This document shows positions 1-64,000 of a DNA stretch of 64,000 nt, in pieces. This DNA is from Filomicrobium insigne. Lineage in GTDB: Bacteria; Pseudomonadota; Alphaproteobacteria; Rhizobiales; Hyphomicrobiaceae. A model generated the notes under the pieces. It did not search any database and had not been told where the DNA came from. It saw only the letters and a list, made by a program, of their open reading frames with translations. The translations under genes and the position numbers were made by a program. The first letter of the stretch is position 1. Each line of letters starts with the position of its first letter. Location: assembly GCF_900104305.1 (NCBI RefSeq), contig NZ_FNJC01000003.1, positions 1-64,000 of the forward strand. Direction: 5' to 3'.

Positions 1-21
1 AGAGGCGCTGCTGCGCCCCTC
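1..21 (-). terminator. Possible stem-loop after fhs (at window edge)
   Basis: Just past the fhs stop codon, read on the minus strand, an 8-bp stem closes on a 4-base loop (agca) with one G-U pair. The window ends here, so any U-run cannot be seen. It may be the fhs terminator. Confidence 0.3.
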
Positions 22-33
22 CCCGGCTTTGGG

Positions 34-1710
34 TTAGCTCAGGTTCTCGATATGGCCCTGATCATTGAGGCGGATGGCTTCCGCTGAGGGCACGCTCGGC
101 AGGCCGGGCATGCGCATGATGTCACCCGCGACCGCGACGATGAATTCCGCACCCGCCGCCAGGATCACTTCACGCACGGGCACTTCGTGGCCCGTTGGCG
201 CACCGCGCAGGTTGGGATCGGTCGAGAACGAGTACTGGGTCTTGGCCACGCAGATCGGCAGATGGCCGTAACCGGCGTCCTGCAGATCCTTGAACTGCGC
301 CTTGACCGACGCCGAGGCGGTAATGCCCGAAGCCCGGTAAATTTCCGTGGCGATGGTGTTCATCTTGTCCCACAGCGGCATGTCGTCGGGGTAAAGCGGC
401 TTGAAGTCCGCCTGGCCCGAATCCGCCAGCTCCGCGACGTAGCGGGCCAGGTCCTCGATACCGGCGCCGCCGTTTGCCCAGTGCGAGCACAGGAACGCCT
501 TGGCGCCGACCGATTCAGCCGCTTCCCGGACCGCATCGATTTCCGCATCCGTGTCCGTGATGAACTGGTTGATGGCAACCACCGGCGGCAGACCGAACTT
601 GCGCATGTTTTCGATGTGACGCTTGAGGTTCTCGCAACCCTTCGCGACCGCCGCGACGTTCTCGCCCTTGAGATCGTTCTTGGCGACGCCGCCATGCATC
701 TTCATGGCGCGCACCGTCGTCACGATGACGGCGGCATCCGGCTTCAGACCGGCCATGCGGCACTTGATGTCGAGGAACTTCTCAGCGCCGAGGTCCGCGC
801 CGAAGCCGGCTTCGGTCACGACATAGTCGGCGAGCTTCAAGGCCGTCTTGGTGGCCAGCACCGAGTTGCAGCCGTGCGCGATGTTGGCGAACGGACCGCC
901 GTGGATGAACACGGGGTTGTTCTCTAAGGTCTGCACCAGGTTCGGCATCAGCGCGTCCTTGAGCAGCACGGTCATAGCGCCGTCCGCCTTCAGATCCCGC
1001 GCCAGCACCGCCTTCTTGTCGCGCGTATAGCCGACGACGATGTTGCCGAGGCGGCGCTGCAGATCTTTGAGGTCGCTGGCAAGGCACAGGATCGCCATCA
1101 CTTCCGAGGCCACCGTGATGTCGAAGCCGTCCTGACGCGGGAAGCCGTTGGAAACGCCACCGAGCGAGTTGACGATCGAGCGCAGCGCCCGGTCGTTCAT
1201 GTCGATGACGCGGCGCCAGGTGATGCGGCGCTCGTCAAGGCCGAGCTTGTTGCCCCAGTAGATGTGGTTGTCGATCATCGCGGCGAGCAGGTTGTTCGCC
1301 GACGTGATGGCGTGGAAGTCGCCGGTGAAATGCAGGTTGATGTCTTCCATCGGCACGACCTGGGCATAGCCGCCGCCGGCCGCGCCACCCTTCACGCCGA
1401 AGCAGGGCCCGAGTGAGGGTTCGCGCAGGCAGCTCATCGCCTTCTTGCCGATGCGGTTCAGACCATCGCCCAGACCGACCGTCGTCGTCGTCTTGCCTTC
1501 GCCAGCCGGCGTTGGCGAAATCGCAGTCACCAGAATGAGCTTGCCATCGGGGCGATCTTTGACGCTGTTGATGAACTCGGCCGAGATCTTCGCCTTGTAA
1601 GGTCCGTAGTTGAGCAGCGCGTCACCCGGCACCGCGATCTTCTCGCCCACCTGAGAGATCGGCTTCATCTTGGCTTCGCGTGCGATCTCAATGTCTGACT
1701 TGACGGTCAT
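34..1710 (-). CDS. fhs: Formate-tetrahydrofolate ligase
   Basis: This 558-aa protein ligates formate to tetrahydrofolate at the cost of ATP, giving 10-formyl-THF in the cytoplasm. In methylotrophs it feeds formate carbon to the serine cycle and is often called ftfL. The length is that of the family, and the P-loop ([12 protein letters not shown], about residues 66-77) and the flanking family blocks are intact. The ATG at 1710 follows a good ribosome site (ggagg) on the minus strand. It is transcribed away from the sulfite-oxidation genes. Its place beside a cluster that releases formaldehyde suggests it supplies the C1-folate pool from MSA carbon, which is inference. The family call is secure. 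Confidence 0.97.
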
Positions 1711-2313
1711 GCGTTGTCTTCCTCCGCCGCCTAGCGGCTTTTTTTGTTAAAGGGTCCCTACCCCGGTTTTTTGATCTCGATCCTGGCGCGAGGGGATCCG
1801 TATCCACACGACTAAAGTCATGGAATTTAACGGCGCTCGCTCTGATCACCCTCAAGAGGCCGTGATCGGGCAGACGCCGACGTTTATTTGGCCTCACGAT
1901 GCAGTCGATAGCACAGAGAGAAACGTTGGCGGGATTGTTTGATTGGATAGGTTTGTAGACGAAATCAATATGTTTGATTTTGCTGCGTCGAAACAATTGT
2001 CGTTTCAGCGATTCTTGAGTGTCACTGCGACAAATTTCATGTCGGCCTGCCGACACTTGGGCTCGCAAGCTGTAAACTTGATCAATCTATCGATAGACCA
2101 AAATGACTTTACATTGCGCCTCGCTCACCTCCACGGTTTAAGGTGTCGACGGGTGCTGCTATAGTGTATTCAGGTGCTGCTATAGTGTATTCAGGTGCTG
2201 GTAATGCTCAGCTCACGGCTAAGCGGAGCGAGCGGCAGCCTGCGGTGCCCCGTTGCAGCGGGCGATACAAAACGACAAATCTGAGCCTGTGGCCGGACCT
2301 TAATCCTGGGTCA
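1711..2313. promoter_or_regulatory. Divergent intergenic region fhs / soeA
   Basis: About 600 bases separate the fhs start (minus) from the chosen soeA start (plus). The part from 1740 to 2140 is clearly more A/T-rich than the genes and should hold both promoters. No gene is supported in it. The soeA frame stays open upstream to 2143, but that extension is low-complexity and includes a tandem repeat, so I treat it as leader. Confidence 0.5.
2152..2200 (+). repeat. 21-bp tandem repeat in the soe leader
   Basis: A 21-bp unit occurs twice without a mismatch (2152-2172 and 2173-2193), followed by a 7-bp partial third copy. Each full copy contains tatagt, close to a sigma-70 -10 hexamer (TATAAT). 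The repeat lies 114-162 bases upstream of the chosen soeA start. It could duplicate a promoter element or be simple slippage; sequence alone cannot decide. Confidence 0.75.
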
Positions 2314-5232
2314 ATGGTCCAACACGGCGCAAAGGGTGGAGCAAAGATCGTGGGTTCGAATGGATCTAACGGGAACGGAGTCAAGATTGACCTGTCGGCA
2401 AATCCGGCTGACGAGATCAAGACCACGACCTGTTACATGTGCGCGTGTCGGTGCGGAATTAAGGTTTACCTGAAGGACGGCAAGGTCCGGTATATCGAGG
2501 GCAACCGCGACCATCCCGTGAACAAAGGCATTTTGTGCGGCAAAGGGTCTGCCGGCATTATGCAGCATTATTCACCTGCGCGCCTGCAGGCGCCACTGCT
2601 GCGGGTTGGTCCGCGCGGCTCAGGTGAATTCAAGGAAATCAGCTGGGAAGAAGCGCTGGGTCTGGCAACGCGCTGGCTCGGTGACGTTCGTCATAAGGAC
2701 CCCAAAAAGCTCGCGTTCTTCACCGGTCGCGACCAGTCGCAGGCCCTGACAGGGTGGTTCGCACAGCAATTCGGAACACCCAATTTCGCGGCGCACGGCG
2801 GCTTTTGCTCCGTTAACATGGCTGCAGCAGGTCTCTACACGTTCGGCGGATCGTTTTGGGAGTTCGGCGATCCCGACTGGGACCTCACGAAGTATTTTGT
2901 TCTCTTCGGCGTTGCCGAAGACCACGCCTCCAATCCGATCAAGGCGGGGCTTGGAAAGCTCAAGGGGCGCGGCGCCAAGGTCGTATCGGTCAACCCGATT
3001 CGCACTGGCTACCAGGCAATCGCGGATGAATGGATCGGCGTGAAGCCCGGCACCGACGGCATGTTTGTCGGTGGCTTGATCCACGAACTTCTGCGCACCG
3101 AAAAGATCGATGTCGGCTACCTCGTGCGCTACACTAATGCACCCTGGCTGGTCATCAATTCGCCTGGCGACGCTGACGATGGTTTGTTTGCGCGCGACGA
3201 AGCTGGAAAGCCGCTGTGCTTCGACAAGAAAACAAACCAGTTGGCGGATGCCACTCAGGCCGACGTTGTTCCGGCTTTGGCAGGCGAGTTCACTCTGCCT
3301 GACGGTCGCAAGGCACGTCCGTCATTCCAACCCATCGCAGAGCGCTTCCTGTCTCCGTCCTATTCTCCGGAAGCAGCCGAAAAAGCCTGCGGCGTACCGG
3401 CGGATACGATTCGTCGAATCGCCGCGGAGATCGCCGAAGTGGCATTCGAGCAGGAAATCACGCTCGACGTTGCTTGGACCGATTGGGCTGGGCGTCGCCA
3501 CGACAAGATGATCGGGCGGCCAGTCTCGATGCATGCGATGCGCGGAATTTCGGCGCACTCCAACGGCTTCCAGACCTGCAGAATGATCCACATGCTGCAG
3601 ATCCTTATCGGCTCTATCGACTGCCCAGGTGGCTTCCGTTACAAGCCCCCATATCCGCGTCCGACCCCGCCGCACAACAAGCCGGCAGGCAAGCACGGAA
3701 CCGTTAAGCCGAACACGCCGCTTAATGGTGCGCCGCTTGGCTTCGTGACAGGCCCAGAAGACCTGTTGCTTAGCCCGGAAAATGGTCCGGAACGCATCGA
3801 TAAAGCCTATTCGTGGGACGCGCCGATTGCGGCTCACGGCCTCATGCACATGGTCATCACCAACGCCGCGATGGGCGATCCATACCCGGTCGACGTGCTG
3901 TTCATGTACATGGCCAACATGAGCTGGAACTCAACGATGAACGTTCCAGGCGTGTTGAAGCATTTGACGGCGAAAGACGAGAATACCGGCGAATATAAGA
4001 TCCCGAAGATCATCTATTCCGACGCCTACTACTCGGAGATGGTGCCCTACGCCGATCTTATTCTGCCGGATACAACCTATCTCGAGCGCTGGGACTGCAT
4101 CTCGATTCTGGACCGTCCGGTTTCCGATCCTGATGGACCTGCCGACTCAATCCGTCAGCCGGTTGTCGAGCCGGACCGCGATGTCCGTCCGTTCCAGACC
4201 GTTTTGATCGATCTTGGTGCACGCTTGCGGTTGCCGGGCTTCGTCAACGATGATGGTTCGCCGAAGTATCCTGGCGGATACTCTGATTATATCGTCAACC
4301 ACGAGCGCGGCCCGGGCGTCGGCCCGTTGGCAGGCTTCCGTGGCAACAATGGCGATCAGTACGGCAAGGGGGCACCGAACCCCAACCAGCTCGATGAGTA
4401 CATCAAGAACGGCTGCTTCTACATGCACCACTTGAAGCCCGAGCAGCGCTACTTCAAGCACGCTAACAAGGACTACCTGGAGTGGGCGAAGGAAGTTGGC
4501 TTCATCGGCTCGGCTGATCCGATCATCTTCCAGCTGTACGTCGAGCCTTTGCAGAAGTTCCGCTTGGCCGCGCGTGGTCACGGCGAAATCCAGCCACCGG
4601 ATTCTCACCGGAAGAGGATCGAGGCGTTCTTTGATCCGATTCCTTTCTGGTACGCGCCCTTCGAAGGAGCGGTTCTCGATACCGATGAGTTCCCGATGTA
4701 CGCGGTCACGCAACGGCCGATGCATATGTATCACTCGTGGGGATCGCAGAACGCGTGGCTTCGGCAGATCACGGCGCAGAACCGTCTCTATGTGCATCGG
4801 GGCCGCGCAGAAGCCCTGGGCGTTAAGGACGATGACTGGGTCTGGATTCACGGCGCTATGGGCCGTGTGAAAGCTCAGGTCCGACTAATGGATGGTGTCA
4901 ATCCCGACACTGTCTGGACCTGGAATGCCATCGGCAAGCGTTCCGGCGCGTGGGGCCTGGATAACGATGCACCTGAAGCTACCCACGGCTTCCTGTTGAA
5001 CCACCTGATCTCGGAATTGTTGCCCGAGCGAGCTGGTGGCTACCGCTTCTCCAACTCGGACCCGATCACTGGGCAGGCCGCCTGGTACGATCTCAGGATC
5101 AGGATCGAGCGCGCGCTAGAAAGAGAAGAACAACAAACCAGCCCGCGTTTCGAGCCGCTCAAGAGCCCTCTGAAGCGCGAGGTCGCTGAGGTTTCTACAT
5201 TCGGAGTTGAGTTCAGGGGGAACAACTCATGA
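2314..5232 (+). CDS. soeA: Sulfite dehydrogenase SoeA, molybdopterin subunit
   Basis: This is a 972-aa catalytic subunit of the DMSO reductase family, matching SoeA, which oxidises sulfite to sulfate in the cytoplasm. An N-terminal [4Fe-4S] motif is formed by C40, C43, C47 and C75 (counted from the ATG at 2314). A probable molybdenum-ligand cysteine lies at C165 (FCSVNM). There is no twin-arginine signal, as expected for a cytoplasmic Soe enzyme and unlike Psr/Phs enzymes. The C-terminal molybdopterin-dinucleotide domain is present. The stop overlaps the soeB start by 4 bases (ATGA), so the two are translationally coupled. The start is uncertain: the frame is open to 2143 and the ribosome site at 2314 is weak. 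Psr-like subunits for other sulfur compounds are the alternative. Confidence 0.88.
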   Translation: MVQHGAKGGAKIVGSNGSNGNGVKIDLSANPADEIKTTTCYMCACRCGIKVYLKDGKVRYIEGNRDHPVNKGILCGKGSAGIMQHYSPARLQAPLLRVGPRGSGEFKEISWEEALGLATRWLGDVRHKDPKKLAFFTGRDQSQALTGWFAQQFGTPNFAAHGGFCSVNMAAAGLYTFGGSFWEFGDPDWDLTKYFVLFGVAEDHASNPIKAGLGKLKGRGAKVVSVNPIRTGYQAIADEWIGVKPGTDGMFVGGLIHELLRTEKIDVGYLVRYTNAPWLVINSPGDADDGLFARDEAGKPLCFDKKTNQLADATQADVVPALAGEFTLPDGRKARPSFQPIAERFLSPSYSPEAAEKACGVPADTIRRIAAEIAEVAFEQEITLDVAWTDWAGRRHDKMIGRPVSMHAMRGISAHSNGFQTCRMIHMLQILIGSIDCPGGFRYKPPYPRPTPPHNKPAGKHGTVKPNTPLNGAPLGFVTGPEDLLLSPENGPERIDKAYSWDAPIAAHGLMHMVITNAAMGDPYPVDVLFMYMANMSWNSTMNVPGVLKHLTAKDENTGEYKIPKIIYSDAYYSEMVPYADLILPDTTYLERWDCISILDRPVSDPDGPADSIRQPVVEPDRDVRPFQTVLIDLGARLRLPGFVNDDGSPKYPGGYSDYIVNHERGPGVGPLAGFRGNNGDQYGKGAPNPNQLDEYIKNGCFYMHHLKPEQRYFKHANKDYLEWAKEVGFIGSADPIIFQLYVEPLQKFRLAARGHGEIQPPDSHRKRIEAFFDPIPFWYAPFEGAVLDTDEFPMYAVTQRPMHMYHSWGSQNAWLRQITAQNRLYVHRGRAEALGVKDDDWVWIHGAMGRVKAQVRLMDGVNPDTVWTWNAIGKRSGAWGLDNDAPEATHGFLLNHLISELLPERAGGYRFSNSDPITGQAAWYDLRIRIERALEREEQQTSPRFEPLKSPLKREVAEVSTFGVEFRGNNS

Positions 5233-5978
5233 CCATGCTACCCGAGACCACCGAGCGGAAGCTTGGTCTCGTCATCGACCTTGATACGTGCGTTGGCTGT
5301 CAGGCCTGCGCCACGAGCTGCAAGGAATGGAATACAGGCGGCTACTCGGCCCCGTTGTCCGATCAGGACCCTTACGGTGCCGATCCCCATGGCGCTTGGC
5401 TCAATCGTATCCATGCCTATGAGGTCGACGACGGTGCTGAAGGCCGGACGGTACACTTTCCGCGCTCGTGCCTGCATTGTGAAACGCCGGCATGCGTCAC
5501 GGTCTGCCCAACCGGCGCGTCTTATAAGCGCGACGAGGACGGCATCGTCCTCGTCAATCCGGACACATGCATCGGCTGTAAGCTGTGCTCGTGGGCTTGC
5601 CCGTACGGCGCACGTGAATACGACTATGCCCACGGCGTCATGAAGAAATGCACGCTGTGCGTTGACCGTATTTATAACGAACACTTGGCCGAAGAGGATC
5701 GGATCCCGGCATGCGTCCGCGCCTGCCCAACCGGGGCGCGCCACTTTGGTGATCTCGGCGATCCCAACAGTGATGTGTCGCAACTCGTTGCCGAACGCGG
5801 TGGTTACGATCTCCTGCCAGAGATGAACTACAAGCCGGTCAACAAGTATCTCCCGCCTCGGCCGAAGCGGAACTCGGCCACTTCCACACAGTCTTATACG
5901 GCACCACCGCCTGCAAAGACTGACGGCAGTGTGACCGAACGCCTCTTCGCCTGGGCAGATCAGATGCTGTCACGGTAA
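5229..5978 (+). CDS. soeB: Sulfite dehydrogenase SoeB, iron-sulfur subunit
   Basis: This 249-aa ferredoxin-type subunit carries electrons from SoeA to the membrane subunit. Four cysteine clusters are visible in the DmsB/PsrB order: CVGCQACATSC near residue 19, CLHCETPACVTVCP near 84, CIGCKLCSWACP near 115, and CTLC with a later CVRACP near 140-165. This is the full set for four [4Fe-4S] centres. The protein has no signal peptide. The C-terminal 50 residues are a low-complexity tail rich in Pro, Ser and Thr. The start overlaps the soeA stop, so soeABC is one operon. Confidence 0.93.
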   Translation: MTMLPETTERKLGLVIDLDTCVGCQACATSCKEWNTGGYSAPLSDQDPYGADPHGAWLNRIHAYEVDDGAEGRTVHFPRSCLHCETPACVTVCPTGASYKRDEDGIVLVNPDTCIGCKLCSWACPYGAREYDYAHGVMKKCTLCVDRIYNEHLAEEDRIPACVRACPTGARHFGDLGDPNSDVSQLVAERGGYDLLPEMNYKPVNKYLPPRPKRNSATSTQSYTAPPPAKTDGSVTERLFAWADQMLSR

Positions 5979-6067
5979 TCACCGTCTGCGGTAGGCCGCA
6001 GGCAAATGGATAAGCCAAGCACTGGGCGGGAACCGCGCCCCAACGAGACAACGAGACAAACAAGACC

Positions 6068-7015
6068 ATGCATCCTGCTTATTCGGTGATCTTCTTCACG
6101 ACCGCATCCGGAGCGGGCTACGGCCTGCTCATCTGGATGGCGATTGCTGGCACCCTTGGTGTCGTCCCACCCCACTGGGGTATCGGCTTCGCAGGCCTCG
6201 GTTTGGCGCTGGCGCTGATTACGGCCGGCCTGCTGTCATCAACCTTCCACCTTGGACGTCCTGAGCGTTCTTGGCGGGCGTTTTCGCAATGGCGCTCGTC
6301 ATGGCTATCGCGCGAAGGCGTGCTCGCCGTCGCAACGTATGCTCCGGCTGGCCTGCTCGGGATTTCGTGGGTATTTTTTGAGAACCTGTCCGGCATCGTG
6401 GTGGTTTTCGCGATCGGCACAGTGATCTTGTCGCTCTGCACGGTCTGGGCAACGGGGATGATTTACGCATCGCTGCCCCCCATTCGCTCGTGGCACCAGC
6501 CTTGGACTGCACCGGTTTATGTCGGCTTGGCCCTCGCCAGCGGCGGCGTTCTTTTCCATGTCATCCTCGCGGCCTCAACCGGAGTGACGTGGTGGACGGC
6601 GGGTCTCGCAGTGGCGCTGGTCGTTGTAGCCTTCATTCTCAAGACCATGTGGTGGCAAACCGTAGATGGCGCCAAGCGTTCACTGACCGTAGAGTCTGCA
6701 ACGGGCCTCGGTCGGTTCGGCAAGGTTGGAATGATTGAAGCGCCGCACTCGCGTCCGAACTTCGTCATGCGCGAGATGGGGTACCATGTGGCCCGCAAGC
6801 ACGCAAAGAAGCTGCGCACTGTGGCAACCTACCTGATCTTTCTGGTGCCGCCGATTTGTCTGCTTCTGCTTCCCATGCTGTCCACGCTGGTAGCCTTGCC
6901 GGTCGCTCTTACTGCGGCTGTCAGCGCCGGTGCGGGCTTGCTCGTTGAACGTTGGCTATTTTTCGCCGAGGCGGATCACGCTGTGATGCTGTTCTACGGT
7001 GCGGATAAAGCGTAA
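6068..7015 (+). CDS. soeC: Sulfite dehydrogenase SoeC, membrane anchor
   Basis: This 315-aa hydrophobic protein of the DmsC type has roughly eight predicted membrane helices spread over its length. It should anchor SoeAB to the inner face of the membrane and pass sulfite electrons to quinone. The order soeA-soeB-soeC with SoeA free of a Tat signal is what distinguishes SoeABC from periplasmic relatives. A gap of 89 bases follows soeB. No strong ribosome site precedes the ATG, which suggests reduced translation relative to soeAB. With a methanesulfonate monooxygenase close by, the likely sulfite source is MSA. Confidence 0.88.
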   Translation: MHPAYSVIFFTTASGAGYGLLIWMAIAGTLGVVPPHWGIGFAGLGLALALITAGLLSSTFHLGRPERSWRAFSQWRSSWLSREGVLAVATYAPAGLLGISWVFFENLSGIVVVFAIGTVILSLCTVWATGMIYASLPPIRSWHQPWTAPVYVGLALASGGVLFHVILAASTGVTWWTAGLAVALVVVAFILKTMWWQTVDGAKRSLTVESATGLGRFGKVGMIEAPHSRPNFVMREMGYHVARKHAKKLRTVATYLIFLVPPICLLLLPMLSTLVALPVALTAAVSAGAGLLVERWLFFAEADHAVMLFYGADKA

Positions 7016-7076
7016 TTTCGTCAGGCGATAAGAACCTCGTTGCTAAACAACCGGCGAAATTTCCGGAGGAAATAAA

Positions 7077-7913
7077 ATGACCGCGGTCGCGTGGAAAACG
7101 ATTGAAACAATAGATAGCCGAAAGCTGAATGAGGCCCGGCGCCAAGCACACAATGGCATTCATTGGCTTGCCCGTTTCGCGAACAGCTTTCGGGCGCCGG
7201 AAAACGGCAACCGGCAGGTCGAATTGATATGGGATACCGAACACGGTGCTTTCTCCACGAAAGCCTTCGAGGACAAGTACCGTGTGGAATTGCGTCTGCC
7301 CCATATGGAGATGCAGTTCCGGGAAGGCGACAAGCTTGTTCCGCACGTCCTCTACTTCGAGGATCGCTCTCCGGCGCATGTGGAAGCGTGGGCTTTGGTT
7401 GAACTTCTCCATCGCGGCCTGGACCGCGACCGGTTCTCCAAGAACCTCCCTTATACGCCTGAAAACCTCATGTCGGGTGACAATGAAGAGTTCGCTCCTG
7501 AATCCTACCAGGAAGAGCTAGCGGTCCTGAATAACTGGTACACGAACGCAGGCCAGATCCTATCCCAGCTTGCCAGCAAGCATGCCGAGGATGGAACCAT
7601 TTCGATTGCAGGCACGTCGACGGCACAGCCGCCCGCAATCAAATGCTGGCCGAACAGCTTCCAGATCGGCATTGAAATGCCGATCCAAGCCTCCGGTGGA
7701 CGACTTCTGAGAGTCGGCATGGCGATCAGCAACACATCTAGGCCAGAGCCATATTTCTTCGTTGGGACGGAAGAGCAGGCTTCCAGCGGAAACTTCAACG
7801 CGAATTACATTTTGATGGCGCGCCGTATCATCTCCGACAACATGTCGCCGGAGGAAGTGGTCGCCTTCTTGCAGAAATCGATCGCCGCACAGCGCAAACC
7901 ACATGCGCACTAA
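7077..7913 (+). CDS. Unknown protein in the soe operon
   Basis: I do not recognise this 278-aa protein. It starts 61 bases after soeC at an ATG with a strong ribosome site (ggagga), runs the same way, and is followed at once by a strong terminator, so it is the last gene of the soe operon. It has no signal peptide, no membrane helix and no obvious cofactor motif. The middle (about residues 95-165) is rich in aromatic and acidic residues, including an NNWYTN motif. The C-terminal part looks like a mixed alpha/beta domain. It has a single cysteine, near residue 182. A role as accessory or maturation factor for SoeABC, or in sulfite-linked metabolism, is only suggested by position. Confidence 0.85.
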   Translation: MTAVAWKTIETIDSRKLNEARRQAHNGIHWLARFANSFRAPENGNRQVELIWDTEHGAFSTKAFEDKYRVELRLPHMEMQFREGDKLVPHVLYFEDRSPAHVEAWALVELLHRGLDRDRFSKNLPYTPENLMSGDNEEFAPESYQEELAVLNNWYTNAGQILSQLASKHAEDGTISIAGTSTAQPPAIKCWPNSFQIGIEMPIQASGGRLLRVGMAISNTSRPEPYFFVGTEEQASSGNFNANYILMARRIISDNMSPEEVVAFLQKSIAAQRKPHAH

Positions 7914-7946
7914 GATGTAAAAAAGGTCGATATTTAGAACTGAAAA

Positions 7947-7983
7947 CGGGGCGGCTTGGAAACCAAGCTGCCCCGATTTTTTT
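7947..7983 (+). terminator. Rho-independent terminator of the soe operon
   Basis: A 13-bp GC-rich stem (7947-7959 with 7963-7975, one G-U pair) closes on a 3-base loop and is followed by seven T. It lies 33 bases after the stop of the 278-aa gene. Confidence 0.93.
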
Positions 7984-8001
7984 GCTGAATACGAGAACCA
8001 G

Positions 8002-8035
8002 AAAAAACGTGCCCCCGAGGTGTCGGTGGCACGTT
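8002..8035 (-). terminator. Terminator of the LysR gene
   Basis: On the minus strand an 8-bp outer stem (8028-8035 with 8006-8013) encloses a 4-bp inner stem and is followed by a run of T (8002-8007 read as A on the plus strand). It stands 9 bases after the LysR stop, back to back with the soe terminator. Confidence 0.82.
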
Positions 8036-8043
8036 CTATAAAC

Positions 8044-9120
8044 TCACAGGATATCATGATCGCCTAGGCGCAGATGGCGGGCGACGCGCTGCTGCTCTTC
8101 AGTGTCGCCATTGGAGACTGGCACACGTGCGGCGTTGATCGCACAGGGGGTCTGTGCCTGGACAGTCGTCTTTGATTTTCTTGAGCCCTGGGATTTCTCG
8201 TCGTCGCCGAGCAGCCTGCGAAGTTCGCCAGACTTGTTTAGCTTCTTCACGATCGAGACCAGCGCGCTGGCCATCGGCATAATGATTTCGCCTTCAGCCC
8301 AGAACAGCCCGACCTCCTGGCTCATCACGGGCTCGACGAGATCGAGCGCCTTCGTGCCGGCATGCAGGCCGGGCATGCGTTTGAAGTGTGCCGGAATGAT
8401 CGTCGAGAGTTCCGTGCATTGAACCTGGAACATCAGGTGAAGAATGGATTCGGATTCAACCTTTGGAACGACGTCACAGCCAACCTGTTCGAAGATGCTG
8501 TCGACAAACCGGCGCTCATGCATGCTAGAGCGAAGCATCGCGAGAGGAAGTTCTGCCGCTTCTTTCCAAGTGATCTGAGTACGGCCCTCAAACTCGGCTG
8601 TGTCCGGAACCAACAGGCTAAGCTTTTCGGAATAGATCGGAATAACATTGCGGCGACCAAGATCTGCCTGGTCGATGTACGTCAGCGCGCAATCAAGATT
8701 GAAGTTATCAAGTCCGAGCTTCATCGCTTCGTTGCCCATGAAGTGGACGTCGATGCGGACATTCGGATAGCGCTCGCGCACTTTTTCCAGAAGGACAGGA
8801 AGAACAGGAGACATCGAGGGCATAGCGCCCATCCGCAATGAGCCGTGCAGGTCGTCCTGGCGTTCCTTGATCTCGTCGCGCATCGCTTCGCAATGCGAGA
8901 GGATGAGGCGTGCCCATTTGGCGATCCGTTCACCATCGGGTGTCAGACCATGGAAGCGCTGACCACGGCCGCGCAAGAATATCGGCACACCGATTTCCAG
9001 CTCAAATTGCTTGATGCCGCTCGAGAGGCTCGGTTGGGTAACGTTGCAACGTTTCGCTGCTCGACCGAAGTGTTTCTCTTCAACGACCGCTACGAGATAT
9101 TTGAACTGGCGTAGGAACAT
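8044..9120 (-). CDS. LysR-family transcriptional regulator
   Basis: This 358-aa protein has an N-terminal LysR helix-turn-helix (about residues 1-60) and a substrate-binding-like effector domain (about 90-300). It also has a C-terminal tail of some 50 polar residues beyond the usual 300-aa length. ATG at 9120 follows an aggaag ribosome site. It is divergent from the tauE-type exporter, and the 270-base gap between them holds an inverted repeat and a direct repeat suited to LysR binding. It is the only regulator gene in the first 30 kb, so it is the best candidate for controlling sulfite or MSA genes. The inducer cannot be read from the sequence; sulfite, sulfate or a C1 compound are possibilities. 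Confidence 0.93.
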   Translation of the reverse strand: MFLRQFKYLVAVVEEKHFGRAAKRCNVTQPSLSSGIKQFELEIGVPIFLRGRGQRFHGLTPDGERIAKWARLILSHCEAMRDEIKERQDDLHGSLRMGAMPSMSPVLPVLLEKVRERYPNVRIDVHFMGNEAMKLGLDNFNLDCALTYIDQADLGRRNVIPIYSEKLSLLVPDTAEFEGRTQITWKEAAELPLAMLRSSMHERRFVDSIFEQVGCDVVPKVESESILHLMFQVQCTELSTIIPAHFKRMPGLHAGTKALDLVEPVMSQEVGLFWAEGEIIMPMASALVSIVKKLNKSGELRRLLGDDEKSQGSRKSKTTVQAQTPCAINAARVPVSNGDTEEQQRVARHLRLGDHDIL

Positions 9121-9152
9121 CGGTGCACTTCCTGAGGGTTTCCAGACCTATA

Positions 9153-9175
9153 CCCTGTCATGGCTCTGACATGGG
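9153..9175. promoter_or_regulatory. Inverted repeat, candidate LysR operator
   Basis: Half-sites ccctgtca and tgacatggg face each other across tggctc; the tgtca/tgaca arms are perfect and the outer CCC/GGG arms match with one inserted base. The site is 33-55 bases upstream of the LysR start, where autoregulatory LysR sites normally lie. Confidence 0.5.
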
Positions 9176-9227
9176 CTTTGGAATAATAATAGTAACATGC
9201 TCATAAAAGTTCTAGTTCAATAAGTTT

Positions 9228-9257
9228 CATCAATTATTGGTGTCATCTATTATTGGT
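9228..9257. repeat. Two direct copies of a 14-mer upstream of the exporter
   Basis: The motif catc-(a/t)-attattggt occurs at 9228-9241 and 9244-9257, repeating every 16 bases with a single difference. It lies in the A/T-rich centre of the lysR/exporter gap and may be a protein-binding site or part of the promoter. Confidence 0.6.
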
Positions 9258-9390
9258 TTGGTATTTTCGAACGCCAACCCTATGGCGCATTTTTGTGCGT
9301 CAGCGATTATGGCCTGCGTCGCTTGCCTCATTGAATGTCCATGTGTTGAGCAAGCGATGACCTGGATTTGGTCATCAGGGGGCCAAACGC

Positions 9391-10152
9391 ATGGAATTCG
9401 CGCAATTGCTACTCTTTGCCGGTCTCGGCATGGGGGCAGGACTATTGATAGGTTGCGTCGGAATCGGCGGCGTTATCGTCGTTCCGGCACTCGTATACTT
9501 GGCGAACGTACCCATTCATGTGGCGATAGCGGCCGCCATGTTTGCTTTTCTGCTGTCCGGAGCAGTGGGAACGCTTGTCTTCGCCCGGAGTAATTCCATC
9601 CGTTGGGATATGACCGCCTGGATGTGGGCGGGTGCTATGCCTGCCGCCTTCATCGGAGCATTGGCTGCAAACGCTATTCCGGCATCGATTATTGAGTTCG
9701 TCGTAGGAACGTTGACGGCCGCGTCAGGAGTACACGCGCTCTTAATCCAGTCGGCGGCAGAGCCCGCCGATGGCGGAATTATCTCTAAGCCCATTCTCGC
9801 GAATATCGGCGCAGTCACGGGCTTTACCTCTGCTTTGACGGGAACCGGCGGCCCCCTCGTACTAATTCCGATATTAGTGTGGATGCAGATGCCGGTGCTT
9901 GCAGCCATCGGATTGGCTCAGGCTATTCAGTTGCCGATCGCCGTCCTCGCGACCAGCGGAAATATTGTGGCGGGGACACTTGATCCCCTGCTTGGATCAA
10001 TCTTGGGTTTCGGTATCGTCTTCGGCACGTGGTCTGGCGCCAAGTTGGCTCATGTGTTGCCGCGCGCAACGCTGAAGGCCTTCGTGTCCGCGCTTCTCGT
10101 AGTTGTTGGCGGAATGATCCTGATAAAACTCGCCCTTGCCTTCACAAGCTGA
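9391..10152 (+). CDS. TauE/SafE-family sulfite exporter (first copy)
   Basis: This 253-aa integral membrane protein has about seven to eight hydrophobic segments and the two-fold repeated glycine-rich motifs of TauE/SafE (GCVGIGGVIVVP near residue 26, TSALTGTGGPLV near 150). Family members are thought to export sulfite, sulfoacetate or related anions. The ATG is preceded by a run of G as ribosome site. It starts a plus-strand group with the GcvT-like gene 12 bases downstream. Between cytoplasmic SoeABC and a periplasmic SoxC-type enzyme, sulfite is the natural cargo, but this is inferred from neighbours. Confidence 0.87.
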   Translation: MEFAQLLLFAGLGMGAGLLIGCVGIGGVIVVPALVYLANVPIHVAIAAAMFAFLLSGAVGTLVFARSNSIRWDMTAWMWAGAMPAAFIGALAANAIPASIIEFVVGTLTAASGVHALLIQSAAEPADGGIISKPILANIGAVTGFTSALTGTGGPLVLIPILVWMQMPVLAAIGLAQAIQLPIAVLATSGNIVAGTLDPLLGSILGFGIVFGTWSGAKLAHVLPRATLKAFVSALLVVVGGMILIKLALAFTS

Positions 10153-10164
10153 GAAGGCCGTGAG

Positions 10165-11160
10165 ATGAGTTTCAGTCTCACAGATTTGGCCCGAGACTAT
10201 GGTGACATTATTGGGGAAGCTGCCGTATGCCGAAAGAGCGCGGCAGTTTTTGACTTCTCGTTCATGTCCCGAGTCCGAGTCGCCGGACCGTATGCGCTCG
10301 CTGCAGTACAGACACTGACGCAGCGCAATTTATCCGATTTGTCCGTCGGTCGGTTGCGTTACTGCCTGCGCCAGACATCGTCGGGACACGTTGCAGTCGA
10401 TCTCACCATATGGCGCGTCGGGACCGACACATTCGAGGTGATGAGCGGTCGGCATCAGGATATCGCCAATCTGCTCGCATTGGCCCCAGCAGCCACGGAT
10501 CTCAGCGACGCGTGCGTTATCTACGCCCTTCAGGGGCCCAATAGCCTGGACGTACTCAGCGAGTTTGCTGATAGAGCGGCGCTCGCCGAGCTTCCCTACT
10601 TTGGCTGTACTGAGGTCCACGTCATAGGGGTGCCATGCCTCGTCGGGCGCCTGGGCTATACCGGGGAAGCTGGCTTCGAGATCATTGCGCCGAAGCAGAG
10701 CGCCACAGAGTTATGGAACGCACTGACGAAGCGTGTGCCCCCTGCCGGCTTTGCAGCCGCTGATATTTTGCGCATAGAGGCCGGATTCATCTTATTCGCC
10801 AACGAACTAAGCCTGCCCGTAAAAGCTCACGAATTGGGACTTGCCACATTCTCAGGTGAGGCTGAGGTGCGGGAAAACGTTCCCATATCATTGGTGGCCT
10901 TTACGGCCGAGGCCGACACAAGACCTGTTCTCTGGCAACCACACGCCGAAGTGAGGAGACCCCAACGCCCAGGAGAAATCACTGTGACCTCGGCATGCTG
11001 GAGTCCTTTAGTGGGTGCGATTCTCGGGTTGGGATATGCGTGCACGACCGACGAGGGGGCCTCTTTGCGAGACGAGAATGGCGTATTTCACGAAATTCGG
11101 CGGATAGAGCGGCCCTATTATGACCCCCAAAAACTTCGTCCACGAGCGCCATGGCGTTGA
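10165..11160 (+). CDS. GcvT-like folate-binding aminomethyltransferase family protein
   Basis: This 331-aa protein belongs to the glycine-cleavage T-protein superfamily: an N-terminal folate-binding GcvT domain with the signature GYTGEAGFEI (near residue 164) and a C-terminal GcvT_C barrel. It is slightly shorter than true GcvT (about 365 aa), and no gcvH or gcvP lies nearby. Where GcvT has two aspartates (IDD-L), this protein has VAVDL, so one of the pair is replaced by V78 while D79 remains. That points to a specialised THF-dependent enzyme rather than GcvT. It is 12 bases from the exporter and 182 bases before a PanB-like gene that also uses methylene-THF. Handling of formaldehyde or a methyl group from MSA is a hypothesis. 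Confidence 0.85.
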   Translation: MSFSLTDLARDYGDIIGEAAVCRKSAAVFDFSFMSRVRVAGPYALAAVQTLTQRNLSDLSVGRLRYCLRQTSSGHVAVDLTIWRVGTDTFEVMSGRHQDIANLLALAPAATDLSDACVIYALQGPNSLDVLSEFADRAALAELPYFGCTEVHVIGVPCLVGRLGYTGEAGFEIIAPKQSATELWNALTKRVPPAGFAAADILRIEAGFILFANELSLPVKAHELGLATFSGEAEVRENVPISLVAFTAEADTRPVLWQPHAEVRRPQRPGEITVTSACWSPLVGAILGLGYACTTDEGASLRDENGVFHEIRRIERPYYDPQKLRPRAPWR

Positions 11161-11342
11161 AAATCATCAGTTGCGGCCACGCTCATAGGTTTTGGCAAAC
11201 CCATGATAGGTTCTGCGGATTTGACTATTGGGGGCCAGAAGACGCCCTTTAGGGGCAGAGGAGTTCTTTGCCGGCAGACCGTCCACGGCAAGCTACCTCG
11301 CTCGAAAAAAAACCATTGAAGAATTCCGAACGGAGAGACGCC

Positions 11343-12251
11343 ATGGCGGATAAGCCAGCACGCAAAAAAGTGACCATCAATACGCTGATGGCAAAAAAGA
11401 AGAGGGGTGAGCCAATTACCCAGCTCGCCGCCTACGACTACCGCACGGCAGTTGTGGCTGACCGTCTCGGGATGGACATCCTGTGCGTTTCAGACACCGG
11501 CGGCATGATCCTGTTCGGTCACCAGAGCACGGTCTCGGTGAGCTTCGACGAAGTTATGATGATGTCGCAGGCGATCGACCGTGGTTCGAAGTACGGTCTT
11601 CGCATGGTCGACATGCCCTACTGGAGCTTCCACGTCTCCAAGGAGCAGGCGATCGAGAACGCAGGCCGCTTCGTTCACGAGGCGAATGCCGAAGTCATGA
11701 AGTGCGAAGGTAACCGTCACCACGCTGCGAATATCGAAGCGATCGTCAACGCTGGTGTCCCGGTTCAGGGCCACATCGGCATCACGCCGATGCGTATGCC
11801 TCAGCTTGGTGGCTTCATCGCTCAGGGTAAAACCGCAAAGCGCGCTAAGGAACTCATCGACGACGCGAAAGCCATGTACGATGCCGGTTGCTTCTCGCTC
11901 CTCTGCGAAGTGACGACGCACGAAGTCGCCGAATACCTCGCTGAAACCCTGCCGATCCCCGTGATCAGCCTCGGTGCCGGCAACCGCGCTGACGGCGTCC
12001 ACATCATTTCTTCGGACCTCTTCCATCTGTGGGAAGAACACGTTCCGAAGCACTCGCGCATCTACACCGACCTCATCCCGATCATGGAAGACGTCATCAC
12101 GCGTTACATGAAGGACGTTGTCGAACGTGATTATCCGGGCCCGGCAGAGACCATTCACATGGCACCGGAAGAGCTCGAGACCTTCGCTCGCGAAATGAAG
12201 TGGGAGCGCAAGCTCGAAGAAATCAAGTCAGGCGCAAAGAAAGCCGGCTAA
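11343..12251 (+). CDS. PanB-like ketoacid hydroxymethyltransferase (divergent paralogue)
   Basis: This 302-aa protein matches ketopantoate hydroxymethyltransferase, which adds a C1 unit from 5,10-methylene-THF to 2-oxoisovalerate. By eye against E. coli PanB the metal ligands and catalytic residues are kept: D51, D90, K120, E122 and E189. The DSLGM loop is changed to DTGGM, and the protein is about 40 aa longer. ATG at 11343 has a ribosome site (cggagag). Codon choice looks like that of a highly expressed gene. There is no panC nearby, and the locus releases formaldehyde. It may make pantothenate, or it may condense methylene-THF with another ketoacid. A strong terminator follows. Confidence 0.85.
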   Translation: MADKPARKKVTINTLMAKKKRGEPITQLAAYDYRTAVVADRLGMDILCVSDTGGMILFGHQSTVSVSFDEVMMMSQAIDRGSKYGLRMVDMPYWSFHVSKEQAIENAGRFVHEANAEVMKCEGNRHHAANIEAIVNAGVPVQGHIGITPMRMPQLGGFIAQGKTAKRAKELIDDAKAMYDAGCFSLLCEVTTHEVAEYLAETLPIPVISLGAGNRADGVHIISSDLFHLWEEHVPKHSRIYTDLIPIMEDVITRYMKDVVERDYPGPAETIHMAPEELETFAREMKWERKLEEIKSGAKKAG

Positions 12252-12305
12252 AAAAACGCCTTTCCTCACTCGATCACGCTCTGCAGATTGTTTGAGAAAC
12301 TTGAG

Positions 12306-12335
12306 CGCCCGGCCTCAACCGCCGGGCGTCTTTTT
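12306..12335 (+). terminator. Rho-independent terminator after the PanB-like gene
   Basis: An 8-bp stem (12306-12313 with 12321-12328), a 7-base loop, then five T. It separates the exporter/GcvT/PanB group from soxC. Confidence 0.93.
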
Positions 12336-12605
12336 GGAGTATTCGATAGGCAAAGGCTCTTGGTACATAACGATCATTTATTAGTGTGCAGTATTTTGCC
12401 AGAATAAGCTGAGGCGCTTAGTCGCGGGCACAGTGTCAAAAGCAAGGAGAGAAGCCAACCGCGAACGCAAAGGTCCTAAAGCGCAACTTGTCTCTCGAAG
12501 TTGTAGGCTTGGCTACGCGGATTCATAGCGAGCCCCAAAAAAAAGACCCGACCCGACCGTCAATCCGGGTGAACGGTACAAAAAACGTTTTCTGGAGGAA
12601 ATCGC
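12336..12605 (+). promoter_or_regulatory. Leader and probable promoter region of soxC
   Basis: About 270 bases between the preceding terminator and the soxC start. No gene is supported. An A-rich stretch near 12537-12545 and a strong ribosome site (ggagg) just before the soxC ATG are visible. Confidence 0.45.
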
Positions 12606-14018
12606 ATGACAACAGAACTCAACTATCCCGACATTTCCGATTGGGATGTCGACGATGGAACGCGCCGTCAGATCGAAGGCATGATCGAAGCGGAAAAGCG
12701 GGCGCTAGAAGCGCAAAGGGCGGAACTCGAAGACTGCGAATGTAAAGAGGGGATGTTCCCAAACCCGCAGCCGACCAGACGCTCGTTTTTCCTGGCGACT
12801 GCCGCCGCGGCTGCAGCGGCCGGCACGTTGCCCCAATTGGCCCGAGCTGAAGCTCCTGCAGGCGCTATTGAGTTCCCTGTTCCCGAAGATCCCACGAAAG
12901 TGCAAGGTCGTTTGACCAACGACGACGGAGGATACGGCACTCGATCACAGTTTGAAACAGAGGCACGCTGGCGCTTTGGCACTGCGACAAAGGAATCGTC
13001 TTGGACGATGACACCGCTGGCCAGCGGCTTGGGGATTATCACCCCATCGGGTCTGCACTTTGAACGCCATCACGGCGGTATCCCGACAATCAATCCGGCT
13101 AACCACAGCCTCATTGTCCATGGCATGTGCGACAAGCCGAAAAAGTACACCATGGCGGACCTAAAGCGGTTCCCGTCGGTTTCGCGGACCATGTTCATCG
13201 AGTGCTCGGGTAACGGCCTCACCGAATTCAAGCAGCCGACGCTCAAAACCGTGCAAGGCACGCACGGCCTGACCAGTACATCTGAGTGGACCGGCGTACC
13301 TCTGTCGACAATCTTGAGTGAGGTCGGCATTAAAGATGGGGCCGCGTGGATTCTCGCGGAAGGCGCCGACGCTGCCGTCATGACGCGCAGTGTCCCAATG
13401 GACAAGGCGTGGTCTGACGCCATCATCGCATATGGGCAGAACGGTGAGGCCCTACGCCCCGAACAGGGCTATCCGCTCCGTCTTCTCCTTCCTGGTTACG
13501 AAGGCAACACACACATTAAGTGGCTCCGCCGCTTGGAAATCAGCGACAAGCCCTTCATGACACGTGAAGAAACGTCCAAGTACACGGACCTTCTCGCTGA
13601 CGGCAAAGCGCGTCAGTTTTCCATGACGATGGAAGCGAAGTCTGTAATCACGTTCCCGTCCGGCGATATGAAGCTGCCAGGACCGGGCTTCTACGAGATC
13701 ACTGGACTTGCTTGGTCGGGACGCGGCGCGATCCGCGATGTCGAGGTCACGGTGGACGGCGGCAAAACATGGAATCTGGCTTCGCTGCAAGGTCCAGTCC
13801 TGCCTATTTGCCATACGCGCTTCCGCTTCCCGTGGGTGTGGGACGGCAAGCCGGCGCTCATCGCATGCCGTTGCAGTGATGAGACGGGATACGTCCAGCC
13901 GACGATCGCCGACATCACCGCTGTGCGGGGACTGAACTCGGTCTACCACCTCAACGGCATCATGGCGTGGGCCATCGGCGCCGATGGTTCGGTAACGAAC
14001 GCGGCACATCAGGTCTGA
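12606..14018 (+). CDS. soxC: SoxC-type periplasmic sulfite dehydrogenase (molybdoprotein)
   Basis: This 470-aa protein of the sulfite oxidase family is closest to SoxC. The molybdenum-ligand cysteine is C200 (FIECSGNG), and the C-terminal Mo-co dimerisation domain is present. A twin-arginine signal is clear (TRRSFFLA, residues 57-64), but it follows an unusually long polar stretch of about 55 residues with two cysteines (DCEC). The ATG at 12606 is supported by ggaggaaat. There are no soxXYZAB genes in the window, so it probably acts on free sulfite in the periplasm instead of in a thiosulfate-oxidising complex. The next gene is its likely cytochrome partner. A SorA-type role is equally possible. 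Confidence 0.9.
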   Translation: MTTELNYPDISDWDVDDGTRRQIEGMIEAEKRALEAQRAELEDCECKEGMFPNPQPTRRSFFLATAAAAAAAGTLPQLARAEAPAGAIEFPVPEDPTKVQGRLTNDDGGYGTRSQFETEARWRFGTATKESSWTMTPLASGLGIITPSGLHFERHHGGIPTINPANHSLIVHGMCDKPKKYTMADLKRFPSVSRTMFIECSGNGLTEFKQPTLKTVQGTHGLTSTSEWTGVPLSTILSEVGIKDGAAWILAEGADAAVMTRSVPMDKAWSDAIIAYGQNGEALRPEQGYPLRLLLPGYEGNTHIKWLRRLEISDKPFMTREETSKYTDLLADGKARQFSMTMEAKSVITFPSGDMKLPGPGFYEITGLAWSGRGAIRDVEVTVDGGKTWNLASLQGPVLPICHTRFRFPWVWDGKPALIACRCSDETGYVQPTIADITAVRGLNSVYHLNGIMAWAIGADGSVTNAAHQV

Positions 14019-14091
14019 CAACTGCAAGGATTAAAGGACTGCTTTTCGTGCGGGATTTCCTGTGCGGAAAAGCGGTCAGGGAGAACTTCAT

Positions 14092-14670
14092 ATGCTGAAA
14101 AAACGCAGCACACCACAAGTCTTCTTGGCACTTCTTGCGGGCGTGTCGATCGTTGCCGTGAGTGCATTGGGGAACGACGCCAGGGCCGATGAGTTGGGCT
14201 TCGGCACGACGCCGACAAAAGAGGAAATTGCGAAGATCGATATCGACGCAATGCCGGACGGTCGCGGCTTGCCGGAGGGTTCAGGAACAGTCGCCAAAGG
14301 CAAGGAAGTCTTCGCCGAAAAGTGCGCCGCCTGCCACGGGGAAAACCTCGAGGGCATCAAGGAGGCCGGCGGCGATAAATTGATCGGCGGTCGAGGCACG
14401 CTGAATACGGCAAAACCCGTCAAGACGATCGAAAGCTACTGGCCCTATGCGTCCACGGTGTTCGACTACGTCAAGCGGGCAATGCCATTCAATGAGCCAG
14501 GGTCGCTCACGGACGAAGAGATCTACTCTGTCACCGCTTACATCCTCAACCGCGCCAACATCATAAAAGAGGATGAAGTGATGAATGCGGAGACCTTGCC
14601 CAAGGTCGAGATGCCTAATAAGGACGGCTTCATTCCAGATCCGCGTCCGGACGTGAGGCACTATCGCTAA
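14092..14670 (+). CDS. One-haem SoxD-like cytochrome c
   Basis: This 192-aa secreted cytochrome c has a signal peptide of about 32 residues, a single haem site CAACH (C78, C81, H82) and the axial methionine in RAMPF (M131). The region after it (TDEEIYSVTAYILNRA) matches the N-terminal half of SoxD. True SoxD is about twice as long and usually has two haems, so this is a shortened form. It sits 73 bases behind soxC and should take its electrons, probably to a soluble cytochrome or oxidase. The ATG at 14092 has a gggag ribosome site; the frame is open to 14062. Confidence 0.87.
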   Translation: MLKKRSTPQVFLALLAGVSIVAVSALGNDARADELGFGTTPTKEEIAKIDIDAMPDGRGLPEGSGTVAKGKEVFAEKCAACHGENLEGIKEAGGDKLIGGRGTLNTAKPVKTIESYWPYASTVFDYVKRAMPFNEPGSLTDEEIYSVTAYILNRANIIKEDEVMNAETLPKVEMPNKDGFIPDPRPDVRHYR

Positions 14671-14681
14671 GGCCCTGATGT

Positions 14682-14760
14682 GCGCTGTCTGATCGGGGGG
14701 AAGACAGCGCTAAAGGGTCCTGGGGGCTGCGCCGCGCCTGCCGGTAAGCGCAGCCCTTTG
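14682..14760 (+). terminator. Two hairpins closing the soxC operon
   Basis: A 9-bp stem (14682-14690 with 14702-14710) is followed by a second 9-bp stem (14724-14732 with 14748-14756) ending in ttt. The tandem lies in the 119-base gap between convergent genes and may serve both strands. Confidence 0.65.
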
Positions 14761-14789
14761 ATGTCTAGAGCAACTTGAGCCTTACCGGC

Positions 14790-17414
14790 TCACGTCTTCC
14801 CGGAAAATAAGGTTGGGCGCCGCCGCCGCGACCACATCAAGCCCGCGAACAGCGCCACGAGTAGTGGCCCGGCAGCCAGATTGAGCACCGTAATTTTCTG
14901 ACCCAACCGCTCGACGTCATCACGCATGCTTGCGCGGATGCGTCGTAGATCACGCCGGTATGGCAACAACGCCTGACTGAGTTGATTCACACGCGCGCGA
15001 ATCTCGTCAGGTAGTTGCTCGGTGCGCGAAGCACTGGCAAGTTCGAGAACTTTGCGAATATCACCTTCCACCCGCGCGATGCGCGTGATGAGCTTGCGCT
15101 CCTCTTCCTGATATCGTGCGCTGGCGTCGCGCAGCATTTCAGCGACACGTGTGAACGGCCGAGCAAGACGGCCCCGTGAGCGGATCCCGATCAGCCGAGG
15201 ATTTCCTGCTGCATGCTCGATCATGTTAAGCAGAAACGTAACGTTGTCGTTCAGAGGACGGCTCAAGTTCCGATCGCCGACAGTAACGTTTTGCAGGGCC
15301 ATTGGGTCGTATAGCCAGTCTGCATCACTAATGGCAAACACGCTTGCCGCATTGGTTTCAGCACGATGGTGCTTGGAGTCTTTGCCGTCTCCCCCAGTGG
15401 CGCCGAACGCGCTCTTGAACGGGCCACCTAGAGCCACCGCGATAACGCGTGGCTTCCCGTCGGGTTTGAACTGCGCTTCCAATCTAGCGGGATCGCCATT
15501 CTTGAAATCCTCTCTGGGCAGCGTCCCGGAATCTTCGGTCGTCGTAATTAAGGCGACGGCGTTGTCGCGGCCTGTGAGCTCGAATGAGCCGGCTTCCCCG
15601 AATAAGAGATCATTGAGGCTCGCAGTGACGGGATGAGCGGATGAAACGCGCGATCTCGGAACGCGGAGCCAGAACGGATAATTCAGTTGCTGCTGATCTT
15701 TGCCGACCACAGGCGAGGCCAGCTGAGAGTCGCCAACGATGCCCTCACCGAGAAAGCGGGCACCATACGTCAGAAGTAAATCCGAAATGTCGTTGATCAC
15801 TTCTGATGGCTGCGGGACCACTGCGGCATTCCCGCTGTTAAATCTCGCATGTGGGTCGATCATCACGATCAGCCCCTTGCCCGCCATCACATGCTGGTCG
15901 ATCTGATAGAGCAGGTCCGATTTGAGTATCGTCGCGTCCATGACGATCAACGCATCGAGATCCTCAGGAAGCGTGTCTGAGAAATGCGGGATAATCGCCA
16001 CATCATATTGGCGTTTCACGTCCTCCAGGAATGCCAGGCCCGGCCGCGGTTCGGTTGCATTGCTCGGGGTCAACGCAGGCGAGATGATGCCGATGCGTGG
16101 TGTCCTGTCGCGAGAGAGGTTGTCGATAGCCAACGCGACATCATACTCAAGAAGTTCGCTGCGCTGCTCGTCGAAATACGAGATCACGCCCTGCCGATCT
16201 CCACGGTGAAATACAGCGCCTAAAAAGAAGTTGTCGCCCGATGACATGGGCACCCTCCGCACCCCGGCCGCGAGCGCCGTTTCCTCGGCGTCGCTATCGG
16301 GACTTACGTCATGGGTTCGGATTGTAATGTGTCCGTCGGACAGGGACGCCAACTGGAACAAAATCCGTTCGACGCGATCCGCGTGGAGGCGAATGCTTGC
16401 CGGAACGCTTGCTTGCCCTTCGCTCCAATAGAAGTCGACGGCAATGCCTTCAGGCGTGTTGCGGGCTATGGCACGCGTCTCATCGTGCAACGTGAACTCG
16501 CGGGCATCCGTTAGGTCGAGAGTAGTCGGTAGGCGCAATGTTACGGCAATGACGACGGCAGCAGCCCCTGCGAGAAGTACGACAGTCGCAGTGTCACGGC
16601 CCGCCCGAACAAATTTAGCTTTTCCGGCGAGACGGCGACGAGCCATCGCTAGCGTCGTTGCCAATAACGCAAGCCCCGTTGTGAGGACGAAGTAAAGAAC
16701 GGCGGCGAGCTCTATCCGCCCGGCCGCCATACGATCCAGCCAGTGTTTCGGACTCAGGAACACTAAGAGAGCGGATAAGGGCTCAGCAAAGGTGCCACTC
16801 AGCAATCTGCCGAAAACGTCCCAACCAAAGAGGGATAGCAGTACAAGAAACCCGAGCCCAACAACATAGGCGCTGACTGGCTCTCGAACGAGAGCAGCCG
16901 CGAAGAGGGCGACCGCAAAATAGACCGCCAGAAGGCCGAGTGCCCCGAAATAGCCTGCAGCAACGACGCCCCATTCCGGATCACCGAGATAGGCGATCGT
17001 GAGGACGAATGGAAACGTGCAGAGAAGCGAGACGCACAGCACACTGAGGCCTGCTGCCCATTTGCCCACGATGATAGCCGAGCGTGCCAACGGCATGCTG
17101 AGCGTCAATTCCAGAGCGCGATCGCCCGGGTCATCGGTAAAGGCGCGCATGGCGAGCGCGGGGACGAAGACGAGCGCAACCCACGGCAAGAACGTCCATT
17201 GCAGGGCAATACTCGCAACGTCCGTTGCATAGAAGTTGGCGATCAGAAAGATACAGGCGTTGAGCGCGATTAGAAAACCGACCTGAAAGATCGCTGTCAC
17301 AGGGGCATAGATGAACTGCCGCCATTCATTGCGGTACACCGCGAAGACATCGCTGATCCAGCGTCCGGACTTCGAGGTCGGCCTGCTCTCGGAGGGTAAG
17401 CTTGCACTCGTCAT
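14790..17414 (-). CDS. GldF-GldG-type fused ABC permease/auxiliary protein
   Basis: This 874-aa protein joins two parts. Residues 1-265 form an ABC-2 type permease with about six membrane helices. Residues 300-800 form a large GldG-like domain (ABC_transp_aux, with the run GIISP and FLEDVKRQYDV typical of it), ending in a coiled-coil stretch and a last membrane helix near the C-terminus (KITVLNLAAGPLLVALFAGL). In Bacteroidetes GldF and GldG are separate; fused or adjacent forms are common in Proteobacteria with unknown cargo. The ATPase gene lies 4 bases upstream. Its location between soxC and the MSA importer may be chance. The function is unknown. Confidence 0.87.
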   Translation of the reverse strand: MTSASLPSESRPTSKSGRWISDVFAVYRNEWRQFIYAPVTAIFQVGFLIALNACIFLIANFYATDVASIALQWTFLPWVALVFVPALAMRAFTDDPGDRALELTLSMPLARSAIIVGKWAAGLSVLCVSLLCTFPFVLTIAYLGDPEWGVVAAGYFGALGLLAVYFAVALFAAALVREPVSAYVVGLGFLVLLSLFGWDVFGRLLSGTFAEPLSALLVFLSPKHWLDRMAAGRIELAAVLYFVLTTGLALLATTLAMARRRLAGKAKFVRAGRDTATVVLLAGAAAVVIAVTLRLPTTLDLTDAREFTLHDETRAIARNTPEGIAVDFYWSEGQASVPASIRLHADRVERILFQLASLSDGHITIRTHDVSPDSDAEETALAAGVRRVPMSSGDNFFLGAVFHRGDRQGVISYFDEQRSELLEYDVALAIDNLSRDRTPRIGIISPALTPSNATEPRPGLAFLEDVKRQYDVAIIPHFSDTLPEDLDALIVMDATILKSDLLYQIDQHVMAGKGLIVMIDPHARFNSGNAAVVPQPSEVINDISDLLLTYGARFLGEGIVGDSQLASPVVGKDQQQLNYPFWLRVPRSRVSSAHPVTASLNDLLFGEAGSFELTGRDNAVALITTTEDSGTLPREDFKNGDPARLEAQFKPDGKPRVIAVALGGPFKSAFGATGGDGKDSKHHRAETNAASVFAISDADWLYDPMALQNVTVGDRNLSRPLNDNVTFLLNMIEHAAGNPRLIGIRSRGRLARPFTRVAEMLRDASARYQEEERKLITRIARVEGDIRKVLELASASRTEQLPDEIRARVNQLSQALLPYRRDLRRIRASMRDDVERLGQKITVLNLAAGPLLVALFAGLMWSRRRRPTLFSGKT

Positions 17415-17418
17415 GGCA

Positions 17419-18150
17419 TCACGGCACAGCGTGCGCGGCGCCGGGTTGCGTCAGGCGTAAGAACGCGGGCGCAAGCCGGCCGGACGCATCGACCACGTCG
17501 GCTTTTCGGGTATCGGCAACGACGCGTCCCTCAGCGAGGAGGATCAAATGATCACACAACTCTTCGGCCTCTTCGAGAATATGTGTCGACATCAGGATGG
17601 TTTTACGTGAGCTGAGTTCCGCGAGCAATTTGCGCAGGTGCGTCTTCTGCAAGGGATCCAGGCCATCTGTCGGTTCATCGAGGATCAACACCGGTGGATC
17701 GTGTATGAGCGCTTGCCCCAGCCAGGCGCGTTGTCGCCATCCTTTGGAGAGCTGGCCGAGTGTCTGTCCGAGCGCGGGCCCAAGCCCGATCATATCCACG
17801 ACTCGGGAGATGGCGTCCCGACACGGCTTTCCATGAAAACCGCGAGCTTCAGCAGCGAAAATGAGAAACTCTAAGATTGTGAGGCTGGTAAATCCGTTGG
17901 CGGCTTCGGGAAGATAGCCGAGACATGCGCGTGCTTCGAGCGGATTGCGATCAATGTCATAGCCGCCAATGCTTGCGGTCCCGCGGTCGGCCGCCAAGCA
18001 TCCGGTGAGAAGTCGCATGGTGGTCGACTTACCTGCACCGTTAGGGCCCAAAAAGCCTATTACCGCTCCCGGTTCCGCGCTGAAGCTGACGTCCTTGACA
18101 ACATCATGCGCAGCGAAGCTCTTACAAAGTCCCCGGGCCTCGATCTGCAT
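17419..18150 (-). CDS. ABC transporter ATPase, partner of the GldFG-type permease
   Basis: This 243-aa ATPase has Walker A GPNGAGKST, a signature changed to LSKGW, Walker B LILDEP and the switch histidine in MSTHILEEAE. It resembles the GldA/NosF group that works with ABC-2 permeases. It is four bases upstream of the 874-aa permease on the same strand, so the pair forms an export system. The last 20 residues are divergent. Substrate unknown. Confidence 0.92.
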   Translation of the reverse strand: MQIEARGLCKSFAAHDVVKDVSFSAEPGAVIGFLGPNGAGKSTTMRLLTGCLAADRGTASIGGYDIDRNPLEARACLGYLPEAANGFTSLTILEFLIFAAEARGFHGKPCRDAISRVVDMIGLGPALGQTLGQLSKGWRQRAWLGQALIHDPPVLILDEPTDGLDPLQKTHLRKLLAELSSRKTILMSTHILEEAEELCDHLILLAEGRVVADTRKADVVDASGRLAPAFLRLTQPGAAHAVP

Positions 18151-18196
18151 ATAGGAGTACGTATCCTCTGCATCAGCAGTAATCGCGGGCGAGATA

Positions 18197-18403
18197 TCAC
18201 TGATCGGACATGAAGCCCGCGATTATGAAAAACACCACGCTAAGCACAGTGAGGACGTATCCCACCACCGTCAAGGAGCGTGATGCTTTTGTGGGTTCGT
18301 CCGGCTTCGCCATATAGCTGCCGGCCGTAACGAGAAGCGCACCGGTGATCGCCAATGCGATGACCACCGGGCGCTGCGTTATCAGAGCTAGAAACTCTAG
18401 CAC
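18197..18403 (-). CDS. Small two-helix membrane protein
   Basis: A 68-aa protein with two predicted membrane helices (about 12-30 and 46-64) joined by a short polar loop with several Lys, Pro and Glu. It sits 46 bases upstream of the GldFG-type ATPase and 36 bases after the MSA-importer ATPase, on the same strand. I do not recognise the family. Helix pattern and codon use support a real gene. It might belong to either transporter. Confidence 0.65.
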   Translation of the reverse strand: MLEFLALITQRPVVIALAITGALLVTAGSYMAKPDEPTKASRSLTVVGYVLTVLSVVFFIIAGFMSDQ

Positions 18404-18439
18404 GTGTTTCTACTTCCGTAACTTCTTCTACCGATCCGA

Positions 18440-19327
18440 CTAGGCATTCGGCTGTGCAGTGTAGTTCTCGGTGAAGTCCGAAGACACACCCGTCGACGAG
18501 AAGCTGCGCATCGCCTCGTCATGCAGGATGCTCATAGCCTCGCGTTTATAGTCATAAGCTTCTTGCGAGTTGAGCATCGAGTAGTGACGTGGGCGCGGCA
18601 ACCGGATGTCGATCACCTTGCGGACCTGCGCTGGCCGGTTGGACAGAATAACCAGACGGTCTGCGAGGAAGATCGCTTCATCGATTTCTGAAGTCACGAA
18701 CAAGTTCGTACGGTGGTTTTCTTCAAACAACCGCAAGAAGAATTCCTGCATCAGACCACGAGACATGGCGTCCAGACCACGGAACGGTTCGTCCATGATC
18801 AGGATGCTTGGCTTGTTGATCAGCGCGCGTGCAAGTTCTGCACGGCGTTGCATGCCGCCCGAAAGCTGAAGGGGATACTTGTGCATGAACTCATAAAGAC
18901 CAACCTTCGCCAGCAGGCGTTCGGCTTCGTCTTTAAGTTCCTTGCCCCGCATGTCTCCGCGCAGCTTGGGACCAAATACAACGTTTTCGTACGTGGTCTG
19001 CCACGGCATCAAAGCCGTTTCCTGGAAAACGACCATGCGGTCTTTGCCAGGTCCCGTTACGCGCTTGCCGTCCAGTAGAATCTCACCGCTGTCTGGCCGT
19101 TCGAAACCGGCGATGAGATTGACCAACGTGGACTTGCCGCAACCTGACGGCCCCACCACAACGGTGAGGTCGCCCGGCGTTAGCTCAAAGCTAATGTCCT
19201 CGATAACGGTCTGCTCGTCCCACTCTTCACCGTAGGACTTGGAAACGTTCCGCAACTCGACCTTGGACTTACCAATGGCATAGTCCTTGGACGCGGCGGC
19301 TGCTCCTTTGGAGTTCTCTTGTTGCAT
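18440..19327 (-). CDS. MSA importer ATPase 2 (switch histidine lost)
   Basis: This 295-aa ATPase is of the nitrate/sulfonate/taurine class. Walker A GPSGCGKST is at 59-67, the Q-loop (VVFQ) at 99-102, signature LSGGM at 155-159 and Walker B LIMDEP at 176-181. The switch region, normally THD, reads TSE (T212, S213, E214), so the catalytic histidine is gone. The second ATPase of the operon (20271-21152) has the opposite defect, which suggests the two pair up. It ends the operon msmE-permease-ATPase-permease-ATPase. MSA as substrate is inferred from the divergent monooxygenase genes. Confidence 0.9.
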   Translation of the reverse strand: MQQENSKGAAAASKDYAIGKSKVELRNVSKSYGEEWDEQTVIEDISFELTPGDLTVVVGPSGCGKSTLVNLIAGFERPDSGEILLDGKRVTGPGKDRMVVFQETALMPWQTTYENVVFGPKLRGDMRGKELKDEAERLLAKVGLYEFMHKYPLQLSGGMQRRAELARALINKPSILIMDEPFRGLDAMSRGLMQEFFLRLFEENHRTNLFVTSEIDEAIFLADRLVILSNRPAQVRKVIDIRLPRPRHYSMLNSQEAYDYKREAMSILHDEAMRSFSSTGVSSDFTENYTAQPNA

Positions 19328-19376
19328 TTTTTGCTACCTTTTCTTGAACACTCGGTCACGAATTATGGACACGAGG

Positions 19377-20243
19377 TCAGAACATCCGTTTCCAGGGCAT
19401 GAACCAGTCTCCGAGCGCACGGATCGCGGATGATGACAGGAAGCCCGCAATACCGATCGAGATCATGCCGACGACGATCTGCGTAAGCGAGCCGCCCATG
19501 TACGAGTTCCAGATGAAGAACCCGAGGCCGCCGCCACCCTGCGTACCACCGCCCGAGATCATCTCGGCCGCAAGAACGACTTCCCACGTAATACCCATGC
19601 CGACTGCAGCACCGGTGAAGATCGAAGGCAGCGTAGCGGGCAGGACGATCCGCGAGAACAGGTGCCACTGCGATGCGCCCATGGACTGCGCGGCGCGCAG
19701 GTAGCGAACATCGATAGATCTTGCGCCACCAAGCACGTTGATCACGATCGTAAAGAACGCACCAAGGAACGTAACGAATGCGATCGACATTTCGTTGGTG
19801 GGCCAGAAGATCAGAGAAGCGGGAACCCACGCCAGCGGCGGAATTGGACGAAGGATCTCAAAGGGTGGGAAGAACAAGTCGCGGAAGTACTTGTTCACGG
19901 CAAGAAGCAGGCCGAACGGAATACCGAGGGCCATAGCCACCAAGAAGCCCGACAAAACGCGCCGGAAGCTTTCATACCAGCTGTTCCAGTAACCAGCCTT
20001 CGGTAGAACCTCGAGCCAGGCAACTGCGACATCCGTTGGTGGAGGGATGAGACCGACAAAAGGAACGGTCCATGCTTCACCGAGCCATTCGTCCATCCGG
20101 GACCCAACTTCCCAGACACACAGGAACACGATGACGGCGGTGACACCGCGCCAGAAAGAAACATTTTGGATAAGTTTCTCCAGCTTCGAGCGGCGACGCG
20201 GCAATGCGTAGGCGCCTGAGCTGGATTGTGCGACATCAGTCAT
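19377..20243 (-). CDS. MSA importer permease 2
   Basis: This 288-aa inner-membrane permease of the SsuC/TauC class has about six helices and the ABC-contact loop near residues 170-200 (RAAQSMGASQWHLFSRIVLP). It is one of two different permeases in the operon, so the transmembrane channel is probably a heterodimer. The ATG at 20243 is 27 bases after the stop of the preceding ATPase gene. Substrate is assigned by context only. Confidence 0.92.
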   Translation of the reverse strand: MTDVAQSSSGAYALPRRRSKLEKLIQNVSFWRGVTAVIVFLCVWEVGSRMDEWLGEAWTVPFVGLIPPPTDVAVAWLEVLPKAGYWNSWYESFRRVLSGFLVAMALGIPFGLLLAVNKYFRDLFFPPFEILRPIPPLAWVPASLIFWPTNEMSIAFVTFLGAFFTIVINVLGGARSIDVRYLRAAQSMGASQWHLFSRIVLPATLPSIFTGAAVGMGITWEVVLAAEMISGGGTQGGGGLGFFIWNSYMGGSLTQIVVGMISIGIAGFLSSSAIRALGDWFMPWKRMF

Positions 20244-20270
20244 GACTTTGTTTCGACTCCCCGCTCTTAG

Positions 20271-21152
20271 TTACGCAAGCTCGCGTTCGCCGGCTTCGAA
20301 CGCTTTGATTGCTTCTTCGTGGACGGCTTCGTTGACTTCTTCCATGAGCACCCGGAATTGCTCGGAGGATTGCACGGCGTAGGAACGTGGCCGTGGAATG
20401 TCGACGTTAACCGTCTTCTTCAATTGGCACGGACGTGTCGTGACGATATGCACCTTGTCGCCAAGGAAAATTGCTTCTTCGAGGTCGTGGGTAATGAAGA
20501 AGATCGTCACCTTCGTGCGGTCATAGGTCTCGAGCAGTGACTCGTGCATGATAGATTTCGTCAGCGCGTCCATCGCTCGGTACGGCTCATCGAGCAGCAG
20601 AACTTTGGGATCGTTGATCAATGCGCGTACGATTTCGGCACGCCGTGCCATACCTGATGACACTTCGCCCGGATACTTGTTGCCAACGTCGCCGAGACCA
20701 GCGTCGGCAAGCATATGTCGAGCCTTTTCCATCGCGAGGGACTTGGACAGCGCGCCCTGCACGATAGGACCGTAGGCAACGTTTTCAGCCAGCGTTTTCC
20801 ATGGGAACAGAGCACCGTGCTGGAACACGACCATGCGATCTGCGCCCTGTTTGGCTTTTGGCTTGCCTGGACCGCAAAGAAGTTCGCCATCCAGACGGAT
20901 TTCACCGGAGGTAATGGAGTGGAAGCCGGCGATCGCGTTGAGTAGGGTTGTCTTCCCGCAACCAGACGGCCCGACGATCATGCAGACTTCACCGCCTGCA
21001 ATCTCCATGGAGGCATTGTCAACGGCCATCACGTTGACGCCCTCGGGATCGTAAATCTTGGTAACGTTGCGGATGCTGATAGCGCCCTTCAAAGCTTGCT
21101 CAGGCTTCTTATGCGGCGTTCCAGCTTCGGAAAATGGAGCGGACACGTTCAT
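20271..21152 (-). CDS. MSA importer ATPase 1 (degenerate signature)
   Basis: This 293-aa ATPase has Walker A GPSGCGKTT (61-69), Q-loop VVFQ, Walker B LLLDEP (185-190) and an intact switch (T221, H222, D223). The signature, normally LSGGQ, is VSSGM (164-168), with the conserved leucine and the first glycine lost. Together with the sister ATPase this gives one complete and one incomplete ATP site if they heterodimerise. The start at 21152 (MNVSAPF) is preferred over the open frame to 21224, because the longer form overlaps the upstream permease gene and begins with an Arg-Ala run. Confidence 0.9.
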   Translation of the reverse strand: MNVSAPFSEAGTPHKKPEQALKGAISIRNVTKIYDPEGVNVMAVDNASMEIAGGEVCMIVGPSGCGKTTLLNAIAGFHSITSGEIRLDGELLCGPGKPKAKQGADRMVVFQHGALFPWKTLAENVAYGPIVQGALSKSLAMEKARHMLADAGLGDVGNKYPGEVSSGMARRAEIVRALINDPKVLLLDEPYRAMDALTKSIMHESLLETYDRTKVTIFFITHDLEEAIFLGDKVHIVTTRPCQLKKTVNVDIPRPRSYAVQSSEQFRVLMEEVNEAVHEEAIKAFEAGERELA

Positions 21153-21187
21153 GAGATTTCTGTGCCTTTCGACTTTTATGTTTTCGA

Positions 21188-22075
21188 TCAGCGACCTTGA
21201 AGCGCGAGCTCGCGCACGTGCCACTGCATGAGATAGTTACCCAGGCTGCGTACCAGGATGGAGGTAAGCCAGCCGATGAGGCCTAGCGTGAGCATGCCGA
21301 TCACCATCGGAATGGTGACGCTGTTCACGTAGGAGTCGACGATGAGATAGCCGAGACCGTGATCACCGGAGACCATTTCAGCAGCAACCAGCGAGAACCA
21401 AGCCACACCGATTGAAATCTGAAGGCCCGTAAAGATGAATGGCAGAGCTCCGGGAACGACGACGTTCTTGAAGATGTCCCAGTTGCTGGAACCAAGGCAG
21501 CCGGCGGCGCGGAAATACTCTTCGTCGATCGACTCCACGCCAAGCATCGTGTTGAGCGTGGTAACGAAGAGCGAAGCCAGCGTTGCCAGGAAGATAACGG
21601 GTGCCTCAAAGCCTGGGAGCATGAGAATAGCCAATGGAACCCAAGCAAGGATAGGAATTGGCCGGAGCGTCTCAAGAATTGGGAAGATATAATCCCGGAT
21701 CTTCTTAGACCAGCCCATGAAGAGCCCCAGAGGAACACCTACGCCGGTGGCGATTGCGAAAGCGATCGCGATGCGCCGACAGCTCACATAGATGTGATTC
21801 CAGTAGGCTTCCGTGAAGATGGAAATACCCTGGAAGGGCTCGGGCGAGAACCAGTCGCGGGCGACTGCGACTGGACCGGGGATCTTATCAAAGCGGTCTA
21901 CGCGTAGTCCCTCGCACAATAACCAGTAGACGAAGATCCACAGGCCGACACCGGCGATCGTGAGGTACGGCGTCGGAGTAGAAAAAGATTTCTTCAGCCG
22001 GTAAAGAAATAGCGCGAACCCCTTGGGAGGGGCGGTGCGCCGCGTATTTTTTGATTTTGATGCTGCTTGAGCCAT
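21188..22075 (-). CDS. MSA importer permease 1
   Basis: This 295-aa permease of the SsuC/TauC class has about six helices and the ABC-contact loop (RAAGCLGSSNWDIFKNVVVP, about 180-200). The N-terminus is a 30-residue basic cytoplasmic tail. ATG at 22075 is chosen; a GTG at 22087 is possible but sits on top of the ribosome site. It is the first gene after the msmE hairpins and differs clearly from the second permease, implying a two-permease importer. Confidence 0.92.
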   Translation of the reverse strand: MAQAASKSKNTRRTAPPKGFALFLYRLKKSFSTPTPYLTIAGVGLWIFVYWLLCEGLRVDRFDKIPGPVAVARDWFSPEPFQGISIFTEAYWNHIYVSCRRIAIAFAIATGVGVPLGLFMGWSKKIRDYIFPILETLRPIPILAWVPLAILMLPGFEAPVIFLATLASLFVTTLNTMLGVESIDEEYFRAAGCLGSSNWDIFKNVVVPGALPFIFTGLQISIGVAWFSLVAAEMVSGDHGLGYLIVDSYVNSVTIPMVIGMLTLGLIGWLTSILVRSLGNYLMQWHVRELALQGR

Positions 22076-22175
22076 GGTGAAGCGCACTTTCCAGCTTTAG
22101 GACTCGCCGTTTAGGTCGAGCTTTTGGGGCGTAATGCGGCCCGGTTTCTTTCTGTGTCTTAGGGGTGGTTTGTGA

Positions 22176-22258
22176 GCCGGATTGAGTGTCGCGCGTCTTC
22201 GACGTCTTTTTCACCCAATCCGGCCACTTTAGGTCGGAGCCTCCGCAAAGGCTCCGAC
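22176..22258 (-). promoter_or_regulatory. Two hairpins between msmE and the importer permease
   Basis: Directly after the msmE stop there is a perfect 9-bp stem with an 8-base loop (22233-22241 with 22250-22258), then a 9-bp inverted repeat with a longer loop (22176-22184 with 22216-22224). Neither has a clean U-run on the minus strand except a short run near 22206. Such hairpins usually protect the binding-protein mRNA and reduce expression of the genes behind it. Confidence 0.65.
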
Positions 22259-22271
22259 AATCGGCTTCGGC

Positions 22272-23408
22272 TTACTGCTTGAAGTCCGACATGGGGCGCG
22301 TCTTGACCTCACCGAGAGGCGCCGACAGCCCCCGCTCTTTCATCAGTTCCTCGGCAAATTGGAACTGCATGGCGTCAGGCCGAATTTTCTCTTCGGCTGC
22401 GGGCTTTTGAGGCAGGCTGTACAGATACGCAGTCGCATCATCAAGAAGCTTTTTCACGCGATCCGTTGCAACAAAATCGAGCCGAATCTTGGTCTGACCC
22501 ACCTGGGGCTCAGCGCCGCCGTAAAGAGCAGCCCACAAAATTTTACGGTCGATTTGCTCGGTTTGCTGCTCTGCCATCTTCGAAACGGCGTCGGCATTGT
22601 TGAGGTCAGCAAGAAAGAGCTGCGCGTCAAGCTCGGCATTGAGCCAACCTTTAACGACGTCAGGGCGTTGTTGGATCAGGTCATTGAGCATGACCATGAA
22701 GCCGCCGTCGACAATGTCGAAATCTTCACCCGAAGCCACGCGGCGGGCGATACCCTTCAGCTCGATCTTGCTGGCTGTGGGTTCCCAGATGGCGGCGGCA
22801 TCAAGCTTTTTCGCTGTGAAGTTGGTGGTGATTACCTCGATGCTCTGGTTCAGGTACCGCTTTGGTTTGATGCCCGTAATGTCGAACGCGCGACGGGCAA
22901 AACGGTCGGTGCAGGCGCCGAACGGTGCGGAAATGGTTTTGCCATCCATCCACTTGACCGCATCCGTACCGGACTTGAATTCCGGGGCGTCGTTGCGGAC
23001 GAGAAAGATGTTGCACTGTTGCTTCGAGGTACCCAGCGTGGAGACGATGCGGATATCGGTGCCGCCACGGTTGGGAAGGTTGCGGAATGTGGCAGCGATC
23101 GCCGGCATATCGCCGACATACCCGATGTGCTGCTTTTCACCGGTCATCGCGTTCACGATAACCGCACCCTGCAGACCGACTTGGAAATCAGCCGTAGAGC
23201 CTTCAGGTAAGTATTTCTTCCAGAGTTCTTTGCCGTTGACGACAATACCGGACCAAGAACCCGTGTAGTACGGCTGATAGCCTACGACGAGATTAACCGG
23301 TTCTCCGGCCTTGCCAAACTGAACATCGGCGGAGCTAGGGGCCGACGCAAGCAGCATAGCTGCCGACGCGAGGGCAGCTGACGTAACGCTTTTCGCAAAC
23401 AATTTCAT
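22272..23408 (-). CDS. msmE: MSA importer periplasmic binding protein MsmE
   Basis: This 378-aa solute-binding protein resembles the SsuA/TauA/NrtA group. A signal peptide of about 28 residues ends at SSA-DVQF. ATG at 23408 follows ggagg. It opens the importer operon and is divergent from msmA, as expected of the msm transport operon in MSA-using methylotrophs. A lone CNIF and GACTD give two cysteines that could form a disulfide. The name msmE rests on context and general family match; a taurine or alkanesulfonate binding protein cannot be excluded from sequence alone. Confidence 0.85.
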   Translation of the reverse strand: MKLFAKSVTSAALASAAMLLASAPSSADVQFGKAGEPVNLVVGYQPYYTGSWSGIVVNGKELWKKYLPEGSTADFQVGLQGAVIVNAMTGEKQHIGYVGDMPAIAATFRNLPNRGGTDIRIVSTLGTSKQQCNIFLVRNDAPEFKSGTDAVKWMDGKTISAPFGACTDRFARRAFDITGIKPKRYLNQSIEVITTNFTAKKLDAAAIWEPTASKIELKGIARRVASGEDFDIVDGGFMVMLNDLIQQRPDVVKGWLNAELDAQLFLADLNNADAVSKMAEQQTEQIDRKILWAALYGGAEPQVGQTKIRLDFVATDRVKKLLDDATAYLYSLPQKPAAEEKIRPDAMQFQFAEELMKERGLSAPLGEVKTRPMSDFKQ

Positions 23409-24186
23409 TCGTTTCCTCCAGAAACATTGTGTGACAGCGCCAAAGCTTCTTTATTTTTTTATTCAACTTTTCGGATGACGGCGGTTTGCGCTTTGCCCGT
23501 CACCCAGCTTTGGGCGGTTTGTTTTTTTGCCTTTCTGTGCAGTTCTCCCTTCTATGCATCCCCGACGATGCGGTTGAGTTCAACGCGGCGGCCATCTTAT
23601 TGTTTTTAAACGATAAATACCGCCTCTATTCGGTCGTGTTTTCAGTGTCTGCACGAGTGCTTAACGACACTGAGACACTGCAAAGCAATTCCTGATCAGA
23701 ACTCGCAAAGTGAATCCCGCAACGTGGTGCAATTGCGCCGTGTAAAACCATGACCTGTAAAATTGTTCGTTTTGATCTCCTCATATCTCAAGCCTATCAA
23801 GGTTGGGCCAACATCCATATTGCCGAATATGATTAGCCTTCCGTCGCTCGCCCCTGCGGAGGCGCGAGCCCGTAGAATGAGCCCGGTTTGCGGGGCTTTG
23901 CAAACCCAAATTACCCTCGGCGAACCAGCTAATATCTGATTTGCAAGTTCGATCATGTGATAGGAACTTTTAATCCCATCGATATGGCGACTCCCACTCT
24001 TCTTTGTTATTTAAGATAGACATGAACCGGCCGTGTATCCGCCAAGTGTCTGCAGTGATTGATACTTGGAGACTGGAAAACACGGAGCGGCGGCGGAGGC
24101 GGCCGATAGTCGGCCTTCCGAAGGATTTGTCTGCGACATGCGTCCGCGCGACAGGAATTAACATCCGGACGCTTGAGGAGGAACTG
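23409..24186. promoter_or_regulatory. Divergent msmE / msmA control region
   Basis: These 778 bases are A/T-richer than the genes around them and hold no supported gene. They must carry promoters for both msm operons. Visible elements are an 11-base palindromic site gttgggccaac (23802-23812), a perfect 6-bp inverted repeat catatt-gccg-aatatg (23816-23831), and an inverted repeat of cagtgtc/gacactg near 23646-23676. The frame of msmA is open back to 24004, but the product is Arg-rich and lacks a ribosome site. Confidence 0.6.
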
Positions 24187-25458
24187 ATGCCAGCAAGGAA
24201 TCACAGTCAGTGGACCGCGGAACCACCGCTCCAACAGGGTGAGTGGGTTGATAGCCGGATCTACTCGGACCAGGAGATCTTCGAGGAAGAGAACGAAAAG
24301 CTCTTTAAGCATATTTGGGTGCCCGTTTGTCACGAGTCTGAGCTGCCAAATGCTTACGACTTCCGCACGACGAGCATCGCGCGTGAGCCGATTATTATCG
24401 TTCGTGGTGCCGACAATGAAGTTCGCGCCTTTCTGAACGTCTGTCCGCACCGTGGCATGATGATTGAGCGTCGCCCGTCAGGTAGCTTCCTCGAGGGGCA
24501 GCCGTCCGGTAACCCCAAGCGCATGACCTGCATGTTCCACGCATGGCAGTTCGACATGAAGGGCAACTGCGTATACGTCGCCCGTGAGCAGGAAGGTTAT
24601 CAGGATCGTCTTTGCAAAGAGAACGTCGGTCTCCGTCGTCTTCGTTGCGAAGTTAAGTTCGGTGGTTTTGTCTGGGTCAACCTGGATGATAGCCCAAAGG
24701 TGTCGCTCGAAGAGTGGGCTGGCCCCGCATTCGAATGCCTCCGCGAGACGCTCGATGCCGAGCCGCTCGAGGTTTTCCACTATCACAAGGCGATCGTGAA
24801 TACGAACTACAAGCTGTGGCATGACACCAACAGCGAGTTCTATCACGACTTCATGCACTACCATAACCGCGTGACCGGCTTTAACGATGCGTACTTCGCA
24901 CGCAAAAACGAAGCCTTCGATAACGGTCACGTTGTTGTTGGTACGTTCACCGTGAACTACGAGAACTACGAAGGGTTCGAAAGCCGCGCGGAACTGTCGT
25001 TCCCGCATCTGCCGCCGAACCAGTGGTACATGATCGACTTGTTCCCGGGCTTCAACTTCAACCTGCGCGGTTCTGCGCTGCGTTGTGACACTGTTACGCC
25101 CTTGGGTCCCAATCAGGTTTTGATCGAGTTCCGTGGGCTTGGCTTGAAGCGTGATACGCCGGAAGAGCGCATGACGCGTATCAACCACCACAACTCCATC
25201 TGGGGTCCGTTCGGTCGTAACCTGCACGAAGACCTTGTTGGTGTTGTTGGTCAGGGCGCTACGATGGCTCCAAAGTCTGAGCCCCGTCGCATTCTCCATG
25301 GTCGTCAGGAAAACCAGACGATCCACGACGAGAACGGCATGCGTCACTACTACGAAGAGTGGGGCCGTTGGATCAACCGTTCGCCAACGAACCCGACGCA
25401 GCCTTACACGCCGCGCGCCGGGGCTGCTGGTGACGCTGCAGTAGCAGCGGCTGAGTAA
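24187..25458 (+). CDS. msmA: Methanesulfonate monooxygenase hydroxylase, large subunit
   Basis: This 423-aa Rieske oxygenase alpha subunit is part of the enzyme that converts methanesulfonate to formaldehyde and sulfite. The Rieske ligands are C86, H88, C115 and H118: 26 residues separate the two halves, whereas ordinary Rieske oxygenases have 15-17. The x26 spacing is the known mark of MsmA. The mononuclear iron region is around E217, H220 and H224. ATG at 24187 has a perfect ribosome site (gaggag), which settles the start over the longer open frame. Codon choice (CGT, GGT, AAC) suggests high expression. Two strong hairpins follow. Confidence 0.95.
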   Translation: MPARNHSQWTAEPPLQQGEWVDSRIYSDQEIFEEENEKLFKHIWVPVCHESELPNAYDFRTTSIAREPIIIVRGADNEVRAFLNVCPHRGMMIERRPSGSFLEGQPSGNPKRMTCMFHAWQFDMKGNCVYVAREQEGYQDRLCKENVGLRRLRCEVKFGGFVWVNLDDSPKVSLEEWAGPAFECLRETLDAEPLEVFHYHKAIVNTNYKLWHDTNSEFYHDFMHYHNRVTGFNDAYFARKNEAFDNGHVVVGTFTVNYENYEGFESRAELSFPHLPPNQWYMIDLFPGFNFNLRGSALRCDTVTPLGPNQVLIEFRGLGLKRDTPEERMTRINHHNSIWGPFGRNLHEDLVGVVGQGATMAPKSEPRRILHGRQENQTIHDENGMRHYYEEWGRWINRSPTNPTQPYTPRAGAAGDAAVAAAE

Positions 25459-25461
25459 TCC

Positions 25462-25512
25462 CAGGCGGGCTTGTGCCCGCCTGCATCGGGCGGCCCGGCA
25501 TTGGGCCGCCCG
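25462..25512 (+). promoter_or_regulatory. Two strong hairpins between msmA and msmB
   Basis: Right after the msmA stop are a 9-bp stem with a 4-base loop (25462-25470 with 25475-25483) and a 10-bp stem with a 6-base loop (25487-25496 with 25503-25512). No U-run follows, so they look like mRNA-stabilising or partial-termination structures. An 11-base direct repeat (25508-25518 and 25564-25574) overlaps the second hairpin. Confidence 0.75.
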
Positions 25513-25644
25513 TATTGATCACCGCAAGCGTACTTTGAAAGATGACAGTCAGCAGAGATCTACGCCCGTATTGACGGATCTCTTCTACGCACCCGGGATA
25601 CGGGTATTGACTGTCGGCACTTTGGCTTCTTGGGAGGACCACTA

Positions 25645-26136
25645 ATGAATAAGAACGGCGCAGACGCCGCATCGAAAGTGCGCGATACGATCTATCGCGC
25701 GACTGTTGCGCTGGATGATGAGAAGTGGAACGACTGGCTCGGTCTTTGCGACGAGAGCTTTCATTATGCCATCACGGCCTTCAGCCCTGAAATCAATAAG
25801 GACATGATCTACCTGCAGGGCAGCCGGAAGGAGATGGAAACCCTCGTAAGCCATCTGCCGAAGCACAATACGGACCATTCCTGGTTGCGTCGCCACACGT
25901 CCGTCTACACCGTGGATGTCGAAGATGATAAGGCGACCGCGGTTAGCTCGTTTGTCGTCTATATGAACGTGTTGGATGGCTTCAATTCGCATATCGAGGC
26001 CGGTGAAAGCCGCCTGTTCCTGACCGGCAAGTACTACGATACGTTTAAGCTGGACAACGGTGAGGCCAAGTTTGTGAAGCGGGAAGTCAAAATCGACAAC
26101 CGCCGCCTCGATAAGGGTTCGCACTGGCCAATCTAA
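25645..26136 (+). CDS. msmB: Methanesulfonate monooxygenase hydroxylase, small subunit
   Basis: This 163-aa protein matches the ring-hydroxylating dioxygenase beta subunit fold (cystatin-like cone) that packs against the Rieske alpha subunit. Typical length for the family is 160-190. ATG at 25645 has an excellent ribosome site (gggagg). It lies 186 bases after msmA with two hairpins in between. It has no catalytic metal site, as usual for beta subunits; its role is structural. The msmABCD order is that of Methylosulfonomonas. Confidence 0.93.
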   Translation: MNKNGADAASKVRDTIYRATVALDDEKWNDWLGLCDESFHYAITAFSPEINKDMIYLQGSRKEMETLVSHLPKHNTDHSWLRRHTSVYTVDVEDDKATAVSSFVVYMNVLDGFNSHIEAGESRLFLTGKYYDTFKLDNGEAKFVKREVKIDNRRLDKGSHWPI

Positions 26137-26195
26137 GGCCGCGATCCTACGCCCTAGAGCAAAAAGCTACTATTCTGGGATGACACCGTCCGTAT

Positions 26196-26218
26196 CGGGC
26201 AGCGAACAAAGCTGCCCG
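26196..26218 (+). promoter_or_regulatory. Hairpin between msmB and msmC
   Basis: A perfect 8-bp stem (26196-26203 with 26211-26218) with a 7-base loop lies between the msmB stop and the msmC start. There is no U-run; it is the second of three inter-gene hairpin sites in this operon. Confidence 0.65.
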
Positions 26219-26249
26219 TTAGGCGCCTCGTGTCCGAAAGGGAAAACTT

Positions 26250-26627
26250 ATGAGCTGGATCAAAGTGTGTGCGGCTTCGGACGTACCAAAAAACACCTGT
26301 CACAAGGTGTGGGTTGAGGGCATCTCGGTGCTCGTCGTCAACTATGGAGAGGGGTTCCGGGTTATGCCGCCGATTTGCCCTCACATGGAAGAACCGCTGG
26401 AAGAGTCCGGTGTCGTCGCGAATTGTGTGCTTACATGCACCAAACACCTGTGGGCGTGGGACTTGCGCACGCTCGAGATGGACGGTAGCGAGACTGAGAA
26501 GCCGTTGAAGACCTATGACGTCAAGGAAGAAAACGGCGACGTCTATGCCTTCATCGAGGGTGAGATCGTCTATGAGTTCGACGACGAAGACGATATGGAC
26601 GACGACTCCTTCTTCACGAACGCCTAA
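26250..26627 (+). CDS. msmC: Methanesulfonate monooxygenase Rieske ferredoxin
   Basis: This 125-aa soluble Rieske ferredoxin passes electrons from the MsmD reductase to the MsmAB hydroxylase. Ligands are C43, H45, C63 and H66 with the ordinary spacing of 17 residues, in contrast to MsmA. The protein ends in an acidic tail (DDEDDMDDD) of about 15 residues, likely a docking surface for its basic partners. It lies 113 bases after msmB. A hairpin with a U-run follows. Confidence 0.94.
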   Translation: MSWIKVCAASDVPKNTCHKVWVEGISVLVVNYGEGFRVMPPICPHMEEPLEESGVVANCVLTCTKHLWAWDLRTLEMDGSETEKPLKTYDVKEENGDVYAFIEGEIVYEFDDEDDMDDDSFFTNA

Positions 26628-26636
26628 CGCGAACGG

Positions 26637-26679
26637 GGCTTGAGGGACAGCGCGCTGCGTGCGTGCTCAAGCCTTTTCT
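26637..26679 (+). terminator. Terminator-like hairpin between msmC and msmD
   Basis: An 8-bp stem (26637-26644 with 26666-26673) encloses an inner palindrome cagcgcgctg and is followed by ttttctt. It has all parts of an intrinsic terminator but lies inside the operon, so partial termination would lower msmD relative to msmABC. Confidence 0.65.
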
Positions 26680-26713
26680 TCCGCTTCCCACTTTTACAAG
26701 TGCTGGATGGCCA

Positions 26714-27760
26714 ATGAAAATAAAACTGGAAACAAAATCGGGCGTCTTCACCTACACAGGTGACTGCTCTGAACCCATACTTTTCTCGGGCCTGTCTGCC
26801 GGGCTCAGCCTTCCTTACGAATGTGCGACCGGCACGTGCGGAAGCTGCCGCGCTCGTGTCATGGATGGTTCGGTGGAGATGGCTTGGCCGGAAGCGCCCG
26901 GCGCTGCGAAGCTCAAGCGCGACAAGGGTGACGTCTTGATGTGCCAGGCGCGCGCCAACAGCGATTGCGTGCTGCGGGTGCCGGCGAACGTTACGCAAGC
27001 AACCGATCTGAGCGCTGCCCCTAAATGGCGTGTCGCGCGTATCGCTGCGGCCCGTCAGCTTACGGCGGATGTAATCCACTTTGACCTTACGCTTTCGAGT
27101 CCCATGACCTTCAAGGCCGGCCAGTTCGCTGTGGTCGAGACGCCAGATGTTCTCGGTGGCCGGGCGTATTCAATGGTCAATTACGTGGAAGGGACGAACG
27201 AGTTGTCGTTTGTCGTGAAGCGTAAGCCGGGCGGTGGATTCTCCGAATGGCTGTTTGCCAACGAGTTGGTGGGCAAGGAGCTCAAGATTTTTGGACCCTT
27301 AGGAGCTGCAACCTTCGGTCCGGAAGACCAGAAGGACTTCATCGGCATCGCTGGCGGGTCGGGGATCGCCGGGATTATGTCCATTCTCGAGCGGGCAACA
27401 CTAACGGAGCATTTCCGGAAGCATAAGGGATATATATTCTTCGGGGTCCGTACGCTTGCCGATGGTTTCTACGTCAAGGAGCTTGCCGATTACGTCGATA
27501 AGGCGCAAGGAGCTCTGGAAGTAACCTTGGCGCTGTCGGATGAGGCCCCCGCTTCTCCGACGCATCCTGAATTCCCGCAGGTTCGCCTGGATGGTGGATT
27601 TGTCCATGAGGCAGCGAAGCGGGCCATGGAAGGGCGTTATGGCGACAATGCAATGGGCTATGTTGCCGGACCGCCACCCATGGTTGACGGGGCACTAAGA
27701 TTATTGCTTACAGAGGCGCGGCTACCGCCGCAATCAATACGTTACGACAAGTTCGCATAG
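26714..27760 (+). CDS. msmD: Methanesulfonate monooxygenase reductase
   Basis: This 348-aa NADH-dependent reductase has three domains: a plant-type [2Fe-2S] ferredoxin (C37, C42, C45, C77), an FAD domain with RAYSMVNY (about 150-160), and an NAD domain with GIAGGSGIAG (about 215-225). It moves electrons from NADH to MsmC. ATG at 26714 is preferred over the open frame to 26663. It closes the msmABCD set. The next gene, a TauE-type exporter, starts only 51 bases later, so the operon probably continues to 29691. Confidence 0.94.
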   Translation: MKIKLETKSGVFTYTGDCSEPILFSGLSAGLSLPYECATGTCGSCRARVMDGSVEMAWPEAPGAAKLKRDKGDVLMCQARANSDCVLRVPANVTQATDLSAAPKWRVARIAAARQLTADVIHFDLTLSSPMTFKAGQFAVVETPDVLGGRAYSMVNYVEGTNELSFVVKRKPGGGFSEWLFANELVGKELKIFGPLGAATFGPEDQKDFIGIAGGSGIAGIMSILERATLTEHFRKHKGYIFFGVRTLADGFYVKELADYVDKAQGALEVTLALSDEAPASPTHPEFPQVRLDGGFVHEAAKRAMEGRYGDNAMGYVAGPPPMVDGALRLLLTEARLPPQSIRYDKFA

Positions 27761-27811
27761 TCGTGGGGAGGCTGCGTACTCGTTGTCGGGGATCGAGATT
27801 GACCAGCTGAC

Positions 27812-28741
27812 ATGAACATTTATCTGCCTATCGCCGAGATGTCCGCGAACATATTTGTGTTCTTGGGTATGGGGGGCGCAGTCGGTTTTCTTTCTGGAAT
27901 GTTTGGAGTTGGAGGCGGGTTCTTGATGACCCCGCTTCTGATCTTTTCCGGAATTCCTCCGGCTGTGGCTGTTGGAACGGAAGCCGCACAGATCGTGGCG
28001 TCATCGGCATCTGGTGCAATTGCCCAGTACCGACGCAAGAATGTCGACATCAAGATGGGCGTCATCTTGCTGGTCGGCGGTATCATGGGTTCGATGGTCG
28101 GCGTACAGGTCGTCAAGATCCTGCGTGCTCAGGGCCAGTTCGAATTACTCGTTTCGATCGTATACGTTGTGTTTCTAGGCCTAATCGGCTCGTTGATGCT
28201 GATCGAAAGCCTCAACACGATGCGAAAAGCTAAGGCGGGCAAACAGGTTTCCGCCCGTCGTCCGGGCCAGCACAGCTGGATCCACGGCCTGCCTTACAAG
28301 ATCCGCTTCCATAGATCGAAGCTGTACATCAGCGCGGTGCCACCGCTGCTCATCGGTATCCTTGTCGGATTCATGTCTGCAATCATGGGCGTTGGTGGCG
28401 GTTTCATCATCGTTCCCGCGATGATCTATCTGCTGCGGATGCCGACCTCGGTCGTTGTGGGCACTTCACTCTTTCAGGTCGTGTTCGTGACGGCTGCGAC
28501 AACCATCTTGCACGCCATCACCAACATGAACGTCGACATCGTTCTGGCTCTGCTTCTGATGGCGGGTGGTGTGATCGGCGCGCAGTTCGGCGCGGTGGCC
28601 GGCGAGAAGCTCAAGGGCGAACAGCTTCGCTTCTTGTTGGCGGGCCTCGTGCTGCTTGTGGGTGTCCGTATGGGCTGGGATCTCTTTATCCCGCCGGAAG
28701 AGCTCTACTCACTGAGCGGTATTGCCGGAGGGGGACACTGA
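27812..28741 (+). CDS. TauE/SafE-family sulfite exporter (second copy)
   Basis: This 309-aa membrane protein has about eight helices in two homologous halves, each with a GVGGG motif (GVGGGFLMTP near residue 33, GVGGGFIIVP near 195). It is the longer TauE/SafE form that occurs with TIGR02186 proteins. The stop overlaps the next start by one base (TGATG). Placed behind msmD, it probably exports sulfite released in the cytoplasm from MSA. It is clearly different from the first exporter (9391-10152). Confidence 0.89.
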   Translation: MNIYLPIAEMSANIFVFLGMGGAVGFLSGMFGVGGGFLMTPLLIFSGIPPAVAVGTEAAQIVASSASGAIAQYRRKNVDIKMGVILLVGGIMGSMVGVQVVKILRAQGQFELLVSIVYVVFLGLIGSLMLIESLNTMRKAKAGKQVSARRPGQHSWIHGLPYKIRFHRSKLYISAVPPLLIGILVGFMSAIMGVGGGFIIVPAMIYLLRMPTSVVVGTSLFQVVFVTAATTILHAITNMNVDIVLALLLMAGGVIGAQFGAVAGEKLKGEQLRFLLAGLVLLVGVRMGWDLFIPPEELYSLSGIAGGGH

Positions 28742-29691
28742 TGCAACGGGCACAGAATATGGCAAGCGGATTGGAAGCGGAGCGACGCCCGTTCTCCCGC
28801 TATGCGATTTATGCTGTCGTTGGCTTTGTTCTGGGGGCGACTGCTCTTGCAGCTGCCTTCTATTTCTGGTGGTCCCAGAACCGCGCCAATGTCAGCCAAC
28901 CTTCTACCTCCCCAGCGGCGGTCAGCGACACGACTGAAGCTGCCCGTGGTGTCCAGCGCAGCTACGTGGAAGGCATCTCCGTGGAAGCCGATGTCGCGGC
29001 TCGCAGTGTCGCTGTGACGTCATCCTTCCATGGCGCGGAGATCGTTCTGTTCGGTGCCATTGACGACTCCAACTTCTCCCGTATTGGCAACGCGCCCTAT
29101 GATGTCGTCGTGGCCATTCAGGGCCGGGACGAACAGGTCGTCCTGCGTAAAAAGAACAACGTCGCGGGCATGTGGATCAATACGGAATCCGCGAGCTTTA
29201 AAGATGTTCCTAGCTTCTATGCACTTCAGTCGTCACGCCCGCTAGCGGAGATCGCGGGAAGTGCATTTTATAGCAAGCATAATATCGGCATCGAGAACCT
29301 ACTCAGCAGCCCGTCGAACGGAGCCGGCGCCTTGTCGGCGGCTGAGAGGAAAGGGTATGCGGAAGCATTGCTGCGGTTGAAAAAGAAAAACGGCCTGTAT
29401 GTTGAGCGTGAAAACAGCGTCACCTTCAACGGGCGCGTACTTTTCCGCTCAACGATCGATCTGCCGCCGAGCGTTCTGGTGGGCAATCTCATCGCTCGTG
29501 TCTACTTGATCCGCGATGAGGAAATGCTGGCGAGCTATACCTCAAAGATCAGGATGGAACGCCAAGGCCTTATGCGTCTCATGCACCAGCTCGCATTCTC
29601 GCATCAGCTTTTGTATGGCATACTCGCCGTTGCCCTGGCTGCCGCCGCAGGAATCGGCGCATCTATGGTCTTCCGCAAGTCGGGTCACTAA
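28741..29691 (+). CDS. TIGR02186-family membrane protein
   Basis: This 316-aa protein has one membrane helix near the N-terminus (about 20-42) and one at the C-terminus (about 290-310), with a large region between them that should face the periplasm. It matches TIGR02186, a family that travels with TauE/SafE exporters in alphaproteobacteria. The one-base overlap with the exporter gene indicates coupled translation and a shared complex. Its biochemical role is unknown; a periplasmic gate or sulfite-handling partner of the exporter is a guess. Confidence 0.87.
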   Translation: MQRAQNMASGLEAERRPFSRYAIYAVVGFVLGATALAAAFYFWWSQNRANVSQPSTSPAAVSDTTEAARGVQRSYVEGISVEADVAARSVAVTSSFHGAEIVLFGAIDDSNFSRIGNAPYDVVVAIQGRDEQVVLRKKNNVAGMWINTESASFKDVPSFYALQSSRPLAEIAGSAFYSKHNIGIENLLSSPSNGAGALSAAERKGYAEALLRLKKKNGLYVERENSVTFNGRVLFRSTIDLPPSVLVGNLIARVYLIRDEEMLASYTSKIRMERQGLMRLMHQLAFSHQLLYGILAVALAAAAGIGASMVFRKSGH

Positions 29692-29720
29692 CAAGCCACA
29701 GGCGAGTTGATTGGTTTCAT

Positions 29721-29800
29721 CTTGGCGGGCCGGCCGAAGGGCCTGCCAAGGTGCGACACGAAGTACAGGCTGGGAGTTCTCCCCTTTTTTAGCGCCCAGC
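29721..29800 (+). terminator. Hairpins ending the msm operon
   Basis: An 11-bp stem with one G-U pair (29721-29731 with 29740-29750) is followed by a nested hairpin: outer arms gctggg (29769-29774) and cccagc (29795-29800), with a small inner stem and six T at 29785-29790. One or both should end transcription from msmABCD and the exporter. Confidence 0.6.
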
Positions 29801-29858
29801 CTCGCGTTTGCCGCACTTGAAACCCGGCGAAAACGCTGTAAAAGACCATCCGGTCTGA

Positions 29859-29933
29859 TGGGGCGTAGCCAAGTGGTAAGGCAGCGGTTTTTGGTACCGC
29901 CATTCCCAGGTTCGAATCCTGGCGCCCCAGCCA
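29859..29933 (+). tRNA. tRNA-Gln (anticodon TTG)
   Basis: A full cloverleaf of 75 bases including an encoded CCA. The 7-bp acceptor stem (tggggcg with cgcccca), anticodon stem gcggt/accgc, loop ttttggt with anticodon TTG, and T-arm ggttcgaatcc are all present. It reads CAA (glutamine). It marks the right end of the MSA gene region. Confidence 0.97.
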
Positions 29934-30147
29934 ATATTTGCAGTCGGTCCCGACCGTCTGCGCCGCGCATTCCCAAAGCGCTTTCAGGCAGCCATCCCCA
30001 ACCTGCACAGCTGTTCACGCCACGCGTACGGATGAAGAGTGACAGGGCGTCAGACGTTGCCGCTCTGTCTGCTTTGCGCACAGTGCCGAGGCAGGGGATG
30101 CGGAGACGGCCAGGGCAATCTCCGCGATCCAGCTAACACCTCGCGAC

Positions 30148-32151
30148 CTACCCCTTAGCCTTCCAATTCACGAGCCCATCCCAATCGTCTTCAAGACCGG
30201 CGGGTGACTTTGCGGCGTGAGCTTCATCGCCACTCTCGAAGATATGAGGCTGCAGTCCGCGCTTGGATACGGCATCCTGCATCTTGAGATGCATGAACGC
30301 GCTCGTGGTATAGCGCGCCATGGTCGCGTAGTAGCGCTTCATCATGAAATCGACGAGCTCGGCATAATCATCTTGCAGGTCGTCCGCGATGCGGCAGCCA
30401 TCCTGATTGACGACGGCATTAACCCGCTTGCCCGCCTTCTCGCACCCATCCACCAGAACCTGCCTGAGGTCGGCCAGATCGCTCTGCTTGCGCATGGCCC
30501 AGCCCTCAAGGTTGAGGAACAGGATATTCCGGGCTTTATCGTAACTGACCCGTTCGGGCAGGTTCCTGTTGGTGAGCTCCGCCAACAATTCCATCGGCTC
30601 ATCCCGGAAGATGCGCGCGTTCATTAGGATCGGCGCTTTGATCACGGGCGTGAACGCCATGTGAGGCAGGATGTCTTTGTCGATGTCGATGCCTGGTGCG
30701 ACTTCGATGAGTTCCAACCCTTCGAGCGTGAGTCGGAAGACGCAGCGTTCCGTAACATAGAGCACGGGCTGTGCGCGCATTGCGGCGTAGGTGCCAGAGA
30801 ACGTGATTTGCTCGACTCGCTTTACGAACTTCTGCGCGCGCCCCTCTTGCAGGATGCGCAGCTTGCCGTCCTCGATCGCGATCTTCAGGCCGCCCGCCGT
30901 AAACGTCCCTGCAAACACGACAGCACGGGAGTTCTGCGAGATGTCGATAAAGCCGCCACAGCCGTTCAGACGGCCGCCGAAACGGCTCGTGTTGACGTTT
31001 CCGCTCTCACTGCATTCGGCCATGCCGAGACACGTGAGGTCCAGACCGCCCCCGTGATAGAAGTCAAACATCTGGTTCTGGTCGATGACTGCATGCGCGT
31101 TGGCCGCAGAGCCGAAGCTTGAGCCGCCGGCAAGCACGCCGCCGACAGCGCCGGCTTCCGTCGTCATGACGATATAGGGGGTGACCTTTTCCTCGTTGGC
31201 GACCGACGCGACGCCATCAGGTGCACCAACGCCGAGGTTGATGACACCGTTCGGCGGCAGCTCGAACGCGGCACGCCGGGCAATGATCTTGCGCTCATTG
31301 AGAGGCATCCTGGCCATGTTCTCGACGGGGACGCGGGTTTCGCCGGAGAGTGCGGGATTGTAAACAACCCCGTAGTTCATGCGGTGCATCTCGGGCGGAT
31401 CGGCGACGACGACACAATCCACGAGAACGCCGGGAACCTTGACATCCTTCGGCTTGAGCGAACCTTCGGCGACAATGCGTTCAACCTGCGCGATGACGAG
31501 GCCACCATTGTTGTGCGCAGCCATGGCCTGGGCGAGAACGTCGAGCGTCAGGGCCTCCTTCTCCATGCTCAGGTTGCCGGAGGGGTCGGCGCTGGTGGCA
31601 CGGATCAAGGCCACGTTGATGGGCGTCGCCTTATAGAAGAGCCACTCCTGTCCGGCGACCTCGATCAAATTGACGATGTCCTCAGTCGTTACGTCATTGA
31701 CCTTACCGCCGCCAAGGCGCGGATCGACGTAGGTGTGCAGCCCGACCTTGGAGAAGAGACCGGGCGAACCTGCAGCACACGAGCGGTAAAGCTTGGCGAT
31801 GATCCCTTGCGGCAGATTATAGGCTTGGATCTTGTTGTTCTGGGCGGCCTCCGCGACCTTCGGCATGCGGCCGAAGTTTGCCGCGATGACGCGCGACAAA
31901 AGCCCTTCGTGGTGCAGGCGGCCGGTGCCGAGACCTTTGCTGTCTCCGGCGCCCGCGCACATGATGAGGGTGAGGCCGCGTGGACCGCCGCTACGCACAA
32001 AGCGGTTTTCAAGCGCTGCATGCAGCGCTTCGGGAATGCAGCTCTGCACGAACCCGGTGGTGGTCACCACATCGTTGTCGTTGATCAGAGCAATGGCGTC
32101 TTCAGCAGTAATAACCTTGTTTTTCAACACTGTTCGCGTTTCCCCTGACAC
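30148..32151 (-). CDS. Fused acyl-CoA:acetate/ketoacid CoA-transferase
   Basis: This 667-aa family I CoA-transferase has its alpha-like and beta-like halves in one chain, as in YdiF/Pct. The catalytic glutamate is E332 in TTEAGAVGG, close to E333 of YdiF. Beyond the usual end at about 525 residues it carries some 140 more residues (about 530-667), a feature of some alphaproteobacterial forms. The protein would move CoA between short acids such as propionate, acetate and acetoacetate; the exact substrates are unclear. It stands alone on the minus strand. With methylmalonyl-CoA mutase in the same window, a link to propionyl-CoA or C4 metabolism is possible. Confidence 0.92.
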   Translation of the reverse strand: MSGETRTVLKNKVITAEDAIALINDNDVVTTTGFVQSCIPEALHAALENRFVRSGGPRGLTLIMCAGAGDSKGLGTGRLHHEGLLSRVIAANFGRMPKVAEAAQNNKIQAYNLPQGIIAKLYRSCAAGSPGLFSKVGLHTYVDPRLGGGKVNDVTTEDIVNLIEVAGQEWLFYKATPINVALIRATSADPSGNLSMEKEALTLDVLAQAMAAHNNGGLVIAQVERIVAEGSLKPKDVKVPGVLVDCVVVADPPEMHRMNYGVVYNPALSGETRVPVENMARMPLNERKIIARRAAFELPPNGVINLGVGAPDGVASVANEEKVTPYIVMTTEAGAVGGVLAGGSSFGSAANAHAVIDQNQMFDFYHGGGLDLTCLGMAECSESGNVNTSRFGGRLNGCGGFIDISQNSRAVVFAGTFTAGGLKIAIEDGKLRILQEGRAQKFVKRVEQITFSGTYAAMRAQPVLYVTERCVFRLTLEGLELIEVAPGIDIDKDILPHMAFTPVIKAPILMNARIFRDEPMELLAELTNRNLPERVSYDKARNILFLNLEGWAMRKQSDLADLRQVLVDGCEKAGKRVNAVVNQDGCRIADDLQDDYAELVDFMMKRYYATMARYTTSAFMHLKMQDAVSKRGLQPHIFESGDEAHAAKSPAGLEDDWDGLVNWKAKG

Positions 32152-32774
32152 AACCTGTCGGCACGGCGGTCGTTTTTTATAGGGCGCGCGCGTTTGTCTT
32201 TAGCAGCCGATCAAGCGCCCATTTTTTCCAACGCCGCATAATACGTCGCTGTCCGTTTTAACGGCGCTTGTCATCCGGGCAGGATGACGAGGCCGATGAA
32301 ACGGACGCCAAGAATAGATCATGTCTGTGCTCTGATGGAGTGCGGTTTCGCGTAGCAGTTGCGAAAAACTACGCCTTTAGTGGTATGCCACATGCCAGGG
32401 TTGTGGGCGGACGCCAGAGGTCAAACCGTCTCTGCTGGGGCTCTATGTCCGCGTTGAGAAGGCACGCTTCGTAAAGGCAGCAAACGACCTTTTGAGAAGC
32501 GTGCGCGGTACCGGCCTGCCTGTCGCCACCTATGTCGTCGTGCATGAGGCTGCTGCAAGTGCCCGGGACTATGGCGGCCTGGCCCAAGAGGATCGTCAAT
32601 TGGCGGTGTAAAGAGCCGCTCCGATCCGTGACGACAAACGGCGAGAAATCGGATCTTACCAGCAGCGTCGGATTCATGTAGCGGAGCCGCGGTCCGCTTT
32701 GCGCCATAAGCGGCCATCGGCTGGGGGCCTGCTCATCCGCGAAAGGTTGGCGCGGCCAGTGGATCGATAACATC
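32152..32774. other. Intergenic stretch without a supported gene
   Basis: 623 bases between the CoA-transferase start and the first DUF1254 stop. Short open frames exist on both strands, but none has a ribosome site or a recognisable product. A 9-bp inverted repeat (gcacgcttc at 32462-32470, gaagcgtgc at 32496-32504) with a 25-base loop is visible. It may be the worn remains of a gene, but I cannot name one. Confidence 0.5.
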
Positions 32775-33800
32775 TCAACCGCCTGGCTGCGGCTCCGGGA
32801 AGGTCCAGGAGCCGTCCAGAATCTCAGCGCGCGGCCGATAGAGGCGAACAGTGTAGTTCCAGCCCTTCATAATCGGCAGGCAGTTGGGGATCTTTCCGTC
32901 GCAGCCGCCAAACTGAATCTCGATCGTCCCGTCGTCGTTCTTCTCGGCGGTGATGTTGTTGACCGAATATGCGTCGTAGTGGTTCTTCTCGAAGTAGCCG
33001 TCCCCATTGTAAAGGCTCACCGACCAGAACCCGTCCACTGGCACATCCCCCACCTGTAGCTTGTAGACGGTATTGCCGTCGTTCCCGTCGGGCGTGACGT
33101 TTAGATAGAAAGCATCCTTGTCCGGGTTGCCGCCCCACCCTGCGGCCGTGCCCAGCAGATGCCGGATTGGATCGACTTCTTCCCTGGAACCGAAGGCCTT
33201 TTTGAAATCGGGAAGCGTCGACTGAAGAATCAGAAGCGCATCGCGTACTTTCTTCTGGCTGGCCTGATCCCAGTTCGGGATCTCGAAGCTGCCGCGGCTC
33301 GCCTGATCGATCTTGATCGCATCCTGAAGCGCGTGGACAGTTTTAACGTCTTCCTGGTCTGAGGGATTGACCACCGTCCGGATGGCGATGACAGCGTATC
33401 GGGTGCCGACTGTTTCCTTTTCAAGCGTCACCGGCCCGGCGCCGTAGTGAACCATCGGCACATAGTGATCTTCGGTCAGTACCATGAGCGACATGAAGCG
33501 GCTGCCGGCATCGGGCATGGTAACGGTGACCGACCCGGCGTCGAGATCGAACACTGCGGAGGAATAGAGAGTATCGCGATTGAGCCGGATGACGGACTGA
33601 TTGTCGATGTCGGCTGGCTCGCGGCGGTGCGTCAATTGCCCGAAGCCATCCTCCTTCACCACGTTGCTGAAATAAAGGTCCGATTCGGCCCGGGCAAAGT
33701 TATCGACACTGACGGGAATTGGTTCGTCTTCCGCTGCCGCCGCAGGCAGAGCAAGAAGCGCAGCGGCGCCGAGCACGGCGATGTATATGTTCCGTTTCAC
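32775..33800 (-). CDS. DUF1254/DUF1214 secreted protein (second of a pair)
   Basis: This 341-aa protein has a signal peptide (VKRNIYIAVLGAAALLALPAAAA) and matches DUF1254 followed by DUF1214. A GTG start at 33800 with aaggagt is chosen because it follows the upstream stop at 33812 and gives a clean signal peptide. The longer open frame to 33845 would overlap the neighbour. Shared phrases such as GFWSVSLYN and a DGSWTFP ending show it is a paralogue of the next gene. Members of this family are widespread and secreted; their function is not established. The two form an operon. Confidence 0.87.
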   Translation of the reverse strand: MKRNIYIAVLGAAALLALPAAAAEDEPIPVSVDNFARAESDLYFSNVVKEDGFGQLTHRREPADIDNQSVIRLNRDTLYSSAVFDLDAGSVTVTMPDAGSRFMSLMVLTEDHYVPMVHYGAGPVTLEKETVGTRYAVIAIRTVVNPSDQEDVKTVHALQDAIKIDQASRGSFEIPNWDQASQKKVRDALLILQSTLPDFKKAFGSREEVDPIRHLLGTAAGWGGNPDKDAFYLNVTPDGNDGNTVYKLQVGDVPVDGFWSVSLYNGDGYFEKNHYDAYSVNNITAEKNDDGTIEIQFGGCDGKIPNCLPIMKGWNYTVRLYRPRAEILDGSWTFPEPQPGG

Positions 33801-33811
33801 TTCAGACTCCT

Positions 33812-35221
33812 TCAGTTTGCCGGCTGGAGCGGCGGGGTTTTCCACGCACCGTCGAGCGCTTCCTGCTTCGGCCAGTAGAGCCGCATTACCAAGAAGAATT
33901 GCCCCGCGGGAGCGGGAAGCCAGTTCGATTCCTCGCTCGTGCCGGGAGACTCGTGTTGCACGTAGAGAGTATATCCGCCGTCAGCATCCGTTTTAAGGCT
34001 CGGAAGCATCGGCGAGTTGATCAAGTAGCGGTTGATCGGGTTCGCGTAGAGCAAGCTTGCGGGAAGCTCGTATAGCGTGAGCGACCAAAAGGCGTTCACC
34101 GGCGGCAGCTCGCCGGGTGTAAAGCGGATCGTGTATCGATCGGATCCGGCGAGAGGCTGACCGCCGGCATCGACGAAGTAGGCCGGATAAAGAGCCTCCT
34201 CCTTCGAGTTGCCGTAGATTCCGAGCACAGCGCTTGCCATGCGATCGAGATAGCGGCCGTCGAGGAACGCGCGGGTGCCGAAACCATCGGCGCTCGACAC
34301 TTTTCCGGTGTCGATCTCGTTCTTCTTGTAGCTCTCGAACTCCGCCCAGGCGTCCGCCATCCCGTCCTCGATCGCCTTCCGCATCTCAGGCGAGAGCGCT
34401 GCCGCATCAAATGCCTTGCCAGGCTCGATGCCAATCTTGGCAAAGCGCTTCCGAAGCTCCACTTCGGCGGGGTTGGTGGGGCAGAACTGCAGGATGAAGT
34501 TGAGCTGGTTGAAGAAGGCGAGCGAGGACTTTTCCTCTTCGGCCAAGATGGGCTTTGGAAAATCGATTGCGGGTGCCGCCGGGGGCGCGGACCCACCGAC
34601 AAAGACCGAGAGCGGCTCAACCTTGTACCCCGCCTGGATCTTCTCGACGCTGCCGATGTCCTCCAGACTGAAAAGCTGGGTGCGGTACAGGATAAAGGCG
34701 AAGTCCGTCTCGGATCGGATGACTGCCTTGATGCCCGACGGTGTCTCGCCGCTCCAGTTCGGCCCCGACAGCAGAAAGCTACCGGCCTCATTACCGGTCG
34801 CGCGGCTGCCTACGTAGGCAAAGTTGAAGGTGTACATATCGATGAACTGCAGCGAGTAGTAACGCGCCTCCTCGACAGCCGGGACGGTCAGGACGATAGG
34901 CTCGGCGCGAAGGTCAGCGCCGACATAGGAATACGGTGTATCGGAATTAGGTGTCTGGATCGCCTTGTCCTCGGGTGTGTAGACCCGGGCGTTGTTATAG
35001 ATCGTATTCCAGGGCGCCTTGAATTCAGCGCCGCCATTGTCGACGAAATACGAATACTGGATGCGGTAGCTGTCGACCAGCGGGAAGCCCCAGGTGTAGG
35101 CCTCCTTTGCAATGGCCCGCGTTTCCTTCGGCGAAATCGTCTGGCTCAGCGCCGAGCCGGTGAATACCAATGCCCCGAAGACCAGACTGGCTCCAAAGAT
35201 GCGGCGGACCATTTTTTGCAT
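33812..35221 (-). CDS. DUF1254/DUF1214 secreted protein (first of a pair)
   Basis: This 469-aa secreted protein starts with a signal peptide (about residues 1-27, ending GSALSQ). It has DUF1254 (about 40-180, with TPNSDTPYSY) and DUF1214 (about 350-465, with NAFWSLTLYE and DGAWKTPP). It is longer than its downstream paralogue by an inserted helical region around residues 200-330. The ATG at 35221 opens a two-gene operon. Function unknown. Confidence 0.88.
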   Translation of the reverse strand: MQKMVRRIFGASLVFGALVFTGSALSQTISPKETRAIAKEAYTWGFPLVDSYRIQYSYFVDNGGAEFKAPWNTIYNNARVYTPEDKAIQTPNSDTPYSYVGADLRAEPIVLTVPAVEEARYYSLQFIDMYTFNFAYVGSRATGNEAGSFLLSGPNWSGETPSGIKAVIRSETDFAFILYRTQLFSLEDIGSVEKIQAGYKVEPLSVFVGGSAPPAAPAIDFPKPILAEEEKSSLAFFNQLNFILQFCPTNPAEVELRKRFAKIGIEPGKAFDAAALSPEMRKAIEDGMADAWAEFESYKKNEIDTGKVSSADGFGTRAFLDGRYLDRMASAVLGIYGNSKEEALYPAYFVDAGGQPLAGSDRYTIRFTPGELPPVNAFWSLTLYELPASLLYANPINRYLINSPMLPSLKTDADGGYTLYVQHESPGTSEESNWLPAPAGQFFLVMRLYWPKQEALDGAWKTPPLQPAN

Positions 35222-35409
35222 CCCGCGACTTCCCTCCGTTCGGTTGCAATTTCCAACCTAGAACAATCCCCAATACATGGCCATCGCCGCATCTAAAAGA
35301 CCCAGCAACAGCCGCCTTGGGGCAAAGGCAGAATTTGCGGCGACGGATTATGAAGTCCGCTTTAACCCTGAAAGATCCGCCATAACTGAGCAGAGCGCGC
35401 CGCCACCCC

Positions 35410-37725
35410 TCACCCCTTCTCCTGCCCCTGCGCACGCTTGAACGCAGCGGCAAATGCGGATTCGCCGCCGGAGGGAGCGGTCTGCGGGGGCCGTGAGGTT
35501 GAGCGCTGCGCGCCTCGCGACGTATCACGGCCCGCCTGCGAGGACGGTCCTGACGATGTCCCATCGATTGCACCAGACTTCATGGTAAGCGCGATGCGTT
35601 TGCGGTCGACATCGACGTCCTTTACCCGTACGCGCACGACATCACCCGCTTTCACCACCTCGCGCGGGTCCTTCACGAACCGGTCGGCCAATTCCGAGAT
35701 GTGCACGAGCCCGTCCTGATGCACGCCGATATCGACGAATGCACCGAAGGCCGCGACGTTCGTCACGACGCCCTCAAGAGCCATGCCCGGGCGCAAGTCG
35801 GCGATTTTCTCGACACCTTCCTTGAATTCGGCGGTTTTGAATTCTGGCCGTGGATCGCGCCCCGGCTTTTCAAGTTCCGAGAGGATGTCGATGACAGTCG
35901 GCGTACCGAAGCGCTCGTCAGCAAATTGTTTGGGATCGAGAGACTTCAGGAATGCGCCGTCGCCGATCATGGCTTTGAGGGGCCGCTTGGTCGTCTCAGC
36001 GATCCGCTCCACGACGGCATAGGCCTCGGGGTGAACAGCAGAGGCGTCGAGCGGGTTCGCGCCGTTCATGATGCGCAGGAACCCGGCCGCTTGTTCAAAG
36101 GCCTTGGGCCCGAGCCGCGCCACTTTCTTGATCTCGGAGCGCTTCTTGAAGGCGCCATTCTCGTTCCGGTGCAGCACGATGTTTTGCGCGATGGTGGCAT
36201 TGAGACCGGCAACGCGCGCCAACAAAGGAGCAGAGGCCATGTTGACGTCGACGCCCACCGAGTTCACGCAATCCTCGACGACAGCGTCGAGCGAGCGGCC
36301 AAGCGCGGTCTGATTGACGTCGTGCTGATACTGGCCGACGCCGATAGCCTTGGGCTCGATCTTGACCAGTTCCGCCAGCGGATCCTGCAGTCGCCGCGCA
36401 ATGGAGACCGCGCCGCGCAGGGACACGTCGAGATTGGGAAATTCTTGGCTAGCGAGTTCGGATGCCGAATAAACCGACGCGCCAGCTTCCGAGACCATGA
36501 TTTTTGCGAGCTTGAGCTCCGCATGTTTCTTCATCAGGTCGCCGACAAGCTTATCGGTCTCCCGGCTGGCCGTGCCGTTTCCAATCGCGATGAGATTGCC
36601 TTTGTGTTTGGCGCAAAGCGCCGCGAGCACCGCCAGAGAGCCAGCCCAATCGTTGCGGGGCTCGTGCGGATAGATCGTGGCCGTATCGAGCAGCTTGCCC
36701 GTATGATCGACGACGGCAACTTTGACGCCCGTGCGAATGCCGGGGTCCAGCCCCATCGTCACCCGCGCGCCGGCAGGCGCAGCAAGGAGCAAATCCTTGA
36801 GGTTGGACTTGAAAACTCCGATAGCGGCAGTGTCGGCATCTTCTTTCAGTCGCACCATCAGGTCCGTGGAAAGCGAGCCGTGTAGCTTCTTCCAGGTGAG
36901 GCGGGCCGTCTCGACAAGCCAGCTATCAGCGGGACGGTTCCGGTCGGCGATGTTGGCCGCCGCCCTAATCTTCATGTCCGCCGGGTGGGGCTGTCGCCCT
37001 TCGACAGAAACGTCGAGGTTAAGGCTGAGAAATCCCTCATTCTGACCGCGTAAAAGGGCCAGCGCTCTGTGGGAAGGAACGTCACGGACAGGCTGGCTGA
37101 AATCGAAGTAGTCCGAGAACTTGGCGCCCTCGTCCTGTTTGCCCTTGATGACCTTCGAAGTGAGAACGCCGTTGCTCCACAGCCATTGTCGCAAATCGCC
37201 CACAAGCGCGGCGTCTTCGGCAATGCGTTCGATCAGAATAGCGCGCGCGCCATCGAGCGCGCCCTTGGCGTCCACGACGCCCTGTTCAGCGTTGATGAAT
37301 TTCGTGGCTTCCTGCGAGGGATCGCGTGTTGGATCGTTGATAAGCATGTCGGCGAGAGGCTCAAGCCCCGCCTCGCGTGCAATCTGGGCTTTCGTGCGCC
37401 GCTTGGGCTTGAAGGGCGCATAAAGGTCCTCCAGCTCGACCTTACTTTCCGCAGCGCGGATTGAGCGCTCAAGCTCGGGCGTCAGCTTGTCTTGCTCTGT
37501 AATGCTTTTCAGCACGGTTGCCCGGCGTTGCTCTAGCTCAGTGAGATAACCGAGGCGTTCCTCAAGCTTGCGCAATTGCGTGTCGTCGAGACCGCCGGTC
37601 TTCTCTTTCCGGTAACGTGCGATAAATGGCACAGTCGCCCCTTCGCCGAGCAGGTCGACGGCTGCGGTGACTTGGGCAAGTTGAACATCCAGTTCTTTGG
37701 CGATACGGGCATTAATAGCGTTCAA
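35410..37725 (-). CDS. tex: Transcription accessory protein Tex
   Basis: This protein of about 771 aa matches Tex, a nucleic-acid-binding protein that affects transcription and RNA quality control. It has the N-terminal helical part, a YqgF/RNase H-like domain (about 320-450, starting [12 protein letters not shown]), helix-hairpin-helix motifs (about 490-560) and a C-terminal S1 domain (about 640-710, with [20 protein letters not shown]). The preferred start is TTG at 37725, 6 bases after aaggga; the frame is open to 37746. A tail of about 60 residues after S1 is rich in Ser, Gly and Pro. Confidence 0.95.
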
Positions 37726-38046
37726 GAGCTGTCCCTTAACAAGCAAACGACGAGAGATCGCGAAGGAGTAGCGCGGTTATCCCTAGATCCAAATAGGGGC
37801 TGGCCGCGGCACGACAATGGTGCGCTCATATAGCCGAATCGATGGCACGCGGACGCGGAACATAAGCGGGTCTGGCGGAAGCAAAAATGGGGTTTAGTGT
37901 CCCTGACCAAGAAATTGGCGGTCTGGCCGTAGTGCGAAAGGCCTAGAACGGGGCAAAAACATTTGACATGGCCCGGAGAATTGCGAGTTTGCGGGCAAAA
38001 TGAGCCTGCCATGTCACGAGCGGCCGTTCAAAGTGTTGAGGCATCA

Positions 38047-39057
38047 ATGAGCAATCCCATCCTGATCGAGGTCACCCGTGGTGCCTTGATCGAGAGCACG
38101 CACACGGGTGCGTTGGCCATCGCCCGCACGGATCAGAGCCTGGCCCTGAGCCTGGGGAACGTGACACGTCCCGTATTTCCACGCTCATCCATCAAGTCGA
38201 TCCAGTGTCTGCCGTTGATAGAATCGGGGGCGGCGGAACACTATGGCTTCGATGCCGCCGATATTGCTCTGGCCTGCGCGTCCCATGTCGGCAGTGAGCG
38301 TCACGCCAGCCTGGCGGCCGCGATGCTGAAGAAGATCAGCCTGGGGGAGGATGCGCTTGGGTGCGGCGTGCATTCACCGCTTGGCGCATCCGCCGCCAAA
38401 GCCCTTTGGCGATCAGGCAACGAACCAAATCAGCTGCATAACAACTGCTCGGGCAAGCATGCAGGCATGCTCGCGACCGCAAAGCATCTCGGAGAGGACA
38501 TAACCGGATACTGGCTGCCGGAACATCCCGTACAGAAACGCGTGCACGAGATCATGGCAAGCATGAGCGACCTTCCGCTGGGCAATGATGTCATGGGAAT
38601 CGATGGTTGTTCGGTTCCGAACTGGGCCCTGCCACTGTCGACCTTGGCCGGCATGTTTGCGCGGCTGGTGACGGGAGAAGGTCTGTCCTCCGAGCGCGCC
38701 TCGGCCTTTCGTACGATCATGTCGGCCTGCTGGAGCGAACCTGAACTGGTCGCAGGTCCCGGGCGGGCCGATAGCGTCGTCATGCGCAAGCTCTCCGGAC
38801 GTGTCTTTATGAAGACAGGCGCCGAAGGTGTGTATTGCGGCGGCTTCCCTGAGCTTGGGCTAGGGTTTGCTTTGAAGATCGACGATGGCACGACACGCGC
38901 GTCAGCCGGTACGGCATTGGCGCTCGTCGAACGCGTCATTCCCGAGACGCCCGACCTGATGCAGCGCAATGTCTTGAAGAGCTGGCGGGGCGCTGAAGTT
39001 GGAACGATCCGCACAGCCCCCGCGCTGGAGCGCGCCTTTGATCAGTTGAAGATCTAG
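38047..39057 (+). CDS. Type II (Rhizobium-type) L-asparaginase
   Basis: This 336-aa protein belongs to the asparaginase II family of Rhizobium etli ReAII, distinct from the E. coli-type enzymes. The Ser-x-x-Lys pair in PRSSIKS (about residues 47-53) and the NCSGKHAGM block (about 130-138) with its cysteine and lysine are intact. It hydrolyses asparagine to aspartate and ammonia in the cytoplasm. ATG at 38047 has a gagg site; an ATG at 38011 is the alternative. It is a single gene facing away from tex. Confidence 0.92.
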   Translation: MSNPILIEVTRGALIESTHTGALAIARTDQSLALSLGNVTRPVFPRSSIKSIQCLPLIESGAAEHYGFDAADIALACASHVGSERHASLAAAMLKKISLGEDALGCGVHSPLGASAAKALWRSGNEPNQLHNNCSGKHAGMLATAKHLGEDITGYWLPEHPVQKRVHEIMASMSDLPLGNDVMGIDGCSVPNWALPLSTLAGMFARLVTGEGLSSERASAFRTIMSACWSEPELVAGPGRADSVVMRKLSGRVFMKTGAEGVYCGGFPELGLGFALKIDDGTTRASAGTALALVERVIPETPDLMQRNVLKSWRGAEVGTIRTAPALERAFDQLKI

Positions 39058-39079
39058 AAGCACGAGCAGGCAAATCGAA

Positions 39080-39122
39080 GTGCTTCCGGAAAAGTGGACA
39101 CACGTTTTCCGATAAGAAGCAC
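39080..39122. repeat. Rhizobiales-type dispersed palindrome
   Basis: A 43-base palindrome with outer arms gtgcttc/gaagcac and inner arms cggaaaa/ttttccg around a gtggacacacg-like centre. The core cggaaaagtgg is typical of short intergenic palindromes found in great numbers in Rhizobiales genomes. It lies between two convergent genes, where it may also act as a bidirectional terminator. Confidence 0.7.
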
Positions 39123-39137
39123 AACCAAACAAAGCCC

Positions 39138-40472
39138 CTAGACGGCCAGATTGCCGAAGATCGACACGCGCCCCGTTTGCGTGGTCGTTGTCGAAAGATC
39201 TGGTCCGATCACACGGCCATGATCCATTGCGCGGATCGCCCCGTTTCGCGAGCCTGAAATCATGTTGCCGGAAACAAGGCAGGCTCCGGCGTCTTTGTCT
39301 GCGGAAATCATGATGCCGACGCTCGCCTCCCGGATTACGTTCCCCGTCGCCGAGACGTTGCGCATGTAAGCACCCCAGCCGATTGCGAGACCAGCGGTCG
39401 CCGCCTCCTCGATCGTATTGCCCGTTACGGTCGCGTCGGCCTCGACGGTGATGCCCTCGCCGCGTTTGTCGACCGGCTCGTGCTCACGCCGGAATAGATT
39501 GCGCACAAGATTGCCCTGCACCACCGCAAGCCGTCCGCCCTCATTGAAGTTGGTGACGGCGATACCGGTGGCCGCCGTATCCACGAGGTTCTGCGAAATC
39601 ACCGCGCCTTCAAAGCCAAACTCCGCGTAAAGCGCGACCTCGCCGAGCCTTTGGCACGTATTGCCGACAATCTGAATGTTCGACGCGGCGTTGCCCCGTA
39701 CAGCGGAAAACGCGCAATCGCTGATCTTGTTGTTGGCGACAGTCACGTTGTTTGCGCGAAAGACGTTGATGCCGTTGCCGTTCGGCCCGTCGCCACCGTC
39801 TCTGGCCGTAACGTGTGAGATGCGATTGCCGGAGACCATCGTGCTGTCATCGCCCGCATGCGAGCGCCAAACTTGAATGCCGTTATTGCCGCAATGGGCA
39901 ATGGTGTTTCGGGTGATTTCAAGCCCCGCGGAATCCAAAGCGAAAATGCCGACGGCGCCGATTTCTGAGATCATGCAACCTTCAATGCGGCCCGCACAGG
40001 CCCGAACACGAAGCGCTGAGCCTGAAGCTCCCTGAATCTCCAGATTTTCGAGCCGTATGTTCTGACAGTCCTCCAGCGATACGACGTGTTGAACCTGTCC
40101 ACTGCCCTCAAGCCGTATCCCCTCAATGACAATATTCGATACGTTGCGTGCGGAGATGATGCTCTCGGCGTTAGCGCCCACGAGCGCCGTCGTGCCGTGA
40201 GCTCCAATCAGCCGCGTGCCGTCTCTCAATTCCAGCCCGCCTACGACAAAGCGACCAGCGGGAAGCAGGACAGGGCGACCCGCGGCGTACGCGACGTCGA
40301 TTGCATCTTGTAGAACAGCGGCTTGATCTCGGGCGGAGCCGGACCGCAACTTGAGCGCAGATCCGTCATCGACGGCAGCCGCTTGTGTCGGGCGCGCGGC
40401 AACCGAGGTGGCGCCAAGAGCGAAGGCAAGGCCGGTACTCGTCGCCAGAACGGCTCTGCGATTGAAATCCAT
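39138..40472 (-). CDS. TIGR03808-family Tat-exported beta-helix protein
   Basis: This 444-aa protein begins with a twin-arginine signal (FNRRAVLATSTGLAFALGA) and continues as a right-handed parallel beta-helix. Repeats of about 22-24 residues with N and V/I ladders (for example GNRISHV, NNKISDC, GNTCQRL) run from about 105 to 420. It fits TIGR03808, an alphaproteobacterial family of Tat-dependent repetitive proteins. The helix resembles polysaccharide lyases, but no enzyme activity is established. It is a single gene on the minus strand, ATG at 40472. Confidence 0.92.
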   Translation of the reverse strand: MDFNRRAVLATSTGLAFALGATSVAARPTQAAAVDDGSALKLRSGSARDQAAVLQDAIDVAYAAGRPVLLPAGRFVVGGLELRDGTRLIGAHGTTALVGANAESIISARNVSNIVIEGIRLEGSGQVQHVVSLEDCQNIRLENLEIQGASGSALRVRACAGRIEGCMISEIGAVGIFALDSAGLEITRNTIAHCGNNGIQVWRSHAGDDSTMVSGNRISHVTARDGGDGPNGNGINVFRANNVTVANNKISDCAFSAVRGNAASNIQIVGNTCQRLGEVALYAEFGFEGAVISQNLVDTAATGIAVTNFNEGGRLAVVQGNLVRNLFRREHEPVDKRGEGITVEADATVTGNTIEEAATAGLAIGWGAYMRNVSATGNVIREASVGIMISADKDAGACLVSGNMISGSRNGAIRAMDHGRVIGPDLSTTTTQTGRVSIFGNLAV

Positions 40473-40537
40473 AGGGAAGCGGCTCCGCGGTCATGATCAG
40501 TCGTGGATGAGCATGCAAACAGCGGGCCATAAAACCC

Positions 40538-41155
40538 TCAGAAGCCCCTCTCCTCGAGGCAAGTCTGCAGGATCGCAACGCCACCGTTAACGATGTCGTC
40601 TACGGAAAGCCTGCCGTTCTTGCCGCTGAGGTCGACCGGAAGGTGAACAAAGCCGATGCAACTGTTGTTTCCAGATAGACGGTTGAGCGAGGTATACAAC
40701 ACGTTATTGCACAGATAGCCGCCCGCATCCTCGGAGAGCTGCGCGGGAAACCCCTCCGCGCGGAGCCGATCGACGATGGAGGCCGCCGGAAAGGTCGAAG
40801 GGAGCGCATCCGGCGCGTCGGCCGCAATTTTCGGGGCCAACGGAAAGCTCCCGCAGATATCAACGCTGCTGTGGCAATGATTGCGAGCGAGGGTTTCAAT
40901 AACAAGCCCCTCCGCGCGGCGTGACACCCCGAAATGCAAAATGACTTGCGGATTTTCGTCTGCAATCAATTCAGCGACCTGTCGGGGAGCAACCTCCCAA
41001 TCGACGGGGAGGATACGCCAAGTCAGCCGCACGCCTGGAAGTGCTGCGATCGAGAGCGCCAACCGCTCTACAACGACCGCGGAGGCGTTTTCAGGTACAC
41101 CTGGAAACGAACCGAAACCGGTAATGAGCACGCGAGCCGTCGCTATCTGGGTCAT
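40538..41155 (-). CDS. Pyroglutamyl-peptidase-like cysteine peptidase
   Basis: This protein of about 205 aa matches pyrrolidone-carboxylate peptidase (family C15), which removes N-terminal pyroglutamate. The triad is recognisable: glutamate in VIETLARN, cysteine in GGYLCNN, and histidine in GFVHLP. Similarity beyond those blocks is moderate, so substrate preference may differ. ATG at 41155 (MTQIATARV) is chosen; the frame is open to a GTG at 41188. It is 57 bases downstream of meaB and probably co-transcribed with it. Confidence 0.85.
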   Translation of the reverse strand: MTQIATARVLITGFGSFPGVPENASAVVVERLALSIAALPGVRLTWRILPVDWEVAPRQVAELIADENPQVILHFGVSRRAEGLVIETLARNHCHSSVDICGSFPLAPKIAADAPDALPSTFPAASIVDRLRAEGFPAQLSEDAGGYLCNNVLYTSLNRLSGNNSCIGFVHLPVDLSGKNGRLSVDDIVNGGVAILQTCLEERGF

Positions 41156-41212
41156 TCTCGCAAACTTAGTCCGCTTGGGCAGACTCACAAGCTACCGAAC
41201 GGCTCTATTGGC

Positions 41213-42214
41213 TCAGGACATGCCCATCAGCGCCATGATCCGGTCAACAGCGAGCGTTGGCAGCAGTTGTCCATTGCGAACATCAGCTTCGATCTGAGGC
41301 AGCTCAGCAGCGACCTTCGCATTGGAGTGCAATGCTCCCATCAGCCGCGCTTCCAGCATGTCACGCATCCAGCCAACAGCCTGATGACGGCGCCGCTCGG
41401 CGAACTCACCGGAAGCCGTCGTCAATTCGCGATGTTGTTTGATTTTGTCCCACAGTTCATCAAGACCATTGTTCGTGGCGCCTGAAATCGTAAGAACCGG
41501 CGGCGACCATGTCGTCGATTGCGGCGCGAGGATATGCAGTGCGTTGCGGTATTCGGCAGCGGCATTCTTCGCGCGCAACACGTTGTCGCCATCGGCCTTG
41601 TTGATCGCGATCATGTCCGCAATCTCGATGATGCCCTTCTTGATCCCCTGCAGATCATCGCCACCACCGGCCAGCAACAGCACGAGGAAGAAGTCGACCA
41701 TATCGGCAACGGCGGTTTCGGATTGTCCGACACCCACCGTCTCGACGATCACGACATCGAAGCCGGCCGCTTCGACCACAGCCATTGTTTCACGGGTCTT
41801 GCGCGTAACGCCCCCCAGCGTGCCCGAGGACGGCGACGGTCGGATGAAGGCCTGTGAGCTCTGCGCAAGCTGGCTCATGCGGGTCTTGTCGCCAAGGATG
41901 GAGCCCCCGGTTCGCCGCGACGTCGGATCGACCGCGAGCACCGCGACTTTCAGCCCGCTATTAACGAGGTTCATGCCCAGTTGGTCGATGGTGGTCGACT
42001 TACCCACACCCGGCACACCAGTGATGCCAAGCCGGACGGCACCGCCGGTGCGAGGCAGCAAAAGCTGCAGCACCCGTTGCGCGAGAGCTTGATGTTCAGC
42101 CTTGGTGCTTTCAATCAGCGTGATGGTGCGCGCCAGCATAGCGCGATCACCTGCGGCGACGCCTTCGGCAAATTGTTCAGCGCTGGGCTGGCTCTTGGCC
42201 GTCTGGTTCAACAT
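41213..42214 (-). CDS. meaB: Methylmalonyl-CoA mutase-associated GTPase MeaB
   Basis: This 333-aa G3E GTPase protects and reactivates methylmalonyl-CoA mutase and gates delivery of adenosylcobalamin. Walker A GVPGVGKST (about 61-69), the switch/metal region, and the NKAD guanine-specificity motif are intact. The start at 42214 (MLNQTAK) is preferred; the open frame extends 54 codons further upstream through a basic, unlikely N-terminus. The mutase genes are about 5 kb away (46980-51228) in the same orientation. In methylotrophs meaB is needed for the ethylmalonyl-CoA pathway of glyoxylate regeneration. Confidence 0.95.
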   Translation of the reverse strand: MLNQTAKSQPSAEQFAEGVAAGDRAMLARTITLIESTKAEHQALAQRVLQLLLPRTGGAVRLGITGVPGVGKSTTIDQLGMNLVNSGLKVAVLAVDPTSRRTGGSILGDKTRMSQLAQSSQAFIRPSPSSGTLGGVTRKTRETMAVVEAAGFDVVIVETVGVGQSETAVADMVDFFLVLLLAGGGDDLQGIKKGIIEIADMIAINKADGDNVLRAKNAAAEYRNALHILAPQSTTWSPPVLTISGATNNGLDELWDKIKQHRELTTASGEFAERRRHQAVGWMRDMLEARLMGALHSNAKVAAELPQIEADVRNGQLLPTLAVDRIMALMGMS

Positions 42215-42490
42215 TCCTACGGCCTTCCATGACCTTGCATTGCGTTTCCTTGATCTGCGGCTCAAGGGACCGGTGACCCCGGCATCAGGCGCGACGCTTC
42301 GTGTACAATGTGATGCATACGAGCCGCGCCACGCCCCGAAACCGCCCGGTTCTCTTACCAAGGCTGTTTCAGTCAAGAAAGGGCCCGTGTCACCATGTCA
42401 AATGGCCTGTATTGGGATCAGGGTGCCGCACGCGAAACGTATTAACGACGAAGCGCCGATCGGATTTTCCGGCGCCGAGGAGCATTGCAG

Positions 42491-44359
42491 ATGTCGGATT
42501 TCTCTCCAACCACGATGATCGCGCTAGGCGTCGCAGTATTTTTTCTGTGCGCCATGGTTTGGTGGGCTGTCCGCCGCGCGCCTCCCATGGCACGCATCGC
42601 AACAAGAATTGTTGTTGGCACCGCCTCTCTCGTCTCCCTCGCACTGTTGTTCTTAGCAAGCGAGATGGAGCTCCGCGCGCCACTTCCAGAAGTCGCGGCA
42701 CCCACGCAGCAGACGCCAGAAGTTGCGGAGAAAAAGCAGGCTGCCAAACCGGAAGGCGTAGAACCGGAGAAAGACACAGCTACCGCTTCCGCTCAGGAAA
42801 AGGCAGCGCGCGCAGAGGCGCGTCGCGTAGAAGAGGAAGCCGGGCGCCGGATTGGGGAACTGGCCGCAGAAAGGAAGGAGGAGATGGAGCGCGGTGCGGC
42901 GGAAAAAGGCGCGACGGCGCAATCAAGCGAAGTACTTGAACAAGAGCGCAGAGAGCCCAGTGCAGGGGCCGCGCCTTCCTCCGGTGGACTTACCCAACTT
43001 CCGGAAATTGGCGGTGCGACACGCGGATCTCGAGCAACGGGCGAAAGTTCTCAGAAGAAATCATATAGCCGCAGTTTCCGTAGGCCTGAAGCATCAGGAG
43101 CACCACCTGGTGCTAAAATGGCGAGACCTGCCCGACCGGAATTTCAGCCATCCGCCGTGCCTCCTCCCAGTGCGACGGCGCCGACGGCGGCACCGCAAAT
43201 TGCCCCCCCTCCCGAAACGGAGATGGCTGCTCCAGAAGCTGAAATGGCCGTTGTACCGAGTGAGTCGGCAACGGAATCTGAAAACGAGGATTGGAGTGTT
43301 GTTCCCGTTTTCTACGGAACCGATCGCGAACGGAAAAGTACAAACACTGAGGCCACGGAAAAGATTAGCTACGACTGGCAGCGGGGGCGACGTCTCGAGT
43401 TGGGACGTGCGCTTGTTACGATCCCCAAGGATCACGTCGTGCCGATGGTCGAGCGGCCGTGGGCCATCCGTATTCCCTACATCAACGTCACTCTGTACGA
43501 AGCAGAAGAAGACCCCAAAGAGCATTTCACGATCAAGGAGTTGAAGGCGCTCACCCGTGAAGAATTTCTGGATCTCGTGCGTATGCGCCTTGCTGGGTCA
43601 ACGCGCTTCAAGGACCACGCTCTTGTTTTCGTGCACGGCTATAAAACGACCTTCGAGAACGCCATCTTCCGTACCGCTCAAATCTCTTACGATTTGAAGT
43701 TTGACGGTGCGCCGTTCCTCTATAGCTGGCCGTCCGGCGGTACGCTTCAAGGTTATACGTATGACCGGGAGAGCACGGCGCAGGCGGAACCCTATCTGCG
43801 CAAGTTCCTTGAAATGGTCGTCAGCGATACCGGCGCGAAGAAGGTCAGCATCATCGCCCACTCAATGGGGAACCAACTTCTGCTCCGTGTATTGCAGGAT
43901 CTCAAGCGTTCTCTACCCGACGGTGTTCTAATCAGTCAGCTGGTATTGGCCGCACCAGATGTCGACCGTGACAGCTTTGAATACATCGTAGGATCGATCC
44001 AGGGGATTGCAGAGGGGATCACGCTTTATTCGGCTGCTAATGATCAGGCGCTGCAGATTTCCCGCCGCGTCAACGGTGGTGTTCCGCGTGCGGGAGACGT
44101 GCCCGATGATGGCCCCATTATCCTGGAAGGAGTAGACACAATCGATGCGACAGCTAGCAGTATGGATAGCATCGGCATCAACCACTCCGGCTACGCTGAG
44201 AACAATGCGCTGTTGGAGGATATTGGCAGATTGATCTCATCAGGCCTGCGACCGCCAGAAAAACGGGTGCCGACGCTTGAGCGCGTAACCATCGACCGTG
44301 GCACCTACTGGCGCTATCCGGCCATCGCTGTCCCAGACGTAGCCGGCACGGGGAAATAA
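42491..44359 (+). CDS. DUF900-type alpha/beta hydrolase with long linker
   Basis: This 622-aa protein has two N-terminal membrane helices (about 9-28 and 38-58), a low-complexity linker of about 200 residues rich in Glu, Ala, Arg and Pro, and a DUF900 hydrolase domain from about 265 to 560 (starting VVPVFYGTDRER). The nucleophile serine lies in AHSMGNQ and an aspartate in APDVDRD. ATG at 42491 has gaggag eight bases upstream. The linker would span the periplasm or wall. The substrate is unknown; relatives are lipase- or esterase-like. Confidence 0.88.
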   Translation: MSDFSPTTMIALGVAVFFLCAMVWWAVRRAPPMARIATRIVVGTASLVSLALLFLASEMELRAPLPEVAAPTQQTPEVAEKKQAAKPEGVEPEKDTATASAQEKAARAEARRVEEEAGRRIGELAAERKEEMERGAAEKGATAQSSEVLEQERREPSAGAAPSSGGLTQLPEIGGATRGSRATGESSQKKSYSRSFRRPEASGAPPGAKMARPARPEFQPSAVPPPSATAPTAAPQIAPPPETEMAAPEAEMAVVPSESATESENEDWSVVPVFYGTDRERKSTNTEATEKISYDWQRGRRLELGRALVTIPKDHVVPMVERPWAIRIPYINVTLYEAEEDPKEHFTIKELKALTREEFLDLVRMRLAGSTRFKDHALVFVHGYKTTFENAIFRTAQISYDLKFDGAPFLYSWPSGGTLQGYTYDRESTAQAEPYLRKFLEMVVSDTGAKKVSIIAHSMGNQLLLRVLQDLKRSLPDGVLISQLVLAAPDVDRDSFEYIVGSIQGIAEGITLYSAANDQALQISRRVNGGVPRAGDVPDDGPIILEGVDTIDATASSMDSIGINHSGYAENNALLEDIGRLISSGLRPPEKRVPTLERVTIDRGTYWRYPAIAVPDVAGTGK

Positions 44360-44432
44360 GGGATGGGTTTCGACGGGCTGTCGTGCAGTTTAACACCAGA
44401 CCTGCGAGTGTACGCCCGTTAGGAGGACTTCC

Positions 44433-44834
44433 ATGTTTCGCGCAATTGGCGCGCTGACCTTGCTTTCGCTCATACTGATCGGAGCGGCGACGAAAGCCCG
44501 CGCCAATCAGACCTTTATCTGCGAAGATGGCAGCCAGGTCACGGTTCTGCCCGGGCAATTGGAGTTGATGAAGCGCACCGACCCCTGTGTCGCGCGCCAC
44601 TTCGGGGGCGTGCCACAGCCTCAGCAACCAGCTGCACCACAACCGTCTTGGGCCCCGATGCAGGCGCCGCTCCCCGATCGCAAGCCAGAAGTTGAAATTG
44701 CGGGCTTCGCCGTTCCCGAGGGGCAAGAGGCCGCAGCACCAAAAGCGAAGAAAGAAGTCGAATCCGACTACCGGAACGTTCACATCATCAACGCAAGCCC
44801 CGGTTCCGCGCAGTTCTTTGAACACAAGCGTTAG
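44433..44834 (+). CDS. Small secreted protein, unknown
   Basis: This 133-aa protein has a signal peptide (about 1-24, ending ARA-NQTF) and a short conserved-looking core with FICEDGSQV and RTDPCVARHFGG, giving two cysteines for a disulfide. The rest is a Pro/Gln-rich stretch and a charged C-terminus. The ribosome site ggagg precedes the ATG. It follows the DUF900 gene by 73 bases. I do not know its function. Confidence 0.8.
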   Translation: MFRAIGALTLLSLILIGAATKARANQTFICEDGSQVTVLPGQLELMKRTDPCVARHFGGVPQPQQPAAPQPSWAPMQAPLPDRKPEVEIAGFAVPEGQEAAAPKAKKEVESDYRNVHIINASPGSAQFFEHKR

Positions 44835-44937
44835 CTTTTGCTTGGCATCGATACGCCGATAAACTGTCAGTTAAGTAGGATATGCCAAAGTCCGTAGGAG
44901 CCGTGCCTCGAGCGGTACGCGAACTGCGGGGAGTTTC

Positions 44938-45525
44938 ATGCGTTCTGTTTTCTCAGCGAGCCCAATGCGGCTGGCTCTAAGCGTTTTCTTCTTGAGTTTT
45001 TGCGCAGGAATTCAGCCTGTAAAGGCCGACCCGGCGCTAAAGGCTTCAAAATTTCCAGAACGCGACTTTGCAGTGGCTGAGGTTCCCGACGCGAGCCAAA
45101 ACGCCAAGGGTCCAGGCGATAGGGATGAAAGCGACCCTTACGCCGATTGGTCGCGAAGCAAACTAGAAAACGAAGTCCATTTCAAACGTCACCCTCTGAC
45201 TGAAAACTACCCCAACGATTTCGCTGTCGTGTGCGAAGCCGGTTGTAGCTCCGGACGCGTTGGGGTCGTTGATCTCACGCCACGTCGTCCCGCCCAACCA
45301 GCAGCGGGCAACGGCGAAATACCCATGATAGAGCTTCTGAGCAATGCAGCAGTCTGCGTCGGCGGATGCTACACCGATGCAGGACCCCAAATGGCTTTTG
45401 CGGGAGGCGACATTGGATCAGACGCCATGAACTGGCTGACGACGGTCGAGCCAAAGGCGTCGAAGCCGTCAGCGCAGACGGGAGCCCGTTGGTACGATCG
45501 CATCCAAGGCACTGAGCCCCGATAA
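44938..45525 (+). CDS. Secreted protein with paired CxxxC motifs, unknown
   Basis: This 195-aa protein has a signal peptide (about 1-31) and a polar mature part. Two similar short motifs, VVCEAGCSSG and AVCVGGCYTD, each hold a C-x3-C pair, about 42 residues apart; they could bind a metal or form disulfides. The ATG at 44938 has gggag upstream. No family recognised. Confidence 0.75.
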   Translation: MRSVFSASPMRLALSVFFLSFCAGIQPVKADPALKASKFPERDFAVAEVPDASQNAKGPGDRDESDPYADWSRSKLENEVHFKRHPLTENYPNDFAVVCEAGCSSGRVGVVDLTPRRPAQPAAGNGEIPMIELLSNAAVCVGGCYTDAGPQMAFAGGDIGSDAMNWLTTVEPKASKPSAQTGARWYDRIQGTEPR

Positions 45526-45539
45526 AATCGGAGTCTCCT

Positions 45540-46358
45540 TTAGGTCCAAAGCGCACGAAGGCCAAAAAACGCTGTGTCTTTGATACGGCGTTTGATGCCC
45601 TGGGCGACGCTCGAATGCGTGTCGGTTGCGAACGTCATCGACAGCATGACACGGCGTTCTCCGGCGGCGATCGGCGTCACGCGGTGCAGGACCTTCTGCC
45701 CTTCGAACATGACGAAACGGTTCGGTGGAGTTTCGACCACGTCGATGTCCCGCCCAAAGCGTGCTTCCAGGCGCGCGGCAGAAAGACCATCGCCCGTTGC
45801 ATTCCGATTGATGATTGGAATGAGAACGGTGACGTGGCGCCCTCGGTAGAAATTGTGATCGTAATGCCAGCCGATATGATCGCCGGGACGGTCATAAAAA
45901 AGGATGGAGCAGGAACTCTGGTCGTTGATTGGTGTGGGACGAGCAGTATCGCCTAGGATCGAAGATACGAGCTTTGAAAGAGCAGGAGATCTGTAGAGGG
46001 CGACCACACGCGGCGCTTTCACCATCAACGTCTCGTAGGCAACGGTGCCACCCTTCTTGTGCGCGGGCAGATAGCTGCGCTCTGTTTCGACGAGCGTCTC
46101 GATTTCAGACCGCAGAGCCGCGAATTGGTCGGCTGGCAATACGTCATCAAGGTAGACAAGCCTTCTGTCGAAAGACGGAAGGCGTTCTTGGCTTCGGGAG
46201 TTGAGCACATCGCCAGTGAGGAATTCTGAAACAGCAGAGGTTTCGGATTCCAGCGACTTATAAAGCTGCACTCTGCTGTAGCGCAGGTAGGCCAAAGTGG
46301 CACTGAATAAGAGAAAGCCCACAGCAAGGGTAAGCCACATCACGTTAAGGCTCCTCAA
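45540..46358 (-). CDS. Membrane-anchored 2OG-Fe(II) oxygenase
   Basis: This 272-aa protein has one N-terminal membrane helix (about 7-26) and a 2-oxoglutarate/Fe(II) dioxygenase domain. The iron ligands are visible as H-x-D in GWHYDHN and a distal histidine in VLHRVTP, with the 2OG-binding arginine in ERRVMLSM. It is convergent with the preceding secreted-protein gene (14 bases apart). Prolyl hydroxylase-like members act on proteins, but the substrate here is unknown. A helix before a 2OG oxygenase domain is uncommon in bacteria. Confidence 0.82.
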   Translation of the reverse strand: MRSLNVMWLTLAVGFLLFSATLAYLRYSRVQLYKSLESETSAVSEFLTGDVLNSRSQERLPSFDRRLVYLDDVLPADQFAALRSEIETLVETERSYLPAHKKGGTVAYETLMVKAPRVVALYRSPALSKLVSSILGDTARPTPINDQSSCSILFYDRPGDHIGWHYDHNFYRGRHVTVLIPIINRNATGDGLSAARLEARFGRDIDVVETPPNRFVMFEGQKVLHRVTPIAAGERRVMLSMTFATDTHSSVAQGIKRRIKDTAFFGLRALWT

Positions 46359-46715
46359 GTCGCGAACAAATCACTCAAAACATTCTAGCGCAGATTGGTT
46401 CCCTTGCCGATGGTTTCAAGACGGATCATTCCGGCGCGTTCACAACAGCAAGGTTGTGCTAATGCGGTCGATAATAGCAAGCGACGATCATGGAGACGCA
46501 ACAGGGAAAGAGTAGAAATATCATGTAGATATGCGGAAGGACGCGAGCCGCACAATTAAGCGCCAGACAAGGGAGTTCCGAAAATGGGAGCTTATCGCTG
46601 CAACAATTTGAACACATAAAGCTGAGGCGGCGGCTGAAATTCTATATGCAAGACATAATAAATGCTCAGAAACGCTGGAGCTCGTTTTTGCATTAGAATT
46701 GAACGACGACCTCCC
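46359..46715. other. Intergenic stretch without a supported gene
   Basis: About 360 bases upstream of the 2OG-oxygenase gene; contains its promoter but no convincing coding frame. Confidence 0.5.
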
Positions 46716-46970
46716 TCATTGGATCGGAATAGCTATCGGCCGGGACCACAGCGGACATATGCGATATCCGACTTGGTCAGACCGATTGTGCAGGAAGGCG
46801 CGCTCAAAAAAGCCGGTCCCAGAAAAATAGGTGCAGTAGAGCACCGGCTTATTGTGATTGGGCGCAGGCCGTGGCCAGGAGTGCCACACGAGTATCCCAC
46901 CTGGAGATGCCGTGACAGCCAACCACGCCAGTATCAAAAAGCAGACTGACGTAGTGCCCGCACGCCCCAC
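46716..46970 (-). CDS. Possible small secreted protein
   Basis: An open frame of 84 codons from a GTG. The product has a hydrophobic start (SVCFLILAWLAVTASPGG) and a mature part with VLYCTYFSGTG and YRICPLW, a pattern I associate with short secreted Hyphomicrobiales proteins with a C...C pair. The ribosome site is poor, so it may be a chance frame. It ends 10 bases from the mcmA stop region, just downstream of mcmA on the other side of its terminator zone. Confidence 0.35.
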   Translation of the reverse strand: MGRAGTTSVCFLILAWLAVTASPGGILVWHSWPRPAPNHNKPVLYCTYFSGTGFFERAFLHNRSDQVGYRICPLWSRPIAIPIQ

Positions 46971-46979
46971 TGTTGCCGA

Positions 46980-49142
46980 CTACTCAGCCGCTTCCTTTGC
47001 ATAACCCAGGCTTTGACTGAGCTTTGCAATGAGCCCCGCAGCCGCTTGCGGAATGTTCGTGCCTGGACCGAACACAGCCTTGGCGCCAGAAGAGAACAAT
47101 TCATCGTAGTCCGCTGGTGGAATGACACCGCCCACGACGATCATGATGTCGCCGCGTCCTTCCTTTTCTAGCGCTGTACGCAGTTCCGGTACCAATGTCA
47201 GATGGCCAGCGGCGAGTGAAGAGACACCGATGATGTGGACGTCGTTTTCGACGGCTTGTCGCGCTGCTTCATCAGGGGTGGCGAAAAGAGGTCCGATATC
47301 GACGTCAAAACCGAGATCCGCGAATGCAGAGGCAATCACCTTCTGGCCGCGATCATGTCCGTCCTGGCCCATCTTGGCGATGAGAATACGTGGCCGGCGG
47401 CCATCGTGCTTTTCGAAATCTTCAACCAATGCCAGCACACGGCCAACATCTTTGTTCATCGATTTTGCCTCTTTGCCGTAGACGCCGGAAATTGCGCGGA
47501 TCTCCGCCCGGTGTCGCGTGAACACCTTTTCCATTGCGTCCGAAATTTCGCCGACGGTCGCTTTTGCGCGGGCTGCGTTTACGGCGAGTTCCAACAGATT
47601 GGCGTTGCCGGCAGCGCCGGACGTCAGGGCCTCAAGGGCCGCGGCGACTTCTGCGTCGCTTCGCTCGGCCCGCAACCGCTCAAGTTTGGCGATCTGCTGC
47701 TCACGGACCGCCTTGTTGTCGACTTTTAGGACTTCAAACTCAGCGTCTGTTTCTACCGTGTATTTGTTGACGCCAACAATGGTCTGCTGACCAGAGTCGA
47801 TGCGTGCCTGCGTTCGTGCCGCGGCTTCCTCGATGCGCATTTTGGGAATACCGGCGGCAATGGCTTTCGCCATACCTCCGAGGCTCTCGACCTCGTCGAT
47901 GTGCTTCAGTGCGCGTTGCGCCAGATCGTAAGTCAGCCGCTCAATGTAATAGCTGCCGCCCCACGGATCGGCGATCCGGCTTGTACCCGACTCTTGTTGC
48001 AGGAATAGCTGCGTATTGCGCGCGATGCGGGCTGAGAAATCGGTCGGCAGCGCGATCGCTTCGTCGAAGGCGTTGGTATGCAGAGATTGCGTGTGCCCTT
48101 GCGTCGCCGCCATGGCTTCTACGGCTGTCCGTACGACGTTGTTGAAAACGTCCTGCGCCGTAAGGCTCCATCCGCTGGTTTGTGAGTGGGTACGCAACGA
48201 AAGCGAGCGCTCATTCTTCGGCGCAAACTCGGATTTGACCAAGCCGGCCCACAACAAACGGGCGGCGCGCATCTTGGCGATTTCCATGAAGAAGTTCATG
48301 CCGATCGCCCAGAAGAACGACAGCCGTGGCGCGAACGCATCGATGTCGAGACCCGCCGCCACGCCTGCGCGCGCATACTCGATGCCGTCAGCAAGCGTGT
48401 AGGCCAGCTCCAGATCTGCCGTCGCTCCAGCTTCCTGCATGTGATAGCCGGAGATCGAAATGGAATTGAACTTCGGCATCTTCTTGCTGGTGTAAGCGAA
48501 TATGTCGGAGACGATGCGCATCGAAGGTGCGGGAGGGTAGATGTAAGTGTTCCGCACCATGAATTCTTTGAGAATGTCGTTCTGGATCGTTCCCGAAAGC
48601 TTGTCCGGGGAAACGCCTTGTTCCTCGCCCGCAGCAATAAAGAGAGCCAGAACGGGTAGGACCGCGCCATTCATGGTCATGGAGACCGACATCTGCGACA
48701 GGTCGATGCCCGAGAACAGCGTGCGCATGTCGTAGATGGAGTCGATCGCAACGCCTGCCATGCCGACGTCACCACGCACCCGCGGATGGTCGGAATCGTA
48801 ACCGCGGTGCGTCGCCAGATCGAAAGCGACCGAAAGGCCCTTCTGCCCGGCTGCAATATTGCGCCGATAAAATGCGTTGGAATCCTCAGCTGTCGAAAAG
48901 CCCGCGTATTGGCGAACAGTCCACGGCTGCGTCACGTACATCGCCGGATAGGGGCCGCGCAAAAATGGCGCGATCCCAGGATAAGCGTTGTCGACAAAGT
49001 CCAACCCGTCGATATCGGCGTTGGAAAAGCCAGGCTTGACGGGAATTCCCTCGGGCGTCTGCCAGACGGGGCCGCCTGCGGCGGCATCGGCAGCCTGAGC
49101 GGCACCAAGATCGATCTTCGTAAAATCAGGAATTCGCGTCAT
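46980..49142 (-). CDS. mcmA: Methylmalonyl-CoA mutase, large (catalytic) subunit
   Basis: This 720-aa protein has the TIM-barrel substrate domain (about 1-560) and a C-terminal cobalamin domain with the DGHDRG motif (within [11 protein letters not shown], about 600). It converts methylmalonyl-CoA to succinyl-CoA with adenosylcobalamin. In serine-cycle methylotrophs this step belongs to the ethylmalonyl-CoA pathway. It follows mcmB by 118 bases on the minus strand. Confidence 0.97.
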
Positions 49143-49260
49143 TTTATTTGGCCTTGAGAGGTCGAGCGCTACGGCTGTCGCCTTCGTTATTAATTAGCAC
49201 AATTCACAGTGTACCGCTGGCAAAGCTATTTGACACGCGTTTGCGCAAACGGAGAACACC

Positions 49261-51228
49261 CTATTGGGTAGGGATGCCGAGATGATCGTGCAACTTGCGT
49301 AATAGGCTAAGGACGTCTTGGCCGGCATAAATAAAGGCATCGACCCCGGCGGCTTTGAGTGCAGCGGACTGTTCGCCCGGACGCCCCGCCATGTATACAT
49401 GGCTGGCACCTTGCGCTTTCAACGCTTTTGCGACGGCTTCACCCATATCAGCGTATTTCGCATCGCTAGATGAAATGCAGGCCAAGCGAGCCCCACTTGC
49501 CGCAAATGCTTCCGCCGCTTCATTGGCATTGGCATATCCATCGGAGATCAATGCTTCGATGCCGCCCGAGCCCATCAGATTTCGGATCCAGGATGAGCGT
49601 GCCGTGTGTTCCGCTATCGCACCAAGAGCAGCTACGAAGATTTGTGGGCGCTGTCCCTTCTCCGAGAGATAACGATCGGAGGCATCGCGTAATGCCTCGA
49701 AAGGCTCGCTGAGCCGAACGCAGGGTAACGGGGTTGCTGTTGTTGCGCCGACTTCTGCTTGCACCACTTTGCTGCGCGTCGCGTGCTCCTTGAAGGTTGA
49801 GATGAGTTCCGCGAATGTCAGCTCGCTATCGCCTTCACGCAGAGCCGTTGGCGGTGTGGTTGCTCGAGGTTCGACATCGAGAAGTTTCACTGGAGCTTCG
49901 TTGAGCAAAGGAAACTCGCTCGTTCCCGTGACCGCGGCACGACGCGTCGCGATATCGCTTGCGCGCTTCTCGCGAACCTGAGCGATGCGATCGTGGATTT
50001 TGCCCGCAACGAGGCTCTCGACGATACCGCCTTCAGCTTCAATCTCCTGGAAGAGCGTCCATGCGGCCTGAGCCAACTCGTCCGTCAAACCTTCATAGGC
50101 TCCTGATCCGGCGGCGGGGTCGGCGACGCGCCAGATATTCGACTCTTCCTGCAAAATAAGATGAGTGTTGCGCGCGATGCGCCGTGCGAAGCCATCCGGC
50201 AATCCGAGAGCAGCCGTGTGGGGAAGCACGGTGATGGTGTCCGCGCCTGCAATGCCGGCCGTGAACGTAGCCATGGTTCCACGCAGCATATTCACCCAGG
50301 GATCGCGCTGGGTCAGCATGCGCCAAGCGCTTTCTGCGTGGATTTTAATCGGACGCGGAGTGAGGCCGGAAGCCTCCTCGACACGCGCCCAGAGACGTCG
50401 CAACGCTCTAAGTTTCGCAATTCCTAGGAACTGGTCGGCATCAACAGCGATCGTCCACGATAAGGCACGTGCCGCATCATCAATATCCAGGCCCGTATCG
50501 CTAAGCGCACGAAGATAGGCAACACCCGTAGCGAGCGCGATGGCCAACTCCTGGACTTCGGAGGCGCCGGCCTCATGGTACCCGCGTACGTCACATGTGA
50601 GGAATGGACCGGTGAAGCCCTGCGCTTTGAGTGCCACTACGGCATCGCCTAGACGCTTGGAAATGGCCGCCCAAGGCGCCGACATTACTCCCGTCGCGGT
50701 CATGGTGCCGATCGGATCTAGTCCGAAGTCGACCGCACATTCTGATGGCGTGTGTCCGCGCTGTGTAATCAAGGCCGCCAGCATTGCGGCATTCGCTCGG
50801 CCGCCATGCGCAGGTTCAAGCCGAACCGTGATCATGTCTAGCGCCACGCCGGCAAGAGCAGCATCAAGATCACTGACGGTTTGTGCTGTCAGCCCGAACC
50901 CGCGTGCCGCGCGGCTGCCGTGCGGCACGATAGCGATCGCGTCACTTCCACCCTGGAGGTCATCGAGGATCAGTTGCGAGGCCACGTGCGCATCAGGATG
51001 ATCGACACGCTGGCAGATCCGCCATGGCCGTTCCGTCTCGGTTCGCGTGACCCGTGGCTTGTCACCGGCGCGCCCGTAAAGCGGCAAAATGCGGAGACCG
51101 TCGGCGGAATGCGATACCATACGCTTTTCGAAGTCGCCGCCCTTGAGCGCCTTTTCCACCAGCTTGACCCAGGCATCGTGTGTTCCCGGCTCGAAGTCGG
51201 CCGCGAGGGGGCGAGCTTCAGTTGTCAT
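49261..51228 (-). CDS. mcmB: Methylmalonyl-CoA mutase, small subunit
   Basis: This 655-aa subunit is homologous to the large one but lacks the cobalamin-binding D-x-H-x-x-G motif (the region reads SSDAKYADMGEA), so it cannot bind B12 and is structural. ATG at 51228 (MTTEARPL) is chosen over the open frame to 51318. It is first in the operon, ahead of mcmA. The degree of divergence is normal for the alpha/beta type of mutase. Confidence 0.95.
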   Translation of the reverse strand: MTTEARPLAADFEPGTHDAWVKLVEKALKGGDFEKRMVSHSADGLRILPLYGRAGDKPRVTRTETERPWRICQRVDHPDAHVASQLILDDLQGGSDAIAIVPHGSRAARGFGLTAQTVSDLDAALAGVALDMITVRLEPAHGGRANAAMLAALITQRGHTPSECAVDFGLDPIGTMTATGVMSAPWAAISKRLGDAVVALKAQGFTGPFLTCDVRGYHEAGASEVQELAIALATGVAYLRALSDTGLDIDDAARALSWTIAVDADQFLGIAKLRALRRLWARVEEASGLTPRPIKIHAESAWRMLTQRDPWVNMLRGTMATFTAGIAGADTITVLPHTAALGLPDGFARRIARNTHLILQEESNIWRVADPAAGSGAYEGLTDELAQAAWTLFQEIEAEGGIVESLVAGKIHDRIAQVREKRASDIATRRAAVTGTSEFPLLNEAPVKLLDVEPRATTPPTALREGDSELTFAELISTFKEHATRSKVVQAEVGATTATPLPCVRLSEPFEALRDASDRYLSEKGQRPQIFVAALGAIAEHTARSSWIRNLMGSGGIEALISDGYANANEAAEAFAASGARLACISSSDAKYADMGEAVAKALKAQGASHVYMAGRPGEQSAALKAAGVDAFIYAGQDVLSLLRKLHDHLGIPTQ

Positions 51229-51495
51229 TGGGCGTGTCTCTCCATTCCAGTGATTTAGTGCAGATCTCAATTCGCACGAAAAAGCAGCGAAGCGGAATTG
51301 GGTGTTTGGTCGCTCCAACCACTTTTGTGCAGCACAGCATAGTCATTGTGGTGTCACACAAATAGATATCTTGCAAAGATGTTAGTCGGTCATGCAACTG
51401 GGTTTGCAAAGCGCGGATGTACGTGCATAGAGGTCAGATCTGTCCGTAAGCTGAGTCGCTTCGATACCGTCACTAATCCCGCGAGGTCATGAACA

Positions 51496-52986
51496 ATGAG
51501 CCAATCGGTTCTCCAGGATGGCAAGATCTATCTCGGAACCAGCGTTAAGCCTGAGTATCTCGATCTCAAATTGGCGAACCGCCACGGCTTGATTACTGGA
51601 GCGACGGGTACCGGTAAAACGGTGACCTTGCAGGTGTTGGCCGAAGGCTTCTCCAAGAATGGTGTCCCTGTTTTCGCTGCCGATATCAAGGGCGACTTAT
51701 CTGGCATAGCAAAAGCCGGTGAGCCGAAGGATTTCATTGTCAAACGCAATGAAAAGATCGGCCTGACGGAATACCAGAATCAAGCCTATCCCACCGTTTT
51801 TTGGGATGTCTTCGGCAAATCGGGTCATCCGATCCGCACGACCATCCTAGACATGGGGCCGCTGCTTCTCTCGCGCATGCTGGAACTCAATGAAGTCCAG
51901 GAAGGCGTCCTCAATGTCGCGTTCCGTGTCGCTGAAGAAGAGAAACTTCCTCTGCTCGATCTGAAAGATTTGCGCGCGCAGATACACAACATCGGCGAGC
52001 GCGGCAAAGAGCTCTCGATGAAGTACGGGAACGTTGCGACCGCATCGATCGGTGCGATCCAGAGGCGTCTGCTGGTTTTGGAGGAGCAAGGGGCCGACCA
52101 ATTTTTCGGCGAACCGGCGCTCGATATAAACGACTTCATGCGCGTCAGCATGGATGGTCGCGGTATAGTGAATTTGCTGGCTGCAGATCAGCTCATGCAA
52201 AAGCCCCGGCTTTACGGCACGTTCCTGCTGTGGATGCTGACGAAACTCTGGCAGACGCTGCCGGAAGTTGGCGATCAGCCGAAGCCCAAGCTGGTTTTCT
52301 TTTTCGACGAAGCGCATCTGCTGTTTGATGAAGCTCCAAAACCCCTTCTCCAGCGCATTGAGCAAGTCGCGCGTCTCATTCGTTCGAAGGGCGTCGGCGT
52401 TTACTTCATTACGCAAAACCCGCTCGACGTCCCTGACAGCGTTTCTTCGCAGCTCGGCAACCGCATTCAGCATCAGTTGCGCGCGTTCACTCCTAAGGAA
52501 CAGCGGGCAGTCAAGACAGCGGCAGAAACCTTCAGGCCAAACCCGGACATCGATACCGAGCGCACGATCCTTGATCTCGGCATCGGTGAAGCGCTCGTTT
52601 CGATGCTTGAAAATAAGGGCGAACCGTCAATGGTGCAGCGGACATTGATCCGTCCGCCGGAAGGTCAGATTGGCCCACTCACAGACGAGGAACGCGCAAC
52701 GCTCATGAAGCGTAGTCCCGTCGACGGCAAATATGATGAGGCGGTTGATCGCGAAAGCGCCCATGAGATCTTGGCGAAGCGTGCTGAAGAGCTCGCGGCC
52801 AAGGAGGCTGAACTGCAAAAACAGGCGAACTCCGGAGGCACAGGCAGCTGGCTGGGGAACGTCATTTTCGGTCGCGGCCCACGCGGTGGTAAGTCGCTTG
52901 GTGAACAAGCCGTCAGCTATGCAAGCAAGTCGATCATGCGTCGGCTCGTAAATACGCTGGTGCGCTCGATCATGCGAGGGCGCTGA
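51496..52986 (+). CDS. HerA-type ATPase (DUF853)
   Basis: This 496-aa P-loop ATPase has Walker A GATGTGKTVT (about 36-45) and Walker B LVFFFDEAHLLF (about 270), matching the DUF853 group of HerA/FtsK-like helicases. The C-terminus has a coiled-coil stretch (AKRAEELAAKEAELQK) and a short basic tail. Members are widespread and likely act on DNA, but their job is not known. ATG at 51496; single gene, divergent from mcmB. Confidence 0.92.
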   Translation: MSQSVLQDGKIYLGTSVKPEYLDLKLANRHGLITGATGTGKTVTLQVLAEGFSKNGVPVFAADIKGDLSGIAKAGEPKDFIVKRNEKIGLTEYQNQAYPTVFWDVFGKSGHPIRTTILDMGPLLLSRMLELNEVQEGVLNVAFRVAEEEKLPLLDLKDLRAQIHNIGERGKELSMKYGNVATASIGAIQRRLLVLEEQGADQFFGEPALDINDFMRVSMDGRGIVNLLAADQLMQKPRLYGTFLLWMLTKLWQTLPEVGDQPKPKLVFFFDEAHLLFDEAPKPLLQRIEQVARLIRSKGVGVYFITQNPLDVPDSVSSQLGNRIQHQLRAFTPKEQRAVKTAAETFRPNPDIDTERTILDLGIGEALVSMLENKGEPSMVQRTLIRPPEGQIGPLTDEERATLMKRSPVDGKYDEAVDRESAHEILAKRAEELAAKEAELQKQANSGGTGSWLGNVIFGRGPRGGKSLGEQAVSYASKSIMRRLVNTLVRSIMRGR

Positions 52987-53006
52987 CCCGATCGAGAATA
53001 AAGTTC

Positions 53007-54332
53007 TTAATTCTGCGCAATTGTATCCGGTGGCTGTTTAAGCCACCGGTTTCCGGCTTTGCCGACCTTGTAGCCTTCGTCAAATAATGCGCGCTGATAG
53101 ACCGGGTCGAAGAACTGCTCGGACTGCACCTCGAACTCGCGGGGTACCGCAATGAAATTGAAATCGGCGCCAGCGTCCTTAGCCATGCGGTAGATGCGGT
53201 AGATCTCGCCTTGGCTTTGGCTCTTGATAAGAGTCGAGATTGCCCGAGAAGCAATCGGTATCGTTTGCGAGCGGATCACCTTCTGTTCGGGGTCGATTTT
53301 GGCATTGTTGACGATGTAGATGCGGCGCACGGGAGGCTTCTTGTAAAGTCTGTCAAAGGCTCGGAAAGGCACTTTAACCGGTGAGACGAAAATCTCCTGC
53401 GTCGTACCGCCATCAACATGCATCTCCGAATAGATTTTGCCGTCGACCTGCACTTTGATATCGACCGGCGGAAATGCCCCGGGAATGGCGGCTGAGGCGA
53501 GAATGACGTCTCTGAAAAGATGCAGGGCGTTTGGGTGCTTGCTGGCGGCAATTTCACCCATGTTCCAAACCACCGGGCGCTGGGCGTCGAGGTTCGTCGT
53601 GCCCACGAGCAGGATACGCCCCCTGCGCTGATATTCGTGCGCGATTTCTCGCATCATCCGATGGTCGACGTAGCGTGCAATGAGTGCCTTGAGCGGCGCG
53701 GTATCTGCAAGCGCCGGGCCGCCAAGAAGGCCTGGCAGAATCTGCGCGGTCGCGATCTGCGAGGTCTTGTAGCCGGTCCAGATCTCTTCGAGGTCTTTGT
53801 CGTATTGCGGGCCCAGAAAGGCGAACGGTGCAATGATCGCACCGGCGCTTATACCCGTGACGACTTCAAATTCCGGGCGATCCCCTCGCGCTGTCCAGCC
53901 GGCAAGCAGGCCAGCGCCGAATGCTCCGTCACCGCCACCACCCGACAATGCGAGGATATCGACGACAGGACGTTCCTTCAGCTTCGCTGATGCGAGCGAA
54001 AAACCGGGCATATTGGGCAGGCGCCGTTTGACTTCCGCACCGATATCCGCGGGAACTTCATCACCCCAGAAGCGGACGCCTGGCAGTCCGGCTACGACAG
54101 CTTGCCGGGCTAAGCGCGCATCATCGATGCCATCGCGCAAATCAAGCGTAGCGCAGCCGCCCGCGGCGGCCGCGATTGCCATCATCAGCAGCGCGACGCC
54201 GATAGCTCGCCAAAGCGGCACGACATACAATCGATCTGGCAAGAGCACGCCCCCAAGACATGCAATCCCCGTTACAAACTGAACTCGTTTCACAACCTCG
54301 TGCCGAGCGCAGCCAGCTTCCAAGCCCCTCAA
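53007..54332 (-). CDS. Patatin-like phospholipase, probable lipoprotein
   Basis: This protein has the patatin oxyanion motif SGGGGDGAFGAG, the nucleophile GISAG and the dyad aspartate in VDGG. A hydrophobic stretch followed by AAAAGGC suggests a lipoprotein signal with the lipid-bearing cysteine at about residue 60 of the open frame. The true start is uncertain: the frame opens with TTG at 54332, and later GTG codons (54293 or 54221) are also possible, none with a good ribosome site. It would act as lipid acyl hydrolase at the cell envelope. Confidence 0.85.
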   Translation of the reverse strand: MRGLEAGCARHEVVKRVQFVTGIACLGGVLLPDRLYVVPLWRAIGVALLMMAIAAAAGGCATLDLRDGIDDARLARQAVVAGLPGVRFWGDEVPADIGAEVKRRLPNMPGFSLASAKLKERPVVDILALSGGGGDGAFGAGLLAGWTARGDRPEFEVVTGISAGAIIAPFAFLGPQYDKDLEEIWTGYKTSQIATAQILPGLLGGPALADTAPLKALIARYVDHRMMREIAHEYQRRGRILLVGTTNLDAQRPVVWNMGEIAASKHPNALHLFRDVILASAAIPGAFPPVDIKVQVDGKIYSEMHVDGGTTQEIFVSPVKVPFRAFDRLYKKPPVRRIYIVNNAKIDPEQKVIRSQTIPIASRAISTLIKSQSQGEIYRIYRMAKDAGADFNFIAVPREFEVQSEQFFDPVYQRALFDEGYKVGKAGNRWLKQPPDTIAQN

Positions 54333-54535
54333 GAACTCAACGCAGCCGTTTTGTTCTTTTTGCTTCGTAAGCCAATGATCTATGGCTTAAAGCCAAGCTT
54401 CCGTCGAGAGTTTGGCAGCATCATCTGTCAGAAATTCGATGCTAAAGATCTTTGGCGCTCAAATATTGGGCAGAACTTCGCAGCCTTCCTACAACTAAAC
54501 GGTATATCCAACGCCTCTGCCGTGCCGAAACTGAA

Positions 54536-54575
54536 ATGGCGTGGATCTCTCTCGAGAGAGAAAAACCCACGCCAT
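54536..54575 (-). terminator. Long hairpin downstream of sodB
   Basis: A 9-bp outer stem (54536-54544 with 54567-54575) encloses a 16-base perfect palindrome (tctctctcgagagaga, 54546-54561). On the minus strand it follows the sodB stop by about 46 bases, so it is the likely end of the sodB transcript, although the U-run is inside the loop and not behind it. Confidence 0.45.
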
Positions 54576-54621
54576 CAAATGAGTGTCAGTCAGCCTTATC
54601 CAGGGCCGAAAAATCTATGCG

Positions 54622-55215
54622 TCACCCCATGAGGGATTCGACGTGCTCCCAATTGACGAGATTGTCGAAGAAAGCCTCAAGGTACTTCGGACGCGCGTTG
54701 CGATAGTCGATGTAGTAGCTGTGTTCCCAGACATCGCAGCCCAACAGGGGCTGGGCGCCATGCATCAGCGGGTTTTCGCCATTCGGCGTCTTGCTGACGA
54801 TGAGCTTTCCGTCTTTTAGAGCCAACCAGCACCAGCCCGACCCAAATTGACCTTTACCGGCCTCAATGAACTCGTGACGTACCTTTTCAAGGCCGCCGAA
54901 TTCGTCGACGAGGCTTTGCAGTTTGCCCGGCAATTTGCTGCCGCCGCCGTTGGGCTTCATCCATTGCCAGAAATGAATGTGATTATAGTGCTGGCCGATT
55001 TGGTTAACGACCGCTTGGTCGCCATCAGCGAAGGCTTTGCGGCAGATATCTTCGACGCTCATGCCGTCGTACTTTGAACCCTTGCCGGCGATCTCATTCC
55101 CCTTGTCGACGTAGGCTTGGTGGTGCTTGTCATGATGGAACTGAAGGGTTTCTGCCGACATGTATGGCTGAAGCGCATCGTACGCGTAAGGCAGAGCGGG
55201 CAAGGAAAACGACAT
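54622..55215 (-). CDS. sodB: Fe/Mn superoxide dismutase
   Basis: This 197-aa enzyme dismutates superoxide in the cytoplasm. The four metal ligands are recognisable: H in LQFHHDKHH, H in NHIHFW, and D and H in DVWEHSYYIDY. The core GSGWCWL replaces the more common GSGWAWL. ATG at 55215 with ggagg seven bases upstream settles the start; the frame is open to 55428. The length and motif set favour the iron form. Single gene. Confidence 0.96.
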   Translation of the reverse strand: MSFSLPALPYAYDALQPYMSAETLQFHHDKHHQAYVDKGNEIAGKGSKYDGMSVEDICRKAFADGDQAVVNQIGQHYNHIHFWQWMKPNGGGSKLPGKLQSLVDEFGGLEKVRHEFIEAGKGQFGSGWCWLALKDGKLIVSKTPNGENPLMHGAQPLLGCDVWEHSYYIDYRNARPKYLEAFFDNLVNWEHVESLMG

Positions 55216-56248
55216 TAGTAGGCCTCCGGGGCTTGGTCGGTCATTCCGATAGGTGATTTGCGCGCAGACCGTATATCTTTGGACGCGCGGGTGCAACGCG
55301 CCGTGCTGCGCCAAGTTCCGAGCTGCAGCAACCGCAAATTCTCGAAATACGTACAAATGAAAAAGCCGGAAGTCTGACTTTAGTCCTGTATGACGCACGT
55401 GTGCTTGTGCACCAGACAGCATCAGCAAGAGATTGTCGGCCGGGGAATCCGTTCAGCGAGATTTTGGCGTCGCTACAGCTGCCGGTCTGCAACGTGAAGT
55501 CATTATGAGATTTTAGGGTCTAGGATAGAAAGCGCCTATAACGCGAAGACTGACAAACGAGAAGTGCGGGATATTGCAGTTGGCCTTCGTAAATGCGGGC
55601 CAACAGTCGAGCTTAAAGTTTAGAATGATTGAAATTGACGACGTGACATGAGAGAGCAAAAGACCGCATATTCCGCGTCCGGTTGTCGCAATGCCTGTAA
55701 TTGAGAAATTTAGGCGTTACGAATAGGCGCTTGAACTGAGCTGGAATTTTAAGATCAGAGAGAAGAAGAGGTGGGGATGCAGCGACCCTGAGCACTGCAC
55801 CCCCTGATCACGCCGGGGAAGATGGGCTTCAGGGTTTGGCCAACATAGGTGTCGCTCTCTGAACGCTCCCTGTTTGACTTGTTCATCTACCATTCATCGA
55901 CTGGTGTTCGCGCCTGATGGGGCGCCGTGATCTCCGCCCTCTGAAAACTCTTCGAACCCGGACTTGAGAACATAAAGAATATTGTTGGATTGAGATGAAG
56001 TAGCAAATAGCCAAACTCAAAAAATGAAATAAACAAGTTGCGAGTAGTGGTGAGCACTTATAGTTTCGAGTTGACGGCTGCTCTGGCATACGATAACTCG
56101 CTATTTGCCAGACCTTGATTGAAGAAATTCATTAAGAAGAGAATTTCTAATTCCAGGTGAGATCAAAAACACAATAGAATCTGCGCTATTGTTAATGGTT
56201 AATTCACGCAGCTGGCGCAAGACCTAGAATGGAAACTGGAACACAGAT
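55216..56248. other. 1-kb gap without a supported gene
   Basis: This stretch between sodB and the H-NS-family gene is A/T-richer than the surroundings, mainly from 55480 on. It holds the sodB promoter and presumably that of the H-NS gene. Only short frames without ribosome sites are found, and none has a recognisable product. I see no RNA gene or clear mobile element. Confidence 0.6.
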
Positions 56249-56263
56249 GTGGGTTTGATCGAT

Positions 56264-56632
56264 ATGGCGAGACAGCGCGCAGTGACCAAGAAGGGGAAAG
56301 CACCTAAGATGGCCAACGTCAATCTGGCTAAAATGTCTCTGAAGGAACTCATCGCGCTTCAGAGTGATGTGGAACAAGCGATTTTGGCCGCGCGTCAACG
56401 CGAGCGTCAGGAAATCCTAGCCAAGATGGAAGAGCTGGCACAAGACGCTGGTTTTTCTATCAACGAGCTCGTCGGTGGCAAAGGGCGTGGCAAAGGAAAA
56501 GCGTCGATCTCGGCAGCCAAATACGTCAATCCCGATAATCGTTCGGAAACTTGGACGGGGCGCGGCCGTAAGCCAAATTGGCTCGTCGCGAAGCTGAATA
56601 AGGGTTCAAAGCTCGAAGATTTCGCGCTTTGA
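56264..56632 (+). CDS. H-NS family (HvrA-like) nucleoid protein
   Basis: This protein of about 122 aa has the two-part H-NS layout: an N-terminal coiled coil for dimerisation (MSLKELIALQSDVEQAI to about residue 65) and a C-terminal DNA-binding domain (KYVNPDNRSETWTGRGRKP, about 86-104) joined by a Gly/Lys-rich linker. The alphaproteobacterial HvrA group binds A/T-rich DNA and silences or tunes genes. The start is uncertain: ATG at 56264 or 56309 (the latter matches the family start best), or GTG at 56249. It lies beside an A/T-rich gap, which may be its own target. Confidence 0.88.
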   Translation: MARQRAVTKKGKAPKMANVNLAKMSLKELIALQSDVEQAILAARQRERQEILAKMEELAQDAGFSINELVGGKGRGKGKASISAAKYVNPDNRSETWTGRGRKPNWLVAKLNKGSKLEDFAL

Positions 56633-56636
56633 GAGG

Positions 56637-56664
56637 AATGATGGGTTCTAAATGATGGGTTCTA
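56637..56664. repeat. 14-bp tandem duplication
   Basis: aatgatgggttcta is repeated twice head to tail, beginning four bases after the H-NS gene stop. It looks like a recent slippage event with no visible role. Confidence 0.8.
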
Positions 56665-56690
56665 TTCGAATCTAATATGTTCATTTCAAC

Positions 56691-56726
56691 AATGCCGGCC
56701 GCGACAAGCGGCCGGCATTGTTTTTT
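56691..56726 (+). terminator. Terminator of the H-NS-family gene
   Basis: A perfect 12-bp stem (56691-56702 with 56708-56719), a 5-base loop, and a run of six T. Confidence 0.95.
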
Positions 56727-56924
56727 GACGTAACGACCTTTTGATAAATGCCGGCCTCCCGGTGCAGGTGCCCGCCAACGCTAAAACAGGCCGAGAGCCA
56801 CGCCAACAGTGTGGCGTGAGCAGTGGTCGCCCCACAGGAAAAGTCAGTTTCAGAACGCGGCGGCTTCGGAACCGTAGGATCCCAGACGGCAGGCCTGAAG
56901 ACGTTGTAGGCGGTTGAATTTGCC

Positions 56925-56951
56925 TTAGCACTCTCCCCTTGACAGTGCTAA
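56925..56951. promoter_or_regulatory. CIRCE element (HrcA operator) of groESL
   Basis: TTAGCACTC, nine bases, then CAGTGCTAA: the consensus CIRCE sequence TTAGCACTC-N9-GAGTGCTAA with one change in the second arm. It is 149 bases upstream of groS, so groESL is expected to be repressed by HrcA and induced by heat. Confidence 0.93.
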
Positions 56952-57099
56952 TCCAGCTCGCCATATCGCTGGCGCGGCGCGTGAGAACCTCAATTTCGTA
57001 TTGCGTGGCATTGACGGTTCACGAAGCGTCGTGATCGAGCCTGATTTCAAAGGCCGCGATCAATACGCAAACATTGAACCGTACAATGAGGTTATCGCC

Positions 57100-57414
57100 A
57101 TGAAGTTTCGTCCTCTTCATGATCGGGTCCTGGTTCGTCGAATTGACGAAGAAGCCAGAACCTCCGGCGGGATTATCATTCCCGACACAGCGAAAGAAAA
57201 ACCACAGCACGGCGAGATTGTTGCTGTCGGCCCCGGATCGCGCGGTGACGACAACAAAGTAGTTTCGCTCGACGTCAAGGTCGGAGATCGCATTCTGTTC
57301 GGCAAATGGTCTGGCACTGAGGTCAAGATCGGAGGCGAGGAGCTTCTGATCATGAAAGAAAATGACATTCTTGGCGTGCTCGAGGGGCCGGCAGCGGCAA
57401 AGCAGGCCGCCTGA
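57100..57414 (+). CDS. groS: Co-chaperonin GroES
   Basis: This 104-aa protein is the lid of the GroEL chamber. The mobile loop ([18 protein letters not shown], about residues 15-33) and the KWSGTEVK block are intact. ATG at 57100 has a gagg site; the frame is open to 57001 but the family start is at [16 protein letters not shown] element lies upstream and groL follows after 56 bases. Confidence 0.98.
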
Positions 57415-57458
57415 TCGATCTCCAAGCATCCATCATTTTACACTCGCGACAATTTTAG

Positions 57459-59105
<1,647 letters not shown>

Positions 59106-59130
59106 CCCGTCTCCGTCATACTATTTGAGA

Positions 59131-59160
59131 AGGGCCGGCATTAAGCCGGCCCTTATGTTT
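59131..59160 (+). terminator. Terminator of groESL
   Basis: A perfect 10-bp stem (59131-59140 with 59146-59155) with a 5-base loop, followed by a T-rich stretch (atgtttta). It lies between convergent genes and may also stop cca transcription. Confidence 0.88.
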
Positions 59161-59181
59161 TAAGTTTCTCAATCTGTTGAC

Positions 59182-60465
59182 TCAGGCATTCGCAATGTAG
59201 GGCCTTGCGACTGTTGCGAGGTGATGATGAAGCTGCGCGTCATCATCCGGAAAATCGGCGGCGATCCACCAGTCCTGAAATTGCTGCAGGATGATACCGA
59301 TGTTGGGTCCAGGGGGCACGCCGAGCGCGACAACGTCGGAACCTTTGAAAGGCACCTCCGGAACCTTCCACGTCGAGAGTTCATGGAAGCGTACGTGCCA
59401 AGCTTCATCGGCCGCACCGGCTGCGGATCGAGCCCATGTCATAATGTATGCTCGTTGGAATGCATCGAGCGAGAGCCGGAAGCGGCAGGCCTTCGCACGC
59501 GCAAGATTAGCTTCGGGCCCAAGGGCTGGATCTGTCAGCACAGCGGCTTCAAGTTGGCCGCGCTCTAAATTGGAGAGCCTTAGGCGGTCAGCCAAGGCAT
59601 TGGCCTCGTCCAATGTGGAACAGGCGAGCGCCGCCAAACGCAGGATAGCATCGGGACTTCGCTCTAAGGCGCGTTCGATCTCGGCGACATGTGAGAGAGA
59701 AGCGACGTCGCCCTTTCGGCCGAAAACGATTTCGCCGATTCCCGAGCGAACAATGACATCGACAACGGGCAACACGCCAACAGCAACCAGCAAACGCAAA
59801 ATCTCAGAGCGGACGCGTTCTCCCGATAAGCGCGTCAGCCCATCTCGCTCGGCGATACATGCTGCCAGCCCTTCGCCGTCGCAATCGCCGATGCCGTACG
59901 TCGCTTGAAAACGGAAGAATCGCAGAATGCGCAAATAATCTTCTCGGATGCGCGCGACGGGATCCCCAATGAAACGTACGCGCCGTGCGAGGAGGTCTGC
60001 GTAGCCGCCGACAGGATCATAAACTTGTCCCTTACGATCGCAGTAGAGCGCGTTGAGGGTGAAGTCGCGTCTACGGGCGTCTTCCTCCCATTCGGTTGTG
60101 AACGCGACGGTTGCGTGACGGCCGAATGTTTCCACATCACGCCGGAGCGTCGTGACTTCGAAGGGCACGTGGCTGGAGATAACTGTAATTGTTCCGTGTG
60201 CTGCACCCGTCGCGATGCCTTTGAGACCTGCAGCCTGGACCAGCCGCATCACGTGGTCGGGTTCGGCCGTCGTAGCAATATCGACGTCATGGATTGGTTC
60301 ACCTAACAGGGCATTGCGCACAACGCCGCCAACGGCGCGCGCCGAATATCCCCCTCTCTCAAGGGCGTCGAACACTGCTTGAATTCCGGCCGAGTTCAAC
60401 CAGTCAGCGCCAGCAAGGTTGGGCAGACCAGCTTCGGAGTTCGGCCGATCTCGATCACCCTGCAT
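59182..60465 (-). CDS. cca: CCA-adding tRNA nucleotidyltransferase
   Basis: This 427-aa class II nucleotidyltransferase adds or repairs the CCA end of tRNAs. The signature blocks are GGVVRNALLG, DVDIATTA (catalytic aspartates), RRRDFTLNAL and RIREDYLRILRFFRF. The start at 60465 (MQGDRDR) is chosen; the frame is open to 60672 but overlaps the next gene. It is last in the operon nudix-DUF6111-cca, a common alphaproteobacterial order. Confidence 0.95.
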   Translation of the reverse strand: MQGDRDRPNSEAGLPNLAGADWLNSAGIQAVFDALERGGYSARAVGGVVRNALLGEPIHDVDIATTAEPDHVMRLVQAAGLKGIATGAAHGTITVISSHVPFEVTTLRRDVETFGRHATVAFTTEWEEDARRRDFTLNALYCDRKGQVYDPVGGYADLLARRVRFIGDPVARIREDYLRILRFFRFQATYGIGDCDGEGLAACIAERDGLTRLSGERVRSEILRLLVAVGVLPVVDVIVRSGIGEIVFGRKGDVASLSHVAEIERALERSPDAILRLAALACSTLDEANALADRLRLSNLERGQLEAAVLTDPALGPEANLARAKACRFRLSLDAFQRAYIMTWARSAAGAADEAWHVRFHELSTWKVPEVPFKGSDVVALGVPPGPNIGIILQQFQDWWIAADFPDDDAQLHHHLATVARPYIANA

Positions 60466-60475
60466 TTTTGCGCCT

Positions 60476-60763
60476 TCATCCACCTGAGGACTGTTCGTCT
60501 CGTTTGATATGGCCGGGAACGATTTTACCGCCTTCAAAAACGGGAGGTTGGTAGGCTTCGCCCGGACGTCCGCCGGAAGTGCTTCCGAATATTGCGAGAA
60601 CGGCGATAGCCAGAACGACGCCAGCCACGAAGAGCCACATGAACGGCGCGTCATTGATCTTCTGCTTTGCACCCTTTGAGCCGACCGTTAGGAAGATATA
60701 TGCCACGTAGAAGAGGGTCGGCAGCAAAAGCAGCAGAATATTCTCGATAACGACGCGGATCAT
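60476..60763 (-). CDS. DUF6111-family small membrane protein
   Basis: This 95-aa protein has two membrane helices (about 4-26 and 44-62) and a polar C-terminal tail. It matches DUF6111, which in alphaproteobacteria sits between a nudix gene and cca, as here. Its ATG overlaps the nudix stop by four bases (ATGA). Function unknown. Confidence 0.9.
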   Translation of the reverse strand: MIRVVIENILLLLLPTLFYVAYIFLTVGSKGAKQKINDAPFMWLFVAGVVLAIAVLAIFGSTSGGRPGEAYQPPVFEGGKIVPGHIKRDEQSSGG

Positions 60764-61428
60764 GAGTCCGTGAGCCTCTCATGCAAGTTTTTGATAATGC
60801 CCGCGGTGGCGCCCCAGATATATCGCTCGCCGTAGGTCATCGCATAAAAATGCTTCTGCCGGCCGCGGGATATTCTCGAGTGGCGCTGGTGATTGGCAAC
60901 ATCCAGCAAAAAGGGCAGTGGAACTTCAAAAATGTCCGTCACCTCGCCGGGATCAGCTTTGAGCGTATAGCCGGGCTTGATCAGAGCGACGAGCGGACTG
61001 ATAACGTATCCCGACCCCGTACGATACCAGTCTAGAAAGCCCACAGGCTCGATGAAGCGCGGATCGAGACCGATTTCTTCATCAGCCTCCCGCATGGCCG
61101 CCGCGGCCGGTCCGGCGTCACGTTCTTCGAGTTTGCCGCCTGGAAAAGAGATCTGTCCGGCGTGATTCGGCAGGTGGTCACTCCGTACGGTGAGCAACAC
61201 ACTCAGAGGCGTCGTGGCGAGAATAGGTATGAGAACAGCAGCAGGTTTGGGGGGAAGGATCTGCGCTGGGTCCGGCAAGATACCGGGATTGAGATCGTAA
61301 TCGCCCAAGCTGGCAGGCTTCGCGGTCGAATCTTCATCGATTGACGGGGGATCGCGAAAAAGCACCCGCTCCGCGAGTTGGCGAAAATTGTCCGCAGCAG
61401 TGAATGAATCCGCCGTACTGGTGCTCAT
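60760..61428 (-). CDS. CoA pyrophosphatase-type nudix hydrolase
   Basis: This 222-aa nudix enzyme carries the motif set of the CoA pyrophosphatase group: LLTVRSDHLPNHAGQISFPGG followed by the nudix box with MREADEEIG. It would cleave CoA or acyl-CoA to 3',5'-ADP and phosphopantetheine. The start at 61428 (MSTSTADS) is chosen over the open frame to 61602. First gene of the nudix-DUF6111-cca operon. Confidence 0.92.
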   Translation of the reverse strand: MSTSTADSFTAADNFRQLAERVLFRDPPSIDEDSTAKPASLGDYDLNPGILPDPAQILPPKPAAVLIPILATTPLSVLLTVRSDHLPNHAGQISFPGGKLEERDAGPAAAAMREADEEIGLDPRFIEPVGFLDWYRTGSGYVISPLVALIKPGYTLKADPGEVTDIFEVPLPFLLDVANHQRHSRISRGRQKHFYAMTYGERYIWGATAGIIKNLHERLTDS

Positions 61429-61712
61429 GCGTTCTCCGAGGATCGGCCCACTTTCGATGATGGTAGCCACCCTTTCTAAATTCCTCAGCAAGACCTTGGG
61501 AGTAGATATCGCTCCGTAGGCGACCAACTTACGTGCCGCCCCCCGAACAAGCAATGAAACTGGACCTTTGCAAGGACTTTGCCCCATTTTACGCACATGC
61601 AACAGGCAAAGCGGTGAGCGACGCTAACGAGCAAGCGGGCATCGTGTGGGAAAGTGGCTCGCCTACGGGTGGCGTGAAACTTAGTACTCTAAAAAAAGAT
61701 ATGGGATCCACG

Positions 61713-62930
61713 ATGATAGTCAAAAAACGCTGCATGGCAGCCTCGATGCTGCTGGGCGCGCTGCTGTTGACCGGAAGCGTACAGGTTCCCGAGGCGCATG
61801 CGAGAGGGAGCGCCTCCGAATTTGCTACACAGTTATCAGCGGACGATCGCCGCCAATTTGAAGAGTACTACAAGGCGTGGACGTTTCATCAGGCGGAAAA
61901 AGATGCCTTTTGGGACCAGGTGGAATCTAAGCGCAGTGCGCGCCGAAAAAAGATTCGCCGGGGCGACCTCGTCAGGAAGTCGGATTACGTGACTGGTTAT
62001 CCGCCTGAGTTCGAAGGACCCAACCTCAGCAAACGTTTGGCGGCCGCCTGGGCGAAATTCCTGGCGGGTGACGAAAAAAAGCCAGAGCGTCCGCGTGACG
62101 AATTGCCGGGTATCAATGACTACTTGGCCGCAGCAAAACGCCACTATGGATTTGTTCCCGAGCGCATTTCCGAACGCGAATTCAAACTACGCTACGCACG
62201 AGAAGCCCTGCGGTTAGGGCTTTCCAAGGATCAGGTCGTGCGTGTTTACGCGTTGGAGACCGGTGGCATCGGTACCGCCGACATGCAAGCTGGGATCCAC
62301 CCTTTGAGAAAAACAGGCCGCCCCATTTCTTCGGCCCTCGGCTATGCCCAGCTACTCAGTGCGAATTCGGTAGACGAGCTTGTCAAGCATGGCGCTGACT
62401 TCGTCGCTCGTTTGGAACGGATGTCCCGCAGTCACGAGGTGAGTGCTGAACGAAGACAAAATCTTCAAAAGAAGGCCAGCATATTACGCAGGATGCTCAA
62501 AAAGGCGAAAAGCATCCCACATGTCTGGTCGAGACACCAAGCGTTCGCCAAAACGGGGCACGGAATGGGTATTCACCCCATCAATTTGGATGGGGACATT
62601 GGACCGTGGCTGCAGGTCATCAAACTCAAAGGTATCAAGGAATTTGCCGAACGAAAGAATCGCTACAATCTGGATCCGACGGAACTTGAGCTGATGAACT
62701 TGGCTGGTCCAGGCACTGGTGTTGAGATGATGACCTCTGTGGGGCTGCGTATGCCCACGGTCAATTTCTTTTCTCGCCGCGGTTATGAGCGCAATTCGAT
62801 CGTGCGTGGGAGAACGTCGGCTGAGCTTTTGAAAGCCTTGGAAGATCGCATGAACCACAACGTCAAAAACTCGGGCGCTGTCGAGTTCGCTGAGGTTTTT
62901 GACATGCTGACTGCCGAGGCACGCCGCTAG
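61713..62930 (+). CDS. Secreted protein with a transglycosylase-like fold
   Basis: This protein of about 405 aa has a signal peptide (VKKRCMAASMLLGALLLTGS, ending near AHA-RGS). A region at about 165-330 resembles a soluble lytic transglycosylase: catalytic-type glutamate in YALETGG, then SALGYAQLLSAN where family members have a GLMQL block, and NLAGPGTGVEM where they have AYNAGPG. The match is weak and there are large insertions, so cell-wall cleavage is inferred. The frame is open to 61533; ATG at 61713 has a ggga site six bases upstream. Single gene with its own terminator. Confidence 0.8.
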   Translation: MIVKKRCMAASMLLGALLLTGSVQVPEAHARGSASEFATQLSADDRRQFEEYYKAWTFHQAEKDAFWDQVESKRSARRKKIRRGDLVRKSDYVTGYPPEFEGPNLSKRLAAAWAKFLAGDEKKPERPRDELPGINDYLAAAKRHYGFVPERISEREFKLRYAREALRLGLSKDQVVRVYALETGGIGTADMQAGIHPLRKTGRPISSALGYAQLLSANSVDELVKHGADFVARLERMSRSHEVSAERRQNLQKKASILRRMLKKAKSIPHVWSRHQAFAKTGHGMGIHPINLDGDIGPWLQVIKLKGIKEFAERKNRYNLDPTELELMNLAGPGTGVEMMTSVGLRMPTVNFFSRRGYERNSIVRGRTSAELLKALEDRMNHNVKNSGAVEFAEVFDMLTAEARR

Positions 62931-62968
62931 AAGGTGCGGTACGGCGACAAGCTGGATCATCGCAGTTT

Positions 62969-63001
62969 AAGGGGATCGCGTTCTGGCGGTCCCCTTATTT
63001 T
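62969..63001 (+). terminator. Terminator after the transglycosylase-like gene
   Basis: An 11-bp stem with a G-U pair (62969-62979 with 62986-62996) and a 6-base loop, followed by attttt. Confidence 0.88.
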
Positions 63002-63173
63002 TGGGGGAAATAAGCGGCCGCAAAGCCAGACGGTAATGGGGTTCTATTGTGGCTTCGTCCAAATAGATTTGAGCGTAGAAATAAAAGGTCGTGAGCTAAT
63101 AAACAAAGCGCGCCCCAACGGGAAAAGAGGCCGGCAATAAATTGTGCCAGCCTCAACGTCTCACGCGATGGCG

Positions 63174-63956
63174 TTATTTCTTGCCGCAGGTGGAAGCGCC
63201 AAACAACGCGAAGAATGGTGCACGGAGGCCGCAGTCATTGTCATTCAATGCAGCGTCTGCACGCGTGTCGGGGGATGTGCCGGTCTCAGCTGCTGAGGCA
63301 ACCCGTGTCCTGACCACGACGATGTCGTCCGTTCCTCTTCCAAGCCCCATGGCTTGAGGTAACGGACGTGGTCGCTGTGCCAGCGTGGGTGCAGGTGCGA
63401 CAATTGCGGGCTCGCTCATAGCAGCGACAACAAGTGGCTTGCGTTGAGGGGCTGGGGCGTCACGCGGCCCTGTCCAGACAGGTTCTTTCTTCGGGGCCAC
63501 CTTCGGAGTTGCGCTCGCCGTGATGACTTCGGCTGCGGGCTTGTCGCAACGTTCGATATTATTTGGTGCGCGACGCCAAATCATCGTTTTGCTGAAGAAC
63601 TTGCTACCGGAATAGCCGATAACCTTCATGGTAGAACGATTGACCGGCTCTAGCGCGACACTGTACTTCGTGCCGTCGTCGGGGCTGGCGATCCAGCCGT
63701 TGTCCCATCCGGAAGCAACCTCAACGACGTCGCCCATGAGCTGACGTCCGCAGCCGTGACGGTCCTTGCGATCGCGAACCCAGACGACATAGCCGCAAAG
63801 CCGCGCGCCGCACTCGCGTACTTCGACGGCACCGCGACCTTCTTCATCTACCCACACGCCGAGCGGTGCACCGGCGCTGTAAGCTGGAACTGAGGCTAGA
63901 CCACCAGTTGCGGCACATAGTGTTACCAGTGCCAGTTTCTGCGCTGAAAACTTCAC
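63174..63956 (-). CDS. DUF2147-family secreted protein
   Basis: This 260-aa protein has a signal peptide (about 1-27, ending YSA-GAPLG) and a DUF2147 domain (about 30-135, with GVWVDEEGRGAVEVREC and the pair of cysteines near 48 and 53). The C-terminal half is a Pro/Ala/Lys-rich tail. Function not established; related proteins are envelope-located. ATG at 63956, close to the window edge. Confidence 0.9.
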   Translation of the reverse strand: MKFSAQKLALVTLCAATGGLASVPAYSAGAPLGVWVDEEGRGAVEVRECGARLCGYVVWVRDRKDRHGCGRQLMGDVVEVASGWDNGWIASPDDGTKYSVALEPVNRSTMKVIGYSGSKFFSKTMIWRRAPNNIERCDKPAAEVITASATPKVAPKKEPVWTGPRDAPAPQRKPLVVAAMSEPAIVAPAPTLAQRPRPLPQAMGLGRGTDDIVVVRTRVASAAETGTSPDTRADAALNDNDCGLRAPFFALFGASTCGKK

Positions 63957-64000
63957 GAGTAGCCCCTTACTAGAACTTCAAACCTGGGGTTGTGAGCTTC

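Follow-up and report, generated by a model that had tools for sequence, protein, structure and literature searches.

The methanesulfonate importer encoded in the DNA analysed here (the window, a stretch of 64,000 nucleotides from Filomicrobium insigne) has two different ATPases with complementary defects: one chain has a broken signature motif and an intact switch histidine, whereas the other has an intact signature and has lost the histidine. By its sequence, this is very probably an importer of type I whose ATPases form an obligate heterodimer, in which one composite site would hydrolyse ATP while the other would hold it. A wider reading seems somewhat favoured, namely that such degeneracy in trans is recurrent among importers of the NitT/TauT family, where, on three or more occasions, changes of switch and signature would have turned a duplicated pair of ATPases into one ATP-burning and one ATP-holding site, with the Walker B glutamate kept. 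If so, import may cost one ATP per anion rather than two, and the methanesulfonate importer would be a five-gene and not a four-gene system.

MsmE, permease 1, ATPase 1, permease 2 and ATPase 2 (table 1) would together make up a single five-part importer of type I. The types of ATPase, permease and binding protein joined in one operon place it among the NitT/TauT type I importers, at family level only because all five NCBIfam matches lie under the curated cut-offs. Subunits of a Rieske-type monooxygenase are encoded at positions 24004-27760, on the strand opposite to the transporter genes. The layout of the transporter locus is that described for a fragment from Filomicrobium strain Y (PMC4433239): four of the five transporter genes are equal in length, MsmF is off by 12 bases at the chosen start, and MsmE matches its strain Y namesake in position as well. 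As published, however, MsmEFGH comprises four genes, which are also named in PMC4424283 and PMC5068391, and the counterpart of ATPase 2 is placed outside msmEFGH in PMC4433239, as a 'nitrate/sulfonate/bicarbonate ABC transporter ATPase'. Here, by contrast, ATPase 2 belongs to a conserved set of five genes, since 22 of the 24 distinct loci, that of the window among them, have the order E-P1-A1-P2-A2, the exceptions being L114, with no E found and A1 spread over two frames, and L025, where the contig starts within A1. No match to msmA was found in the fetched stretches of four loci (L109, L115, L116 and L117), so some importers of this clade, which we call the msm clade, may have other substrates.

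Table 1. Genes of the importer and diagnostic motifs of its two ATPases (positions in the window).
Feature	Position	Strand	Basis or conservation
MsmE, periplasmic substrate-binding protein (SsuA/TauA type)	22272..23408	-	Open reading frame; NCBIfam SsuA_fam 2.2e-20, below curated cut-off
Permease 1 (MsmF)	21188..22087	-	Open reading frame; NCBIfam permease models SaoP, ntrB and TauC, all below cut-off
ATPase 1 (MsmG), switch His intact, signature broken	20271..21152	-	Open reading frame, ATG at 21152; TauB/NrtCD-type, below cut-off
ATPase 1 signature VSSGM, Ser for Gly at position 3	20649..20663	-	
ATPase 1 switch THD, intact	20484..20492	-	His invariant in 14/14 aligned rows
Permease 2 (MsmH)	19377..20243	-	Open reading frame; NCBIfam ntrB 9.3e-40, below cut-off
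ATPase 2, signature intact, switch His lost	18440..19327	-	Open reading frame
ATPase 2 signature LSGGM, intact	18851..18865	-	Invariant in 15/15 aligned rows
ATPase 2 switch TSE, His to Ser213	18686..18694	-	S, T or A in 15/15 aligned rows, His never

The two ATPases are each encoded by an uninterrupted frame on the minus strand and are 41-42% identical to each other. In NCBIfam both lie near TauB, NrtCD and SaoA, always below the curated cut-offs, and the nearest PDB chains by sequence are CmpD and NrtD. An AlphaFold2 model of ATPase 2 as a single chain (mean pLDDT 83.5) had NrtD (8w9m_D) as its first match in a fold comparison against the PDB, with CmpD also near. Walker A (GPSGCGKT in ATPase 1, GPSGCGKS in ATPase 2), the Q-loop glutamine and Walker B (VLLLDE and ILIMDE, respectively) are intact in both chains. 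The motifs on which the original prediction was built, i.e. VSSGM with THD in ATPase 1 and LSGGM with TSE (Ser213) in ATPase 2, are found exactly so in the translated frames. SSGM is invariant in 14/14 aligned rows of ATPase 1, five further loci (L120-L124) having SSGL instead, and HMMER aligns the TSE of ATPase 2 with the THD of both CmpD and NrtD.

ATPase 1 and ATPase 2 would form an obligate heterodimer. The complete site, consisting of the Walker motifs and the THD histidine of ATPase 1 together with LSGGM of ATPase 2, would be the one that hydrolyses ATP. The opposite site would combine the Walker motifs and TSE of ATPase 2 with VSSGM of ATPase 1, and the motifs bear out the division into one complete site and one broken in both parts that had been proposed from the window alone. 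As its ATP-binding residues are kept, the degenerate site would most likely act as a structural clamp that holds ATP with little or no hydrolysis, and in that case a single hydrolysis event per import cycle would follow.

An important question is whether the two defects always occur together. A search of the order for relatives of ATPase 2 covered 397 genomes and gave matches at E 1e-72 in 11 of them, one being the own genome; from genome contigs, the best 80 of 490 loci were used, which were mostly other ATPases. With a 14-row profile of ATPase 1, 39 of 398 genomes of the phylum had a match at 1e-72, three of them (again including the own genome) being set apart above 480 bits; 385 genomes of the class gave three matches at 1e-92, own included, and 299 genomes of a further family gave five at the same threshold. 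A plasmid search with ATPase 1 gave matches in 964 records but no close relative, all of them being below 60% identity and the best rows at about 44%. After removal of duplicates, and with the window's pair included, all 23 distinct readable pairs of the msm clade are trans-complementary, with [VIL]SSG[ML] and THD in one chain and LSGGM and T[STA][ED] in its partner. Identity to the window's chains reaches down to 52% for the aligned ATPase 1 rows and 51% for the ATPase 2 rows. In each of these 23 pairs, one composite site is thus complete and the other is changed in both halves, just as had been foreseen for orthologues of the two proteins. L114, as a 24th locus, is concordant, with ISSGM in one piece of its split ATPase 1 and THD in the other. 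An oddity of one genome is ruled out by these 23 distinct pairs.

Pairs with a single defect, which had been named as the case that would speak against the original prediction, were found 0 times among all 57 distinct pairs that we collected, whatever their kind, as were pairs with both defects in one chain (also 0/57). One-sided pairs may exist elsewhere, as it was mostly their similarity to known pairs that led to the pairs counted here, in part among the matches listed. Left out of the final count of pairs and unpaired ATPases were loci below 3000 bases, frames below 150 residues, domains in which the signature or the switch column was not aligned, those with a score below 300 (below 360 if unpaired), truncated copies of pairs already counted, identical cores around the signature (e.g. 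L026/L108, L027/L110 and L028/L111) and unpaired matches identical to a pair member. An earlier version of the count went from 193 via 170 to 167 systems, with 51 complementary pairs and 116 unpaired ATPases; L020 and L156 stood out as odd rows in it, and the lowered threshold of the final count then paired L156.

Unpaired ATPases, i.e. those for which the stretch examined shows no further domain of this kind on their strand at a distance of up to 1300 bases, came from the next-best profile matches in Proteobacteria, clostridial next-best matches, single NrtD-like genes and others. Both signature glycines and the switch histidine are present in 116 of 117 of them. The remaining one, L020, which has the signature without the histidine, is ATPase 2 of the L114 locus, where the partner lies in two frames and was not counted. 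The motif pattern is therefore more than chance, since none of 117 unpaired ATPases lacks a signature glycine and the single one without the histidine is L020. At least one of the unpaired rows, L006 (LSGGQ), is a more distant ATPase. Both sequence marks of an obligate heterodimer are thus seen: the ATPases are co-encoded (22 of 24 loci), and defects appear only when they are paired.

By eye from coordinate lists, at least 10 pairs were recognized among the matches listed for 120 proteobacterial genomes, all 10 of them trans-complementary, and seven in a verrucomicrobial sample of 87 genomes, five of which were trans-complementary and two (the NrtCD-type pairs L195 and L196) canonical in both chains; the coordinate list of an actinobacterial sample of 90 genomes, 49 of them with a match, gave no pairs by eye. 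Pairing permits asymmetry but does not force it, as shown by these two pairs and by the NrtD, CmpD and CmpC chains treated below, and no asymmetry is seen without pairing.

The same pattern occurs beyond the msm clade. The own genome also encodes a fused two-domain ATPase of the NrtCD type (L119), beside an ABC permease gene; in ATPases of this type, domain 1 has LSGGM and TND, and domain 2 has [ML]SNGM and THD. Unfused verrucomicrobial pairs of the nitrate type have TN[DS] in one chain and LS[QM]GM in the other. Altogether, 21 asymmetric pairs of the NrtC/NrtD type, fused or adjacent and including that of the own genome, were collected alongside the two canonical ones, and in 15 of the 21 a single open frame encodes both ATPase domains, which makes these asymmetric pairs covalent. 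Adjacent ATPases also occur in a clostridial importer, which has two permease genes in both loci examined; LSGGM and TNN in one chain and LS[VT]S and THN in the other are seen in 11 of 11 of its pairs. In all three lineages, it is the chain with the broken signature that keeps the histidine and the chain with the good signature that has lost it, which puts both defects on one composite site in each. The trans pattern that the original prediction had put forward for sulfonate importers is thus real but not particular to them. That it is special to methanesulfonate is ruled out by the stretches without msmA as well as by the nitrate-type and clostridial lineages. Owing to shared ancestry within each lineage, the 23, 21 and 11 pairs are not independent trials, and the number of independent cases is three lineages, not 55.

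Whether these lineages acquired the asymmetry separately was addressed with a tree of 105 ATPase domains from which the signature and switch columns had been omitted; it is a quick tree with long branches (L200 being the longest) and many weak forks. This tree requires three changes for the signature and three for the switch histidine. The msm ATPases 1 and 2 are sister clades (support 99 each) with a joint SH-aLRT of 99, as expected from one duplication. The nitrate-type chains stand among canonical NrtC/NrtD relatives inside a branch with support 99, their histidine-less chains being grouped with a support of only 27, and the clostridial chains stand, on less well supported forks, among canonical single ATPases, many of which belong to Firmicutes. 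A single clade of all signature-broken chains is rejected (98.3 log units worse, p-AU 0.002), and one of all histidine-less chains is 72.7 log units worse, with a modest p-AU of 0.028. A single origin of all asymmetric chains is rejected on these two values. The asymmetry is thus apparently of separate origin in the msm, nitrate-type and clostridial lineages.

Head-to-tail pairing of the chains would lead one to expect that further deviations, too, gather on the degenerate site. We defined this site as comprising, from the histidine-less chain, Walker A, Q, Walker B and the switch and, from its partner, the signature and the D-loop, and a residue as rare when it occurs in at most 3% of the 116 singles, omitting the defining columns. 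Rare residues account for 86/483 cells at the degenerate against 46/474 at the complete site in the msm clade, for 72/441 against 0/433 in the nitrate type and for 76/231 against 17/231 in the clostridial importer; related sequences are among those counted, and columns that adjoin defining ones may in some cases not be independent. Among columns that deviate at one site only, 11 belong to the degenerate and one to the complete site (sign test, p 0.006), and with three rarity cut-offs this ratio is 10 to 0, 11 to 1 and 11 to 1.

These data bear on the view that the locus encodes two separate importers, or that each ATPase works as an alternative homodimer, with the motif changes as tolerated variants and no asymmetry at all. 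Related importers of the family that have one ATPase are presumably homodimeric, and Walker A, Walker B and Q are kept in both chains wherever aligned. A homodimer of either chain, however, would have two impaired sites, the locus has a single binding protein and one conserved order of five genes, neither change occurs in 116 of 117 unpaired ATPases, most nitrate-type pairs are in one open frame, and the other deviations gather on one composite site, all of which makes this view highly improbable.

In the 55 asymmetric pairs, the DE of Walker B is kept in 110/110 chains, the GK of Walker A in 108/108 aligned chains and the Q-loop glutamine in 109/109 aligned chains. In a heterodimer, the degenerate site could still hydrolyse ATP usefully, with Ser, Thr or Asn in place of His and Ser in place of Gly, and the asymmetry would then be one of kinetics and not of on and off. 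The conserved Walker B acids would fit this, as degenerate sites of exporters commonly have this Glu changed (PMC7756269). On the other hand, joint changes in two separate elements of one site are seen in three lineages, and the switch histidine is described as important for hydrolysis (PMC7756269). We consider useful hydrolysis at the degenerate site rather unlikely. It overlaps in part with the clamp model that we favour.

How would such a site have evolved? Most likely, one half of one composite site was damaged first after the duplication; from then on, more damage would be tolerated only in that same site, i.e. the second defect would come to lie in the other chain. Drift that was neutral and brought no gain in function after the duplication could do the same, since a placement in trans is the outcome of purifying selection on the one good site that remains; the replacements do vary, with S, T or A at the switch of msm ATPase 2 and N, Q or M in the nitrate-type signature. 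Yet serine at signature position 3 is fixed in 23/23 msm pairs although its neighbours vary, and asparagine at the switch is fixed in 21/21 nitrate-type and 11/11 clostridial pairs, which would point to preservation of the degenerate state rather than to unconstrained decay. We regard drift without gain as a conceivable but not the probable course. As an account of origin, it is compatible with the clamp model as an account of working. The fixed degenerate residues themselves are compatible with selection but are no proof of it.

The closest solved structures, by sequence and fold, are those of the cyanobacterial nitrate and bicarbonate importers NrtBCD and CmpBCD (PDB 8w9m, 8wm7, 9u9z and 9ua1). 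These have two different ATPases per importer, as the msm importer does, but the NrtD, CmpD and CmpC chains examined have both signature glycines and THD, unlike the msm chains. In addition, NrtBCD and CmpBCD have one kind of permease, whereas the msm importer has two. TauB and SsuB of the taurine and aliphatic sulfonate importers belong to the same ATPase branch, with NCBIfam matches below cut-off; there, however, a single ATPase presumably forms a homodimer.

One complete and one degenerate composite site are likewise found in the heterodimeric systems TM287/288, TAP, ABCC and CFTR, which are exporters or a channel, with the ATPases fused to membrane domains. In TM287/288, the Walker B glutamate of the degenerate site is changed, and site 1 of CFTR combines a change at the third signature position with serine at the switch. 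For exporters, a signature change in one domain is described as paired with changes in the other, and in ABCC proteins the Walker B glutamate is changed as well (PMC7756269). The likeness to exporters and ABCC proteins drawn in the original prediction holds for the one broken site, with the amendment that the glutamate commonly changed at exporter degenerate sites, like the Walker A lysine and the Q-loop glutamine, is kept here wherever aligned. Among importers, the fused ATPases RbsA and NupO have one degenerate ATPase site, with a second Walker A that has no lysine (PMC11466899), but they belong to the other importer type (type II), and both Walker A motifs are intact in the msm chains. The degenerate sites treated in the relevant part of PMC7756565 are those of exporters, and a search by title and abstract, with mostly open-access coverage in which absence is no proof, gave no account of degenerate sites in nitrate, sulfonate or taurine importers. 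In the literature surveyed, degenerate ATP sites are treated mainly with regard to exporters. Importers of type I that share this asymmetry, apparently evolved several times and with the catalytic glutamate kept, would make the ATP need per import cycle and the role of the second site directly testable.

For methylotrophs, our reading would add a second ATPase to the methanesulfonate importer. The same asymmetry is predicted for a transporter of the nitrate type; close relatives of its ATPase occur in 33 plasmid records. Six of these records were examined, one of them being unannotated; in all five annotated ones nirB lies near the ATPase gene, annotated downstream in four and upstream on the opposite strand in the fifth.

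Complementary degenerate ATPases, with a broken signature in one ATPase and the switch histidine lost from its partner, also occur in a clostridial importer (comparison loci L056, L057, L058, L067, L081, L085, L095, L098, L173, L174 and L175). The two of these loci whose surroundings were analysed, L067 and L174, carry two permease genes each, and L174 also has an NMT1-type binding protein; transketolase-like genes lie close to the importer in both. Closer to home, the fused NrtCD-type ATPase (see table), judged by its motifs, appears to be part of a second asymmetric importer within the window's own genome. Among loci L032–L049, mostly labelled Deltaproteobacteria, 16 unpaired relatives have the unusual switch THQ, in which the histidine is retained.

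Features by coordinates (in the window unless a locus is named)
Feature	Position	Motifs or remark
Fused two-domain NrtCD-type ATPase (contig C10, own genome)	L119:5429-7360	LSGGM/TND + MSNGM/THD
GldA-like ABC-2 ATPase	17419-18150	LSKGW
GldA-like ATPase and 874-residue partner gene	14790-18150	immediately next past ATPase 2
Two genes placed like SoxC and SoxD	12606-14670	
Two reading frames sharing an ATPase 1 homologue	L114:5439-7531	ISSGM on one, THD on another

An ABC ATPase of the GldA-like type also follows ATPase 2 in several other loci with relatives of the predicted methanesulfonate importer, e.g. L105, L106, L107, L108, L111 and L125. The split homologue in one comparison locus, L114, reflects either a frameshift or a sequencing error. 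The two genes at 12606-14670 correspond in position to the SoxC and SoxD entries, i.e. sulfite dehydrogenase and cytochrome c, of the published Filomicrobium fragment (PMC4433239).
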